From contig JACRLJ010000155.1 in NCBI GenBank assembly GCA_016215105.1, positions 48,208 to 96,077 on the forward strand: a DNA stretch of 47,870 bases, in the 5' to 3' direction. The position numbers were made by a program, and so were the translations under genes. How positions within the stretch are numbered: the stretch's first letter is position 1; each line of letters starts with the position of its first letter. Under the pieces are notes generated by a model. The model was given only the letters and a program-made list of their open reading frames with translations, was not told the origin of the DNA and did no database searches. Shown piece after piece: positions 1 to 47,870 of the stretch. This DNA comes from Candidatus Hydrogenedentota bacterium (GTDB lineage: Bacteria; Hydrogenedentota; Hydrogenedentia; Hydrogenedentales; SLHB01).

Positions 1-1
1 C

Positions 2-952
2 AAAGATGAAGACACGAACAAGCGCCGGTTCTACCAGAAGAAAACGGTTCGCGCCGTGCAGGATGTGTTGTTTGGGATCAAGCGCGGCGAGGTCTTCGGC
101 CTGCTCGGCCCAAACGGCGCCGGAAAGACCACCCTGGTCAAGATGGTCTCGGGTCTGGTCAAGCCCAACTCCGGGATCGTATATGTGGGCGGGCTCGACG
201 TCGAAAAAAAGCGGTTGGATGTGTTGCGGATGGTGGGCGTGGTGCTCGAAGGCACGCGCACCAGCATTTGGCCCCTAACCCCTCTCGAGAACCTGGCCTA
301 TTTTGGCAATCTCAAGGATGTCCGAGGAAAGGTGCTCAAGTCCCGTTCCCGCGAACTGCTCGAGTTCATTGGGCTCAAGGATAAGATGAATGTGCCGGTG
401 CGGAATCTTTCGCGCGGACAGAAACAGAAACTGGCGATTTGTATCGCGCTTATCGCCGATCCGGAAGTCATATTGCTCGATGAGCCGACCACCGGCCTTG
501 ACGTGCAAAGCGGACGCTCGATCAAGGACAAAATCATCGAGATGACGCGGAGCCGTGGCAAGTGCGTTCTCGTCACGACGCACGACATGAACGTAGCGCA
601 AGAGGTCTGCGATCGGGTTGGCATTATCAACAAAGGCACACTGGTCGCGTGTAAACCTACCAAGGAACTAATCGGGGTCTTTTCCGACCTGTCGTATGAG
701 TTCTGGCTCGATTGCGCGCCGGACATGGAGGCGTTGCGGCAAACTCCCGGAGTGACGGGCGTGAATATGGATGTCGCGATAGAAGACCCGGTGTGCGTCG
801 TGCGTTTGGAGGCGGACGAACAACGCCGCTCCGAGGCGGTGTATGGCGTCATTGAGCGTCTGCACGCGCAGAATAGGATCCTCAAGTTGATAAAGCAGCG
901 GGAACCGCGCTTGGAAGATGTGTTTCTTCGGCTTACGGACGGCGCGGCCTAG
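2..952 (+). CDS. ABC transporter ATP-binding protein (5' end outside window)
   Basis: Cytoplasmic ATPase subunit of an ABC-2 type exporter. The frame is open to the left window edge and the upstream residues are coding-like, so the gene begins outside; the GTG at 56 is internal. Visible motifs are Walker A GPNGAGKTT (107-133), a signature loop LSRGQ (about 407) and Walker B ILLDEPTTG (about 473), followed by the switch histidine region TTHD. The last 90 or so residues form the small C-terminal extension common in the drug/peptide/lipid exporter (DrrA/CcmA-like) group. The next gene, 35 bp downstream, is the cognate permease, and the third gene is a pseudo-radical-SAM protein. The substrate is therefore probably a modified peptide, but that is inferred from context only. 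Confidence 0.93.
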   Translation, partial: KDEDTNKRRFYQKKTVRAVQDVLFGIKRGEVFGLLGPNGAGKTTLVKMVSGLVKPNSGIVYVGGLDVEKKRLDVLRMVGVVLEGTRTSIWPLTPLENLAYFGNLKDVRGKVLKSRSRELLEFIGLKDKMNVPVRNLSRGQKQKLAICIALIADPEVILLDEPTTGLDVQSGRSIKDKIIEMTRSRGKCVLVTTHDMNVAQEVCDRVGIINKGTLVACKPTKELIGVFSDLSYEFWLDCAPDMEALRQTPGVTGVNMDVAIEDPVCVVRLEADEQRRSEAVYGVIERLHAQNRILKLIKQREPRLEDVFLRLTDGAA

Positions 953-987
953 CGGATAGCGCGGCGTCAAGGATAGGGTTTATATTC

Positions 988-1727
988 ATGGGTTTTTTCC
1001 TGGTTCTGAAGGCGGAAGTGGTACGCGGCATGATCCAGATGCGGCGCTACTGGTTTGCCAGCGTGGTCGGCCTCGTTGTGGGATACGTCACGTTGATCGG
1101 TATGGTATACGCCTTCGTGCAAACCCCTGGTCTAGTGGGAGTCGGCGGGCAAGTAACCGATATGTCCGTAGGATTTCTCATCGGGATGTTCGCCTTCGGA
1201 ATCCTCGGGTTGTTCAGCCAGAATTTGCAGGCCATGGCCAGCGCGGGGCAACTCGAACAGGTGTGCATGAGCCCCCACGGTCTCGTCACGAATTTCCTGG
1301 CGCGGTCCCTGGGCGCGAGACTGGTCCTCGGTTGGATCACGGCCACGGTCGCCAGCGTCGCTGGTTTGTACGCTTCCTATGCACTCGATCTCCCGACCGG
1401 CGCGGCCATCGTGTGCGCGCTGGGTGGGGCCCTGCTGATTTCGGGGCTGGTGTCCGGCAACTGTTCTTCCTGGCTATTAAGATCGACGCGGCTTTTTTTG
1501 AAGACCTGCCTTGGGCCGCTCAAATTGTCGTGCGCATTCTTCCGGGAAGTGACGCGGCGATTTGCCTCAAGCTGGCGCTCCTGGACGGAATGGGATGGGA
1601 AGTCCTGGGTACGCAGTACTTCTTCTTTCTGATCATCAACGCCGCGGTATGGACGAGCGTCGGCATCACCTGTTTTCGTCTCATGGAAAACTGGAGCCGT
1701 CATAAGGGCACGCTGGGAGCATACTGA
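988..1727 (+). pseudogene. ABC-2 type permease, frameshifted
   Basis: Membrane subunit paired with the upstream ATPase. The ATG at 988 opens a frame with hydrophobic segments (VVGLVVGYVTLIGMVYAF, then FLIGMFAFGILGLF, then a third near GALLISGLV). Near 1455-1462 the sensible reading moves to the frame that ends at 1727: the original frame becomes polar and stops at 1632, whereas the other frame continues with LFFLAIKIDAAFFEDLPWAAQ and a final membrane segment ending in RHKGTLGAY. The change fits loss of one base. The downstream gene overlaps the 1727 stop as TGATG, which supports 1727 as the true end. Either a real frameshift or a sequencing error is possible; a T7 run at 1493-1499 is a less likely shift point because the residues before it are not membrane-like. 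Confidence 0.8.
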
Positions 1728-3652
1728 TGGCCCGCGAGCTCATCCACCGCTTCGAACAGAACGGCACGCGATTTGCCCTCGATCCCGAAACGTGCTTTTG
1801 CTTCGAGTGCGACGCCATCTCCTGGGATGTTCTCGAATACTACCCTCAGACCCCCATCAACAAGATACTTCACGAGTTGGGAGGCAAGTACGATCCCAAG
1901 GAGCTGTCGGAAGTCGTTGGCGAACTCGAATGGTTGCGCTCGACGAAATCCATTCTGAAGACGCCCTCCCAGGACGAAATCGCCAAACTCTACGAGTTGG
2001 AAAAGGGCGTGAAGCGGCTGACACTGCGCCTTCCCGGGAACGCAACGCAAGATCTTCCAAAAAGACGCGGCTGGTTTCCGGCGGATCGCGCTTCGGAACC
2101 CGGACGGTCCGGTTCAGGGCTCGCCCCCGCGGCCATCGCGCTGCTGCTTGGGCGTTCCGCCGCTCAAAAGGAATTGCGTCTTGAGTTGGTCGTGGAGCAA
2201 CGGCTTCACAACGTCGATGAGACCGCGGCAATCTGCGTCGATGCAGTCAAGGCCGCGAATCTTGCGGGCAAGAAGCTTACCGTGTGCGTACGCATCGCTA
2301 ACGTGCAAGTCGCCAAGGCGCCAGGGCCCCTGCAAGGACACACGCTGGACGTTAGCGTCGAGTTTCAAGATACATCAGACGTGACCGCGTGGATTCGCGG
2401 TCTCGCCTTTGACGGGCCTGTCAGTCTCGATCGGCTGGCCAAGATCGTCCAGCCGGGGGCGAATGGCGTCACCGGACGGATTATCGTTCGCCCAAACCAT
2501 GCGGAATTTGGGGACGCGGTAAAGACGCTGCGCGATTCCGGTTTCGCCGCGATCGAGTTGGACTTGGACTCAGCGTATGCGGTTACTCCGGCGCTGAATC
2601 CGAGCGACTTGCTCACGGGACTTGGACAGACGGCGATGTACTATGCGCAGTGTCTTCTCAAACATGACTATTTCCGTCTAGACCCCATAGCGCCGTTATT
2701 CATGCGCATTTACGAGGGCGCGCCTATGCGCCGGGGCGATCCCGCCGGAACAAACGAGCTCGCGCTGGATGAACGGGGAGGCATCTATCCTTCCCCCAAG
2801 CTTATAGGCCGCGAGGAATTCAAACTTGGAAACCTCGACGACGGCCAATTGGACGAAGATCGGCTGAAACAATTCGAGGACGTCGGATCTCTCACAACTC
2901 CAGAGTGTCTCCAGTGCTGGGCGCGAAATCTGTGCGGTGGCGGCGACGCGGCCGTTCACTATGCGCTTTCCGGTTCGTTCCGCCGCCCTCACGCCGCGTG
3001 GTGTGAGGCGCAACGGGCTTGGATGGCCGCGGCGGTGTCCGCGTTTCAACTATTGTCGTCGCACGGCGTAAACTTCACTCGCATGTACGGCAGCCTCACC
3101 CCGAAAGCTCGTCCATCCTTGTTTACGATGGCCCGCGCCGCATTTAGCCTCTCTATTGGCATGCGACCCATCGAGGAGGCAGACGCCGAACTGCTCGTAC
3201 AGTGGGAGAATTGGGCTGAGACGGCCTATTTCCTGTGCAACGAGAAGGGCATGCTTCTGGCCACGAAATACGACCGGGAAATGGATTCACTGCATCCCGA
3301 GGGTCTCGATCGCGAGTTGGTGCTTATACGTAAGACCGGCGAGTCATTTGGCTTGCTCAAGCTTCGCCCGGAATTCTCGGGCGCGTCAGCGAAAGCGTGG
3401 TTCTACTGCCGCAATGAAGCGGACTATTCGTCTGACGCGGTGCGAAAAGGCGTGCGCTTTGTGTTGAAAGAAGTGGGCGGCCAGCAAGCCCTCCGCCGGG
3501 TGACCGTGCAGGCGGCGCGGCACGAGCGGGCGTTACAGGCGTTTCTGCTTGGGGTCGGCTTCGAGAAGTTAGGGGTACAACGCGAAGCGCTCTACCTGCA
3601 CGGGAAATACGAAGATGTGGACGTGTACGGTATCGACCTCGAACGCCTGTAG
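1727..3652 (+). CDS. Pseudo radical-SAM/SPASM-like protein fused to a GNAT domain
   Basis: A 641-residue protein translationally coupled to the permease (TGATG overlap). Residues 1-110 resemble the N-terminal recognition region of SPASM peptide maturases. Residues about 140-390 read like a degenerate TIM-barrel, but no CxxxCxxC radical-SAM cluster motif is present. Residues about 350-430 keep SPASM-like features: YPSPKLIG, EFKLGN, then CLQCWARNLCGGG with Cys394, Cys397, Cys403 and a later Cys426; the usual Cys after GGG is Asp. Residues about 480-641 look like a GNAT acyltransferase fold. Placement with an ABC exporter suggests a role in RiPP-like peptide maturation or transport as a non-catalytic binding partner, possibly adding an acyl group. 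The function is inferred. The gene is last in its operon, convergent with fabG 15 bp away. Confidence 0.72.
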   Translation: MARELIHRFEQNGTRFALDPETCFCFECDAISWDVLEYYPQTPINKILHELGGKYDPKELSEVVGELEWLRSTKSILKTPSQDEIAKLYELEKGVKRLTLRLPGNATQDLPKRRGWFPADRASEPGRSGSGLAPAAIALLLGRSAAQKELRLELVVEQRLHNVDETAAICVDAVKAANLAGKKLTVCVRIANVQVAKAPGPLQGHTLDVSVEFQDTSDVTAWIRGLAFDGPVSLDRLAKIVQPGANGVTGRIIVRPNHAEFGDAVKTLRDSGFAAIELDLDSAYAVTPALNPSDLLTGLGQTAMYYAQCLLKHDYFRLDPIAPLFMRIYEGAPMRRGDPAGTNELALDERGGIYPSPKLIGREEFKLGNLDDGQLDEDRLKQFEDVGSLTTPECLQCWARNLCGGGDAAVHYALSGSFRRPHAAWCEAQRAWMAAAVSAFQLLSSHGVNFTRMYGSLTPKARPSLFTMARAAFSLSIGMRPIEEADAELLVQWENWAETAYFLCNEKGMLLATKYDREMDSLHPEGLDRELVLIRKTGESFGLLKLRPEFSGASAKAWFYCRNEADYSSDAVRKGVRFVLKEVGGQQALRRVTVQAARHERALQAFLLGVGFEKLGVQREALYLHGKYEDVDVYGIDLERL

Positions 3653-3667
3653 GGGCCGCGGGAAGCT

Positions 3668-4402
3668 TTACATCGCCAAACCACCATCGACCGGAAGGAC
3701 CGCGCCAGTGATATACGATGCGGCGCCACTGGCCAGGAATCCCACCACACCGGCAATGTCCTCGCCAATCCCCAGGCGGCCTGCCGGAATGCGATCCAGA
3801 ATACCTTTTTGCACGTCTTCGCTCAGGCCCGCGGTCATGTCCGTTTGAATGTACCCCGGCGCAACAACGTTGGCCGTAATATTCCGGGCGCCGAGTTCCT
3901 GCGCGATCGACTTGGTAAATCCGATCAGCCCCGCCTTGGCTGCGGCGTAGTTCGTCTGTCCTGCCTGTCCGCGCAATCCAATGACCGACGAAATATTGAT
4001 GATGCGCCCGTAGCGCTGTTTGATCATGCCCCGGACGGCGGCGCGGCAGCAATAGAATGTCCCGGAGAGATTGGTGGCAATGACGGAATCCCAGTCCGTG
4101 TCCTTCATACGCATCAACAACCCGTCGCGTGTGATGCCCGCGTTGTTCACCAGAATCGAAATCGAGCCGAGGGTGTCGGTTACCGTCTTGATCATCGCGT
4201 CTACGGCGGAGGGCGCGCCGATATCGGCCTGGACGCCGATGGCGCCGTGGCCAATCTGCGCCGCCGCGGTCTCGGCCGTTTCGGCGGTTCTTCCGCACAG
4301 CGCCACTTTGGCGCCCATCCGCGCGAAGTATTCCGCGCACGCGCGGCCTATTCCGCGGGTACCGCCGGTGACCAGGACAACCTTATCAGCAAACTCGCTC
4401 AT
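3668..4402 (-). CDS. fabG: 3-oxoacyl-[acyl-carrier-protein] reductase
   Basis: NADPH-dependent short-chain dehydrogenase that reduces beta-ketoacyl-ACP in the fatty-acid elongation cycle in the cytoplasm. The 244-residue length is standard. The sequence shows the Rossmann motif TGGTRGIG (about residues 12-19), NNAG, the catalytic serine in NISSVIG, the YAAAK active-site pair, and the C-terminal YITGAVLPVDGGLAM typical of FabG. The ATG overlaps the fabD stop codon by 4 bp (ATGA), so the two are translationally coupled. It is the last gene of the rpmF-plsX-fabD-fabG run; no acpP or fabF follows, because the strand changes at 3652. Confidence 0.96.
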   Translation of the reverse strand: MSEFADKVVLVTGGTRGIGRACAEYFARMGAKVALCGRTAETAETAAAQIGHGAIGVQADIGAPSAVDAMIKTVTDTLGSISILVNNAGITRDGLLMRMKDTDWDSVIATNLSGTFYCCRAAVRGMIKQRYGRIINISSVIGLRGQAGQTNYAAAKAGLIGFTKSIAQELGARNITANVVAPGYIQTDMTAGLSEDVQKGILDRIPAGRLGIGEDIAGVVGFLASGAASYITGAVLPVDGGLAM

Positions 4403-5292
4403 ACTTGAGCCTCCATGTTCGCTACTGCTTCCAGTGTGCCTACAGCGATTACATTCGGAGCGCCGCTGGTGCGCTTCGCTATGCCTTGCAGCACTTTTCC
4501 GGGACCAACTTCGAGCGCGTTGCCCGACCCAATGCGCGCCATCACATCAGTCCAGCGCACGGGCGAGCAGATCTGCTTCGCCAGTAGTTCACGAATGACT
4601 GACGACTCCGCCTCATCCCTGCCGCTGACGGAGGAAATGAAACAGACGACCGGTGTCTTGAACTCGATGGCCGCCAACGTTTCGGCCAGGCGCTCCGCGG
4701 CAGGTTTCAGATAGGATGAATGAAACGGACCTGAGACCGGCAGACGCATCAGGCGTTTGATTCCAGCGGCCTTGAGCGAGGCCTCGGCTTGGTCGAGTGC
4801 CTCGATACTGCCCGAGATAATGGTCTGCTGCGGGCCGTTGTAATTCGCCACTTCCGCGCCCGCGGGCAGCGCCGTTTCGATCGCTTCCGGCTCCGCGCCG
4901 ATCACGGCCATCATGCCTCCCGCGGGAACGTCTTCAGACATCAAACGCGCGCGAATCTCGACGAAACGAAACGCGTCTTCGAAGGACAGGGATTCCGCAA
5001 GCACCAGCGCAGATATCTCGCCCAGACTGTGCCCCGCGCAGCCCGTGGGACGATACCCCTGCGCAAGCAGGTGTTTCGCGATGGCCACTTCGACGGTAAG
5101 CAGCGCGACCTGCGTCAAGCGTGTCTGAGAAAGCTCTTCGGCGGTCCCGTCGAAAATGGACTTGAGGAATCCACCGCCGCGCAACGCTTCGGCGCGGTCA
5201 AAGATATCCCGCGCGGACGCTGAAGCTTCATAGAAGTCTTTGCCCATTCCAGGGACTTGGCTTCCCTGACCGGGAAACAGAAAAAAGGACAC
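4399..5292 (-). CDS. fabD: Malonyl-CoA:ACP transacylase
   Basis: Transfers malonyl from CoA to ACP, supplying the extender unit for fatty-acid synthesis. Motifs are FLFPGQGSQ at the N-terminus, the nucleophile elbow GHSLGE (about residue 90), the catalytic His in GPFHS (about residue 195) and NALEVGPGKVLQG near the end. A GTG at 5292 is chosen as start because it gives the usual M-S-F-F-L-F-P-G beginning and has GGGAGG seven bases upstream; a GTG at 5307 lies inside that ribosome-binding site. The gene lies between plsX (90 bp upstream) and fabG (4-bp overlap). fabH, commonly found between plsX and fabD, is absent here. Confidence 0.95.
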   Translation of the reverse strand: MSFFLFPGQGSQVPGMGKDFYEASASARDIFDRAEALRGGGFLKSIFDGTAEELSQTRLTQVALLTVEVAIAKHLLAQGYRPTGCAGHSLGEISALVLAESLSFEDAFRFVEIRARLMSEDVPAGGMMAVIGAEPEAIETALPAGAEVANYNGPQQTIISGSIEALDQAEASLKAAGIKRLMRLPVSGPFHSSYLKPAAERLAETLAAIEFKTPVVCFISSVSGRDEAESSVIRELLAKQICSPVRWTDVMARIGSGNALEVGPGKVLQGIAKRTSGAPNVIAVGTLEAVANMEAQV

Positions 5293-5382
5293 CTGACACC
5301 CTCCCACTATTCGTCTCGTTGGCGCTATCTCCGCGCGCAGCGCGGGCCAGAACGCCGCACAAGCTCGATTGTGTGCGACCTC

Positions 5383-6390
5383 CTAGACGACCTCGGTGCG
5401 ACGCATGGCGTGTACCGCCTCGCGAATGTGCTCATTGAGTTCGCATTCGACTTCGATACAGGCGCCACGGATCGCGTTAGCCACGCCCCGCGCATTGCTC
5501 GCGCCATGCAAAATTATCACGATACCGTTCACGCCTAAGAGGGGCGCTCCGGTGTACTCGTTGGGATCGACGGTCTTCTTGAGCCGGCGGTACGCGCCAA
5601 GGCTCAGCAGCCCCCCTATCTTGCTCAACAGGCTCGAGCGCAATTCCCTGCGAACCAGCGTGGTCACGAGTCCCGCTACAGCTTCACTGGTCTTCAGGAC
5701 CAAGTTACCCACAAAACCATCGCAGACCAGCACATCCACTTCGCCCTTGAATAGGGCCTTGGGCTCGATGTTACCTACGAAGTTGATTTGTTTGGCTGCG
5801 CTAAGTGTGCGATGGACCGTTTTGGCGAGTTCATTTCCCTTGAGCTGCTCTTCGCCGATGTTGAGCAGGCCAACCCGCGGATTCTGTACCCCGAGGGCAT
5901 AGCGGGAGTAGATCACCCCCATCTCCGCAAACTCACACAAATGCCGCGCGCTGCAATCGACGTTGGCCCCGAGATCGAGGATGAGCACAGGGTCCTTGGT
6001 GGTTGGAAGCGTTTGACAGATGGCCGATCGCGCGACGCCCTGAATTGGGCCGAGAATGGTGCGCGCGGCAACCATGACGGCGCCGGTGTTGCCCGCGCTG
6101 ACCACACCATCGGCCTTGCCTTCTTTGACCAGGCGCAACGCCACCAGCAGCGATGAGTCTTTCTTTTGGCGCACCGCCATGACGGGTGAATCCGTCATCC
6201 GAATGACCTCGGAGGCGTGAACGATGGAGACCTTACCGCGTTTTGGAATCGCCGCGAGCGCCGGCTCGAGAACCGCCTGATCGCCCACCAAGATTACCTC
6301 GACACCGCTCCTCAGGCTAGCCTCGACCGCCCCCCGTACTTCTGGTCCGGGGGCATTGTCGGAACCCATGGCGTCAAGAGCAATTCGCAT
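5383..6390 (-). CDS. plsX: Phosphate acyltransferase PlsX
   Basis: Makes acyl-phosphate from acyl-ACP for phospholipid synthesis by the PlsX/PlsY route; peripheral to the membrane. The protein has the normal 335 residues with the family start MRIALDAMGSDNAP, the SAGNTGA motif, DLGANVD, LLNIGEE, the FVGN...CDGFVGN stretch and the C-terminal GAPLLGVNG...HG. It follows rpmF by 256 bp in the same direction, which is the standard DUF177-rpmF-plsX-fab order. The 256-bp spacer shows no clear gene or hairpin and could carry a promoter. Confidence 0.97.
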   Translation of the reverse strand: MRIALDAMGSDNAPGPEVRGAVEASLRSGVEVILVGDQAVLEPALAAIPKRGKVSIVHASEVIRMTDSPVMAVRQKKDSSLLVALRLVKEGKADGVVSAGNTGAVMVAARTILGPIQGVARSAICQTLPTTKDPVLILDLGANVDCSARHLCEFAEMGVIYSRYALGVQNPRVGLLNIGEEQLKGNELAKTVHRTLSAAKQINFVGNIEPKALFKGEVDVLVCDGFVGNLVLKTSEAVAGLVTTLVRRELRSSLLSKIGGLLSLGAYRRLKKTVDPNEYTGAPLLGVNGIVIILHGASNARGVANAIRGACIEVECELNEHIREAVHAMRRTEVV

Positions 6391-6646
6391 GAACGGTACC
6401 TGTGCGCCTCCGGGGCTTTGGCAACTGAGTCAGCGTACTTCGCGCGGGAAGCGTACAAGGCGCTGACGAGGAAATCACACCCACAACTCCCCCACAACTC
6501 CGAGGCTGTGCGGCCCGCAGAAATCCGGACGCATGGCCGTAACGGCGCCATTCAGGCGTGTTTCCGCGAGCCTAGGTTCGGCGATTGGGCGTGAACTCGC
6601 GAGGTCCTGTCCAGGAAACCGCGTCCGGCGCTTCACCCGCTGGGCT

Positions 6647-6829
6647 CTACTCGCTCTTGCCGCCGATGACCAAACGTTCTTTGTAGTGCCCGCACTTCGG
6701 ACAGACGCGGTGCGGCATGGTCTTTTCGCCGCAACTGGGGCATTCGGTCAGGCACGGCGGCGTCAGGGCGTGATGTGACCGCCGCATGTTCCGCTTGGAC
6801 TTCCCTGTTCTTCTCTTTGGTACTGGCAC
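6647..6829 (-). CDS. rpmF: 50S ribosomal protein L32
   Basis: Small zinc-ribbon protein of the large ribosomal subunit. The 60 residues start with VPKRRTGKSKRNMRRSHHAL and carry two CxxC knuckles (CPSC and CPKC) separated by 11 residues, followed by GHYKER. The start is GTG at 6829, with GGAGGG seven bases upstream. It begins 3 bp after the DUF177 stop, the usual coupling of these two genes. Confidence 0.97.
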   Translation of the reverse strand: MPVPKRRTGKSKRNMRRSHHALTPPCLTECPSCGEKTMPHRVCPKCGHYKERLVIGGKSE

Positions 6830-6832
6830 CGG

Positions 6833-7456
6833 TCAACCCTCCAAGTCCTTTGGTCTCAATTCCGGAAACAGGTCGCCCAGTCCCGCTAGACCCTTATTCT
6901 CCAACGTAACTTCGTTACTGCACTGGCACGGCGCAAGGTTCAAGTTGGCCCCGCATTTGGGACACAGCCCCGCGCAATCAGTCGCACACAGAAACTTCGC
7001 GGGAAGCGCGAGCGCGACCTCTTCGCGGACTTCCGGCCGCAGATCGATCTCCGCGCCGCAATACCGATGAAAGGACGGTTCGTCGCCAAAGGCGTCCGAA
7101 TCCGCGCTGTCCTCGGCGTTCCATTCGTCACCCGGCTCTGGTTCCGGACCTTCCGCGTACGTCCAGCATACTTCGATGCGGAACGGAAACGCCGCCGGTT
7201 GCAGGCAGCGATCACACGGGCTGACAAACGAGCCAGATAGCTCACCCCGGAACAGATACTCGTCACCGAGTTCCGTAAGCGTTCCAGAGACGGTTACCGT
7301 ACCTGCGGGCTCCCCCGCGCTATCCGGGCCAATTAGTTCACTTGTGGTGACTTCGGCGCGAATAGTTAGCCCCTTGTCCGTCATGTGGGACAAGGGAACG
7401 ACTAGCTTGTTCACAACATTACCGCCCAGGCGCTCTAGCCGCAACTCTAAACTCAT
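6833..7456 (-). CDS. DUF177 (YceD-like) protein
   Basis: DUF177/YceD proteins sit immediately upstream of rpmF in most bacteria and are linked to 23S rRNA or ribosome metabolism, but the biochemical role is not settled. The sequence has the family layout: an N-terminal beta-rich part, a central acidic stretch (EGPEPEPGDEW, DSADSDAF) and a C-terminal cysteine cluster (CATDCAGLCPKCG then CQC) that looks metal-binding. The ATG at 7456 is preferred over an in-frame GTG at 7510 because residues before it resemble no family start and an AAGAAG precedes the ATG. It is co-oriented with rpmF (3-bp gap). Confidence 0.88.
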   Translation of the reverse strand: MSLELRLERLGGNVVNKLVVPLSHMTDKGLTIRAEVTTSELIGPDSAGEPAGTVTVSGTLTELGDEYLFRGELSGSFVSPCDRCLQPAAFPFRIEVCWTYAEGPEPEPGDEWNAEDSADSDAFGDEPSFHRYCGAEIDLRPEVREEVALALPAKFLCATDCAGLCPKCGANLNLAPCQCSNEVTLENKGLAGLGDLFPELRPKDLEG

Positions 7457-7569
7457 CTGTGTGACTTCTTTGTCAGCGCCAGCTAGGCATGCTGAGCAGA
7501 TGACGGTCACAAAGAAGCCATATCCACCGTGGAATCAGCGCATAGTGTAGCGAACGCCCACCGTGGAAG

Positions 7570-8874
7570 TCAAATAGGCGTATGGGTTTCCTTCGGCGCC
7601 AGCAGTGGGACGGTGTATGGCGCGGACGGCATCACGTAATACCCCGGTTCACCGGAAAGGGCCGAATCCAGACGGACCCGCGCCATTTCCATCGCCTCGT
7701 CCAGGTTCCTGGCCTTTCGGGCGCCCAGAAGCATAACCTCCTCGTCCCGCAGCTCGGTTACCATGATAGCGCTTGGCGCTTTTTCGAGCGTGGACAGCGC
7801 GGTCTGACCGTTTATCTCGCTTCGTTCACGCAAACCCGCGATAACGGATGGTCGGTCGCGCAAGCGGAGCCACTTGACGAACTGGTCCCCGCCAAGCCCC
7901 TCGCGGCATTCCGCCAGCAGAATAATGACGCCGCCGGGACGCATCGCCTGGTAGGCATTAAATAGAGACTTATGCGTCTGGACGAAGTTGCGGGTCCCCG
8001 GTGATGCCGCGATAACCAGGTCGGCTTGCCGCTCGATATGAACCGCGAACTGCCGATACGCGAACTCGGCGGCTTTCCGGTGCGCGGCGACCAACTCGCC
8101 CGCAAACACACCCGCAATTTCGGATCGGCTGTTCAGAACCGTATTGACCAGGTAGTCCACGCGGGCCATTCGAGCCCCCTCAAGCATATCCTCCGCGACA
8201 GGATTACCGTCAAGCGCGCCAATTCGCACACGGGGGTCAAGCCGGTCGGAATCGCGATCCAGATTCATCGAATGGTTGTGGGAAATCGTGTCCTCGGCGG
8301 CTAGGCCGGGCAGGACCCCTTTGCGTCCTCCGCCAAACCCGCCGAAATAATGGAGCACGACCGCCCCAGTGACGATGACCCGGTCGCAATCGAACACCCT
8401 CTTGTTCAGCCGCACTTCGGTGCCTCGGGAAGTAACGCCAAAGCGGCGCAGATTGGACTCGTCCCGGGGATCGTGCGCAAACAGGCGGCCGGCGAAACGG
8501 TTGTAGAGACTCTCGCCAACGATTTGGCGTTGCTCGCCGGGAGTTGGCGCGCGATGCACGCCTGTGGCAAATGTGATGAGCATCGCATCATCAGGTATAC
8601 CGGCGCGATTCAGACCGTTCACGAGGATCGGCAGAAATTGATCCGCTCGCGTCTGACGGAATATATCGGACACGACGAGGGCCACAGTCTCACCCGGCCG
8701 GACAATCTGGTAGATATTCCACGCCTGGCCAATGGGATGCTCAAGCGCTTCGCTCACCGCGGCTTCGAGTGGCGCCAACGCTGGAGCATCAGCGGCAGCG
8801 ATTGTTCCCAGGGAATGGCCCCAATTCATCGAAGCCTGAATGGTCGCGGCGCCGTAGGGAAGTTCGAGCTTCAT
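7570..8874 (-). CDS. LarA-like (nickel-dependent racemase family) protein
   Basis: Member of the LarA/DUF2088 family, whose founding member racemises lactate using a nickel-pincer cofactor. The 434-residue length is typical. The first His motif appears as GVHRAPTPGE (about residue 109) and the second region as HYFGGFGGGRKGVLPG followed by SHNH (about residues 175-202), matching the family's catalytic and cofactor-contact regions. The cofactor makers larB, larC and larE are not in the window, and many LarA homologues act on other 2-hydroxy acids, so the substrate is unknown. The start overlaps the stop of the upstream GspG-like gene by 4 bp, which implies co-transcription. Confidence 0.86.
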   Translation of the reverse strand: MKLELPYGAATIQASMNWGHSLGTIAAADAPALAPLEAAVSEALEHPIGQAWNIYQIVRPGETVALVVSDIFRQTRADQFLPILVNGLNRAGIPDDAMLITFATGVHRAPTPGEQRQIVGESLYNRFAGRLFAHDPRDESNLRRFGVTSRGTEVRLNKRVFDCDRVIVTGAVVLHYFGGFGGGRKGVLPGLAAEDTISHNHSMNLDRDSDRLDPRVRIGALDGNPVAEDMLEGARMARVDYLVNTVLNSRSEIAGVFAGELVAAHRKAAEFAYRQFAVHIERQADLVIAASPGTRNFVQTHKSLFNAYQAMRPGGVIILLAECREGLGGDQFVKWLRLRDRPSVIAGLRERSEINGQTALSTLEKAPSAIMVTELRDEEVMLLGARKARNLDEAMEMARVRLDSALSGEPGYYVMPSAPYTVPLLAPKETHTPI

Positions 8875-9443
8875 TGGTTGGCCCGCCAGAGTCCTGGATA
8901 GTCCGCGTTAAGTCGCTGGTATGTGCTTCGCCACGGCTTTGCCGAGTCCCAACTGGTAATGTTGTCTTGCTGCTGCGCCACATCGCCGATTCCCGCCGCG
9001 CCGTCCGCCCCCAGCGAATAGACTTGGTACGTGTGCGGCGCGTAGTACACCTCTGCTCGATGCAAGGCCTGGGATTCGGGGGCGGCGTATGCGTCGCCAG
9101 GCACATAAACGAACGGGCGATCCCATCCGTCAGTTGGCGGACCTTCCGGCAAGTAGTGCCCCGTACGCGAGAGAAAATCCGTCGCCATGCGCAACCCACC
9201 CGCCCCGCCCGGCGGGTAGACACCGCGGGCGGCATGATACGTGTCCAGCGCTTTGACTAGGACCGCCAGATCGGCCTCCGTACGGTACATTCGCGCCAGC
9301 GGAGCGTCTTGAGGCAGGCGCCACGCGGGAATCAGAATCATCAACGCCAGCGCCGCAACAGACACCACGGCTACCGCCACGGCGATTCCACACCCCCGGC
9401 GGATGGCCCTAGAAGTCAAAGTCGGTGTCCTCACCGTGCTCAC
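8871..9443 (-). CDS. GspG-like protein with N-terminal membrane anchor
   Basis: A 190-residue protein with one N-terminal hydrophobic segment (about residues 18-40) and a periplasmic part that resembles the type II secretion major pseudopilin core: DGWDRPFVYVPG followed by YQVYSLGADGAAGIGD, the latter like the GspG calcium loop. The normal prepilin peptidase site (Gly followed by Phe-x-x-x-Glu at the edge of the membrane segment) is not seen, so it may be a fixed membrane anchor rather than a polymerising pseudopilin. The start (GTG) overlaps the upstream membrane-protein gene by 35 bp. Confidence 0.72.
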   Translation of the reverse strand: MSTVRTPTLTSRAIRRGCGIAVAVAVVSVAALALMILIPAWRLPQDAPLARMYRTEADLAVLVKALDTYHAARGVYPPGGAGGLRMATDFLSRTGHYLPEGPPTDGWDRPFVYVPGDAYAAPESQALHRAEVYYAPHTYQVYSLGADGAAGIGDVAQQQDNITSWDSAKPWRSTYQRLNADYPGLWRANQ

Positions 9444-10149
9444 GGTGGGTCATACAAATCAGCCACGTTCCGGCAAACACGAAACACTCGATGAAGGAAC
9501 TTACCGCGAATAACAACAACGAGAGGGAAACGGCGGTCCATTTCGACGGCATCGACTCCCGAATCCCGTAATAGCTCAACTCCATGACTATAGTAAGGGC
9601 GCCCAGCAGAAACAGCAGAAGCGTGCGAGGAAGCTCGTGCAGGAGCGGTGAGAAACAGCGGGACGCCTCCTCCAACGTCTCGGGACCACGAAACATGACA
9701 CACGCCCCCATGGGAACACATACGACAACAAGAGTGACGTACAAGAGCAGAATAAGCTCCTTGAGTCCGTCTCCGGCAGGACCGTCGGCGATCAGTTCAG
9801 GCAAACTGACCGTCGCCATGATCAGTAAATTCAGAATCAGCCAGATACGGAAAAACCGCGTTATGGCCTCGCGAACACCGGAAACGCGCCACAGTGGACG
9901 GTCGATATCGGCGCCCAATTTCGCGAACGTAACGACTTGGGCTAACGATACGACGATCACGAGGAACACGGACGACAACACCGTGTACGTGTGCGCGAAT
10001 TGCGCGTGGGCCTCTTGCTTGAACCAATCCTCCGTGAGAACTCTCACGGCGACCGCCGCGGCGTTCAGTCCGGAAATTCCGAAAACATAAAGGGCAACGG
10101 CGGCAGCGTTGCGGCGTAAGGCAATGAAGGATTCCGAAAGTATGTCCAC
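9409..10149 (-). CDS. Polytopic membrane protein of unknown function
   Basis: 246 residues with several hydrophobic segments: near the N-terminus (VALYVFGISGLNAAAVAV), VLSSVFLVIVVSLAQVV, IWLILNLLIMATVSL, LILLLYVTLVVVCVPMGAC, LLLFLLGALTIVMEL and a final one ending before THREHGEDTDFDF. No catalytic motif is recognised. It lies 2 bp after the PilZ-protein gene and overlaps the GspG-like gene, so the three are probably one transcription unit. The topology suggests a six-helix integral protein. Start codon is GTG at 10149. Confidence 0.7.
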   Translation of the reverse strand: MDILSESFIALRRNAAAVALYVFGISGLNAAAVAVRVLTEDWFKQEAHAQFAHTYTVLSSVFLVIVVSLAQVVTFAKLGADIDRPLWRVSGVREAITRFFRIWLILNLLIMATVSLPELIADGPAGDGLKELILLLYVTLVVVCVPMGACVMFRGPETLEEASRCFSPLLHELPRTLLLFLLGALTIVMELSYYGIRESMPSKWTAVSLSLLLFAVSSFIECFVFAGTWLICMTHREHGEDTDFDF

Positions 10150-10151
10150 GT

Positions 10152-11288
10152 CTACTCTACTTTATGTCCAATGCGGGTAAGCGGTTGCTGGCGGTCGAGG
10201 ACGTAGTGCGCAATGGAATCGCGCTTGTCCTCTTCGATATTCACAAATGACGCGCGGATCAGCCAGCGGCCTGCCGAAAGCGCGCTCGAGGAAATGATGC
10301 GCGCCTCGGTCTCGAACACCTCGTAACCCGGCAGGTCCACGCTGATTCGGAGCAAGACCTGCCTGGGAACCGCTTGATAGGTCAGTATCGCCACTCCTCC
10401 GGCGCTAAGACTGGTAATGCGGCCGCGCATCTTGGTTATGGCCCGGCGCTCTTTGACCCTGGCCGTGTCTCCGTCCACCGGTCCTTCCAGAATCCCGACG
10501 GTGCAGGATTGGTCGTGTTGGACCCGGTAGTGGGCGCGCGACTGTGTCCGGTTCACCTGGGTGGCGTGGCGTAGCACCCAACCCGGGGGGTGTGTCTCGA
10601 CCCGCGCCAACGTCGCATTGAATGCGTAGCGGGCGTCTTCATCACGCCACATACGGCATTGAATCGTATCGCCGGCGGCGAAGGCGCGCCGGGTGGCCGC
10701 CGTCGAATCGTCCGGAGGAACGACTCGGAACACGGCCTCGTCGACCTCGACCACACTTGCCCGTAACCACTCGGACGATGCGCCCCCCGCCCGGGCCATC
10801 CAAATCACCTGACCACTGTTCAACTCGCGTGTCGAGTTGATCCGCTGTCCGAACGGAATGAAATCCAGGCCCAAGTGCAGACGCACATCGCGCAGAACCT
10901 GGCCTACGCGCTCAAATTCACCCTCATCCGCCTTGCCCTGGATGGCGGTCATCTCGCGTTCCACGCAATCCTCAAAGTGCTGGCGGACGGTAAACGCGCG
11001 CAACGGCGCCTCCGCCGAATGGCGCTGAACGATCGAGTCAAGCAAGTCCCGCTGTTCACTAGACAAGCCTTTGTCACGAGCAATCTCATCCACTACCCGC
11101 CATTCTGCTCGGATGCGCGCGGCCCGTTCGGTTCGCCGACGGTAGATCTCCCACAGCGCGACCGCGAACATTACCAGCAGGATCGCAGCCAGGAGCCATG
11201 TGATTGCGGTGGGAGTGGGCGTAGGCCATTCCAGCAACGGCATTGGGCGCGTCTGGTTCAAGAGCACATCCTCAATGTAGAAGCGCAA
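10152..11288 (-). CDS. Membrane-anchored PilZ-domain protein (c-di-GMP receptor candidate)
   Basis: 378 residues: one N-terminal membrane helix (about residues 27-45), a helical linker, a YcgR-like N-terminal beta domain (about residues 150-250) and a C-terminal PilZ domain (about residues 255-375). The PilZ c-di-GMP signature is partly kept: RAHYR gives the RxxxR motif, while the D/N-x-S-x-x-G motif reads SLSAGG, with Ser in place of the acidic/amide residue. Binding is therefore likely but not certain. The family links c-di-GMP to motility or surface behaviour. Start choice is uncertain: TTG at 11288 has no clear ribosome-binding site, and ATG at 11243 is an alternative. Confidence 0.76.
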   Translation of the reverse strand: MRFYIEDVLLNQTRPMPLLEWPTPTPTAITWLLAAILLVMFAVALWEIYRRRTERAARIRAEWRVVDEIARDKGLSSEQRDLLDSIVQRHSAEAPLRAFTVRQHFEDCVEREMTAIQGKADEGEFERVGQVLRDVRLHLGLDFIPFGQRINSTRELNSGQVIWMARAGGASSEWLRASVVEVDEAVFRVVPPDDSTAATRRAFAAGDTIQCRMWRDEDARYAFNATLARVETHPPGWVLRHATQVNRTQSRAHYRVQHDQSCTVGILEGPVDGDTARVKERRAITKMRGRITSLSAGGVAILTYQAVPRQVLLRISVDLPGYEVFETEARIISSSALSAGRWLIRASFVNIEEDKRDSIAHYVLDRQQPLTRIGHKVE

Positions 11289-11472
11289 CCAGGGGGTTCG
11301 TCAGGGAAATCCCGCCGGTAATTGTGAACAACGCAGATATACCTTCCGGCTCCGCCGAAACCGGTTCCAGGCCGCGGGACCGGAATCACTCAATTATAGG
11401 GCCGCAAGCGTTTGTTCACAAGGGTTTCAGCCACACGGGGTTCGCCGGGCGAGTCCGCTCTTGCAGGGACCG

Positions 11473-12435
11473 CTATTTCGCTTTCTTTTCCGCGGCAGTT
11501 AATACGACAGTAGCGTCCTGTGATTTCAACCAGGATACGCACTCCGCCAGAACCAGTTTCGTCGTTACGGGATCCAACCCGACGTGATCGCCAGGGTACC
11601 ACGTAATGTCCTTGGGCCCGTACGCGGCGTCAAAGAGAGCGCGGCCACTCGCAGGTGGGACCAGCGTGTCGTCCGCGCCACTTTGAAAGAGTATCGGGCG
11701 GGGCGAGATCTCGCGGACGTGAAGTATGGGGTCGGACGGCGCAAATAGATACGCTCCGGCGTACTTGGCAAGGTGGATCAGGGGCCCGACTTGGGCGGCG
11801 GCTTGTTTGCTATTGAGCAGTACCGGCAGGTTGCCCCCGCCGTACGTCAACACCACGGCCTGAATACGCGGTTCAAACGCGGCCGCGGTGGAGCCGGTGA
11901 TCGCCCCGAAACTGGCGCCCGCCAGATAGATGCGGTCTGGGTAGATATCCGGGCGGGTCTGAAGGTAGTCCACCAATCGGCGCGTCTCGATCACAGTCAG
12001 GGCCGCGCGGCGCCGTAACGCGAGAATCTCGTCCAATCGGCTCGATTTCGGCAGCTTGCGTTCGCCTCGAGTGTACTGGTCAGACGAGACCAACGCAAAG
12101 CCCGCTTCTACAAATCCCGGAGCTATCTCGTCCAGGAACTCCTTCTTCTGCCCAATCCCGTGCAAGAAGATTACGCACGGGAAAGGTCCCGGCGCGCCTT
12201 TGGGACGCGCCATCAGCGTGGGTACCCGCATCCCGGCGAGTCCGTCGAACGAAAATGCGGTCCGCGTGTAGGCCGAACGTTCCTCATCGGGCTGGACAAC
12301 CGGATTCAGCGGAAGCGAGGCGTCGTAACCGTCATAGTAATGGCTATCCAACCGGATCTTTGCCGCTTGGACAACAATAATTACTACCAGGACGGTTCCC
12401 GCGAAGCTGCTGAGTATTTTTTGTCGTCGCGTCAT
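11473..12435 (-). CDS. Alpha/beta hydrolase, membrane-anchored or secreted
   Basis: 320-residue protein with an N-terminal hydrophobic anchor (FAGTVLVVIIVVQAA). The hydrolase core has an oxyanion segment FLHGIG, a nucleophile elbow GASFG (about residue 177), an acid in SGADDTLVPP (about residue 257) and the catalytic His in GDHVG (about residue 282), consistent with a dienelactone-hydrolase/acetylxylan-esterase-like carboxylester hydrolase. The substrate is not predictable. It is transcribed alone, divergent from the LacI-family regulator; the 329-bp space between them could hold shared control. The tail after the fold is lysine-rich. Confidence 0.85.
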   Translation of the reverse strand: MTRRQKILSSFAGTVLVVIIVVQAAKIRLDSHYYDGYDASLPLNPVVQPDEERSAYTRTAFSFDGLAGMRVPTLMARPKGAPGPFPCVIFLHGIGQKKEFLDEIAPGFVEAGFALVSSDQYTRGERKLPKSSRLDEILALRRRAALTVIETRRLVDYLQTRPDIYPDRIYLAGASFGAITGSTAAAFEPRIQAVVLTYGGGNLPVLLNSKQAAAQVGPLIHLAKYAGAYLFAPSDPILHVREISPRPILFQSGADDTLVPPASGRALFDAAYGPKDITWYPGDHVGLDPVTTKLVLAECVSWLKSQDATVVLTAAEKKAK

Positions 12436-12764
12436 AGCAGGGCGCTATTCTACATGGAAGGAGCCAACAAATGCACATTATGCGCGCGGCATGCTCTCTT
12501 GACTGGTATCGTTCAACTGGTTATGGTAGGCTATGGTGATGTTGGATTGGGGAATTATTTCCCGCACGTCAACGATGTCAGTCGGAGTCGGCTTGTTCAT
12601 CCATTCTGGATAGCGGTCGAACCTGCGTGACAGGTCAAGGGATTCGGGCGCATCGCCGTTATCCGCAGTTTAGAGCGGATCACGCGACGGGCAGGCTAGC
12701 TCTTTTGGACAGACGGCGCGGCAGTCAGCACAGGAACACACGCTGACAAGTCCGCGGAGCCGCA
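12436..12764. other. Intergenic region between divergent hydrolase and LacI regulator
   Basis: 329 bp with no convincing gene. It holds a candidate promoter on the plus strand (listed separately). The region is where an operator for the divergent LacI-type regulator would be expected, but I could not identify a clear palindromic operator by eye. Confidence 0.5.
12499..12527 (+). promoter_or_regulatory. Candidate sigma-70 promoter upstream of LacI-family gene
   Basis: TTGACT (12499-12504), a 17-bp spacer and TATGGT (12522-12527). Spacing is ideal but the -10 is imperfect, and it lies about 240 bp before the start codon. Confidence 0.33.
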
Positions 12765-13889
12765 ATGCCGCACCCAGGAAAGGTATCTGGTTACACGATG
12801 AGTTCAGACATATCCGATCTACGAAAACCTGGTCTCACCATCCACGATGTCGCAAAGATGGCCGGGGTATCCGCCAAGACGGTGAGCCGGGTGGTCAACG
12901 ATGAGGCCGGGGTGAGCCATGAAAAGCGCGCGCTGATTGCCCGCATCATCAGCGAGGTGGGGTACTATCCGCATACCGGAGCGCGGAGCATGCGCAAGCC
13001 GTGCCGCGACTCCGTGGGCGTGACGTTTCCGGCGCCAGTCGAGCAGTCTCCGCTTAGCCAGCAGTTCCTATTGTGGTTGTTTGCCGAGATCTACCGGCTA
13101 TTCTGCAAAGACGGCGGCTTCGTCTGCTTTGACTTGAATCCCTTCGCCAAGAACCGCGACGAGGATTACGCCCGAGGCCTGTGGCAACAGCGGTACGGCG
13201 CATGTATTGTCGCGGGACCTCTGGCCGTGAACGACACCACGGCGCACCGTATCCAGGCATCGGGCCATCCGTATCTGGCGATGGGGCGGCTGGATTCCCT
13301 TCCCGACATCAGTTGCGCCACGGTGGATTACGAAGAAGCCGCCTACCTCAGCGCGAAGTACCTGATTGACAAGGGACACAAACGCATCGCCATGCTGCGC
13401 GCATTCGAGGGGTATCAACCCGGCGTCGAGCGGTTGCGTGGCTACCTGCGAGCCCTCGAAGAGGCTGAAATTCCGTTCGATGAGAACCTGGTTCGCCCCG
13501 TCACATTTGATGCGCTTCATCTCGCAAGCGTGACCCATCGGCTGTTGCTCGATCCGACCGTGACCGCGCTAATCGAGTGCAGCGGATCCGAGGACGCCGC
13601 CAGTGTCCGGGAAGGCGCCCGCCGGGCGGGGCGCGTACCGGGTCAGGATTTCGACGTGGTCGTCTGGACCTACACCGACAACGCCGCAGTGCTGAATGAA
13701 GCCGCCGCGCACATCTGGCTGCCGGCCCGCGAGGCCGCGGCCGAGGGTCTCGAATTGCTTGCGGATTGGGTCCAGGAACGCCGCACGGACCCCATCAAGG
13801 TCATCTACCGGCCGACACTCTACCATCCCAGCACGGACCGCGAGATCCCCAAACCCAAGCCGCTCTTCGATGTGCTGTTGAACAGGTAA
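12765..13889 (+). CDS. LacI-family transcriptional regulator
   Basis: 374-residue DNA-binding regulator. The N-terminal helix-turn-helix reads TIHDVAKMAGVSAKTVSRVVN with the hinge region SEVGYYPHTGARSMR, which is diagnostic for LacI/PurR proteins. The rest is a periplasmic-binding-protein-like sensor with YLIDKGHKRIAML and ERLRGYLRAL characteristic segments. ATG at 12765 has GGAG five bases upstream; ATG at 12798 is an alternative. Such proteins respond to sugars and related metabolites in carbohydrate-use loci, and the divergent esterase-like gene is the only obvious nearby target. The ligand is unknown. Confidence 0.93.
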   Translation: MPHPGKVSGYTMSSDISDLRKPGLTIHDVAKMAGVSAKTVSRVVNDEAGVSHEKRALIARIISEVGYYPHTGARSMRKPCRDSVGVTFPAPVEQSPLSQQFLLWLFAEIYRLFCKDGGFVCFDLNPFAKNRDEDYARGLWQQRYGACIVAGPLAVNDTTAHRIQASGHPYLAMGRLDSLPDISCATVDYEEAAYLSAKYLIDKGHKRIAMLRAFEGYQPGVERLRGYLRALEEAEIPFDENLVRPVTFDALHLASVTHRLLLDPTVTALIECSGSEDAASVREGARRAGRVPGQDFDVVVWTYTDNAAVLNEAAAHIWLPAREAAAEGLELLADWVQERRTDPIKVIYRPTLYHPSTDREIPKPKPLFDVLLNR

Positions 13890-14625
13890 GCCACTTTCGT
13901 TCCGCGCAGTAACTCGCCGCTTGCGTATGCCGCGGATTTCGGGCGCAGGTCCACGCCGTGACTCTGCATGGTCTGCGGGGTTGGTCCAGGCGAGATATCT
14001 GTACTACTCGCGCTTGATTCTGTGAATTTGTGTCGTGATTTTCTTTCCCTAAATCCGTGGCCATCTGTACTACTATCCCCACAATCCGCGCGTAGGGATC
14101 GCGTTGGTCCGGCGCTCTTGTGGCTCGGCCTTCCAGGCAAAGGTTCTTGGGCAAGATGCCCAAGCCACATCGTGCCCCTCTCTTGATGTTACGTGTATGG
14201 GCGATCGCCCCACTTGACCGGGGTTCACAGCAAACGCGTGAATTCTTACCCGCGGATAGTGCTATCCGTTGTCTTCTTGCTTTCTTTCGCGGAAGTTCAT
14301 GCGGCAACTCTCGGCAATCCATTGGATCTCCGTCTGACCAGCCTTCCTGATTTCAAGATTGAGAAATCTTCTCCGCGTTCCTTTGCGCTCTCTGCGACTC
14401 TGCGTTGAGGAACTGCTTCTCAACCCTATTTTGGCTGCGGCTCTGCCGCGCTATGCAAGTCCGCATGATAGGCGCTCGAGCTGCCTGCGCTCATCGATCG
14501 CAGGCGTACGAAAAGGCCAGGGTTAGAATAACATGTTGAAGTGTATTGACCGACGGCGGCGTTGGGCCAGCGGCGCCCCCCCAACTGCCGAATTTGGATT
14601 GATGACGCCTCGCGCAGCCGGCCAC
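13890..14625. other. Non-coding stretch with low-information repeats
   Basis: 736 bp without a credible gene. It contains the word CTGTACTACT twice (about 13999 and 14066), a small hairpin TTGGGC-N5-GCCCAA near 14150, and a phrase around 14370-14405 (TCTCCGCGTTCCTTTGCG followed by CTCTGCG words) of the sort seen in intergenic repeats of environmental genomes. This looks like accumulated repeat debris between convergent transcription units. Confidence 0.5.
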
Positions 14626-14669
14626 AAAACAAAAACTCCCGGAGGCCTCGTGTGGGCCTCCGGGAGTTT
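14626..14669 (-). terminator. Rho-independent terminator of prepilin gene 1
   Basis: Perfect 15-bp inverted repeat AAACTCCCGGAGGCC (14633-14647) / GGCCTCCGGGAGTTT (14655-14669) with a 7-nt loop. Read on the minus strand it is followed by a T-rich run (complement of 14626-14635), 38 bp after the stop codon. Confidence 0.9.
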
Positions 14670-14706
14670 CCTGCTGTATTCCTGACCGCTGCGAGAACGG
14701 AATTGG

Positions 14707-15738
14707 TTACGTCAGATTTCCAATCGCCGTGGCGATGCCCATGTTAATCGGCGCCTTGTCTTTGTACTTGATCCACTCAACGTGGCCGTCCATGTACAAC
14801 ACGTTGCAGCCGCCCGGAGTGTGGTTGAAGTTGTAACCACCGTTGGCCGGCACCGCGATTGCGTCAAGCGCGGCGAACACTTGCGACTGAGCCATCGCGC
14901 TGCCTGCAGGGTTATTGATATCCGTGATCATGAAGCGCTCGACGCCTTCCTTCAGGCGGTAGATGGTGGAGCCGTTCGAATTGCCAACGCCAGCCGGAAC
15001 CGACATATCGTTGTCCGAATACGCGTTTACGTTCGCGATAGCCGTGGCGTCTCCGACAGCCAGACCGGCCAAGTTGGCGGCAAGAGCGGCAGTCGCCCCG
15101 CCGTAGATCGTCTGAAACCACGTAAGGAATTGGATCGGAGCATTGCCTGTCGCCGTGGGATGGCCCAACAAGGTTGCGATGGGCGTTACGCTCGTCTGCG
15201 GATCGGTATCGGCAATCCTGTCGAACACAAAACCAAAATAGCCGTAGGTGTTGTCCACCCCGCCCATGCAATTCGCGGCGTTAGCCTTGGGAACGCCGCC
15301 GGAGATCGACGCGCACGCCACACCGTCCGAGTTCGTGTCAGCCAATCTCGCCGAACCGAACAGGCTCCCATTGGGACCCGTGAATTGTTTGTTCGAGAAC
15401 GAGGCGCTCGACGGGCAAACGTAGATGTTCCCATCGGACGTGTATTCCGGATAAACATCCGGCACGTTCGGACCGACAAACGTCGTCACGGTGACGGGCG
15501 GCGTCTGACCCGTAATCGGTATGACACCCAGCCCCATCCGCGGGAACTTGCCGCCCTTGGACTCATTCGCGAACATCTTGTATGCCAGGCCTTGCTGCTT
15601 CAGATTGTTCTGACAGCTCGCCCGGCGTGCGGCTTCCCGTGCCCGAGCCAGCGCCGGAAGCAGAATCGCCGCCAAAATACCGATGATGGCGATTACTACC
15701 AGCAGTTCAATTAATGTAAAACCTCTTTTCCTGCTCAT
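14707..15738 (-). CDS. Prepilin-like protein with H-X9-DG C-terminus (paralogue 1)
   Basis: 343-residue exported pilin-like protein. The N-terminus [20 protein letters not shown] is a class III/type IV prepilin leader: a short basic leader, the Gly-Phe cleavage/methylation site, Glu5 and a hydrophobic helix, then [19 protein letters not shown]. The C-terminus has the hallmark histidine-to-DG signature [22 protein letters not shown]. These families are strongly expanded in planctomycete/Lentisphaera/Hydrogenedentes-type genomes, and their exact role (pseudopilus, surface fibre) is not established. ATG at 15738 has GAGGAG upstream. A close paralogue is encoded 2.6 kb away. Confidence 0.93.
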
Positions 15739-15813
15739 TTCAATGACTCCTCGATTGTTACCACTTCTCTCCACCACACTACGATTACTACGACACCCAT
15801 GTCATCCGGAAGC

Positions 15814-15829
15814 AGCCGGAATACAGCCA
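15814..15829 (-). promoter_or_regulatory. Candidate sigma-54-like (-24/-12) promoter of prepilin gene 1
   Basis: On the minus strand the 16-mer TGGCTGTATTCCGGCT has GG and GC separated by 10 bp, the spacing of the -24/-12 elements, 76 nt before the start codon. The paralogue at 18420-18435 has the same element at 73 nt with one base different. The -12 half (CGGCT) departs from the TTGCW consensus. Confidence 0.4.
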
Positions 15830-15968
15830 AAGAAAGCATAAAAACGGACATAATAAGCGGGAACTACAGGAAATGGAAGACGAATTGTCTCGAACACCTC
15901 ACACTACGCCGGGCCGCACGTCAACGATGACATAGGCAAATATAACACACCTTCTCACTTTCGTCAAG

Positions 15969-16079
15969 AGGCGCGGCCTGAAAGCCTCCGCGTAGCAAGA
16001 TTCCGCACGAGCCAGCGCTGGAATTGAACAACCTACAGACGCTTTCTGACCGCGCCGCGTCAATAAGCGAACTTTCTGG
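15969..16079. repeat. Dispersed inverted-repeat element, copy 1
   Basis: Degenerate copy of the element at 30452-30563. The arms GCGCGGCCTGAAAGC and GCTTTCTGACCGCGC are inverted with two mismatches, and the tail CGCGTCA-AAGCG-ACTTTCTGG is shared with the other copy. Total length is nearly identical (about 111 bp). Confidence 0.8.
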
Positions 16080-16117
16080 GGGGAGATTTGCGGTCGTCTC
16101 GACGCTACAACGGAAGC

Positions 16118-16156
16118 GGGAATCCCGAAACCGGTTGCCGGGGTTTCGGGATTCCC
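16118..16156. repeat. Perfect 15-bp hairpin
   Basis: GGGAATCCCGAAACC (16118-16132) and GGTTTCGGGATTCCC (16142-16156) with a 9-nt loop. There is no T-run on either side, so it is not a standard terminator; a REP-like palindrome is more likely. Confidence 0.75.
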
Positions 16157-16677
16157 AATTGAACGAGGAAGCTCTGAAGACGCGGCGTCCAAGGCTCGGA
16201 GCGCCGGGATTGTCGATTCAACTTGCGCTGTGCGTCAACGATGTCGTGCATATAGTGAGGCAATCGCCTCGAAAAGTCAAGTAGAAAATTTCCCGTGGCT
16301 ACAAGCCAGAATTCCGTTCAATACTCGAAATTCTTGAGTATCGTGGCTAACGAAGTGACCAGTTCGCACGGTTCTCTGTTGCGCCTCTGGGACCTATCAT
16401 TTCAAGGGAGCCGCCGTCTTTGTGACATCGTTGACGTCCGCGGGCAAGGCTACGCTGCCACGTGGGCGCACGAATAGGCAAGACTCCACTGCTCTCCCGC
16501 GACCGAGGCCACGGGGAGCCACCTGCCGCGCTGGACGGACAATGGGATTTCCTACGGTCAGTACAAGAGCAAACGCGCGACCCACCGAAGGTCTGATTTG
16601 CCTGTAGCCGTAGGGCAGTGCGCAAGCCAAAGCTGACTGACGAGACTACTTATTTGCGCGTGCGCGCGCCACAGACC

Positions 16678-17007
16678 CTATTGCTTGACCAAGGCCTTGC
16701 CCTTAATGGCGACCACGTTGCCATCCCAGGTCGCTGAGATCGACTGAAAGCCGATGGTCATATCGATTTTGCCGTCGAGCACAGCTTGTATATTTCCATC
16801 TTCATATCCGGTGCGGTGGTCTTTTACCAATGTATAAGGATGAAGCACATACGAGCGTATTTGACTGCCCCATTCTATTTTTTTATGCTCCCCTTTAATC
16901 TTTGTGAGTTTTTCTTTTTTTGCTTCAAGTTCCAAGGCGTACAATTTGCTTTTTAATATTTTCATCGCATTGAATTTATTTCCGACAGCGGGACCCGGGC
17001 AAGACAC
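16678..17007 (-). pseudogene. Chimeric remnant of peptide chain release factor 2 (prfB C-terminus)
   Basis: A 109-codon frame. Its residues about 10-80 are clearly the C-terminal part of RF2: [14 protein letters not shown], then [27 protein letters not shown] and AVLDGKID. The catalytic GGQ domain and everything before it are missing, and after DGKID the sequence changes to an unrelated tail ending KGKALVKQ. The RF2 part (about 16770-16985) is markedly AT-rich compared with its GC-rich surroundings, with A/T runs and AT-ending codons, so it looks foreign. The frame is unlikely to make a functional factor. Horizontal acquisition of a fragment or a chimeric assembly join are both possible. Confidence 0.78.
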
Positions 17008-17175
17008 GTTTCTTTATACCATTTCGAGTGCCCAGTTAGTAAGAAGCGATTGGGCCGGGTGAGAACCCATCACGTCTATACCGTTCCAGCGCTTCTCAGC
17101 GCCCCCTCGCAGGTAAGTCTCCTGAACGCCCGCGAAGGATTTGCGGTTGACACGCGCGATAACCGAGAACGAGAA
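17008..17175. other. Spacer between prfB remnant and prepilin terminator
   Basis: Nothing recognisable is seen here apart from the neighbouring terminator. Base composition returns to GC-rich near 16990. Confidence 0.4.
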
Positions 17176-17213
17176 AGAAGGCCCACCCGCCGTCCTCGAT
17201 GGGTGGGCCTTCT
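17176..17213 (-). terminator. Rho-independent terminator of prepilin gene 2
   Basis: Arms AGAAGGCCCACCC (17176-17188) and GGGTGGGCCTTCT (17201-17213) with a 12-nt loop. On the minus strand the stem is followed by a T-rich CTTTCTCG stretch. It lies about 135 bp after the stop codon. Confidence 0.78.
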
Positions 17214-17348
17214 ACGAGAATTACTTAGCCTTCGCACCGAAACAAACGCATCAAGTTGAATTCAGATGCGAACGGAACTGCAAGCTACATTCGCAAACAA
17301 ACTTGGCAAATTAATTTCGGTCAAAGTCGTTACTCAACCAGCTTCGAA

Positions 17349-18347
17349 CTAGTTGCCTGGGTTCAGCGCCGCGTCAAACGTCGCAAGATTCTTCGCAAGC
17401 GGATCCTTGCCCGGGTACTTGATGAATTCCACGTGACCGTCCATGAACAGGACATTGGAACCGCCGGGAAGGTGGTTGAAGTCCGTAACGTTCGTGCTCA
17501 AACGGTCCCACATAATGAACATGCTGCTTTGGGCTCTCGCACTACCTGCGGCATTGTTGATATCCGTGATCAAGAAGCGCTCAATGCCTTCCTTCAGCCG
17601 GTACAGGGTGTTGCCGCCGGCGTTGCCGTTGGGGGCTGCTACGCTGATATCCTTGACCGTGATCGCGTTGACCGCGTCAACCTTCGCTTGGGTGGTCGGC
17701 GGATAGTTGGCCAAGGTCGTGTTGTACATGTACTGGAACGACAGCACTATCTGGGCCGGACCCACCTTCCCTATGACGCCCGGGCCTAGCAACGCTGCCG
17801 CAAAGTCCAGCGGCGCCGTCGGATAGGTGTCGCCCATTTGGTCCAGCATGTACCCGTAATACGCGTAGCAAGCATCCACTGTATTCATGCACGACCCGCC
17901 ATGATTGCAGCCCGTGCCATTTTTCGTCGTCGGAACCCCGCCAGCGTAGTCCGTCCTACCGAAATAGTTGGAGCCATCCACACCCGTCCACAAGTCCGAA
18001 GACACACCGGGTTTAGAAGGACAGACGACGATATTCGGGTCCGTCAGGTATTCCGGATAGACTTCCGACACGTACGGCCCGAAGTTCAGCTTCAGACTCG
18101 GGTTGGATATGGGGTTGCCCGCGGGAGGCGGAACTACTTTAAGGAAAAATGACGGAAACACATCCTTGTTTTCACCGGAAAACATCTTGTAGATAATACC
18201 CCATTGCTTGAGGTTGTTCGCACAACTGGCCCGGCGTGCGGCTTCCCGCGCCCGCGCCAGCGCCGGAAGCAGAATCGCCGCCAAAATACCGATGATGGCG
18301 ATTACTACCAGCAACTCGATTAACGTGAAACCTCTCTTCTTGCTCAT
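17349..18347 (-). CDS. Prepilin-like protein with H-X9-DG C-terminus (paralogue 2)
   Basis: 332-residue paralogue of the gene at 14707. The leader is [20 protein letters not shown], followed by [21 protein letters not shown], an internal region ending [19 protein letters not shown], and a C-terminal [22 protein letters not shown] (the H-X9-DG signature). An ATG one codon upstream (18350) is equally readable, but alignment of the leaders with paralogue 1 favours 18347, with AAGGAG upstream. The shared 5' leader and promoter-like block show that gene, leader and terminator were duplicated together. Export and processing would need a prepilin peptidase not present in the window. Confidence 0.93.
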
Positions 18348-18419
18348 CATAATGACTCCTTGTTCGTTACCATTTCTCTCCACTACACTAAGATTACGAC
18401 ATGCATGAAATCCGGAGAC

Positions 18420-18435
18420 AGCCGGAGTACAGCCA
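18420..18435 (-). promoter_or_regulatory. Candidate sigma-54-like (-24/-12) promoter of prepilin gene 2
   Basis: Minus-strand 16-mer TGGCTGTACTCCGGCT, GG-N10-GC, 73 nt before the start codon. It is nearly identical in sequence and position to the element before paralogue 1, so it is conserved beyond its surroundings. Confidence 0.4.
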
Positions 18436-19090
18436 AGAAAACCAAGAAAACTAGTGCGATATGCCGATTTATGCCGGAAACAGCAGCCACAACTCCTCAA
18501 AGTCCTCGTCCTCGAGCAGCCTAAACGACAACGGTGACGCAATAAATATAGCACATCCAACCGAATTCGTCAATCACGAGCACCGGAGACCCAGTGAGCC
18601 GCAGAGCGGGAAGGAAGCGCGACCCGTTATCCAGGTCGTGCAGGCGCCGTCCGAAAGAGAGAACCTGCCCGTGCGGCGCGCAAGGACTCCGCGCTCCGCG
18701 AAGTCCTGTTCCTTCTCGTTCATTCCTGTTCGTTTCTATTCAACTTGGTGGCGCGGTCATCAATATACTGAGAAAACTGCGTCGCAAAAGTCAAGCGGAA
18801 AATTCGCCGTATTCGTTCGATGATCCGCCGCCACCCGTTCGGAGAGCGCACGGCCGGCGCGAATAACGGCCGACGCTGAGATGTCTGCTCGGAGGACGAT
18901 CCGCCGCTGCGCCCGCGGACGACCTCTCGGCGGAGTCTGCGTCCCGCGTCACCGGGGAATTCGTAATCAAGCTCGTACTCATCGAGGCGACATCGTTGAC
19001 ACGGCGCGCGCGTTTGCAATCACGTCGCGATGGGCGCGGCCAGACAGGAGTCATCGAGATACGGAACAAGACACGCAGGATCGCGCTGAG
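18436..19090. other. Non-coding region upstream of prepilin gene 2
   Basis: About 655 bp with no credible gene. The block at 18737-18805 resembles 16214-16290 (shared words ATTCAACTTG, ATATA-TGAG and AAAAGTCAAG followed by GAAAATT), the equivalent position upstream of paralogue 1. Nothing else is recognised. Confidence 0.5.
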
Positions 19091-19555
19091 CTATCCGCTA
19101 CGCGTCCGGCCAACTTGGAACCGTCTCGTGAGGCGGCGGCGCGCCCGGAGGATCAGCGCCATGCCGCCGGCGAACAGAGTCAAGGCGCTCGCGCCGGGAA
19201 TGTAGGACAAGCCGGCGGGCTGAAACTTGTCCGGGGCGTCGGGGAGATAGGCGACGGCGATGGCGATTCGATTCTTGCCCCCCATCGAAATGGGCTTCTT
19301 ATACAGCGCCCCGTAGAGCGTACCGGAAGGGTGGGTATAGCTCAGACGATATCCGCCGCCGTCCGGCCACGCTTCGGCCCAACCCTGGGCTCGGGCCCCC
19401 TGGAAATCCAGTATCGCGGAACGCCCCAACTCGTAGTGGTTCGCGACAAGCACGCCCGCCGACGCCAGCACGATCCCAAGGACCAGGCCGAGCCAGTCGT
19501 TCCACGATTTCGCCGGCGCGGACGCGGCGGCCGCCTCGCCACCGCGCTTATCCAA
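19091..19555 (-). CDS. Small membrane protein of unknown function
   Basis: About 154 residues from a TTG start at 19555 that overlaps the stop of the upstream TIM-barrel gene (TTGGATAA). Two hydrophobic segments flank an extracytoplasmic region: WLGLVLGIVLASAGVLVA near the N-terminus and ALTLFAGGMALIL near the C-terminus, followed by a basic tail. The middle (YTHPSGTLYGALY, IAVAYLPDAPDKFQPAG) recalls DUF3592-type membrane proteins, but I am not certain of the family. The longer open frame to 19645 lies inside the neighbouring gene and is not used. Confidence 0.6.
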   Translation of the reverse strand: MDKRGGEAAAASAPAKSWNDWLGLVLGIVLASAGVLVANHYELGRSAILDFQGARAQGWAEAWPDGGGYRLSYTHPSGTLYGALYKKPISMGGKNRIAIAVAYLPDAPDKFQPAGLSYIPGASALTLFAGGMALILRARRRLTRRFQVGRTRSG

Positions 19556-20429
19556 GGGCTTGGATGATGCTCTTGACATGGGCCACGTCGCGCTCGAGCA
19601 CCGCAATGCGCTCCTGCGGGGTAGCATAATGCCCAAGCGATTCATCTTCGATGCAGATGTCGCCCTGGTACCCGCCTTCTTTGAGAATCTGAAGAACCTT
19701 GGCGTGGTCGATGTCGCCTTCGTCGAGGGGGCTCACGTACTTTTCGTACTCCCACCCGGCCTCGCGCATCGTCTCGCGCACTTCCGCCGGATACTTGATG
19801 TTCTTGAGATGGGTGTGTTTGGTGTGCGGCGCGAGGATGGTCAAGATGCCGTAGACTTCCGATAGCGGGTAGCCGCGCCAGTAGAAATTGCCGGTGTCCA
19901 TCGTCGAACCGAGACGGTCCGAGCCCGCGACCTTGTAGACATTAAGCTGGAACGCCAGGTTGTTGCCTTGGAAACCGTGATTCTCGATGCCCATCGCGAC
20001 TTTCGAGCCTGCGGTGCGCTTGAGCGCTTCACCCAGGCCCTTGGCGAAAATGTTGACCCGCGTCTGAAAGTCGAGCCCGCGTTCATTCGACATCGCGGAG
20101 TCGATGCGGATCGCCGGCATGCCGATGACCTCGGCCAGTTCGAGCGCGCGCGTGATCCATTGCACATTGGACTCGAAATCGCCGCTGTTGAAGTCGCACG
20201 CCGTCAGAAATGACGTTGCCCGGATTCCCAGGCTATCGAGGTGTTTCTTATAGGCCTTCGCGTCCGCATCGGACTCGAGGGTAACCAATTCCTTCGAGTC
20301 CATCGCAAATGCGGTAAAATCACGGTTGAGGGCGATCTCAGCCGCGTCAACGCCCAAGTGGCGCATACCAGCGGCGGGGCTGGTGAACTCGTCACCCGCG
20401 ACCATCGCGTCTCGAACAGAAATGTACAT
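19548..20429 (-). CDS. Sugar phosphate isomerase/epimerase-like TIM-barrel protein
   Basis: 293-residue protein of the xylose-isomerase-like/AP-endonuclease-2 superfamily. The barrel pattern shows metal-site candidates: Asp in IRIDSAMSNE, Glu in GIENHGFQGNN, Asp in STMDTGNFYW, His in HTHLKNI, and Glu in DICIEDESLG near the end. Such enzymes isomerise or epimerise keto-sugars or inositol derivatives, or act as dehydratases; the substrate cannot be told from sequence. It is followed by an overlapping small membrane-protein gene and preceded by a 280-bp gap containing repeats, so it is probably the first gene of a two-gene unit. Confidence 0.87.
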   Translation of the reverse strand: MYISVRDAMVAGDEFTSPAAGMRHLGVDAAEIALNRDFTAFAMDSKELVTLESDADAKAYKKHLDSLGIRATSFLTACDFNSGDFESNVQWITRALELAEVIGMPAIRIDSAMSNERGLDFQTRVNIFAKGLGEALKRTAGSKVAMGIENHGFQGNNLAFQLNVYKVAGSDRLGSTMDTGNFYWRGYPLSEVYGILTILAPHTKHTHLKNIKYPAEVRETMREAGWEYEKYVSPLDEGDIDHAKVLQILKEGGYQGDICIEDESLGHYATPQERIAVLERDVAHVKSIIQALG

Positions 20430-20537
20430 CGTGTGCTGCTCCGCTGTTGTGGAATCGGTTGATTTGGCGTCTCACGCGCCGCCAAAGAGTCTATACCGCA
20501 AGCGCAGGGCATTCAACCCGTCCAAGCCGACGCATCA

Positions 20538-20636
20538 GCGCAAGGGTAGGGACGCGCAAGGGTAGGGACGCGTCGCCGACGCGTCCCCGCGCCAAAACCT
20601 CCAACTCACGGAACGGTTTGGCAAACCGTCCCTACC
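20538..20636. repeat. Tandem 16-mer plus palindromic repeat cluster
   Basis: GCGCAAGGGTAGGGAC occurs twice in tandem (20538-20553, 20554-20569). It runs into a near-perfect palindrome with 11-bp arms GGGACGCGTCG / CGACGCGTCCC (20565-20587) and a second one ACGGTTTG / CAAACCGT (20613-20629). The outer words GGTAGGGACG (20561) and CGTCCCTACC (20627-20636) are also inverted copies, so the whole looks like a nested, terminally inverted repeat element. Confidence 0.78.
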
Positions 20637-20709
20637 CCGCTCAGCCTTATCCATAGACCGATGCCCCATTTCTGGCTACAGAGTAGTGCAAAACGAATGC
20701 CCCGCCCGC

Positions 20710-22491
20710 CTATTCCCCGCGCAGAATTTCCGCGACACACCCGTCAAACGCGTCTGCGTGTTCCTGCTGATTCGAGCACACGCGCAACAGGCGCATCGAT
20801 TCGGCAGCGACGGCCTCGGCTTTTTCAACCTGACCGGAAAGCGCCAGCGCGCGAACCAGGTCCATGCGATAGTCCGCATCGAACGCGGTGAGGGGCAGCG
20901 CGTCTTCGAGAATGCTGGCCGCCTCCTCGATTCGCCCGAGCTGGCTTTCCGCGATGGCCCAAATCCGGTGTGGAAAAGCCACGCTAGGCTCCCATGCGAT
21001 GGATTGCCGCGCGCGCGCGCATGCGTCCGCCGCGCGTCCCCGAATCAGGTCCAATTCGCTCAGACGGCACGCGGCGGCAGCCCACAACAGCTCCGGACGG
21101 ATCGCGCCGAGCGCAAGGCCCTTGCGCCACGCGATGTAGTAGGGGTCCGAAGTTACTCCCATGAGCAATCCGCCGTACTCGCAGCTCGACGCGGATAGCG
21201 CGTTCTCCAGGCAGTGTGTTTCCGCCTCGACCGACCCGGCCTGGCGGCACATGACCGCCAAATTCAACCAGGGAGTTATCGCGTCGGGCGCAATCGATGA
21301 CGCTTTGTTGAAGCAGCGCATGACCTCCTTGGTCTCGAGACGCCGCGGCTCTCCGTCGAGTTTGGTCAGGTCGTGAAGCTGCGCCAGGCCCGCGGTGATA
21401 AGAAAATCGGGTCTATCGCCAAAACGGGCAAGACACGCAAGGGCGTCGTCCCGTGCCAGATCCTGTTGGCCAATAACGAGGCTGGCCGCGTTCTGCAGAA
21501 TATCCGCAAGGAGACGATCCTCCTCGGGAAGTGTCTTGAATGCCCGCGGACCGCGCGGCTGCCGCGCAATCCAATTAATCCAGCCGTCAAGCCGGAGTTC
21601 GCCGGCGAAAGCGGCGCATTTCCTGCGCCCAGCCCGGGCGGCCTGCCGGCGCTGTTCAGGCTCCGCCAGGTAGTGGCGCAGCAGCCCGATCATGTCCTCT
21701 TCGGTGTACATCACTGCGTCAATACGATTTTGGAGCAGGCCGCCGGCTTCCTCGTTGTGGTGTTCGAGAAACAGCAGCGCGCCGCATGCCATGGCCTCGA
21801 AGGTGCGAAGATTCAACTCGCCCCGGACGGAGTAATTGAACACGATACGCGCGCGGTTGAGCAGGCGCGCGTATTCCTCGTCGTACACGTCAGTCGCAAT
21901 GACCACGTGAAATTCACCGGCGAGCGCCGCGATCCGCTCGAGACAGCGGGCGCGCTCGCGGTGAATGGCGTGATTAAGATTTCCCACGAAGAGAATGTCA
22001 ATGTCTTTCTTGACATCGAGTTTGCGGTGAACGGTGCTGAGATGCGAGTAGAGCGGCGCATAGTACTGCGCCTTGGCGCCGCGCAAGCGCAGCGTCCGCG
22101 CGCCGGGCTTATCGGTCAGCGCGAGATCGTAGCGCGCGAGATTGGCCTCAATCTGGGGAAAGTAGATGTTCCAGTCGGACACGATAGCGACGGTCTTGAT
22201 CGGAGAGTCCTCGACGGCCCTCGGCGGAGGAAAGAGTTCGGGGAGCCAGCACATGAGCAAGTCCGGCGGCCAATCCTTGGAGACGCGCGCGATCACGTCG
22301 GAAGTGGTCTCCCGGGGATCGAAGAGGTAGTCCGCGTCACCCTCGATGGCGAGTGTCCGGACTTCATGACCGTGCGCGGAGTGGTAGAGGGACAAGATCG
22401 CGTTCCCCACTCCGAATGGCAACCCCAGCGATAATGTGCGCGTCGATCTTTTCCTGAACCCCTTTGATTTTGGGATCGAGGCGGAGCGCAT
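20710..22491 (-). CDS. Glycosyltransferase (CgeB/DUF3880-like) with C-terminal TPR-like region
   Basis: About 590 residues. The first 330 or so resemble CgeB/YkvP-like glycosyltransferases: GVGNAILSLYH at the N-terminus, DWPPDLLMCWLPE, VAIVSDW, DILFVGNLN, and the C-terminal nucleotide-sugar motif FNYSVRGELNLRTFEAMACGALLF with LEHHNE and MYTEEDMI. The remainder is helical and TPR-like (WLNLAVMCRQAGSVEAE, FPHRIWAIAESQLGRIEEA). It follows a TPR lipoprotein gene and overlaps its 3' end by over 100 bp, which is abnormal. The true start may be nearer 22443 (a start-like context with ACG where ATG would be expected) or at an internal TTG/GTG; ATG 22491 is used for convenience. It would modify proteins or glycans, with unknown acceptor. 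Confidence 0.75.
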   Translation of the reverse strand: MRSASIPKSKGFRKRSTRTLSLGLPFGVGNAILSLYHSAHGHEVRTLAIEGDADYLFDPRETTSDVIARVSKDWPPDLLMCWLPELFPPPRAVEDSPIKTVAIVSDWNIYFPQIEANLARYDLALTDKPGARTLRLRGAKAQYYAPLYSHLSTVHRKLDVKKDIDILFVGNLNHAIHRERARCLERIAALAGEFHVVIATDVYDEEYARLLNRARIVFNYSVRGELNLRTFEAMACGALLFLEHHNEEAGGLLQNRIDAVMYTEEDMIGLLRHYLAEPEQRRQAARAGRRKCAAFAGELRLDGWINWIARQPRGPRAFKTLPEEDRLLADILQNAASLVIGQQDLARDDALACLARFGDRPDFLITAGLAQLHDLTKLDGEPRRLETKEVMRCFNKASSIAPDAITPWLNLAVMCRQAGSVEAETHCLENALSASSCEYGGLLMGVTSDPYYIAWRKGLALGAIRPELLWAAAACRLSELDLIRGRAADACARARQSIAWEPSVAFPHRIWAIAESQLGRIEEAASILEDALPLTAFDADYRMDLVRALALSGQVEKAEAVAAESMRLLRVCSNQQEHADAFDGCVAEILRGE

Positions 22492-24133
22492 GCCGCCATT
22501 CCAGGAGGGCTTGATCGACATCGCCTCTCAGAAGATAGGCGTCGCCGAGGTGGTCGCGCAGGACCGAGTCGTCGTTGGGCATGGCAATGATCGCCTGCCG
22601 GATGTGTTTGATGGCGTTGGCGGCGTCGCCCTTGCGGTAGTACACCCAGCCGAGACTGTCTTGATAGGCGCCATTTTCGGGGTCGATTTCGAGCGCCTTC
22701 CGAATGAGGGTTTCCGCTTCCGCAAGCTTCACGTTCTGCTCGGCGTACATGTAGCCCAGGAAATTGAGCAACTCGGCGGAGCCTGGTTCGAGTTCGAGGC
22801 TCGCCTTGAGGTGCTGCTCGGCCTCAGGAAAACGGTGAAGGGTCTCGTACGCCGAGGCGAGATAGTAGTGAATCCAGCGGGTCGCCTTGGTATTCGGGGC
22901 GGCGCCCGGAATCTTGAGCGATCCTTCGAGCAGTTTCGCGGCTTCTTCGTTTCGTTCCAGCGCCATCAGGGTCCGGCCCTCGATCATATCGAGGCACCTG
23001 GACCGCACTCCTTCTTTGCGCAGGTCACTCAAGGCCGCGAGAAAGTATCCGGCGGTATCGTCCTTGCCGAAGAGCGACATCATCTTCAGCAGGAAATCGT
23101 GGCATTCTTGATCAATTTCGCCTTCGACCTGATCGAGCGACTCCAGAACCGCCGTGTACGGCTCCCCTTTTTGCTTACGAACCAGCGCGCGCAACAGCGT
23201 TCCGAAAATGGGGGCGCCGTTGGGTGGCACGATCTCGGCGGCGTCAGCGCTGCGCCCTTCGCGAAGCAAAAGATAGATCCGCTCGATGGCGTGCTGCGCA
23301 TCGGAAACTTCGTCGCCGCCGCTAAGTTCCCCGAGCAGGGTCACGGCCTCGCCGCGCTTTCCCACTCGAGCGAGCGCGCCCGCGAGATTTTCTTTCGCGC
23401 TCGGCTTTTCTTTTTCGTCATCGGCCTCGGTGGTATAGCGGCGAAGTTGCTCGACCGCCTTGGCATTCTCATTGAGATCGAGATACACCAGCCCGAGGAC
23501 AAAACGCGCCTCGGTCAGCTTGGGGTCCGTTTCGAGCGCCCGTTCGAGAGTCGCGGCAGCGTTCTTGGAATCGTTAACGCGAGCCAGGGTCATGCCGAGT
23601 TGCATTTGCAGACGCGCGTTCTTGGGTTGAAACTCGAGCAGTTTCTCGCACATATCAATCGCGCCCGCCAAGTCGTTTGTGCTTTCCTGCAATCGGAAGA
23701 TCGCCTCGTAAGCGTCAGTGCTGTCGGGAGCCAGCCGGATGGCTTCCCTGAGAGCATTCAACGCCTCGTCGTAGAGTTTCAGTTCTTGATACACGACCCC
23801 TTGGACGATGCGCATTTGCGCGTTGTCAGGCGACGCCTCCACGGCGCGGTCACACATGATTCGCGCGTTTTCGAGGTCATTCAGCCGAAGGTAGGCGAAT
23901 ACCAGTTTGATGCTCAACGACGGCGATTTCGGCGCGGCGTCGGAAGACTTGCGCAACTCGGTGACGGCTTCCTCGAACCGGCCTTGGCGTTCGAGCATGG
24001 CCGCGGCCAGGTAGTGTCCCATGGCCTGCGCATCCGCATCGGCGCCGGCGACTCCCTTGGAGCCGCCGTGGCCGGTCGCGCTGACACAGCCCCACAGGGG
24101 CAACACGAGGAGGAGCACTGCCGCAATGCGCAT
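22364..24133 (-). CDS. TPR-repeat lipoprotein
   Basis: 589 residues. The start MRIAAVLLLVLPLWGC is a lipoprotein signal with the lipobox LWGC (Cys16), so it is lipid-anchored in the envelope. The rest is a solenoid of TPR units, for example RFEEAVTELRKSSDAAP, LYDEALNALREAIRLAPD and DAANAIKHIRQAI, extending to the end. TPR proteins of this type scaffold complexes or act in outer-membrane/pilus assembly. The ATG overlaps the rnhB stop by one base (TAATG). The C-terminus reads past the likely natural end (EKIDAHI) and overlaps the glycosyltransferase gene. Confidence 0.9.
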   Translation of the reverse strand: MRIAAVLLLVLPLWGCVSATGHGGSKGVAGADADAQAMGHYLAAAMLERQGRFEEAVTELRKSSDAAPKSPSLSIKLVFAYLRLNDLENARIMCDRAVEASPDNAQMRIVQGVVYQELKLYDEALNALREAIRLAPDSTDAYEAIFRLQESTNDLAGAIDMCEKLLEFQPKNARLQMQLGMTLARVNDSKNAAATLERALETDPKLTEARFVLGLVYLDLNENAKAVEQLRRYTTEADDEKEKPSAKENLAGALARVGKRGEAVTLLGELSGGDEVSDAQHAIERIYLLLREGRSADAAEIVPPNGAPIFGTLLRALVRKQKGEPYTAVLESLDQVEGEIDQECHDFLLKMMSLFGKDDTAGYFLAALSDLRKEGVRSRCLDMIEGRTLMALERNEEAAKLLEGSLKIPGAAPNTKATRWIHYYLASAYETLHRFPEAEQHLKASLELEPGSAELLNFLGYMYAEQNVKLAEAETLIRKALEIDPENGAYQDSLGWVYYRKGDAANAIKHIRQAIIAMPNDDSVLRDHLGDAYLLRGDVDQALLEWRHALRLDPKIKGVQEKIDAHIIAGVAIRSGERDLVPLPLRARS

Positions 24134-24939
24134 TACTGCATTCCTTCCACCAGGGGTTCGAACAAAGCTGCGGTCTCACACAAATCCGAAATAGGCGCAA
24201 AACTCTTGCGATGCGCCGGACACGGGCCGTGGCGCCGGATGGCCTCGATATGGTCCGCCGTGCCATAGCCTTTGTGCCGCGCAAAACCGTATTCAGGGTA
24301 GATGCGATCCAATTCCATCATGGTGCGATCACGGACGACCTTCGCCACGATGCTGGCCGCGGCAATCGAGAGTGAGCGGCTGTCGCCTTTCACAAGGCTC
24401 TTCTGAGGCACGGCACAACCCTTAATCTGAAAACCATCGACAAGGAGAAATTCCGGAATGGGATCGAGTTTCGCCACCGAGCCCGCCATGGCGGCATAGT
24501 TCGCGGACTGTATTCCCCATAGGTCGATCCGCTCCGGATCGATCATCGTCACCGCAATGGCGTTGTCGCCGCGGTGCAGCAGGGTAAACAGTTCTTCGCG
24601 CTGCGCCTCGGTGAGTTGCTTCGAGTCATTCAGTCCCGCGATAGGTTCGGATAGCACCACGGCGGCGGCGACAATCGGACCGGCCAGCGGTCCGCGTCCC
24701 GCTTCGTCCACTCCCGCGACACGGGCAAAGCCGTTCGCGTGGGCTTCGTCCTCGAATTCGAGCATGCGCTGCAACCGGAGTTGTTCCGCGTCGTGGCGTT
24801 CCTGATGGCGCACACACGCGGCGTATAGAGACCTCGCGCCCGAACGCGTGTCCGTCCGCAGCGCGGCGAGTACATGCGGAGCATAGGGCGGACCGCCAGC
24901 CACGGCGGCGCGATACGATTCGAGTGAAGGCCTTACCAT
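24133..24939 (-). CDS. rnhB: Ribonuclease HII
   Basis: Degrades RNA in RNA-DNA hybrids and removes single ribonucleotides from DNA. The catalytic domain begins at about residue 73 with AGVDEAGRGPLAGP, which holds the first Asp-Glu pair of the DEDD active site. Further motifs are LNDSKQL, LLVDGF, KGDSRSLSIAAASIVAKV and RHKGYGTADH. An N-terminal extension of about 70 residues, as seen in some Firmicutes-type RnhB proteins, may aid hybrid binding. rnhB after rplS is the standard order; here a terminator-like hairpin (25086-25117) lies in the 270-bp gap between them. Confidence 0.96.
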   Translation of the reverse strand: MVRPSLESYRAAVAGGPPYAPHVLAALRTDTRSGARSLYAACVRHQERHDAEQLRLQRMLEFEDEAHANGFARVAGVDEAGRGPLAGPIVAAAVVLSEPIAGLNDSKQLTEAQREELFTLLHRGDNAIAVTMIDPERIDLWGIQSANYAAMAGSVAKLDPIPEFLLVDGFQIKGCAVPQKSLVKGDSRSLSIAAASIVAKVVRDRTMMELDRIYPEYGFARHKGYGTADHIEAIRRHGPCPAHRKSFAPISDLCETAALFEPLVEGMQ

Positions 24940-25085
24940 CCGAATTTCCCAAGGCGGTCCAGCCGCACTTTCAAGCTAACCATTCGAGTTCTCTGTCTGC
25001 AACGTCTAGTGCGCGCGCAGACGAATCTGGCAAAAACGCTAGCCCTGGCCTGAAACAGTCCGCTCCGCGAAGCGGTTCCACTAAT

Positions 25086-25117
25086 AGCAAAACGTGGGCG
25101 GAAGTGATCCGCCCACG
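25086..25117 (-). terminator. Terminator after rplS
   Basis: Perfect 9-bp stem CGTGGGCGG / CCGCCCACG (25093-25101, 25109-25117) with a 7-nt loop. On the minus strand it is followed by TTTTGCT. It would end or attenuate the ribosomal operon before rnhB. Confidence 0.78.
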
Positions 25118-25209
25118 CAGTATACACAAAACACACCGTCAGACTGCGGCTTCCACTCGCGCTAGCGCCGTAAAGCAAAACCGGCGTCTGGCCGCGAACG
25201 CAGAACTCG

Positions 25210-25605
25210 CTACGCCTCCACCGGCGAGGCCGCGTTGGCCTTGGCCGAAGTGTCCTTGCCTTTGCCCTTGACGCGCGCGGCTTTGCCCATGCGCGAGCGG
25301 AGGTAGTACAGCTTCGCGCGGCGCGTGCTGCCTTCGCGGGTGACTTCCACCTTTTCGACTCGCGGCGAATGCAGCGGGAACACGCGCTCGACGCCTTCAC
25401 CGAAGGCCACGCGGCGCACCGTAAAGGTCGCGTGCGGGCTTTCACTGCCTTTGCGGCCGATTACCACGCCTTCATAGACCTGGATGCGTTCCTTTTCACC
25501 TTCCACGATGCGGAAGTGTACGCGGACGGTATCGCCCACGTTGAATTTGGCGACATTTTCCGGCGCCTTCTTCTGGGTTGCGCTGAAGGTATGCAATACG
25601 TTCAC
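25210..25605 (-). CDS. rplS: 50S ribosomal protein L19
   Basis: Large-subunit protein at the 30S-50S interface. The 131 residues show the family core [52 protein letters not shown] and RRAKLYYLR, with an Ala/Lys-rich tail after residue 110. The start is GTG with AGGAG upstream and overlaps the trmD stop by 4 bp (GTGA), so the two are coupled. Confidence 0.97.
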
Positions 25606-26354
25606 GGCTCGTTCTCCTTTTCCGGCGCCTGCTCTTCCCGCATCAATTCGGCGAGTAGTTCACGGTCCGACTCTATACTCTGTTCCAACAAATCTGGGCG
25701 GCGGCGGAGCGTCGCCCGAAGGGCTTCTTTGCGCCGCCAGCGGGCGATCGCCGCGTGGTTGCCTTCTCTCAGCACGGCCGGCGCTTCCATGCCGCGAAAC
25801 ACGGGCGGCCGCGTGTACTGCGGCGCGCCCAGAATTCCGTCGTAGAAGGAATCCGTCCGTACGGACTCCCAATCGCCAACCACGCCGGGCAACATCCGGC
25901 TAACCGCTTCTATAACCACAAGCGCGGGCAATTCCCCGCCGCTCAATACGTAATCGCCGATGGAAATCTCATCGGTGCAAAGGCCCTGACTGACCCTTTC
26001 GTCCACACCCTCGTACCGAGCGCAGATCAGAACCAAGTCCGGCGCGCCCGCCAAATCGCGCGCCATGCGCTGGTCGAACCGCCGGCCTCGCGGCGAAAGC
26101 AAAATCACTCGTTCGAGTGAATTCTTCGCGCGCAAACTTTCCACCGCGGCGAAGATCGGCTCGCACTTCATCACCATGCCCGGTCCGCCGCCAAAGGGCG
26201 AATCGTCCGCGGTTCGATGGCGATCCGTGGCAAAGTCCCGGATATTCGTCACGGCCACGTCCAGGATGCCTTCCGCGACGGCCTTCCCGAGCAGGCTCGC
26301 GTGCAACGGGCCTTCGAGGATCTCCGGAAACAACGTGAGAACGTCAATCCTCAT
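25602..26354 (-). CDS. trmD: tRNA (guanine-N1)-methyltransferase
   Basis: Methylates G37 of tRNAs with a CCG/UAG-type anticodon, preventing +1 frameshifting. 250 residues starting [12 protein letters not shown]. Knot motifs include [26 protein letters not shown] and [15 protein letters not shown], and the later GVVGDWESV and YTRPPVFRG are normal for TrmD. ATG at 26354 is well supported by homology. It overlaps the rimM stop by 11 bp. The order rpsP-(khpA)-rimM-trmD-rplS is conserved in bacteria. Confidence 0.97.
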
Positions 26355-26868
26355 CGGTGACAACGTAGGGGGTGATATCGCGTACGACCACCTTTCCCTG
26401 CTCCCAGTCGACCCTGGCGACCAATTCCTCGATAAGCGGTAACAGGAACGTTGTATCGTCCGGCCGCCGCACTTCGATCGCGTCGTTGGCGCCTCCAGTA
26501 TAGGCCTCGGAAATCGAGCCCAATACTTGGCCTTGTTCTTCAACTATCGTCATACCCAGGACATCTTCCGCCTTAAGGGAAGTCTGCCGAGCCTTCACTT
26601 CGCCGGAAAGCGCAACGACCGCTGCGCCCTTCATCTGGGCCACCGTATCGCGCGCGATTCCGGGCGATAAACTCAAGATCACCGCGCCCCCACTCACCTT
26701 GGCCGTCTCGACCTTACATCGCAACTCCGGACCGCCAGACGGCGCAATCCGTATCCACTTCATCGCGGCGTACGCGCTTTGGTACGCCGGTACGGGGTCG
26801 ACGCGCACTTGGCGCCGGGCCGCGTTCACGGAATACACACTGCCTATGCGAATCCTTGGCTCCACCAT
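26344..26868 (-). CDS. rimM: Ribosome maturation factor RimM
   Basis: Assists maturation of the 30S subunit by binding S19. The protein has the expected 174 residues with an N-terminal beta-barrel ([29 protein letters not shown]-like region) and a C-terminal PRC barrel containing [33 protein letters not shown] and [22 protein letters not shown]. It starts 18 bp after khpA in the operon. Confidence 0.95.
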
Positions 26869-26886
26869 CGGAGGCCCTAACCGGGC

Positions 26887-27117
26887 CTACTCGACGATCT
26901 GCAGCACCGCCCGCACGTTCTTCTTGCTGGCGGCGGACCCGAGCACCGTGCGGATAGCCTTCGCGGTCTTTCCGTTCTTGCCAATGACCTTGCCCATGTC
27001 GTCCGCGTGTACGCGTAACTCCAGAGACTGGCCGTCTTCGGCCTCGATCACCCGGACTTGAACGTCTTCCGGATGCTCGACCAGTTTCTTGGCAATCAGT
27101 TCGATGAGATCTTTCAC
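26887..27117 (-). CDS. khpA: KH-domain RNA-binding protein KhpA
   Basis: 76-residue single KH domain, KDLIELIAKKLVEHPEDVQV followed by LELRVHADDMGKVIGKNGKTAKAIRTVL, with the invariant GKNGK loop. In other bacteria it pairs with KhpB and regulates RNA. The start is GTG at 27117, placed 2 bp before the rpsP stop, with GGAAG upstream; the longer open frame extending into rpsP is not used. The rpsP-khpA-rimM arrangement is standard. Confidence 0.94.
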   Translation of the reverse strand: MKDLIELIAKKLVEHPEDVQVRVIEAEDGQSLELRVHADDMGKVIGKNGKTAKAIRTVLGSAASKKNVRAVLQIVE

Positions 27118-27118
27118 C

Positions 27119-27409
27119 TTAAGCTTCCGTTGCAGTCTTACCGGCAGTACCTGCGGCGTGCGCGGCCAAGATACCTTTCTTGGAAAGCAGGTTGCGGGTC
27201 GTCGCGGACAGTTGAACGCCCTTGGCCAACCACGCCAGCGCCTTGTCCTGGTCAATCTCCGTCACCGGTTCCGGGCGGGCGCAGGGCTGGTAGACCCCAA
27301 TCTGGTCAATCTCGCGGCCGCGCGTGCGGTCCCGTGAATCCATCACTACCAGCCGGTAGTATGGCGCGTGCTGACGGCCCTGACGCTTCAAACGAATTAC
27401 TGTTGCCAT
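27119..27409 (-). CDS. rpsP: 30S ribosomal protein S16
   Basis: Small-subunit protein needed early in assembly. 96 residues with MATVIRLKRQGRQHAPYYRL, VVMDSRDRTRGREIDQIGVYQP and ALAWLAKGVQLSATTRNLLSK. It lies 35 bp after ffh. ATG start at 27409. Confidence 0.97.
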   Translation of the reverse strand: MATVIRLKRQGRQHAPYYRLVVMDSRDRTRGREIDQIGVYQPCARPEPVTEIDQDKALAWLAKGVQLSATTRNLLSKKGILAAHAAGTAGKTATEA

Positions 27410-27444
27410 GCAGATCCTTTCTGTTGTACGTCGGCGCTCGGCGC

Positions 27445-28641
27445 TTATCGCCGCCGTTTCGCGCCTTTCATCATTTGCTTCATCATCTTCTTCATCTTCT
27501 CAAAATCTTTAAGGAGGCGATTGATATCCTGCACCGAGCAGCCGCTGCCATCCGCGATCCGCAGGCGGCGGCTGCCATTGATGATCTTCGGATTCCGCCG
27601 CTCTTTGAGCGTCATCGAATAGATGATCGCCTCGGTATACTTCAGCTCGTCCTCGTCGAATTCGGCGTCTTCGCCCATCAACTTGTTCATGCCGGGGATC
27701 TTCTTGACCAGATCGCCGATCGAGCCCATCTTCTTCACTTGCTGCATCTGCAGCAGGAAATCTTCCAGGTTGAGCGTCTCTTTGCGGGCCTTTTCCTGAA
27801 ACTTGATGGCCTGCTCTTTATCCACCACGTCCTGGGCGCGTTCCACCAGAGACACTATATCGCCCATGCCCAGAATCTGGTCGGCCATGCGGCGCGGATG
27901 GAACACATCGAGCGCATCGAGCTTCTCGCCCGTTCCGACAAACTTAATCGGACAGCCCGTGACGTTAATCAAGCTGATCGCCGCGCCACCGCGGGCGTCA
28001 CCGTCCATTTGCGTCAACACCACGCCGGTCAGCGGAAGCGCGTCATTGAACTGCTTCGCCGAGGTGACAGCGTCTTGACCCGTCATCGCGTTCGCGACAA
28101 ACAATATCTCGTGCGGCTTGACCGCCGATTGAACGCGCTTGACCTCGGCCATCATCTCCGCATCGACGTGCAAACGGCCCGCCGTGTCGAGGATGATCAC
28201 GTCGCAGCCCACGCGTTGGGCCTCACCCAGCGCCATCCGGCAAATGTCCACCGGGTCGGCGTGCTCGCCCAAGCTGAAGAACTTGGCGCCGGCCTGCTGC
28301 GAAACCACTTCCAACTGCCGAATGGCCGCCGGCCGGTACACGTCCGCGCCAACGAGAAGAGGATGGTGCCCCTTCTTCTTGAGCGACAGCGCAATCTTGC
28401 CGGCCGAAGTCGTCTTGCCTTGACCTTGCAGACCGACCATCATAATGATCGTGGGACCGGGGTTGGCCATCTGCAGCGGCGCATCCGAATCGCCCATGAT
28501 CCGTACGAGCTCGTCGTGAACGATCTTGACGATCTGCTGACCGGGCTGGATGCTGTCGAGCACGCGCTGCCCAACCGCGGCTTCCTGCACGTCCGCGATG
28601 AACTTCTTGACAACTTGGTAGTTGACATCCGCCTCCAGCAA
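27445..28641 (-). CDS. ffh: Signal recognition particle protein Ffh, N-terminus damaged
   Basis: SRP54-type GTPase that binds signal peptides and 4.5S RNA to target membrane proteins. The G domain is intact: VGLQGQGKTTSAGK (P-loop), DVYRPAA, DTAGRLH, LTQMDGDARGGAA, and the M domain ends MKKMMKQMMKGAKRRR. The 5' end is abnormal. An ATG at 28676 in another frame starts MFESLTKKLE, the usual Ffh beginning, but about 25 N-domain residues (helices before ALLEADVN) are missing and the frame then changes. The open frame used starts at an unusual TTG (28641). Because ffh is normally essential, either an assembly error or a recent out-of-frame deletion of roughly 75 bp is likely. Confidence 0.85.
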   Translation of the reverse strand: MLEADVNYQVVKKFIADVQEAAVGQRVLDSIQPGQQIVKIVHDELVRIMGDSDAPLQMANPGPTIIMMVGLQGQGKTTSAGKIALSLKKKGHHPLLVGADVYRPAAIRQLEVVSQQAGAKFFSLGEHADPVDICRMALGEAQRVGCDVIILDTAGRLHVDAEMMAEVKRVQSAVKPHEILFVANAMTGQDAVTSAKQFNDALPLTGVVLTQMDGDARGGAAISLINVTGCPIKFVGTGEKLDALDVFHPRRMADQILGMGDIVSLVERAQDVVDKEQAIKFQEKARKETLNLEDFLLQMQQVKKMGSIGDLVKKIPGMNKLMGEDAEFDEDELKYTEAIIYSMTLKERRNPKIINGSRRLRIADGSGCSVQDINRLLKDFEKMKKMMKQMMKGAKRRR

Positions 28642-28835
28642 CGCGACTCGAGCTTTTTTGTCAGAGATTCAAACATAATACCGCGTATACCAGCGTCACT
28701 AAAGCCTTTGTAAAGACAGAATGAGCCCTTGGGGTCGCGAGATAGAGTAGCACACGAACGAGGGCCAATTCAACGTGAAATTGCCGGGTACGAGAAGGGG
28801 TGGCGCCGAGGAAAGACGGGCATGAAGAGGCGACA

Positions 28836-28872
28836 GAAATGAAACTGCGGCGGCCACAAGTGACCGCCGCAG
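28836..28872 (-). terminator. Terminator after the NUDIX/MBL gene
   Basis: A 12-bp or longer stem CTGCGGCGGCCAC / GTGACCGCCGCAG (28845-28857, 28860-28872) with a tight loop and one wobble pair. Read on the minus strand it is followed by TTTCATTTC. It separates the 28942 gene from ffh. Confidence 0.82.
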
Positions 28873-28941
28873 CCCTCACAGACTAATCAAACACCTCATC
28901 ACGCCTCACTACCGGTCATTGGAACATCCGTTTTTCGGGAG

Positions 28942-30234
28942 TTATTCCGGCGCGTTCACTTGACCTACCGCGAAGTGCCCCAGCCGGTGGAGATGGGCAT
29001 GCAACGAGTGCCTGGCCAAAGGCCAAATGTCAGGATTCACATCGTCGTACACGGCGGCGACCAACTCGTCCAAGTGACTTAACCCTTGCGCCAACAGCCC
29101 CTTAAGCTTCTCCTCCCGGTTCAGGCGATGTTCGATGAGTTTCCGAACCCTATCTTTAGGGTAAGGCGGCGGCATCCCGTGCGACGGAATCAGAAGCGAA
29201 TACTCCTCGGTCAAGAGACGTTCCAGACTGTCCAGGTAGGACGTCATATCGCCCCCAACGTCCACCGAGATTATGATCGTGCCCGGATTCGCGACCATAT
29301 CCCCCGCGATAAGCGTGCGGGTGGTCTCTTCGAGTAGACATAAGTGCCCAGGGTCATGTCCGGGAGTGAACAAACATCGGAGGCGCCAGCTCGGGTCGCC
29401 ATCGGCTTCAATGACTTGTCCGTCGGTCAGGAAACCGTCCACGGGAAAAATGAGTTGAGCGACGGCGGCTTCGTGAGCCCAGATTGGCGCGCCTAAGCGC
29501 TCCCTAAGAAATTGGGCCGCGCCAACGTGATCGATGTGACTGTGCGTAAGAATAATCGCCTTTACCCGCGCGCCCACCGCTTCAAACTCTCCGATCTGCT
29601 CGAGAAGATGCTCCTGCTCGTCGTCGTCCGTTGGCCCGGGGTCGATGATCAGCAGTTCCCTCTCGCCAATCACCACACAGTTGGTGTGGCGCGCGGGTGG
29701 CAAGGTCCGCCAGCGCGCCCGCGCTTCAACGGGACGCATCCACTCCAGCGCGGTAATCTCGCCTTCGATGACCTCTTCGTGTTGCCCCCCGCGAAAGTGG
29801 TAAACGTAGTAGCGCGTATCGAACCGGATTGGAGCCACAATCGGCGTAACCCACTGACCCGCGGGTGTGAATTCGCGAGCGTCGATTCTCAGCGAAAAGC
29901 GTTCCAGTATCGCGTCGAACGACATGGCGCCGTCGTGCATCGCCCGGCGCGCGGCCCGTATGGCCTCGGACGGCGGAAGCGGCCCCGGCGCGCAAAGCAG
30001 CCCGGTTTCCTCGAAGATTTCCCGCGCGGCGGCGTGAATGTGCGTCGCGTCCTCGTCATTCGCCGCATGGACGACGTGCGCTCCCACTTCCCCCGCGTCC
30101 AAACTTCCACCGGGAAACACGTGCTGCCCGGCGGCAAACCGCAAGTGACGGCTCCGCGTCGCCAACAGGACGCGCGGGTCTTCTCCCTGGGACAGAATAA
30201 TTCCCGCGGCGGACTTCCGGGCTTCCATAGTCAC
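28942..30234 (-). CDS. NUDIX hydrolase-metallo-beta-lactamase fusion
   Basis: About 430 residues. The N-terminal half is a NUDIX domain of the membrane/mitochondrial NUDT19-like type: FPGGSLDAGE and, later, AAREIFEETGLL (the NUDIX helix). The C-terminal half is a metallo-beta-lactamase fold with the zinc motif THSHIDHVGAA (about residue 245), a later His in TPGHDPGH, an Asp in AGDMV, and PSHGMPPP. Fusion of the two domains suggests a nucleotide- or CoA-like substrate cleaved in two steps, or linkage of hydrolysis to a beta-lactone/thioester hydrolase; the true substrate is unknown. GTG at 30234 is chosen because GAGGAA lies eight bases upstream; an ATG two codons later also works. Confidence 0.88.
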   Translation of the reverse strand: MTMEARKSAAGIILSQGEDPRVLLATRSRHLRFAAGQHVFPGGSLDAGEVGAHVVHAANDEDATHIHAAAREIFEETGLLCAPGPLPPSEAIRAARRAMHDGAMSFDAILERFSLRIDAREFTPAGQWVTPIVAPIRFDTRYYVYHFRGGQHEEVIEGEITALEWMRPVEARARWRTLPPARHTNCVVIGERELLIIDPGPTDDDEQEHLLEQIGEFEAVGARVKAIILTHSHIDHVGAAQFLRERLGAPIWAHEAAVAQLIFPVDGFLTDGQVIEADGDPSWRLRCLFTPGHDPGHLCLLEETTRTLIAGDMVANPGTIIISVDVGGDMTSYLDSLERLLTEEYSLLIPSHGMPPPYPKDRVRKLIEHRLNREEKLKGLLAQGLSHLDELVAAVYDDVNPDIWPLARHSLHAHLHRLGHFAVGQVNAPE

Positions 30235-30345
30235 TGCGAATTCCTCATCGTTTGCGCCGCTGAAGAGACTGGCACGAGCGGTGGACGATGTCAACCTAGT
30301 GTAGTGGTCCAAGATTGAAGCAACGTAACTGTACGAGCGAAAACC

Positions 30346-30391
30346 GGGGACTGACTCGCTTTTCGGCAGTTTGAAAAGCGTGTCTGTCCCC
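30346..30391. repeat. REP-like palindrome (GGGGACTGACTCGC family)
   Basis: Left arm 30346-30364 (GGGGACTGACTCGCTTTTC) and right arm 30373-30391 pair with 17 of 19 matches and an 8-nt loop. Words like GTCTGTCCCC are typical of REP sequences moved by RAYT transposases, none of which lies in the window. Confidence 0.72.
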
Positions 30392-30451
30392 GCTTTTCGC
30401 GGCCTTCGTGTCCAAAGACAAGTTGCCAACAGCATGAATCAATACACTAGA

Positions 30452-30563
30452 GGCGCGGCCAGAAAGCCTCCTTCTACCGAGACCCGACAATAGGGAGCGA
30501 TGGTGTTACACAACTTACAGATGCTTTCTGGCCGCGCCGCGTCATAAAGCGGACTTTCTGGCC
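30452..30563. repeat. Dispersed inverted-repeat element, copy 2
   Basis: Arms GCGCGGCCAGAAAGC (30453-30467) and GCTTTCTGGCCGCGC (30523-30537) are perfect 15-bp inverted repeats enclosing a 55-bp centre. A shared tail CGCGTCATAAAGCGGACTTT and CTGGCC follows. The same architecture occurs at 15969-16079. No coding content; it fits a MITE- or REPIN-like element. Confidence 0.85.
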
Positions 30564-30645
30564 GTATTCCTAGAACGCCCCATCCATTTTGAACGCGCCA
30601 CGGCGCCGTGATAGCCTCGTGCCAATGACGTGCGAAAGGAGAACT

Positions 30646-31449
30646 ATGGACACGTCCTACGTGCATGGCTACGACCCAAGAGAGAACTTGCGGCTGCAGG
30701 ACCAGGCTTGCACGCTCGTCGAGCTGCTGCATTCCGATACCTCCTACCCGCCAGGCAGCCGCGTGCTTGAAGCCGGCTGCGGAGTCGGCGCCCAAACCGT
30801 TACGCTGGGCCGCAACAGCCCGCAGTCCCTCATCACATCAATCGAGATTTCCGAAGTATCCATCGCCGAAGCCGCGAGGAACGCCGCCGAAGCCGGCTTG
30901 TCCAATGTCCATTTCCAGCAGGCGGACATTTTCGAGTTGCCCTTCGAGCCGGACTCGTTTGACCACCTGTTCGTGTGCTTTGTGCTCGAGCACTTGTCAC
31001 GGCCCGTTGAGGCGCTTCACGCCCTCCGGGATCGTGTTCGGCCCGGCGGAACGATTACCGTCATCGAGGGCGACCACGGCTCCGCCTATTTTCATCCGGA
31101 CAGCGATGCTGCGCGCAAGGCGATTCAGTGTCAAGTGGAGTTACAGCGCAGGGGCGGCGGCAATGCGATGATCGGCCGGGAACTCTATCCGCTATTGCAG
31201 CGCGCCGGTTACGGTTCGGTGCGTGTTTCTCCCCGCATGGTTTACGCCGATTCGAGCAGACCCGAATTGGTCGAGGGCTTCACCAAGAAGACCTTCACCG
31301 CGATGATCGAGGGCGTCCGTGAATCGGCCATTGCGGCAGGAATGATCGATCAAGACGTCTTTGACGAAGGCATCCGGGATCTGTACCGTACTGCGGAGGC
31401 CGATGGCGTGTTCTGCTACACCTTTTTCAAAGCGGTCGGAGTGAAATGA
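30646..31449 (+). CDS. Class I SAM-dependent methyltransferase
   Basis: 267-residue UbiE/Methyltransf_11-like protein. The SAM-binding motif I is LEAGCGVGAQT (about residue 45). An acidic residue follows at IEISE, motif II is near FQQADIFELPFEPDSFDHLF and motif III is LRDRVRPGGTITVIEG. ATG at 30646 is chosen because AAAGGAG sits directly upstream; an in-frame ATG at 30589 lacks this. The methyl acceptor is unknown; the next gene is a secreted C45-type hydrolase. Confidence 0.9.
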   Translation: MDTSYVHGYDPRENLRLQDQACTLVELLHSDTSYPPGSRVLEAGCGVGAQTVTLGRNSPQSLITSIEISEVSIAEAARNAAEAGLSNVHFQQADIFELPFEPDSFDHLFVCFVLEHLSRPVEALHALRDRVRPGGTITVIEGDHGSAYFHPDSDAARKAIQCQVELQRRGGGNAMIGRELYPLLQRAGYGSVRVSPRMVYADSSRPELVEGFTKKTFTAMIEGVRESAIAAGMIDQDVFDEGIRDLYRTAEADGVFCYTFFKAVGVK

Positions 31450-31512
31450 CCGTTCCAAACGGCTGTGAAAGCGGCTACGCCGCCCTATGGCGACGAGGAA
31501 AGGACCTGTGTA

Positions 31513-32673
31513 ATGAAACGACTTGTCCCAGTTCTATTGTTTGCCGCGACGCTAAGCCATTGGGCGTTGGCCGATGGGTATCGGACTTCCGTAGGGGCGG
31601 AGCCGGATCGCATTAACGTGGTGGTTGTTTCAGGTACCCCTCATGAGATGGGCCTGGCGCTGGGAATGTTGATGAAGCCGGAAATTGGCGCCTTTGTTCC
31701 GGCATTCGTAAAAGCGGTTCAGGAATCCGAGGGCGCGGCCTACAGCGACGCCGCGTTGGACAAGGCCTGGGAATCCGTGTCCAAATACATGACTCCGCGC
31801 TACATTGACGAAATGAAAGGAGTCGCTGAGGGCGCGGGAATTCCCTTCGACCTGGTTCGCCGCTCGCACATGATACCGGTGGTGGGCACATACTCCTGCA
31901 GCGCCGTGGCGGTGTGGGGTGACGCGACGAACAATCGCCACCTCTACCAGATCCGCAACCTCGACTATAACGTCCATGGCGGTCTGCAGGATGTCCCTAT
32001 GGTGGCAGTCTACATTCCCAAAGAGGGAATAGCTCACATGAACGTATCGTTCGCCGGTGTGATCGGCGTCAACACCGGAATGAACGCGGAAGGCATCACG
32101 CTGTCGGAAGTCGGAGACTCGCCTCCATCGGACCTGCCGTATGACCTAAACGGCGCCCATTTCATGAGCCTCTTCCGCGATATACTGTACGATGCCCACA
32201 ACCTAGATCAGGCCGTGAAGATGGTGAAAGACGCCAAGCGCATTAAGAAGTACCACTACGTCATTGGTGACGGCAAAGCGCCCAAAGCGGTCAAGATGCG
32301 CGCGCATGCGCCGAACTTGGACATTTGGGGAGACAACGATCCCAAAGACGAACTGGCGCCGAAGGTTCTGAAGAATATCGTCTACCATGCCGAGGGGCGT
32401 GATCCGATCGCTTTTGCGCATCTGGGATGCTACCAGAAACACTACGACGTGGACGCCATGATTCAATTGTCGAAAGCGATCGGAACTCTGGGCGGAAATC
32501 TTCTGAACGCGGTATACGATGCGACTGCCCTCGAGTGCTGGGTCGCCTACGCGAACGGCGAAGACGAGTGCGCCTACCGCCGCCCCTACGTTCACATCAA
32601 AATGAGCGACTACGTGCCGTTCAAGTCCAAACCCGAAAACATAAAGGTTGAATCGTCATTTCCGGCAAAATAG
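31513..32673 (+). CDS. Secreted C45-family (acyltransferase-like) Ntn hydrolase
   Basis: 386 residues with a signal peptide (MKRLVPVLLFAATLSHWALA). The fold resembles the self-processing C45 peptidase/isopenicillin-N acyltransferase family: GTPHEMGLALG early, then TYSCSAVAVWG with the candidate nucleophile Cys, followed by IRNLDYNVHG and a strand-rich region with NTGMNAEGITLSEV. The nucleophile would be exposed by autocleavage next to Cys. Family members hydrolyse amide bonds of acylated amino acids or beta-lactams; the substrate here is unknown. It lies about 60 bp downstream of the methyltransferase. Confidence 0.85.
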   Translation: MKRLVPVLLFAATLSHWALADGYRTSVGAEPDRINVVVVSGTPHEMGLALGMLMKPEIGAFVPAFVKAVQESEGAAYSDAALDKAWESVSKYMTPRYIDEMKGVAEGAGIPFDLVRRSHMIPVVGTYSCSAVAVWGDATNNRHLYQIRNLDYNVHGGLQDVPMVAVYIPKEGIAHMNVSFAGVIGVNTGMNAEGITLSEVGDSPPSDLPYDLNGAHFMSLFRDILYDAHNLDQAVKMVKDAKRIKKYHYVIGDGKAPKAVKMRAHAPNLDIWGDNDPKDELAPKVLKNIVYHAEGRDPIAFAHLGCYQKHYDVDAMIQLSKAIGTLGGNLLNAVYDATALECWVAYANGEDECAYRRPYVHIKMSDYVPFKSKPENIKVESSFPAK

Positions 32674-32781
32674 ACTTCTAACGTGCATTGCCGTGTCACG
32701 GCTCTTCCTAACATGGATTTCGCCCGAATCGAAGTCTCAAAACAGCGCCGATAGCAATGGCGCGCCTGAAGGAGCAAATCG

Positions 32782-33849
32782 ATGCGCCGCATTCTAACGT
32801 GTCTTGTCCTTGCCGCGTTTCTGGCGTGCGCCACCGCAATAGCCGAAGACGACGATCACGTGATGGGAATTTGGATCGGTAAATCCGCTGCCGCGGGATG
32901 GGAGTCACGTACCCTCGTGGCCAAGATCTGGGGAACCAGCAAGATAACGTGGGACGGATCGGTGACGATCCTGGACGGAGCCAACACGCTCTCCGCAAAC
33001 GCGAATCCGGAAAACGTCGCGTCCGACGTCCTGCTCAACGCGCTGAGTTCCGGCAAGCCCGCCGGTGAAGGAACGCTAACCGGCGCCGGCAGTGACAATA
33101 AAGCCACGATTACGGGCACGGTCAAAGTCGGCGGCGAATATGCGTTTGAAGCGGCGGCGAACGACGGAAGAATGACCGGCCAGCTCACGAAAAAGCCCGC
33201 AGAATCGGTCAACTTCCAGATGCGGCGCGTGTCGGTCAAGTCGCCGACGATTGGCGCGCCGGCGCCACAAGGCGCCACGGTTCTGTTCGATGGCAAGAAT
33301 CTCGACGGATGGAATGCGATGCCGGAGAAATGGGCGCTCGTCGACGACGGCGCGATGGAGATCTCCAACCCGCAACTGGCGACCAAACAGGAATTCGGAA
33401 GCGCCAAGTTGCACCTCGAGTTTCGGACTCCGTATATGCCCCGCGCCGGCGTCGGCAGTCAGGAACGCGGCAACAGCGGCGTTTATGTTGAGGGCCGCTA
33501 CGAAGTGCAGGTGCTCGACAGTTTCGGTGCGAAGCCCGCGGATAATCTTTGCGGAGGCATCTACAAGATCGCCGTCCCCATCGCCGACGCAACCCTGCCG
33601 CCGCTCACGTGGCAGACGTACGACATCGAATTCCACGCCGCAAAGTTCGATGCCTCAGGAAAGAAGACACAAGACGCCGAAATCACCGTGCTACACAACG
33701 GCGTCAGAATCCACGATCACCTGAAACTGCCTAACCCCACCCCCGGCGGCGTCAGCGATCAGGACGCCAAGACAGGCCCGCTGCTACTGCAGCACCACCG
33801 CAACGCGGTCCGCTACCGAAACATCTGGATGCAGCCCATTCAAGATTAG
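32782..33849 (+). CDS. Secreted DUF1080 (3-keto-disaccharide hydrolase-type) protein
   Basis: 355 residues with a signal peptide (MRRILTCLVLAAFLACATAIA). The C-terminal 200 residues are the DUF1080 domain: VLFDGKNLDGWNAMPEKW, SAKLHLEFRTPYMP, GNSGVYVEGRYEVQVLDSFG, CGGIYKI and GPLLLQHHRNAVRYRNIW. DUF1080 proteins include glucosidases acting on 3-keto-glycosides and are abundant in Planctomycetes and related bacteria. An N-terminal domain of about 120 residues is of unknown function. Co-oriented with the C45 hydrolase, 108 bp downstream. Confidence 0.9.
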   Translation: MRRILTCLVLAAFLACATAIAEDDDHVMGIWIGKSAAAGWESRTLVAKIWGTSKITWDGSVTILDGANTLSANANPENVASDVLLNALSSGKPAGEGTLTGAGSDNKATITGTVKVGGEYAFEAAANDGRMTGQLTKKPAESVNFQMRRVSVKSPTIGAPAPQGATVLFDGKNLDGWNAMPEKWALVDDGAMEISNPQLATKQEFGSAKLHLEFRTPYMPRAGVGSQERGNSGVYVEGRYEVQVLDSFGAKPADNLCGGIYKIAVPIADATLPPLTWQTYDIEFHAAKFDASGKKTQDAEITVLHNGVRIHDHLKLPNPTPGGVSDQDAKTGPLLLQHHRNAVRYRNIWMQPIQD

Positions 33850-33874
33850 GTCCCTGGCGCCAGGGATAGGCAAC

Positions 33875-35545
33875 TTACTGAAGTAGCGGATATGGCGTCG
33901 AAAACACGCTCGGTGATACTTCTTCAAGTTCATCGGACGTATCCGGCGGTTGTGAAGCCGTCGCGGCGGGCTCCGATTCTTGCGAGAAGCATCCAGGAAT
34001 GGTTATCCGGAAGATCGTTCCCTTGCCCATTTCGCTGGCCACTGCAATGCTGCCGCCGTGTTGTTCGACGATTCGATAGCTCACCGCCAAGCCCAAGCCG
34101 GTTCCGCTTCGCCCTTTCGTGGTAAAGAAGGGCTCGGACAAGTGCGGGACGTCTTCGGCGGCAATCCCTGCGCCCGTGTCGCCAACTTTGACTTGCAGCG
34201 CATCGGCCTTTTGACTCGCGGACACCGTTACTGTTCCGCCCTGACTTCGGCACGCATCGATAGCGTTCCGAACCAGATTAGCTAACACCCGTTCCAATTG
34301 CAGCGCATCAATGCTCGCCGTGCAAAGTTCGGCGCCCCTGTAGGTCAGTTCCACGCCATATTCCGCCGCACTGGGCCGCATCATCTCCAGCACGTCATGG
34401 ATGATCCCTGCGACATTACTGGGGCTGCGCCGTATGTCGGTCTCTTTCGCGAATGTCAGCAAATTCGTAATATAGGTCTCCAGATGATTTGCCGACTTCG
34501 ACACCAATCGGCATGCCTTGGCAATTTTCGCCGCATCCAGTTCCATGCTTTGCGCTTCGAGAGTTTCAACACCAATGGTCACACCCGTCAGTACACTCCG
34601 CACATCATGGCAGATCCCTGCGATAGCCTGTCCCATGGCCGCCAATCGCTGTTGACGAATCATGCGCTCATTCTGGATCTTGTTTTCAATCGCCATGCCC
34701 ACCAGGTTTCCAACTGCCGTGAGGAATTCGAGTTCTTTCTCAGTGAAGCCTGAGGACCGTTCGCAGGTATCGATGTAGAATACCCCGACCATCTCCTGAG
34801 TCCCGATCAACGGGGCGCACATCACTGCCCGAATGCCCCGTTGTTTCACCGCCTGCGAATTGGAAAAACGGGGATCCGTTTGCGCATTCTCCGTCAGAAA
34901 CGCGGACCGCGTTCTCAACGCGTGTTCAACCAGCGTTCGGCTCAAAAACAATTCATCCATCTCGCCCATTAAGGAGATACGTGCCGCGATCCTGGGCGCG
35001 TTGAGTGCGTCCTCTTGGATCACGATCGCGCCCCGGCGCGCCGTCAACGATTCCACCACCAACGCCAGGGTTTGCCTCAGCAACTCGTCGAGGTCGTGAA
35101 GCTCTCCCAGCAATAGGGTCGCCTTGTAAAGCGCGGCCGCATGCTCGGAGCCGAGATCCTGTAGTATGGCGTCGCGCATCCGCCTCGCAGCCGCATGGTC
35201 AAGCAGTGCGGTCACGCCCTGCGGGGGAGATACCTCATCGCCTTCGCCCAACGTGCGCATCACCAACGTGTATGCGCCCAGGGTCAGAAAGTCCCCCTCG
35301 CGCATGACCGACCGCTCCACTTTCTGCCCGTTGATGAAGATGCCATTCGTAGAGCCGCAGTCCTCGATGTGGAGCGTATCTTTGTCGAGCCGAACCACGG
35401 CATGGCGGCGAGATACGGTCGAATCAGGCAGCGTAAGATTGGCGTCAGCCCCCCGTCCGATGACACAGAGCGCGGATTGGCTATCGAGAACACAGTGGCG
35501 ATCCGGCTCGTTTTCCCTAAATGCGACAAGGATACTTCTTGGCAT
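33875..35545 (-). CDS. FHA-GAF sensor histidine kinase
   Basis: 556-residue soluble signalling protein. Domains: FHA (about residues 20-95; IGRGADANLTLPDSTVSRRH and STNGIFINGQ), GAF (about 150-300), and a HisKA/HATPase_c core (about 310-530). The phospho-acceptor region is GICHDVRSVLTG; N-box LVRNAIDAC; G1 DTGAGIAAED; F/G2 FFTTKGRSGTGLGLAV. The FHA domain reads phosphothreonine, which fits the Ser/Thr kinase encoded divergently 530 bp away: together they may couple serine/threonine and histidine signalling. No receiver-domain partner is visible. ATG at 35545 has GGAGGAG upstream. Confidence 0.94.
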   Translation of the reverse strand: MPRSILVAFRENEPDRHCVLDSQSALCVIGRGADANLTLPDSTVSRRHAVVRLDKDTLHIEDCGSTNGIFINGQKVERSVMREGDFLTLGAYTLVMRTLGEGDEVSPPQGVTALLDHAAARRMRDAILQDLGSEHAAALYKATLLLGELHDLDELLRQTLALVVESLTARRGAIVIQEDALNAPRIAARISLMGEMDELFLSRTLVEHALRTRSAFLTENAQTDPRFSNSQAVKQRGIRAVMCAPLIGTQEMVGVFYIDTCERSSGFTEKELEFLTAVGNLVGMAIENKIQNERMIRQQRLAAMGQAIAGICHDVRSVLTGVTIGVETLEAQSMELDAAKIAKACRLVSKSANHLETYITNLLTFAKETDIRRSPSNVAGIIHDVLEMMRPSAAEYGVELTYRGAELCTASIDALQLERVLANLVRNAIDACRSQGGTVTVSASQKADALQVKVGDTGAGIAAEDVPHLSEPFFTTKGRSGTGLGLAVSYRIVEQHGGSIAVASEMGKGTIFRITIPGCFSQESEPAATASQPPDTSDELEEVSPSVFSTPYPLLQ

Positions 35546-36075
35546 GATCTTCTCCTCCGCAAGTAGAAAATGTGGATTAATCACCCAACTATGGATTGTA
35601 CCACGAAAACAGCACGCGCGCTTTCAAGTCGTGAACTCTGAATTCGCAGGGCGCAGTTTGCACTCCGACGCCAGGATAGGCAAGTAGAATCGCGCCCGTC
35701 GACGCGCCCCAAGCCATTGCAACCCAACCATTTAGCCCCCCCATTGAAGGCCGGTCCCGGTCATCCAGCGTCATTATTGGCCACAGTCAGGCATACTCCG
35801 GAGGCGGCCTCCACTGGCGCCGACAAATTGCGCGAGCCCGCTCGCCGTTGCAGCATCCGGAGCGCCGTCCAGATAGAACGAAATCGCTCCCACGTCACTC
35901 GACGGCAGTCCGTTCGCCTCGGTAAACGATTTCTGTGCTTCCTGCACAAAGGGATCATGATTTGCGGCCGCCGGTGAAGGCGAGGCACGACCTCTTCGAT
36001 GCGAGTTTTTGGGCATTAGAAATTGTACTCCACGGTCAGCACAGTGATAGATTGAATCTGGGGTAGACAGCGTGG
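35546..36075. other. Intergenic region between two divergent kinase genes
   Basis: 530 bp. One minus-strand frame (35774-36016) is listed separately at low confidence. The rest shows no clear promoter, hairpin or repeat, although divergent promoters for both kinase genes should lie here. Confidence 0.4.
35774..36016 (-). CDS. Possible small protein, unrecognised
   Basis: 80-codon frame (ATG at 36016) including PFVQEAQKSFTEANGLPSS and DGAPDAATASGLAQFVGAS. The composition looks protein-like rather than random and codons are GC-ending, but no family or ribosome-binding site is recognised. It may be a gene, a remnant, or chance. Another minus-strand frame begins exactly at its end (35774). Confidence 0.28.
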   Translation of the reverse strand: MPKNSHRRGRASPSPAAANHDPFVQEAQKSFTEANGLPSSDVGAISFYLDGAPDAATASGLAQFVGASGGRLRSMPDCGQ

Positions 36076-38235
36076 ATGGAGTACGACTCTGTCATGATTG
36101 TATTGGAGGTCGGACAGGCCTTTGGCAAATACCGCATTTTGCGTGTTCTCGGACGGGGGGGGATGGGAATCGTCTACCTGGCCGAAGATCAGTCGCTGGG
36201 CCGCCAAGTTGCGCTCAAGGTTATAAGCCGGGAGCTGTCGTCCGACGATCGATTCGAACGCATGTTCCGCCATGAAGCCAGAACAATCGCCAGCCTTAAC
36301 CACCCCAATATCGTCACCATACATTCCATGGAAAAGATCGAAGGCCGCCTTGCGATCGACATGCCGTATATCGACGGAGGCGCGCTAGCCGCACGGCGTG
36401 TCGCTACCCCCCAATTGTTGCGTTACCTTCGGCAAGTCCTCGCCGCGCTGGAAACATGTCACCTCGCCGGCATCGTGCACCGGGATGTCAAGCCGAGCAA
36501 TATTCTGCTCAGCCAACTCGACCACGCGCTGTTGTCGGACTTTGGCCTAGCCAAGGTGCTCGCCGAACACCAAGTTGACTGGATCAAGAGCCAGACGTCG
36601 AGCATTTTTGTCGGCACGCCGCGCTATGCCCCTCCCGAAGCGTGGGATGGCGCCGCATGTACACCTGTGTGGGACGTGTACGCCGTTGGAATGATTCTCT
36701 ACGAGGCGGTGTCACCTACAGCGCCATACGACGCCAATACGCCCCTTGCCTTTGTAAAACAATTGGTCGTGAATCCTCTACCGGAGCTTTCCGCCACCAC
36801 CTCGAACATCTCCGGTGAACTATGCGCTGCGATAAACGCAATGATAGATCGCGATCCTGCCCAGCGCCCGCAGAACGCGGCAGAAGCGCTCCAACGCCTG
36901 AACAACGCGCCCGAATCGCAGGGCCAGGACGACCTAGAGAACCCCACCGTTATCCGCGGGTCAATCCGGGCCGCACGGCAGGTTCGCCTGCGCCGCTACT
37001 GTGATTTCATCCGCTATTATCGGCCGCGGTTCGTGCGTTACACCGTCTTCGCCGCCATAGCGTGCGCCGCAATAGCAGGGCTGTTTGTGTTCCGTCTCTA
37101 TGACGTGACGCCACGCTTGAGCCAAGCGCCCGCTGTCACCCAATCCTACCCCTCCTCTTCCGGGCAACTGTTCGACGTGGTGGATAATTCCGGCCCGACG
37201 GTGCTTCCCGGTCATTTCTTCATCGTCCCCGGTTCCTCCCCGGACACGCACAGCATGGTGTGCTATGGGAAGACGGGCCTGCTGATGCTCGAGGCCGTTC
37301 AGCATGACGAGTCAAACATGGATGTATCGGGAGACTGGGCCGAGTATGCCGATCAAACCGCCCGCTCGCTGCGTTACGGAACGGTGACCGGGCGAGGAAC
37401 GTGGGTTACTCCGCAACGCGAACTCGCCCTCACGCTCGAACTAAAGGATGCGATGGAGGGATCAAAGACGAACCGGTCGCTCTTCGTGAGGGCATCCGCG
37501 GAAGCGGGCAGCGACGTGGATTTCGTTCGGCGCATCGAAGAGAACGATTACATCACCGCCATCTTGTACAACGAAATGCGGCCCCGCGGCGTCGAGTGGC
37601 TGGACGCATTTGAAACGAAGTGGCTAAGTCGTTCCGCCCTTCGTGTGGGCGTTCCCTTTGCCGCCTCTGCCTTGGAACTTACCTTGGATGGCGGACTGAG
37701 TGAGACCGCGTGGCGCGCCTCCTTGTCCGATCCCGAAGTCCGTGCGACGGCCCTGGATCGCGCGAAGAATCGCGCGCCGGCAACATTGCATTTTCGCTAC
37801 ACGCCACAAGCATTGTGGGTTGGCGCACGCGTGGATAGCTCCATCACGAATCCGCTGATCGCCGTTTCGCTCCTGACCCACTTTGATATTCCGTTGGCTC
37901 ACGCTCGGCAGTTTCAGGTGTACTTCCAGAGCGGTTCCGCCATCGCCAGCTACGCGCTAAGCGAGGGACAACAGGTCGCCTGGGATTGCGACTGGAAGAT
38001 CGCGTCCGTCGCTCGCACTCGGGCACAGGAGTTCGAGATCGTCATTCCCTACGCCGGCATTGGTATCCACAGGCCGCCCGAGACCGGAGAACGGTGGCGG
38101 ATCGACTGCTCGATCGGGGAAGCGTCACCATCCACAGACATGAGCCCCGCGGGCTGGCGAAAAAACCACGGAGGTCTGGCGGAACACGGAACCATACTTA
38201 TGTTTGCGCCGTCGCCACAGAGTTCGGAGCCATAA
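36076..38235 (+). CDS. Membrane Ser/Thr protein kinase with CBM9-like ectodomain
   Basis: 719 residues: a PknB/Hanks-type kinase domain (about 15-270), one transmembrane helix (about 318-337) and an extracytoplasmic part. Kinase motifs: GRGGMG glycine loop, VALKVI lysine, HRDVKPSN catalytic loop, DFGLAK and APPEAWD. The C-terminal portion (about 530-719; LDGGLSETAWRAS, YTPQALWVGARVDSS, FEIVIPYAGIG, TGERWRIDCSIGE) resembles the CBM9/DOMON-like carbohydrate- or ligand-binding fold, so the protein may sense an external sugar. The divergent FHA-containing kinase is a plausible downstream partner. Start could also be ATG 36094. Confidence 0.9.
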   Translation: MEYDSVMIVLEVGQAFGKYRILRVLGRGGMGIVYLAEDQSLGRQVALKVISRELSSDDRFERMFRHEARTIASLNHPNIVTIHSMEKIEGRLAIDMPYIDGGALAARRVATPQLLRYLRQVLAALETCHLAGIVHRDVKPSNILLSQLDHALLSDFGLAKVLAEHQVDWIKSQTSSIFVGTPRYAPPEAWDGAACTPVWDVYAVGMILYEAVSPTAPYDANTPLAFVKQLVVNPLPELSATTSNISGELCAAINAMIDRDPAQRPQNAAEALQRLNNAPESQGQDDLENPTVIRGSIRAARQVRLRRYCDFIRYYRPRFVRYTVFAAIACAAIAGLFVFRLYDVTPRLSQAPAVTQSYPSSSGQLFDVVDNSGPTVLPGHFFIVPGSSPDTHSMVCYGKTGLLMLEAVQHDESNMDVSGDWAEYADQTARSLRYGTVTGRGTWVTPQRELALTLELKDAMEGSKTNRSLFVRASAEAGSDVDFVRRIEENDYITAILYNEMRPRGVEWLDAFETKWLSRSALRVGVPFAASALELTLDGGLSETAWRASLSDPEVRATALDRAKNRAPATLHFRYTPQALWVGARVDSSITNPLIAVSLLTHFDIPLAHARQFQVYFQSGSAIASYALSEGQQVAWDCDWKIASVARTRAQEFEIVIPYAGIGIHRPPETGERWRIDCSIGEASPSTDMSPAGWRKNHGGLAEHGTILMFAPSPQSSEP

Positions 38236-38405
38236 CCGAGCGCTCAAGACACCGTCCCATAGCGGCTCCATTCGAAACCGGGACGTTACCGTATGGCGCG
38301 GTTCTACAACCTGGAACAATGGCGCTGAGAAGATCGAGAATCGGCGCTACCCGGTCCCGTTCACAGGGTCCAAAAACGGGAAGAAGCGTCCGGAGAATCT
38401 AAATC

Positions 38406-41123
38406 ATGCTTAGAGGCAAGCCTTACTTGAGAGTCCTGTTGGGCCTTCTCCTGTGGAGCACGTCGTCCCTCGCCCAGTCCCCGTCCCCGTCCCCGTCCCC
38501 AAAGAACAATCCCGATTCGTCCATTCCGTCGCAGTTCTTCATCGCCGCCGATCATCTGTTCTTCTCCGCCGATGACGGCTTACATGGGCGCGAGCTTTGG
38601 ATGTGCGACTCCAGCGGCGCGGCCTCGCTGGCCGCTGACTGCGAACCTGGCCCGGGAAGCTCTGGCCCTCGAATCCTGGGCGCCATGGGTGGCTGGCTGT
38701 TCTTCACCCCGGAAAAGTCCACGAACGGGTCCGATTTGTGGGTTTGGGACCCCGGCAAACACGAGTCCCGTATTGTGCGCAACGTGAATCCTGGCAGAAG
38801 CGTGTATAGACCGGCGTTTCTCGGCCAGGGCAACGGGCGATGCTATTTCACCGTGGATCCAACCGGCAAGGGGTCTCGCGCACTATGGACTATAGTTCCC
38901 GAAAAAGACGCGTGCAAACGAGTTGAAGGCTGTCCCAACTCCGTACCGTCCAATTCCGCCGCGTTTCTACCAGACGGCGCCCTGGTGTTTGCGACCGATT
39001 ACGCGTTGTGGCGAGCGGACGGAGACCGCGCGCAGCTTATCAAGGATATCAATACCGATGAGAATGGGGCGGACCGTATCGACAATATCCGCCGCGTTGG
39101 TGGAAAGGTAGTGTTCACCGCGTACGATTCAAGTCACGGTTCCGAGCTGTGGGTCACCGACGGAACCGCCGGCGAAACCCATATCCTGAAGGATATACGG
39201 CCCGGACCGCGGGGCTCGAATATCATCCAAGCCTTTTCCGCGGACGAAGCTCTCTTTTTCCAAGCCGATGACGGAACACACGGCATAGAATTGTGGTGTA
39301 CGGACGCGACCGAGGCGGGCACACGGCTCGTCAAAGACATTCAACCTGGCAACGGTTCCAGCGACCCCCACTACTTCGCGAAGGCGGGCTCGTCCTGTTA
39401 CTTCGCGGCGGATGACGGAACGCACGGAATCGAGTTGTGGAAAACCGACGGAACCGAAGCCAGCACGGTAATGGTGGCGGACCTCTTTCCCGGAATCCAA
39501 GGGAGCGGGCCATGGAGTCTAGCCGGATTTCATGAATCCCTGTACTTCTGCGCAAAATCCCCGAGCTACGGAGAAGAAGTGTTTATGACCCGCGGAACGG
39601 CCGATTCGACGGTCGTACTCAAGGATGTCTCTCCTGGCCCCGAGGATTCAGGCCCCGGGAACCTGGCGGTACTCGGTGATGTGCTGTTCTTCTCGGCCAC
39701 GGATTCCCATTACGGGGAAGAACTCTGGATGAGTCTCGGCTCTCCCGACACCACCCGCTTAGCGACAGATATCCGCGTCGGTGGCGCCCGAGTCAATCCG
39801 TCGTCCTCGCCGCGAGGACTTGCCGCCATGGGAAACACGCTCGTGTTTGTCGCAACTGACCGGGAACACGGTGACGAACTATGGCGAAGCGACGGCACGC
39901 CGGAAGGCACGCGCAACGTATGCGACCTCGTGCCGGGACCCGGCGATTCATCGCCGCAAGAGTTGACCGTCGTCGGGACGCGCATCTTCTTCTCCGCAAG
40001 AGTCAACGGAACTGCACGGGAGCTATGGGTCAGCGACGGTAATCCCGATGGCGCACATGTGGTTGGAGATCCAACCAGCGAACCACGAATATCCAATCCG
40101 CGAAACCTTCTGGCGTATCACTCCAGCTTGTACTTTATTTCGGACAAAGACGGAACACGTGGCCAACTCTGGCGTTGCACAGAGGACGGAGCCCAGATCA
40201 CTCCCGCGCTGGATTCCGTCGCAGCGGCTGACATTGCTTACTCATTCTCCCCATTTGAATTGAGAGGAGGCCTCTACTGCTTCAGCTCGACCGCCGATGA
40301 AGACTTGACGTTGTGGAGACTTCCAGAAGCCAATTTGACAGCCCCTGTCAGACTTCCCTTCTCAATACCAAAAGCGCAGTCGATACTCCCAAACGTGGCA
40401 TCCATTGCGCTCGCCAGCCGCGACGCAGATTCCGCTGCGCCCGATCCAGCGACGGCCTCCGCAATCGCGGGCTTGATAGGCGCGCCCGGCGGCGCAGAGC
40501 ATTCAATCCAACCTGCAACTATTGGAAACATGACCTACTTCTGCGCCCGAACCCGCGAAACCGGAGCTGAACTCTGGAAGACAGATGGAACCACTGAGAA
40601 CACCGCACTGGTCATCGACGCGTTTGCCGGACCCGCCAGTTCGTCGCCCGCGCTCCTCACTCCCGTTGGGGACTTCCTGTTCTTCGTTTCAGAACATCCG
40701 AGGGAGGGACGCGTTCTGTGGCGCACACGCGGTACCGCTGAAACGACGGAGTTCGTACGCCCGCTCGACCTGCGTACCGGAATGCGAACAGGGGGACTCG
40801 CGATCAGCGACCTTGTTTTCGTTCCGCCGGACACGCTGGTCGCGTCCGCCCCGAATCCGACGTCAACACCTATCGAGGATCGCGAATTGCAGGTCATTAC
40901 CCACCTCAAAGAGGAAGGCGTTCTGAATTCCTGCCGGCAAATCAATACGAATGGCGGATCCTTCCCGCGATTCCTCACGCGGGTAAACAATGCCGTTTAC
41001 TTCGCCGCGAACGACGGTATCCACGGAGAAGAGTTGTGGATTTTGGACCCGGACTCCGCCGCGCCGAGACTGGTCAAGGACATTCTCACGGGCGCCCCGC
41101 CGGAACGCGCGTCCGGGAAATAG
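38406..41123 (+). CDS. ELWxxDGT-repeat secreted protein
   Basis: 905 residues with a signal peptide (LLGLLLWSTSSLAQ) and a short Ser-Pro linker. The body is a series of about 45-residue repeats with the signature GHGRELWMCD-like, GSELWVTDGT, GIELWCTD, GIELWKTDGT, GDELWRSDGT and AELWKTDGT, each preceded by FFAADDGTHG-type words. These beta-propeller-like repeats occur in large secreted proteins of myxobacteria and related groups; the function is unknown. It sits 170 bp after the Ser/Thr kinase in the same direction. Confidence 0.94.
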   Translation: MLRGKPYLRVLLGLLLWSTSSLAQSPSPSPSPKNNPDSSIPSQFFIAADHLFFSADDGLHGRELWMCDSSGAASLAADCEPGPGSSGPRILGAMGGWLFFTPEKSTNGSDLWVWDPGKHESRIVRNVNPGRSVYRPAFLGQGNGRCYFTVDPTGKGSRALWTIVPEKDACKRVEGCPNSVPSNSAAFLPDGALVFATDYALWRADGDRAQLIKDINTDENGADRIDNIRRVGGKVVFTAYDSSHGSELWVTDGTAGETHILKDIRPGPRGSNIIQAFSADEALFFQADDGTHGIELWCTDATEAGTRLVKDIQPGNGSSDPHYFAKAGSSCYFAADDGTHGIELWKTDGTEASTVMVADLFPGIQGSGPWSLAGFHESLYFCAKSPSYGEEVFMTRGTADSTVVLKDVSPGPEDSGPGNLAVLGDVLFFSATDSHYGEELWMSLGSPDTTRLATDIRVGGARVNPSSSPRGLAAMGNTLVFVATDREHGDELWRSDGTPEGTRNVCDLVPGPGDSSPQELTVVGTRIFFSARVNGTARELWVSDGNPDGAHVVGDPTSEPRISNPRNLLAYHSSLYFISDKDGTRGQLWRCTEDGAQITPALDSVAAADIAYSFSPFELRGGLYCFSSTADEDLTLWRLPEANLTAPVRLPFSIPKAQSILPNVASIALASRDADSAAPDPATASAIAGLIGAPGGAEHSIQPATIGNMTYFCARTRETGAELWKTDGTTENTALVIDAFAGPASSSPALLTPVGDFLFFVSEHPREGRVLWRTRGTAETTEFVRPLDLRTGMRTGGLAISDLVFVPPDTLVASAPNPTSTPIEDRELQVITHLKEEGVLNSCRQINTNGGSFPRFLTRVNNAVYFAANDGIHGEELWILDPDSAAPRLVKDILTGAPPERASGK

Positions 41124-41151
41124 CCGCCAGCCGGCGAGAGCGTTGTGATAG

Positions 41152-41224
41152 ATTGGTATAGCTTCTTTGTCCGCAACTTCCACGTTGTTCGCGTAAATGT
41201 TGCGGACAAAGAAGTCATACCAAT
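41152..41224. repeat. 26-bp inverted repeat
   Basis: Left arm 41152-41177 (ATTGGTAT, then CTTCTTTGTCCGCAAC) and right arm 41199-41224 are inverted copies, 24 of 26 matching, with a 21-bp loop. No T-run for termination. Resembles a small MITE-like or bidirectional regulatory element between two genes. Confidence 0.85.
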
Positions 41225-41326
41225 AACTCTGCCGTTGCGGCCGGGCCGCCTTGGGAATAGGTTCACTTCACTGGCGCGAGGAAGCGCGGCCACAAGGCGT
41301 GCGCTCTGTCGAGGAGGTCGAGAGCT

Positions 41327-42082
41327 GTGATCCGCGAGCCCAGAACTCACCAACCGCGAATCTCGCTGATCATCCCCGCCTACAATGAGGAGGCCTATCT
41401 GCCGGCTCTGCTCGACACCGTGGACGCCGCGCGCCGGCGCTATTCGGGAGGCCCGGATGAAGTCGAAGTCATCGTGTCAAACAACGCCTCGACTGACCGC
41501 ACCGCGGAAATTGCGCTCCGACGCGGCTGCCGGGTCGCGCATGTCGAAAAACGCGCCATTGCCGCGGCGCGTAACGGCGGCGCGCGCATTGCGCAAGGAC
41601 GAATCTTCGCCTTTGTCGATGCGGACTCGCAGATTCACCCCGAAACCTTCAACGCGATCGACCTGGCGATCTCTTCCGGAAAGTACGTGGCCGGCGCCAC
41701 CGGAGTCGAGTTGCGCCGCCGATCACTCGGCATCGCCGTGGCCTACGCGATTATGATTCCCTTAGTGTGGCTCACCGGAATGGACACCGGGGTTGTCTTT
41801 TGCCGCCGCGAAGATTTCGAGAAAGTTGGCGGGTACAACGAAGCGCGCCTGTTCGCGGAAGATGTCGAGTTCCTGTTCAGTCTGAAACGCCTCGGTCGAA
41901 CTCGCCGGCAAAAACTGTGCCGGCTAAAGCCGGTCAAGGCCGTTACCTCGACCCGCAAGTGGGACAAACACGGCGAGTGGCACTATGTAAGAATGATCTT
42001 CGCCGGCCTGTTTTTCACGGTGTTCAGCCCAAAATCCGCCGAACGTATGGCAAGAAACTACTGGTACAATGATCCACGCTAA
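41327..42082 (+). CDS. Family 2 glycosyltransferase
   Basis: 251 residues with a GT-A fold: ISLIIPAYNEEAYLPALLDTV, VIVSNNASTDRTAEIA, and the DxD-type motif VDADSQIHPE (about residue 97). The next-to-last region has a hydrophobic stretch (GIAVAYAIMIPLVWLTG) and FAEDVEFLFSLKR, where the ED pair is the usual base. Start is GTG at 41327, with GAGGAGG nine bases upstream. Product and acceptor are unknown. It sits between the ELWxxDGT gene and a small secreted-protein gene. Confidence 0.9.
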   Translation: MIREPRTHQPRISLIIPAYNEEAYLPALLDTVDAARRRYSGGPDEVEVIVSNNASTDRTAEIALRRGCRVAHVEKRAIAAARNGGARIAQGRIFAFVDADSQIHPETFNAIDLAISSGKYVAGATGVELRRRSLGIAVAYAIMIPLVWLTGMDTGVVFCRREDFEKVGGYNEARLFAEDVEFLFSLKRLGRTRRQKLCRLKPVKAVTSTRKWDKHGEWHYVRMIFAGLFFTVFSPKSAERMARNYWYNDPR

Positions 42083-42156
42083 GGATGCCGGGCGCGGCGG
42101 GGAGCCGCGCACGGTGTGTCCCATTTCACGGAAACCAACAATAGGAAGGAGTGGAT

Positions 42157-42867
42157 ATGAACACGAAGACGATAGCGGCAATAACGTGTCTCGGTGTGTT
42201 CGCCGGCACGCTTGCGGCGGTGGCCCAGAGCGGGGAGTACGTCACTTTCGAAAGCAAAAAGTACGGATATTCCATCAAGCTGCCCAAGGAGTTGAAGATG
42301 GAGGGGAAAGAGGAAGACAAGACTACATCCTGGAGTTTCCAGCCGGGCTCAACGCCGGCGGCCGCTCCCGCCGCGGACAGTGGAGACAAGGGCAAGAGCG
42401 GCGGTAAAGGTCTCGGCGGCGTGGTGAAGGGGCTCACCGGAGCGGCGAAAGGCAGCGCGGCCGCCAAGGCCCCCGCCGCGGAGTCGCCCAAGCAGGAACT
42501 CGAGCCTGCCGTGGGCATCTACGTGAATTGGGTGTGGATGCCCGATGTGCCCTCGAACACCCTGTTCGAGACTAACAAGAAGTCCGACCAGCAAGACATC
42601 AGTTCCCCCGACCCCAACTATAAAGACCTCGTGGTCATGGACAAGAAGGCCGGCTACGCCATCGAAGGCGGGTCAGCGTATCGCTACAAGGAGAAGGACA
42701 AGAAAGACCCCGCCGATATCCACCGCTGGCACGTCAAGGCCTTCGGCAACAAGAGCTTTTACACCCTCGGATTCACCGGAACGTACAAACAGTTCGAGAA
42801 ATGGGCTCCCGAGTTTGAAGAATCCATCAAGAGCTTTAAGCTAATCCCCATGAAGGACAGCAAGTAG
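42157..42867 (+). CDS. Secreted lysine-rich protein of unknown function
   Basis: 236 residues with a signal peptide (TIAAITCLGVFAGTLAAVAQ) and a domain reading YVTFESKKYGYSIKLPKELKM near the N-terminus and FTGTYKQFEKWAPEFEESIKSF at the end, similar to PsbP/DcrB-like folds in which an outer-membrane or envelope lipoprotein carries a flexible Ala/Gly/Lys-rich insert (residues about 65-115). The function is not known. ATG at 42157 has AAGGAG five bases upstream. Confidence 0.8.
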   Translation: MNTKTIAAITCLGVFAGTLAAVAQSGEYVTFESKKYGYSIKLPKELKMEGKEEDKTTSWSFQPGSTPAAAPAADSGDKGKSGGKGLGGVVKGLTGAAKGSAAAKAPAAESPKQELEPAVGIYVNWVWMPDVPSNTLFETNKKSDQQDISSPDPNYKDLVVMDKKAGYAIEGGSAYRYKEKDKKDPADIHRWHVKAFGNKSFYTLGFTGTYKQFEKWAPEFEESIKSFKLIPMKDSK

Positions 42868-42952
42868 GCAAGCTGCCGAGTCTCACATGGTTGGGCGCGC
42901 ACAGGCAATTCGTCATCTGTGTGCGCCCTTCTCAATTCTCGCCGGGTACGGA

Positions 42953-43981
42953 TCAGAACGCTGGGTGCGCCAACTTCACCAAATAGAAACACGCCGCGGC
43001 CACCAAGGCGGACAACGGAATCGTCATTACCCACGCCCAGATGATGCTCCGGGCTACACCCCATTTGATGGTCGAGAACTTCGTGGTGGAGCCCACGCCC
43101 ACAATCGCGCCGGTAATGACATGGGTGGTGGACACGGGTATGCCCAGGTGCGTCGCGGCAAACAACGTCGAGGCGCCGGCCATTTCAGCGCAGAACCCGC
43201 CTACCGGTTTGAGCTTCGTGATCTTCATCCCCATGGTCTTCACAATACGCCAACCGCCAAACGCCGTCCCCAACCCCATCGCCGCCTGACAGATGAGAAT
43301 AATCCACACGGTGTGCCAATCCGTCAGTGACAATTGAACATTCGGCTGGAAATAGCCGCCTGCCACCAGCAAGGCGACGATAATACCCATAGTCTTCTGC
43401 GCATCGTTGCCACCGTGCCCCAGCGAATACATCGCCGCCGACAGAATCTGACCCCGCCGGAAGAATTTGTCCACGGCCATGGGGCGCCAACGCCGGAAAA
43501 TCCAATACACCGCAACCATGGCGCCGAACCCAAAGGCCATTCCCATAACCGGGGCCAGCGGAATATACGCAAACGTAAGCCAAAGTTTTTCCCAGCGAAT
43601 TACGCGCCAGCCACCGTGAGCGACGCCCGCGCCGATGAGACCCCCGATGAGCGCATGCGACGAACTGGTCGGCAGCCCCCACCACCACGTCAGCAGATCC
43701 CATACGATGGCGCCCAGCAAACCGGCCAATACAACGTAAACATAGGCATGGTCTTTCGCGTCAATGATCACAATCTTTGCAATGGTGTCCGCCACGCGAG
43801 GGGCAAACAAGAACATGGCCGCAAAATTGAAAAAGGCCGCCCACAACACCGCTACGCGCGGACTCAACACGCGCGTGGATACCACCGTGGCGATGGAATT
43901 GGCGGAATCGTGGAATCCGTTAATAAGATCGAAAATAACGGCCACGATGATCGCAAAAACAACAAGGGCGAGCGTTTGCAT
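42953..43981 (-). CDS. pit: Inorganic phosphate transporter, PiT family
   Basis: 342-residue secondary transporter (phosphate with H+ or Na+). Duplicated PiT signatures: GFHDSANSIATVVSTRVLSP (about residues 21-40) and GHGGNDAQKTMGI (about residue 207), with PTSSSHALIGGLIGAG and PVSTTHVITGAIVGVG before the membrane segments. ATG at 43981 gives the usual length and topology; upstream codons belong to the DUF47 reading frame. DUF47 immediately precedes it, as in most pit operons. Confidence 0.96.
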   Translation of the reverse strand: MQTLALVVFAIIVAVIFDLINGFHDSANSIATVVSTRVLSPRVAVLWAAFFNFAAMFLFAPRVADTIAKIVIIDAKDHAYVYVVLAGLLGAIVWDLLTWWWGLPTSSSHALIGGLIGAGVAHGGWRVIRWEKLWLTFAYIPLAPVMGMAFGFGAMVAVYWIFRRWRPMAVDKFFRRGQILSAAMYSLGHGGNDAQKTMGIIVALLVAGGYFQPNVQLSLTDWHTVWIILICQAAMGLGTAFGGWRIVKTMGMKITKLKPVGGFCAEMAGASTLFAATHLGIPVSTTHVITGAIVGVGSTTKFSTIKWGVARSIIWAWVMTIPLSALVAAACFYLVKLAHPAF

Positions 43982-43985
43982 AATC

Positions 43986-44679
43986 CTATGAGGCCTCGAT
44001 GATGACTTTCTCGATGATGTTGGCCAATTCCTCACATCGGTCCGTCGCCTTTTCGAGGCGCTCGAAGATCTCTTTCCATTTGATCACCAGCATCGGACGC
44101 TGCTCCTCCTCCTTGAAGAGGTTCACCAGCGCCACCCGTAACGCCGCGTCGCCCTCGTTCTCGAGTTGGTGAATTGCGATCAGCTTCTCCTTGATCAGGT
44201 CCACATTCTTGAGGTTGCGCAGGCACTTGACCGCGACTTCGATTTCCTTGGCCGCCCGGACTAGAATCGACGCCAACTGCCCCATTTCGGGCCGCAGGTC
44301 CGTCAATTCGTACAGTACGATTCGCGACGTCGAAGCATCCACCGCATCAATGATGTCGTCCAGCCGCTGAATCAATAGCAGAATATCTGTCCGGTCAATC
44401 GGCGTGATGAAGGTGCTGTTCAAGTCATCCACGCAGCGGTGCGTCACCACGTCCGCCTGGTGCTCGAGGTCTGGCGCCGGATGAAGTCGCGCGCAAGGAA
44501 GCCGAGAACGATCGGCACCGGGAGCCCGACCACGCCAAACTCCGCGCCGCCATCGTCGCCTGGCCATCTTTGTTCATGGCCAAGCCATAAAAGGCCTCGC
44601 ACGCAGCAATCGTTAGCTTCGCGTGTTCTTCAAAGTAATCAAAAAAACTGACTTCTCTTGGCAAGAGTCGCCTGAACAT
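43986..44679 (-). pseudogene. DUF47 (PhoU-like) phosphate-transport regulator, disrupted
   Basis: PhoU-like helical protein normally coupled to PiT. The first 40 codons (MFRRLLPREVSFFDYFEEHA, then KLTIAACEAFYGLAM) are in the frame of the ATG at 44679, which has AGAGGAG upstream. The rest (DLEHQADVVTHRC, FITPIDRTDI, LDDIIDAVDAS...IEKVIIEAS) is in a different frame. Between them, about 44465-44570, is roughly 100 bp whose third frame reads GAEFGVVGLPVPIVLGFLAR and then DFIRRQ, coding-like but unrelated to DUF47. A foreign segment has apparently replaced about 45 bp and shifted the frame. As written, no full-length protein can be made; an open frame for the C-terminal part starts at 44567. Confidence 0.8.
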
Positions 44680-44951
44680 GGTTGCTCCTCTGGATGTCTA
44701 AATAAGGATATCTTCGGATGTTCCCGTCCCACAATTCTTCGGAACCCGCCGCAGCCCTGGCCGGTCCCTCCGCGATATTGGAGCGTATTGTACCGAAATC
44801 GCGGCCCACGGGCAATTCCGATCCCAATAAGCTGATGGCGCGGTATAACCTTTGCTCCCGTCAACTCCATCCAATCCGTCCGAAGTGTTCCAGACAGCCC
44901 GCGCTCGTCGAGCGCGGGCTGTCTGGGAACGGATCTAGGGCCTCGTTCAGG
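44680..44951. other. Divergent intergenic region pit/DUF47 - leu attenuator
   Basis: 272 bp between the DUF47 start and the leu-type promoter. It contains a perfect 16-bp palindrome at 44890-44926 and a ribosome-binding site for DUF47; no other gene is recognised. Confidence 0.45.
44890..44926. repeat. Perfect 16-bp palindrome upstream of leu promoter
   Basis: Arms CCAGACAGCCCGCGCT and AGCGCGGGCTGTCTGG flank a 5-nt loop. No T-run, so not a simple terminator. It ends 26 bp before the -35 of the attenuator promoter and may be a REP-like element or a regulator site. Confidence 0.78.
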
Positions 44952-44981
44952 TTGACAATTCCACAAGAACCATGCTAGACT
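44952..44981 (+). promoter_or_regulatory. Promoter of the leucine attenuator
   Basis: -35 TTGACA (44952-44957), 18-bp spacer, -10 TAGACT (44976-44981) preceded by TGC as in extended -10 promoters. Expected transcription start near 44988, so the leader is about 175 nt to the end of the terminator. Confidence 0.82.
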
Positions 44982-45003
44982 CCCATCAGTTAGAGGATTA
45001 GCT

Positions 45004-45090
45004 GTGTTTAATTCGAAGCATATTCTGAGCCTGCCACTCCCACTCCTCCTCGTGGAGGAAGGTCGGCCCGTTATGCCTCGAATTACCTAA
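45004..45090 (+). CDS. leuL: Leucine-rich leader peptide (leuA attenuator)
   Basis: 28 codons from GTG (45004) to TAA (45088-45090), with GAGG eight bases upstream of the start. The peptide reads MFNSKHILSLPLPLLLVEEG then RPVMPRIT. Six of residues 8-16 are leucine (codons CTG, CTG, CTC, CTC, CTC, CTC) and Ile7 and Val17 flank them, which marks it as a control peptide of branched-chain amino-acid attenuation. Its codons overlap the RNA strand that pairs with the 2:3 and 1:2 hairpins (see the attenuator entry). It is not expected to have a function other than being translated. Confidence 0.85.
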   Translation: MFNSKHILSLPLPLLLVEEGRPVMPRIT

Positions 45091-45132
45091 AGTATTCCCC
45101 GAAAGGGTATCGCAATAGAAGAGGCCACGGGC
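45009..45132 (+). promoter_or_regulatory. Attenuator with alternative protector, antiterminator and terminator stems
   Basis: Four strands can be read. Strand 1 (45009-45022, TAATTCGAAGCATA) pairs with strand 2 (45072-45085) in 13 of 14 positions. Strand 2 (GCCCGT 45066-45071 and GCCTC 45075-45079) can instead pair with strand 3 (ACGGGC 45127-45132 and GAGGC 45121-45125), the antiterminator. Strand 3 also forms the 5' arm of the terminator. A ribosome stalled on the Leu codons (45025-45051) would cover strand 1, freeing strand 2 to pair with strand 3 and allow read-through; a ribosome that reaches the stop at 45088 covers strand 2, so 3:4 forms. Confidence 0.8.
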
Positions 45133-45162
45133 TTAAGCCCGTGGCCTCTTCGCTTTTTCTTA
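45119..45162 (+). terminator. Attenuator terminator
   Basis: Perfect 14-bp stem AAGAGGCCACGGGC / GCCCGTGGCCTCTT with a TTAA loop (45133-45136), followed by CGC and TTTTTCTT (45154-45161). It lies 30 bp after the leader stop codon and 168 bp before the leuA-like start. Confidence 0.92.
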
Positions 45163-45222
45163 ACCGTCCCACTAACGCGGGGCATGGGCGCGTATAGCGC
45201 CCCCGAAAGGAGGTGGTGTCCT

Positions 45223-45399
45223 ATGGATTCGGGGCTCGCTGCGCTCGAATCCGGTCACTCCGTGGCTTGCCGCTTTCATCCGTGTAACCGAAAGTTGCCG
45301 CAAACCTCCGCAATACAAGGAGTAGTACCATGCAAAAACGAGTACGCATTTTCGACACCACCTTGCGCGACGGCGAGCAAACGCCGGGCGTTCACCTGA
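45223..45399 (+). CDS. Possible small ORF with very strong ribosome-binding site
   Basis: 58-codon frame whose ATG (45223) is preceded by AAAGGAGGTG, a ten-base match to the complement of the 16S rRNA 3' end. It begins MDSGLAALESGHSVACRFHP and runs past the leuA start codon in another frame to 45399. The strong site argues for translation; the peptide has no known relative. It could couple ribosome entry to leuA translation or be chance. Confidence 0.35.
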   Translation: MDSGLAALESGHSVACRFHPCNRKLPQTSAIQGVVPCKNEYAFSTPPCATASKRRAFT

Positions 45400-46406
45400 C
45401 CGAGACTCAGAAGGTGGACATCGCCAAGGCTCTGGAGGCCTTTGGCGTGGACACTATCGAAGCGGGATTTCCGATTTCGTCACCGGGAGACCGCGCAGCA
45501 GTCGCCCGTATCGCGCGGGAAGTCCGTTCCTGCGAAATCGCCGCGCTGGCCCGCTGCGTGCAAGCCGACATCGCCGCGGCGGCCGGCGCCGTGAAGGACG
45601 CGGCGGCGCCGGTGCTTCACTTGTTCCTGGGCGTTGTTCAATTCACGCCCGAGGACTCGACGCGCGCCGAGCGGACCTTCCTGCGCCAATGCATCGGCGT
45701 CGCCATCGAAAACGGCGCCACCCGAATCAACATCGCCGATACCGTCGGCTGCGCGACACCCCGCGAGTTTGGCGCCTTGATTCGCGACATCGTGCAATTC
45801 GTTGGTCCATCCGTGGTGATTTCCGCGCACTGCCACAACGACATGGGCATGGCCACAGCCAACTCGATTTCCGCTGTCGAGCACGGCGCGGGGCAAGTCG
45901 AAGCCACCGTGAACGGTATCGGAGAGCGCGCGGGAAACGCCGCTATCGAGGAAATTGCTGTCGCCCTGGCGCTGAAAGGCATCGGCAAGACACGGCTGGA
46001 CCTGGCCCGGATTACGAACCTGTGCCGGAGCGTCAGCGCGGTCACCGGCGTACAGATTCAACCCAACCGGGCGGTCGCCGGCGATCACGCCTTCGCGCAC
46101 AGTTCGGGGATTCATCAGGATGGCATCTTGAAAGATCCGGAGAACTATGAGTTCGTTCCGCCGTCGTTGGTGGGAGCGCCCGGACACCGATTTGTGCTGA
46201 CGGCGCGTTCGGGCCGCAGCGCCATTGCGTACCGAGCCACGACGCTGGGAATAGCGCTGACGCCCGAAAAGTTAGCCGCCGCCTATAACGAGTTCATTTT
46301 GACGGCGGACGCTTCCCGAGGCGCCGTGCCGGATGCGGTCCTGGATTCGATCATCGTCCAAGTCAGCGCGCACGACGACTGTGCTTCGTGCATCGTAGCG
46401 AAATGA
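45330..46406 (+). CDS. leuA: 2-isopropylmalate synthase-like enzyme, short and with internal deletion
   Basis: Condenses acetyl-CoA with a 2-oxo acid in the leucine (or homocitrate-type) pathway. Motifs: FDTTLRDGEQTPG (Mg/Mn site), HCHNDMGMATANS, NGIGERAGNAAIEE and HSSGIHQDGILK. The length is 358 residues: the C-terminal LeuA regulatory/dimer domain of about 130 residues is absent. In addition, compared with family proteins about 33 residues are missing in frame between LFLGV and VQFTPEDST (near 45632-45640), covering the helix after the third strand of the barrel. Lacking the regulatory domain, the enzyme would not be feedback-inhibited by leucine in the usual way, which fits control by the upstream attenuator. 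ATG has AAGGAG upstream. Confidence 0.82.
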   Translation: MQKRVRIFDTTLRDGEQTPGVHLTETQKVDIAKALEAFGVDTIEAGFPISSPGDRAAVARIAREVRSCEIAALARCVQADIAAAAGAVKDAAAPVLHLFLGVVQFTPEDSTRAERTFLRQCIGVAIENGATRINIADTVGCATPREFGALIRDIVQFVGPSVVISAHCHNDMGMATANSISAVEHGAGQVEATVNGIGERAGNAAIEEIAVALALKGIGKTRLDLARITNLCRSVSAVTGVQIQPNRAVAGDHAFAHSSGIHQDGILKDPENYEFVPPSLVGAPGHRFVLTARSGRSAIAYRATTLGIALTPEKLAAAYNEFILTADASRGAVPDAVLDSIIVQVSAHDDCASCIVAK

Positions 46407-46450
46407 GGAACAGCGAGCAGTACTGCGGCCAGGAATAGCCGAGTGTCCGA

Positions 46451-46490
46451 CCTGTCCGGCCCATCCCACGGGCCGGACAGGCGCACTTTT
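46451..46490 (+). terminator. Terminator after leuA-like gene
   Basis: Perfect 12-bp stem CCTGTCCGGCCC / GGGCCGGACAGG (46451-46462, 46470-46481) with a 7-nt loop, followed by CGCACTTTT. Confidence 0.9.
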
Positions 46491-46567
46491 CACAAGCACG
46501 TTCTCAATACCTGCGCGATATCGATCTGCAACTCGGTACTCTTTCCGTCAAGGCAAAGGAAACCGCG

Positions 46568-47281
46568 TTGACCCGTCTGCGCGCGCGGATCGAGACGGAG
46601 CTAAGGCAGTTTCAGGAGCGCGTTCCCGAGGATCGCGAGATCGAAGCCATTCTCGCGAGTTGCGGAACGCCGGGCCGCGTCGCCGCCGAACTGCTCGGCA
46701 AGCACGGCGGATTGGATACCCTCGCGCTTTCCCCCGATCGGTGTTGGCTCGGAGTATGCGGAGGCGTGGCGCGGCGCTTCGACATGGACACGCGGACCAT
46801 CCGCGCCATGGCGGTCGTTCTCGGTCTCCTGACCGGCCCCCTGGCCCTTCTCGCTTACCTCGGACTCTACATTAACCTCTACGTGGGTACCGAGGACGAG
46901 TCTGTGCCCACAATCGACCGAGCTCGCTTCGTCCGATTAACACTGGGAACCCTCGGCGGGCTCATGGCGCTCTACGCCGGAAGCAGCGTTCTCGACGCCC
47001 TGATTTGCAGCGCCTACGCGAAATTCGCCGCCCACGCGCCGGAATCGCTCGGAAGCTGGCGCTGGCTCAACCGTCAGGGCTCAGGGTTGTTCTTCTGGTC
47101 ACTTATCCTGCTGCTTCCCATCGCCGCGCTCGCAGGGCTGCCTCTGGCAAATGGATGGGAGCGAACGGGGAAGAAGATTGTCCAAGCCGGTGTCGCGCTT
47201 TATGCGATGATTATCTGTCTGGGTATCGCGTCAGTCGTCGTCGGCGTCCTGCTGCAATTCGTCAAGGACTTCACGATTTAG
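46568..47281 (+). CDS. HAAS/PspC-domain membrane protein
   Basis: About 237 residues from TTG 46568, with AAAGGA nine bases upstream. The N-terminal 60 residues resemble the HAAS domain (EDREIEAILASCGTPGRVAAELLG). The next part is a PspC domain (CWLGVCGGVARRFDMDTRTI, then membrane segment AMAVVLGLLTGPLALLAYLGLYI), followed by two more membrane segments. PspC/HAAS proteins act in envelope stress sensing with a small PadR-type partner. The upstream in-frame sequence (YLRDIDLQLGTLSVKAKETA, from about 46508) also looks like HAAS but has no usual start codon, so the 5' end may be truncated or mis-assembled. Confidence 0.78.
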   Translation: MTRLRARIETELRQFQERVPEDREIEAILASCGTPGRVAAELLGKHGGLDTLALSPDRCWLGVCGGVARRFDMDTRTIRAMAVVLGLLTGPLALLAYLGLYINLYVGTEDESVPTIDRARFVRLTLGTLGGLMALYAGSSVLDALICSAYAKFAAHAPESLGSWRWLNRQGSGLFFWSLILLLPIAALAGLPLANGWERTGKKIVQAGVALYAMIICLGIASVVVGVLLQFVKDFTI

Positions 47282-47326
47282 CCGCTTCGGCGCCGCGCCC
47301 GTTACGCGAAGCCGCGCACACCCGCC

Positions 47327-47870
47327 TCACGCCTGGCTAAAGCCGGACAAGACGACCAGTGACTTGCGCTCGACCACGATGGTGGAGTTCCGGCGCACTG
47401 TCGGCGCGCGGTCCAGCTCCACGATATCATCCGGCGTCGGCATGGCCGTGTCTATCCGCAGCGACCACGTTCCTTTCGGAACTTGAAACTCGGCGGCCAG
47501 CAATCCAGGGTTGAACATCAAGTACAGTGGAACTCCCCGGTTTTCCGCGCCGTTGATCCACAACGCCAGTGCGTCATCCTCGGACTCCCAGTCTATCGGG
47601 CTTCCATCGGCGCCGAACCACGCGACATCCGGCCCGCCTTCCCCGCCGCTGGGCAACCCGTCGAAATACATCAAGCGGGTGAAAACCGGACTCTCCTTCC
47701 GAAAGCGGATCAACTCCCGGCAGAACCGGTACAACCCCTTGTTCGTTTCAAGCAACGACCAGTCGTGCCACGATATTTCGTTGTCCTGGCAGTACGCATT
47801 GTTGTTTCCTCGTTGAGTCCGGCCAAACTCATCCCCGCCAAGAAGCATCGGAACCCCCAGCGAAAGAAAC
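47327..47870 (-). CDS. glgX: Glycogen debranching enzyme, C-terminal part (5' end outside window)
   Basis: Hydrolyses alpha-1,6 branches of glycogen or limit dextrins. The visible 181 residues include MLLGGDEFGRTQRGNNNAYC, QDNEISWHDW and ELIRFRKESPVF, matching the last third of GlgX/isoamylase (GH13), and end GFSQA. The frame remains open to the window edge (the residues before MLLGG read FLSLGVP, as in the family), so the start is outside. Confidence 0.94.
   Translation of the reverse strand, partial: FLSLGVPMLLGGDEFGRTQRGNNNAYCQDNEISWHDWSLLETNKGLYRFCRELIRFRKESPVFTRLMYFDGLPSGGEGGPDVAWFGADGSPIDWESEDDALALWINGAENRGVPLYLMFNPGLLAAEFQVPKGTWSLRIDTAMPTPDDIVELDRAPTVRRNSTIVVERKSLVVLSGFSQA

Follow-up and report, generated by a model that had tools for sequence, protein, structure and literature searches.

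The window, a stretch of 47,870 nucleotides from a Candidatus Hydrogenedentota contig (G000:C12:48208-96077), encodes a protein, P0001, in which a degenerate radical-SAM/SPASM maturase of the CteB/SCIFF type is fused to a GNAT-fold domain. The fusion gene is near-core in Candidatus Hydrogenedentota and lies at the end of a conserved operon headed by genes for small peptides. On balance, though with restraint, we favor the reading that this conserved pseudoenzyme is the leader-binding scaffold of a small-peptide, RiPP-like pathway that comprises acyl transfer, leader cleavage, and export.

Interest in radical-SAM maturases centers on the reactions they catalyze. P0001 has lost this chemistry, yet strong selection maintains it across nearly all of an uncultured phylum. 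If it handles peptides as a scaffold, the maturase fold has a second use. A cluster conserved across almost the whole of a little-known phylum points to an undescribed peptide-making system; it offers families of short peptides that are new to Pfam and NCBIfam, a site at which acylation can be tested, and an operon that marks Candidatus Hydrogenedentota.

The fusion protein: domains, lost motifs, and kept cysteines

A Pfam search with P0001 alone returns no family at E<=1. In NCBIfam and PDB searches, the N-terminus and the SPASM domain of P0001 group with the SCIFF maturase CteB. A profile of 15 fusion homologues (A1) aligns with CteB (5wgg) in a single stretch, residues 4-435 on 5-445 (E 8.2e-39), and the same profile aligns with RimL at 539-634 (E 2e-4). 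The SPASM model TIGR04085 passes its cutoff on P0001 (37.5 bits, cutoff 27) and matches 33/34 fusion homologues at E<=0.001, and the SCIFF maturase model TIGR03974 stays below its own (76.1 bits against 425). GNAT Pfam models match up to 13/34 members, a count reached by Acetyltransf_4.

The AlphaFold2 model of P0001, made from a 34-sequence alignment, has a mean pLDDT of 82.0 and a pTM of 0.67, with low-confidence parts at residues 106-126, 462-473, and 508-524. It matches CteB with a Foldseek E of 2.2e-18 and a VIA Z of 27.1 (385 aligned, rmsd 3.3, 22% identity), and the RRE-like fold in the predicted structure aligns to CteB from residue 3 on. From residue 475, the model matches SpeG (Z 16.8, 160 aligned) and also RimL. 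A first-pass annotation, made from the letters of the window alone, had proposed a maturase-like N-terminus and an acetyltransferase-like C-terminal domain. Both are borne out by profile and by predicted fold, and the model shows the CteB-type TIM-barrel/SPASM arrangement and the GNAT fold that such a protein should have.

Table 1. Features of the fusion gene and its operon. Window coordinates refer to G000:C12:48208-96077; L002 is G000:C12:33000-52900, the upstream stretch of the same contig.
Feature	Coordinates	Strand	Basis or remark
ABC transporter ATP-binding subunit	window 2..952	+	start codon before window, beside N-run
ABC permease, no Pfam family at cutoff	window 988..1727	+	frameshifted; stop overlaps fusion-gene ATG
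Pseudo-radical-SAM/SPASM-GNAT fusion P0001, 641 aa	window 1727..3652	+	profile, alignment, and structure matches; features invariant in 34/34 homologues
RRE/PqqD-like N-terminal domain, about residues 1-90	window 1727..1996	+	aligned to CteB peptide-binding domain
CFCFECD at residues 23-29; all three cysteines invariant, 34/34	window 1793..1813	+	homologue alignment
Radical-SAM TIM barrel in degenerate form, about residues 94-330; deletion of CxxxCxxC loop, no GGEP	window 2006..2716	+	alignment and fold
SPASM domain, residues 337-437, Aux I ligands lost, Aux II ligands kept	window 2735..3037	+	TIGR04085 and alignment
C394, first Aux II ligand	window 2906..2908	+	alignment; anSME-like spacing
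C397, Aux II ligand	window 2915..2917	+	alignment
C403, Aux II ligand	window 2933..2935	+	alignment
C426, Aux II ligand	window 3002..3004	+	alignment
GNAT-fold domain, residues 475-641; SpeG and RimL nearest in fold	window 3149..3649	+	profile and structure matches
Peptide genes of the window genome	L002 12369, 12645, 12820		upstream of GNAT1
GNAT1	L002 13283-13807		upstream of window
GNAT2	L002 13826-14470		upstream of window; Acetyltransf_3
CPBP/Rce1-like membrane protease	L002 14467-15174		upstream of window; PF02517

The homologue alignment (A2) omits two of 35 full-length loci, L087 because of one stop and L096 because of X residues. Two true maturases, the clostridial L109 and the Hydrogenedentota L110, were comparators in a motif alignment. 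Against these, the second and third cysteines of CxxxCxxC are gapped in 34/34 homologues and the first in 31/34, the remaining 3/34 having S, G, or D at that position. The four columns aligned with the GGEP SAM-binding motif vary freely among the 34 homologues. At the Aux I positions (L109 numbering), C362 is gapped in 34/34, C380 is kept in 2/34, and C433 in 3/34; the full seven-cysteine, two-cluster SPASM motif is absent and the four Aux II positions are all kept. Pfam Radical_SAM (PF04055) matches 0/34 members at E<=0.01. A regular-expression check of 35 homologues finds CxxxCxxC in 0/35 and CFC(F/V)EC in 35/35; the corresponding expression for the SPASM cysteines missed 3/35 (L091, L092, L098), all three of which stand inside the 34/34 alignment.

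The absence of CxxxCxxC, already remarked on in the window's own protein, therefore extends to all homologues checked, and a working radical-SAM enzyme is ruled out on this ground. So is a pseudogene or assembly accident, since the full fusion is kept in 33 other sequences with 34-57% identity to P0001; the protein tree, which follows families (see below), also counts against it.

C394, C397, C403, and C426, the SPASM-like cysteines picked out in the first pass, are present and invariant in 34/34 homologues. They are assigned as Aux II ligands because their spacing equals that of the anSME Aux II ligands C317, C320, C326, and C348, the Aux I ligands of anSME being C255, C261, C276, and C330 (PMC5715301). 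Judged by alignment, the cysteine loss is orderly: the RS cluster and Aux I are gone and the Aux II site is kept. For the latter we infer an iron-sulfur cluster, in preference to zinc or an empty site.

The three cysteines of CFCFECD (C23, C25, C28) and two histidines, H7 and H411, are likewise invariant (34/34). The three cysteines are new: CteB and L109 have 0/3 of them and L110 only the first. With seven cysteines and two histidines invariant in 34/34 homologues, P0001 could be thought to keep a catalytic or redox function without the radical-SAM cluster, in which metal bound by the Aux II site and the three RRE cysteines, together with H7 and H411, serves an action on the peptide. We regard such a function as unlikely. 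To our knowledge, no SPASM protein functions without its RS cluster. Moreover, the activity of AhbD is intact after loss of Aux II (PMC10452713). AhbD of non-methanogenic archaea resembles P0001 in having a SPASM domain with only the Aux II cysteines (PMC10452713), but it keeps the radical-SAM cluster and is a heme synthase, with no peptide involved.

Operon, exporter, and distribution

The window begins just past an N-run in the contig, and thus the operon continues upstream of it. The gene order is peptides, GNAT1, in some loci an additional GNAT2-like gene, GNAT2, CPBP/Rce1-like protease, ABC ATPase, ABC permease, and the fusion gene. Among loci with enough upstream DNA, the permease adjoins the fusion gene in 41/41 and 39/39 cases (the two halves scored apart), and the ABC ATPase is present in 35/36, CPBP in 29/31, GNAT2 in 25/27, and GNAT1 in 24/27; members are missing at L068, L070, and L074. 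In 39/41 loci, the permease stop is at most 60 bp away from the fusion gene. The ABC exporter context seen in the window, an ATPase and a permease directly upstream, is therefore a property of the homologues as well. In the window, the permease carries a frameshift between about 1452 and 1518, which is either a sequencing error or a true mutation; the homologue at L065 is intact, with 271 aa.

The membrane protein of the operon passes the cutoff of PF02517 (45.3 bits, cutoff 22.4) and keeps the CPBP motifs EExxxR and His: in stop-to-stop frame numbering, E155, E156, and R160 are found in 34/34, H189 in 34/35, and H227 in 35/35. At one locus (L082 7296-7949), the CPBP matches are swapped in order, query 88-226 before 29-84, a hint that the protease gene is permuted or rearranged there.

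The first-pass annotation had pointed upstream for a precursor peptide and for true radical-SAM enzymes. Candidate precursor peptides are indeed found there; an intact radical-SAM gene, including an active radical-SAM epimerase of the epipeptide type, is not seen in the operon, nor is a catalytic partner maturase in 20 kb around the fusion gene. As an adaptor, P0001 is thus not obviously the helper of a like catalytic partner. Genes resembling gltB and gltD lie just upstream of the peptides (L002 6176-12148), and gltD occurs in several other loci too. Two further assignments were considered and rejected: a phage-defence gene, as PADLOC gives no match for the four proteins tested, and a plasmid-borne system, as plasmid matches are confined to the SPASM region, in 3 plasmid records.

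The fusion gene is present in 25/25 genomes of the same family and in 62/68 genomes of the Candidatus Hydrogenedentota set. It is lacking in G047-G051, which are all but one of the six genomes of family f5, and in G063, which is 60% complete; a broader profile search of these six finds nothing full-length. A scan of a contig collection with two peptide patterns gives 49 loci, and such a scan could miss relatives outside the phylum. By title, nearly all of these loci belong to Candidatus Hydrogenedentota: the name Hydrogenedentota, Hydrogenedentes, or Hydrogenedens stands in most titles, Nitrospiraceae in one, and uncultured bacterium in two. The tree of the fusion protein follows the families, with 5 label changes, the least possible, although f1 as a single clade has a support of just 57/34 and several other forks are weak. 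The tree is compatible with vertical descent.

The small peptides

In the window genome, three small ORFs precede GNAT1, starting MKHVSVISKTPV, MKHLKKVTVRPA, and MKHIKRVTCVRADA. Across loci, the peptides have 38-65 aa, an MKH-type leader, an amphipathic or hydrophobic core, and a near-invariant lysine. The consensus of type A (19 aligned) is MKHIRxISxxRADAFxDFxNAxWRAWxDFxYxKKNE. Type B (20 aligned) starts MKHxxxISxxPxxA, followed by a hydrophobic stretch and then by an aligned lysine in 20/20. In both types the helix is followed by a near-invariant lysine, whose placement is alignment-dependent. Pfam and NCBIfam searches with five typed peptides find no family, the matches at E 0.12 and 0.047 being chance-level.

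The pattern by which the peptides were collected required [MVL][KR][HN], so that some of the leader conservation in the alignments A3 and A4 was built in by the search itself. Two tests serve as checks. One is upstream enrichment: there are 44 peptide-like ORFs in 37.5 kb upstream of GNAT1 and 15 in 1.2 Mb elsewhere. At least one peptide lies within 1.5 kb of GNAT1 in 20/25 loci, and none at L093, L094, L096, L098, and L100. The other is a profile search with type A (19 of the profile's rows come from the searched genomes), which finds 54/68 genomes at E<=0.001, with a best E of 7.6e-26. Type A occurs in 54/62 genomes with the fusion gene and in 0/6 without it (Fisher p 2.7e-5, a guide only, as the genomes are related). 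As expected of a RiPP, a candidate ribosomal precursor with a conserved leader is found near maturation genes.

The type B profile finds 60/68 genomes, two of which, G049 and G063, are among the six without the fusion gene. In G049, the type B peptide (L116, G049:C786, 336-455, minus strand) lies beside gltD at a contig edge, and the operon may be absent only from the assembly. The match in G063 is weak (E 2.5e-4). Some genomes of family f3 (e.g., G031, G032, G037, G038) have their peptide and fusion gene on separate contigs; this and the five loci with no peptide near GNAT1 count against the scaffold reading. Both types are under purifying selection: pN is below pS in 171/171 pairs of type A (pooled ratio 0.43) and in 181/190 pairs of type B (ratio 0.72). 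A lone MRHLKS-type peptide occurs in the window genome far from the operon (L114, G000:C130:6000-12000, about 2335-2434), and orphan copies outside the operon may exist.

In type A the helix is amphipathic, tryptophans are present, and cysteine is nearly lacking; type B peptides are strongly hydrophobic. CPBP proteins are known as bacteriocin immunity proteins. These features, together with the imperfect CoA motifs of the GNAT domains described below, would suit linear amphipathic peptides, bacteriocin-like or signals, that are exported unmodified, with the ABC pair and CPBP serving export or immunity and the pseudo-maturase holding the peptide as a chaperone or sensor. We give this explanation limited credence: nearly every locus has 2-3 separate GNAT genes in addition to the fused GNAT, an arrangement that makes little sense if no acyl group is transferred.

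Proposed peptide handling and related systems

The proposal of a RiPP-like pathway with a dead maturase as scaffold is based on the homology to CteB, on the precedent of GNAT-acylated RiPPs, and on the protease of the epipeptide system. P0001 is a conserved pseudoenzyme that has lost the RS cluster, the SAM-binding motif, and Aux I and has retained the N-terminal domain, the barrel, the Aux II site, and the GNAT domain. Since the N-terminal domain is homologous to that of CteB, whose function and that of the RRE are described in PMC6231123, leader binding is the natural guess for it. P0001 would bind the MKH-type leader of the peptides encoded at the operon head and would present the helical core, with its near-invariant lysine, to a GNAT activity for acylation. 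The acylating GNAT could be the fused domain, GNAT1 and GNAT2, or all of these. The CPBP membrane protease would then cleave off the leader, and the ABC-2 type pair would export the product. The idea of a RiPP-type peptide system with a non-catalytic adaptor, put forward in the first pass, gains support from the fold, the exporter neighbors, and the candidate peptides upstream.

Acylation is the weak link of the scaffold reading. The acyl-CoA motif of the GNAT superfamily is Q/RxxGxG/A. In the fused domain the motif, placed by eye, is poorly kept: V/I/L is found at 572, R573 in 27/34, G575 in 15/34, and at 577 an R takes the place of G/A in 25/34. Therefore, the fused domain may itself be inactive, a pseudoenzyme. 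GNAT2 is a clear Acetyltransf_3 (E 7.5e-19) and is better conserved, with 56-69% identity to the copy of the window genome among full-length matches; its CoA motif is also not textbook. From sequence, GNAT2 seems a likelier catalyst than the fused GNAT domain. The closest folds of the latter (SpeG, RimL, and aminoglycoside acetyltransferases) would allow the GNATs to act on a non-peptide target, such as a polyamine, an antibiotic, or a ribosomal protein, the neighborhood being incidental. This is improbable in our judgment, given the physical fusion to a peptide-maturase scaffold and the phylum-wide linkage to peptide genes.

A bolder form of the scaffold reading, which we offer as speculation, sees in the system a ribosomal peptide pathway of a new class that is near-core to the phylum. 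In it, a double pseudoenzyme, its GNAT possibly dead, would combine the Aux II cluster it has kept with the new site of three cysteines and would be a metal- or redox-gated carrier that passes MKH-leader peptides to the separate GNATs and the membrane protease. The products would be helical peptides, acylated and serving envelope biology or signaling in a housekeeping capacity. A point against the scaffold reading is that many RiPP clusters differ between strains. As the operon is almost universal in the phylum, a housekeeping or signaling role fits better than an antibiotic one.

The CteB/SCIFF (ranthipeptide) maturase (5WGG, TIGR03974) shares with P0001 the RRE-barrel-SPASM order and fold over residues 3-444. 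Unlike CteB, P0001 is without the RS loop, GGEP, and the Aux I cysteines and has gained three RRE cysteines and a C-terminal GNAT; in contrast to the SCIFF system, the peptides here are nearly cysteine-free. The GeoRSP system SPASM-domain protein, so named in NCBIfam, is a SPASM protein inside a peptide system; its model gives no match in NCBIfam searches of P0001 and homologues, and no relevant paper was found in the open-access literature.

Another related system is the epipeptide operon epeXEPAB (yydFGHIJ) of Bacillus subtilis (PMC7026026, PMC12871923). The shared elements are a short precursor, a radical-SAM-type protein, an intramembrane metalloprotease, and an ABC ATPase with a permease. 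The epipeptide system has an active radical-SAM epimerase and, in EpeP, an intramembrane M50 protease (PMC10885120), whereas the present operon has a dead maturase, an Rce1-like protease, and added GNATs. In selidamides and nostolysamides, GNATs acylate Lys or Orn side chains (PMC13060382). The likeness is a GNAT-acylated ribosomal peptide, the acylation here being putative. These systems differ in their leaders, which are of the lanthipeptide, Nif11, or NHLP kind, and in their use of a tandem GNAT, with no pseudo-maturase described in the available part of PMC13060382. In the open-access literature, no paper was found on a degenerate radical-SAM/SPASM-GNAT fusion or on such a system in Hydrogenedentota; a term search of an RRE survey (PMC12710340) does not return the words GNAT, pseudoenzyme, or Hydrogenedent.

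Elsewhere in the window, two prepilin-like proteins with characteristic stretches near the start are encoded on the minus strand (14707-15777 and 17349-18560); we take both to be DUF1559-like. A 905-aa protein (38406-41123) is made of repeats around 'ELWxxDGT'.

Follow-up and report, generated by a model that had tools for sequence, protein, structure and literature searches.

A predicted leucine attenuator family and a second conserved leader module upstream of leuA paralogs without the regulatory domain in Hydrogenedentota

Organization of the leuA Leader

The window, which is the whole 47,870-nt stretch of DNA analysed here, belongs to a 6.68-Mb Candidatus Hydrogenedentota assembly of 171 contigs (G000) and carries a leuA-like gene behind a leader composed of a promoter, a short leucine-rich ORF, and a set of overlapping RNA helices (Table 1). 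The promoter matches the consensus at 10 of 12 positions, and the leader ORF encodes the peptide MFNSKHILSLPLPLLLVEEGRPVMPRIT. Its leucine codons are CTG and CTC; a rare-codon explanation for them was discarded, since neither is rare within the window. A long GC-rich inverted repeat (GACAGCCCGCGCTCGTCGAGCGCGGGCTGTC, 44890–44926) lies in a divergent intergenic region, just 5' of the leader promoter.

Table 1. Features of the leader, the second module, and the downstream gene (window coordinates)
Feature	Position	Strand	Description and basis
Sigma-70 promoter	44952–44981	+	−35 TTGACA 44952–44957, 18-nt spacer, −10 TAGACT 44976–44981, extended −10 TG
Leader-ORF Shine-Dalgarno (SD) AGAGGA	44992–44997	+	Read from the sequence
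Leader peptide ORF	45003–45089	+	28 codons, GTG start, TAA stop 45087–45089
Regulatory codons	45024–45050	+	Six Leu within nine codons (codons 8–16); sequence
Protector strand 1	45010–45022	+	Partner 45072–45084; minimum free energy (MFE) fold; covariation
Inner hairpin UCCUCC-UCGU-GGAGGA	45044–45059	+	Inside the protector; MFE fold; covariation (helices 2–3)
Strand 2	45066–45084	+	Antiterminator 5' strand 45066–45079, overlapping protector 3' strand 45072–45084
Intrinsic terminator	45118–45159	+	Perfect 15-bp stem 45118–45151, then T-run; covariation
Second-tier Shine-Dalgarno SD2, GAAAGGAGGTGGTGTC	45205–45220	+	Conserved in 24/24 loci
uORF2	45223–45399	+	58 codons in the window; overlaps leuA in another frame
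Hairpin H1	45225–45252	+	Begins in the uORF2 start codon; locus-specific complementarity
leuA-SD masking helix	45256–45324	+	45256–45271 with 45310–45324; covers leuA Shine-Dalgarno AAGGAG 45317–45322
leuA-like gene	45330–46406	+	358 codons; HMGL-like and HCS_D2 domains, without the LeuA regulatory (R) domain

To characterize the secondary structure, we folded the segment 44985–45165, which reaches −76.6 kcal/mol compared with −48.1 ± 4.4 kcal/mol in dinucleotide shuffles (z = −6.6, 0/200). Its MFE structure holds the protector, extended by an additional U45009–A45085 pair, together with the inner UCCUCC/GGAGGA hairpin and the terminator. The antiterminator consists of 5 + 5 pairs (45066–45070 with 45128–45132, and 45075–45079 with 45121–45125), and the 5' arm of the terminator, 45121–45132, doubles as its 3' strand. 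The leucine codons lie directly 3' of strand 1 and the stop codon directly 3' of strand 2, a placement that fits the requirement of classical attenuation. When the RNA is masked up to 45062, as in a stall on the leucine codons, segment folding returns the antiterminator as the MFE structure (−24.8 kcal/mol); when it is masked up to 45100, as with a ribosome at the stop codon, the terminator remains; and with no masking, RNA ending at 45100 folds into the protector.

A sequence-only reading of this stretch had described a strong promoter, a 28-codon leader with six leucines in nine positions, a protector (45009–45022 with 45072–45085), an antiterminator (45066–45079 with 45121–45132), and a layout in which a ribosome stalled on the leucine codons masks strand 1. 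These elements were all recovered, the antiterminator at exactly those coordinates and the protector once the outermost U–A pair of the MFE fold is counted, and both the position of the codons next to strand 1 and the masked-segment folding agree with the layout. The terminator had been given as a perfect 14-bp stem at 45119–45150 with a T-run; the perfect pairing and the T-run hold, but the stem is one pair longer.

Conservation and Covariation of the Leader

Homologous leaders were collected from a phylum sample of 68 genomes, all from one order. LeuA relatives lacking the R domain, at 52–62% identity, were found in a further 16 genomes of the order, and a leucine-rich short ORF lies upstream of the gene in all 16, with a strong terminator in nearly all (that of L008 is imperfect, yet present in the alignment). 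Beyond these relatives and the window, seven more leader loci were recovered with the second-element pattern described below. The resulting alignment, A2, comprises 24 leaders (L001, L007–L022, L118, L120, L124, L129, and L131–L133), and part of the leader loci come from incomplete assemblies. All 24 possess a sigma-70 promoter, an ORF of 26–32 codons, a protector, an antiterminator, and a terminator, and each carries four to nine leucine codons; leucine codons in relatives, whose absence would have told against the sequence-only reading, are thus present throughout. The leader peptides are homologous across the relatives (MFNSKHxxxLLLPLLLVEExxPVMPRI type; for example, MFNSKHTLGLLLPLLLVEESGPAVPRIL and MYTNSKHNPNLLLPLLLVEESRFVVPRIS), and CTCCCACTCCTCC shows strong nucleotide conservation in many leader loci. 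A promoter-like pair (−35 TTGnnn with a −10 at 17–18 nt) precedes every aligned leader, with a mean score of 9.3 versus 6.5 for shuffled upstream sequence.

The helices were examined for compensating changes. For the antiterminator, 94.2% of the cells of A2 are standard pairs and 7 of 10 pairs are changed on both sides, and none of 500 shuffles reaches any of the measures; offsetting the partner by 1–3 columns lowers the pairing to 31–57%. The protector, inner hairpin, and terminator jointly are 87.5% paired (slid controls, 35–46%), with double changes at 20 of 33 pairs and 0/500 shuffles; by helix, double changes affect 5 of 12 pairs in the protector (helix 1) and 11 of 15 in the terminator, although the sequence counts in such tables are not equivalent to independent events. 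Since the terminator and antiterminator share one strand and the antiterminator and protector share another, the covariation of all of them directly supports joint maintenance of the three competing helices. The strong covariation upholds the leu attenuation logic that the sequence-only reading had assigned to this leader.

A covariance model built from A2 detects the leader in 33 of the 68 phylum genomes (E ≤ 0.01), with two or three of these matches being marginal, and the window leader is the best match of all (E 7e-36). The same model revealed no leader in 80 LeuA loci from other phyla. No comparable arrangement lies upstream of the full-length LeuA loci of the same genomes, and no attenuator was found before ilvB, trpE, or the full-length leuA of the window genome. 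A comparison with Rfam 15, including its attenuator leaders and T-boxes, matched no family at the gathering or a relaxed threshold and gave only terminator-driven sub-threshold matches. Within the genomes and loci searched, the leader family therefore appears confined to one phylum. As in other attenuators of this class, a promoter and a short ORF with a run of cognate codons, mutually exclusive helices, the corresponding placement of codons and stop, and a downstream gene of the cognate pathway occur together here. Because the homologous leaders share this anatomy and the three exclusive helices covary, comparative analysis identifies the leader as a predicted ribosome-mediated leucine transcription attenuator, one of a family conserved in the phylum through compensating changes.

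A Second Module between the Terminator and leuA

The region between the terminator and leuA contains a second conserved module that the sequence-only reading did not mention. The sequence GAAAGGAGGTGGTGTC-NN-ATGGA, in this form or slightly varied, is present here in each of the 24 loci, and SD2 is a near-perfect anti-16S match. The extended SD2 pattern has a single occurrence in the window genome, and a genome-wide repeat is thereby ruled out (one copy in 6.7 Mb). The mini-ORF that follows, uORF2, is conserved in codons 1–5 only (M[DE]x[GE]L) and varies in length after codon 5, which is CTN (Leu) in 24/24 loci with all four letters represented at the third base. At several loci, uORF2 is a hexapeptide, M[E/D]x[G/E]LR; this form ends with all three stop codons among the loci, which argues for translation of the mini-ORF. 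Its end falls far upstream of leuA or inside it. A LeuA N-terminal extension was considered and ruled out, since uORF2 is out of phase with leuA in most loci and stops early in others.

To identify pairing within this region, we divided it into seven segments and compared the 21 segment pairs within loci and after exchange of segments between loci. Three of the 21 stand out: the two arms of H1 (p = 0.0025); the segment following H1 with the leuA SD; and an extension of the latter pairing (p = 0.019). The post-H1 segment pairs with the leuA SD of its own locus at −13.9 kcal/mol compared with −9.8 kcal/mol across loci (0/2000, permutation p < 0.0005), and over all loci the values are −12.7 and −10.0 kcal/mol (0/5000). 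The covariation of H1 is moderate, with 55 of 2000 whole-arm swaps equally good. Segment exchange gave no locus-specific signal for pairing of SD2 or H1 with the leuA SD or with each other, and no alternative pairing was seen between H1 and the masking segments.

The mini-ORF start lies 97–107 nt from the leuA start in 20 of 23 loci (101 nt in ten), whereas the interval between leader stop and mini-ORF ranges from 84 to 540 among loci. The near-constant spacing and the locus-specific SD pairing indicate that the second module is an independent unit able to mask the leuA SD, and these comparisons suggest a translational second tier. The masking duplex of the window, at −13.8 kcal/mol, beats all 22 cross-locus pairings. 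Within the complete MFE ensemble computed for the window, the leuA SD is about 29% paired and the masking helix is not dominant in the complete fold; with the SD mostly unpaired in its own ensemble, a second tier is weakly supported for this copy. The combination of a uORF and an SD-masking helix that marks translational attenuators of the erm/cat type is thus present across loci and ambiguous in the window copy.

Erosion of the leuA Product beneath the Leader

The window LeuA scores 384.6 bits against the 2-isopropylmalate synthase model (TIGR00973/PRK00915), below the cut-off of 598.7 bits, and the genome also encodes a full-length LeuA (contig 28) and a more distant family member (contig 10). 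An in-frame 33-residue gap follows about residue 102 (window 45630–45641), between two barrel strands, and the missing residues include a nearly invariant Ser and His (the S..H of the SDIH motif) and the following helix. This gap could be an assembly error. The sequence-only reading had placed the attenuator before a synthase without the regulatory domain; a family of such paralogs does exist, but an active enzyme from this copy is doubtful, judging from its sequence, because the 33 residues with the S..H pair are absent. The predicted structure is barrel-like (pLDDT 83, low at residues 101–110 and 258–273), so the gap alone is no proof of lost function. Downstream of leuA, a 12-bp GC-rich hairpin with a few T residues (46451–46481), perhaps the leuA terminator, falls below the terminator-scan threshold, and a gene for a PspC-domain protein (46568–47281) follows; the same neighbour occurs at L124, L132, L133, and L173.

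Seven other copies (L118, L124, L129, L131, L132, L133, and L022) are truncated or catalytically degenerate, with open frames and with the leader and second module intact. The C-terminal part of LeuA is lost in G006, while the proteins of G002, G019, G003, G005, G015, and G032 comprise about 280–325 residues and have lost the RDGEQ and HSSGIH motifs. HMGL homology remains in the degenerate paralogs tested, weakly in L129. The dN/dS ratio is 0.36 for the degenerate pair L132/L133, the one close pair on which the estimate for degenerate copies rests, versus about 0.10–0.25 for intact pairs, which suggests that the degenerate products are relaxed yet constrained. A separate full-length-type LeuA match is present in all six degenerate genomes and in G006. 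Sequence comparison thus presents a downstream enzyme that is apparently eroding while the leader stays. The short LeuA protein might, purely by conjecture, have become a regulatory partner of the full-length enzyme.

Leaders also occur apart from an intact leuA. A second leader copy in the window genome (L165, G000:C35:2921–3089, minus strand, E 2.7e-26) has a terminator, an intact ORF with a GTG start (MSSSKRILSLPLPVLLEEGTRFFAPRIT), and a protector with a compensated pair. It is followed by a decayed second module and then an amidohydrolase gene (Amidohydro_2), so a duplication has placed the leader in front of another operon. A further ORF downstream of L165 resembles the amidohydrolase-like one. 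The leaders L166 and L167 adjoin leuA remnants only, and L170–L173 have no leuA, with L171, L172, and L173 visibly decayed; among the leaders without leuA, several are missing the start codon or the terminator. One orphan leader, L169, lies at a contig end, where the gene may simply be missing.

Proposed Mechanism and Alternative Explanations

We propose, with a probability of about 0.88, that the RNA beginning at about 44988 is a classical leucine-responsive, ribosome-mediated transcription attenuator followed by a second module on the read-through RNA. When Leu-tRNA is plentiful, the ribosome would reach the leader stop codon and cover the antiterminator strand, allowing the 15-bp terminator to form. 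Under Leu-tRNA shortage, the ribosome would stall on the leucine codons and cover protector strand 1; strand 2 (45066–45079) would then capture 45121–45132, leading to transcriptional read-through. In RNA that is not translated, the protector would hold strand 2, making termination the default. The read-through RNA would next reach the strong ribosome-binding site of the mini-ORF, with its invariant leucine codon, and the helix that masks the leuA ribosome-binding site, and ribosome traffic on the mini-ORF may adjust leuA translation. Leucine dependence, the sites of stalling, and a connection of uORF2 with the masking helix are inferred. A broader scheme, which we regard as possible but tentative, is a two-tier leucine switch, attenuator plus translational module, acting on an R-domain-less LeuA that is losing its enzymatic role and becoming a pseudoenzyme under constraint, perhaps as a regulatory partner for the full-length LeuA, with the leader also copied to a new operon. 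The use of leucine codons that are not rare in the window, the gapped window enzyme, which leaves the gain from regulating it uncertain, and the leaders without intact leuA weigh against the attenuator as the best explanation.

Those same observations could mean that the leader is a relic of the control of a once-working leucine enzyme, now standing before a decaying gene and having little present function in the window genome. The 33-residue gap, the degenerate or truncated copies in seven relatives, and the visible decay of several leaders that have outlived an intact leuA are what such a history would leave; however, no element of the window leader is damaged, it is this leader that the covariance model ranks highest, and dN/dS ratios at both the intact relatives and L132/L133 imply that the gene products are constrained. 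We therefore consider a relic unlikely, if far from negligible. The persistence of leaders where leuA is lost could also reflect action of the attenuated leader RNA or peptide in trans, and the strong nucleotide conservation of the segment shared by many loci accords with this idea, as does the trans-acting attenuator leader peptide of Sinorhizobium (PMC7298713). Several leuA-less leaders, however, have no start codon or terminator, L169 stands at a contig end, and slow decay explains the pattern more cheaply, making a trans function quite improbable. Finally, a chance short ORF beside an ordinary terminator, with no regulatory role, might be entertained from a single genome, given that short leucine-rich ORFs do arise by chance elsewhere; it is refuted by covariation in every helix and by the conservation of the leader across many genera, which leave its probability virtually nil.

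The second module invites a different question, since it may be a nonregulatory element: an mRNA stabilizer or ribosome-loading site, of which the STAB-SD of Bacillus cry3A is an example, or a leader that boosts leuA translation through reinitiation. The near-perfect anti-16S match of SD2 and the unconserved length of the uORF past codon 5 would suit either role, and translation-enhancing leader genes that act by reinitiation have been postulated in many phyla, Planctomycetes included (PMC4833913). On the other hand, the leucine at codon 5 is invariant despite the free third base, the locus-specific helix masks the leuA SD, and uORF2 does not end 10–11 bp before leuA, unlike the arrangement in PMC4833913. 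We regard a nonregulatory second module as a credible alternative at somewhat less than even odds.

Significance and Comparison with Known Systems

The attenuator is carried by the LeuA copy without the leucine-binding domain, whereas the copy with that domain lacks the attenuator; RNA control may thus stand in for the feedback domain that the enzyme lacks. The findings extend classical leader-peptide attenuation, backed by strong covariation, to a phylum without genetics, and the erosion of the enzyme beneath a conserved leader raises the question of the present role of the protein. If true, the second module would provide a concrete example of one mRNA subject to transcriptional and then translational attenuation. 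In the open-access literature we found nothing relevant on attenuation in this bacterial group, in line with the sequence-only reading, which had held the attenuator to be unreported there, and no report of a serial second module after a leucine attenuator. The mechanism of the first tier is already known and the leader family is new; a new RNA family could be defined from its consensus and covariance model.

The closest parallel is with the leuL-leuABCD attenuators of gammaproteobacteria, which share the leader ORF with its leucine run, the mutually exclusive protector, antiterminator, and terminator, the stop codon that masks strand 2, and a leuA-type gene downstream. The present family differs in belonging to another bacterial group and in lacking an Rfam match even at a relaxed threshold. 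The gene behind it is a single leuA paralog without the R domain, while the full-length leuA lies elsewhere, devoid of the element, and uORF2 and the SD-masking module come after the terminator. The actinobacterial LEU element also places a leucine-rich ORF 5' of leuA, and its leucine run has been proposed to pair with the leuA Shine-Dalgarno, with a pseudoknot in place of classical attenuator elements (PMC1262725). An upstream leucine-rich ORF and a proposed leuA-SD pairing are common to both systems, but a complete terminator/antiterminator is present here and masking relies on a different segment, located after uORF2; judged against the description in PMC1262725, the window element is not a LEU element.

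Leader-peptide attenuation has been described in Proteobacteria and Actinobacteria and later in Firmicutes (PMC2965389), where examples are the his leader of hisZ/hisS (PMC2965389) and a leucine-rich attenuator of Staphylococcus aureus (PMC5794164). The Firmicutes systems likewise represent ribosome-mediated attenuation outside Proteobacteria and act on other genes, a distinction drawn from their descriptions. The second module, for its part, resembles the erm/cat translational attenuators in combining a short uORF with a helix that sequesters the Shine-Dalgarno of the downstream gene; it differs in that no antibiotic gene is involved and in that its mini-ORF, with an invariant leucine, stands in series after a transcription attenuator.
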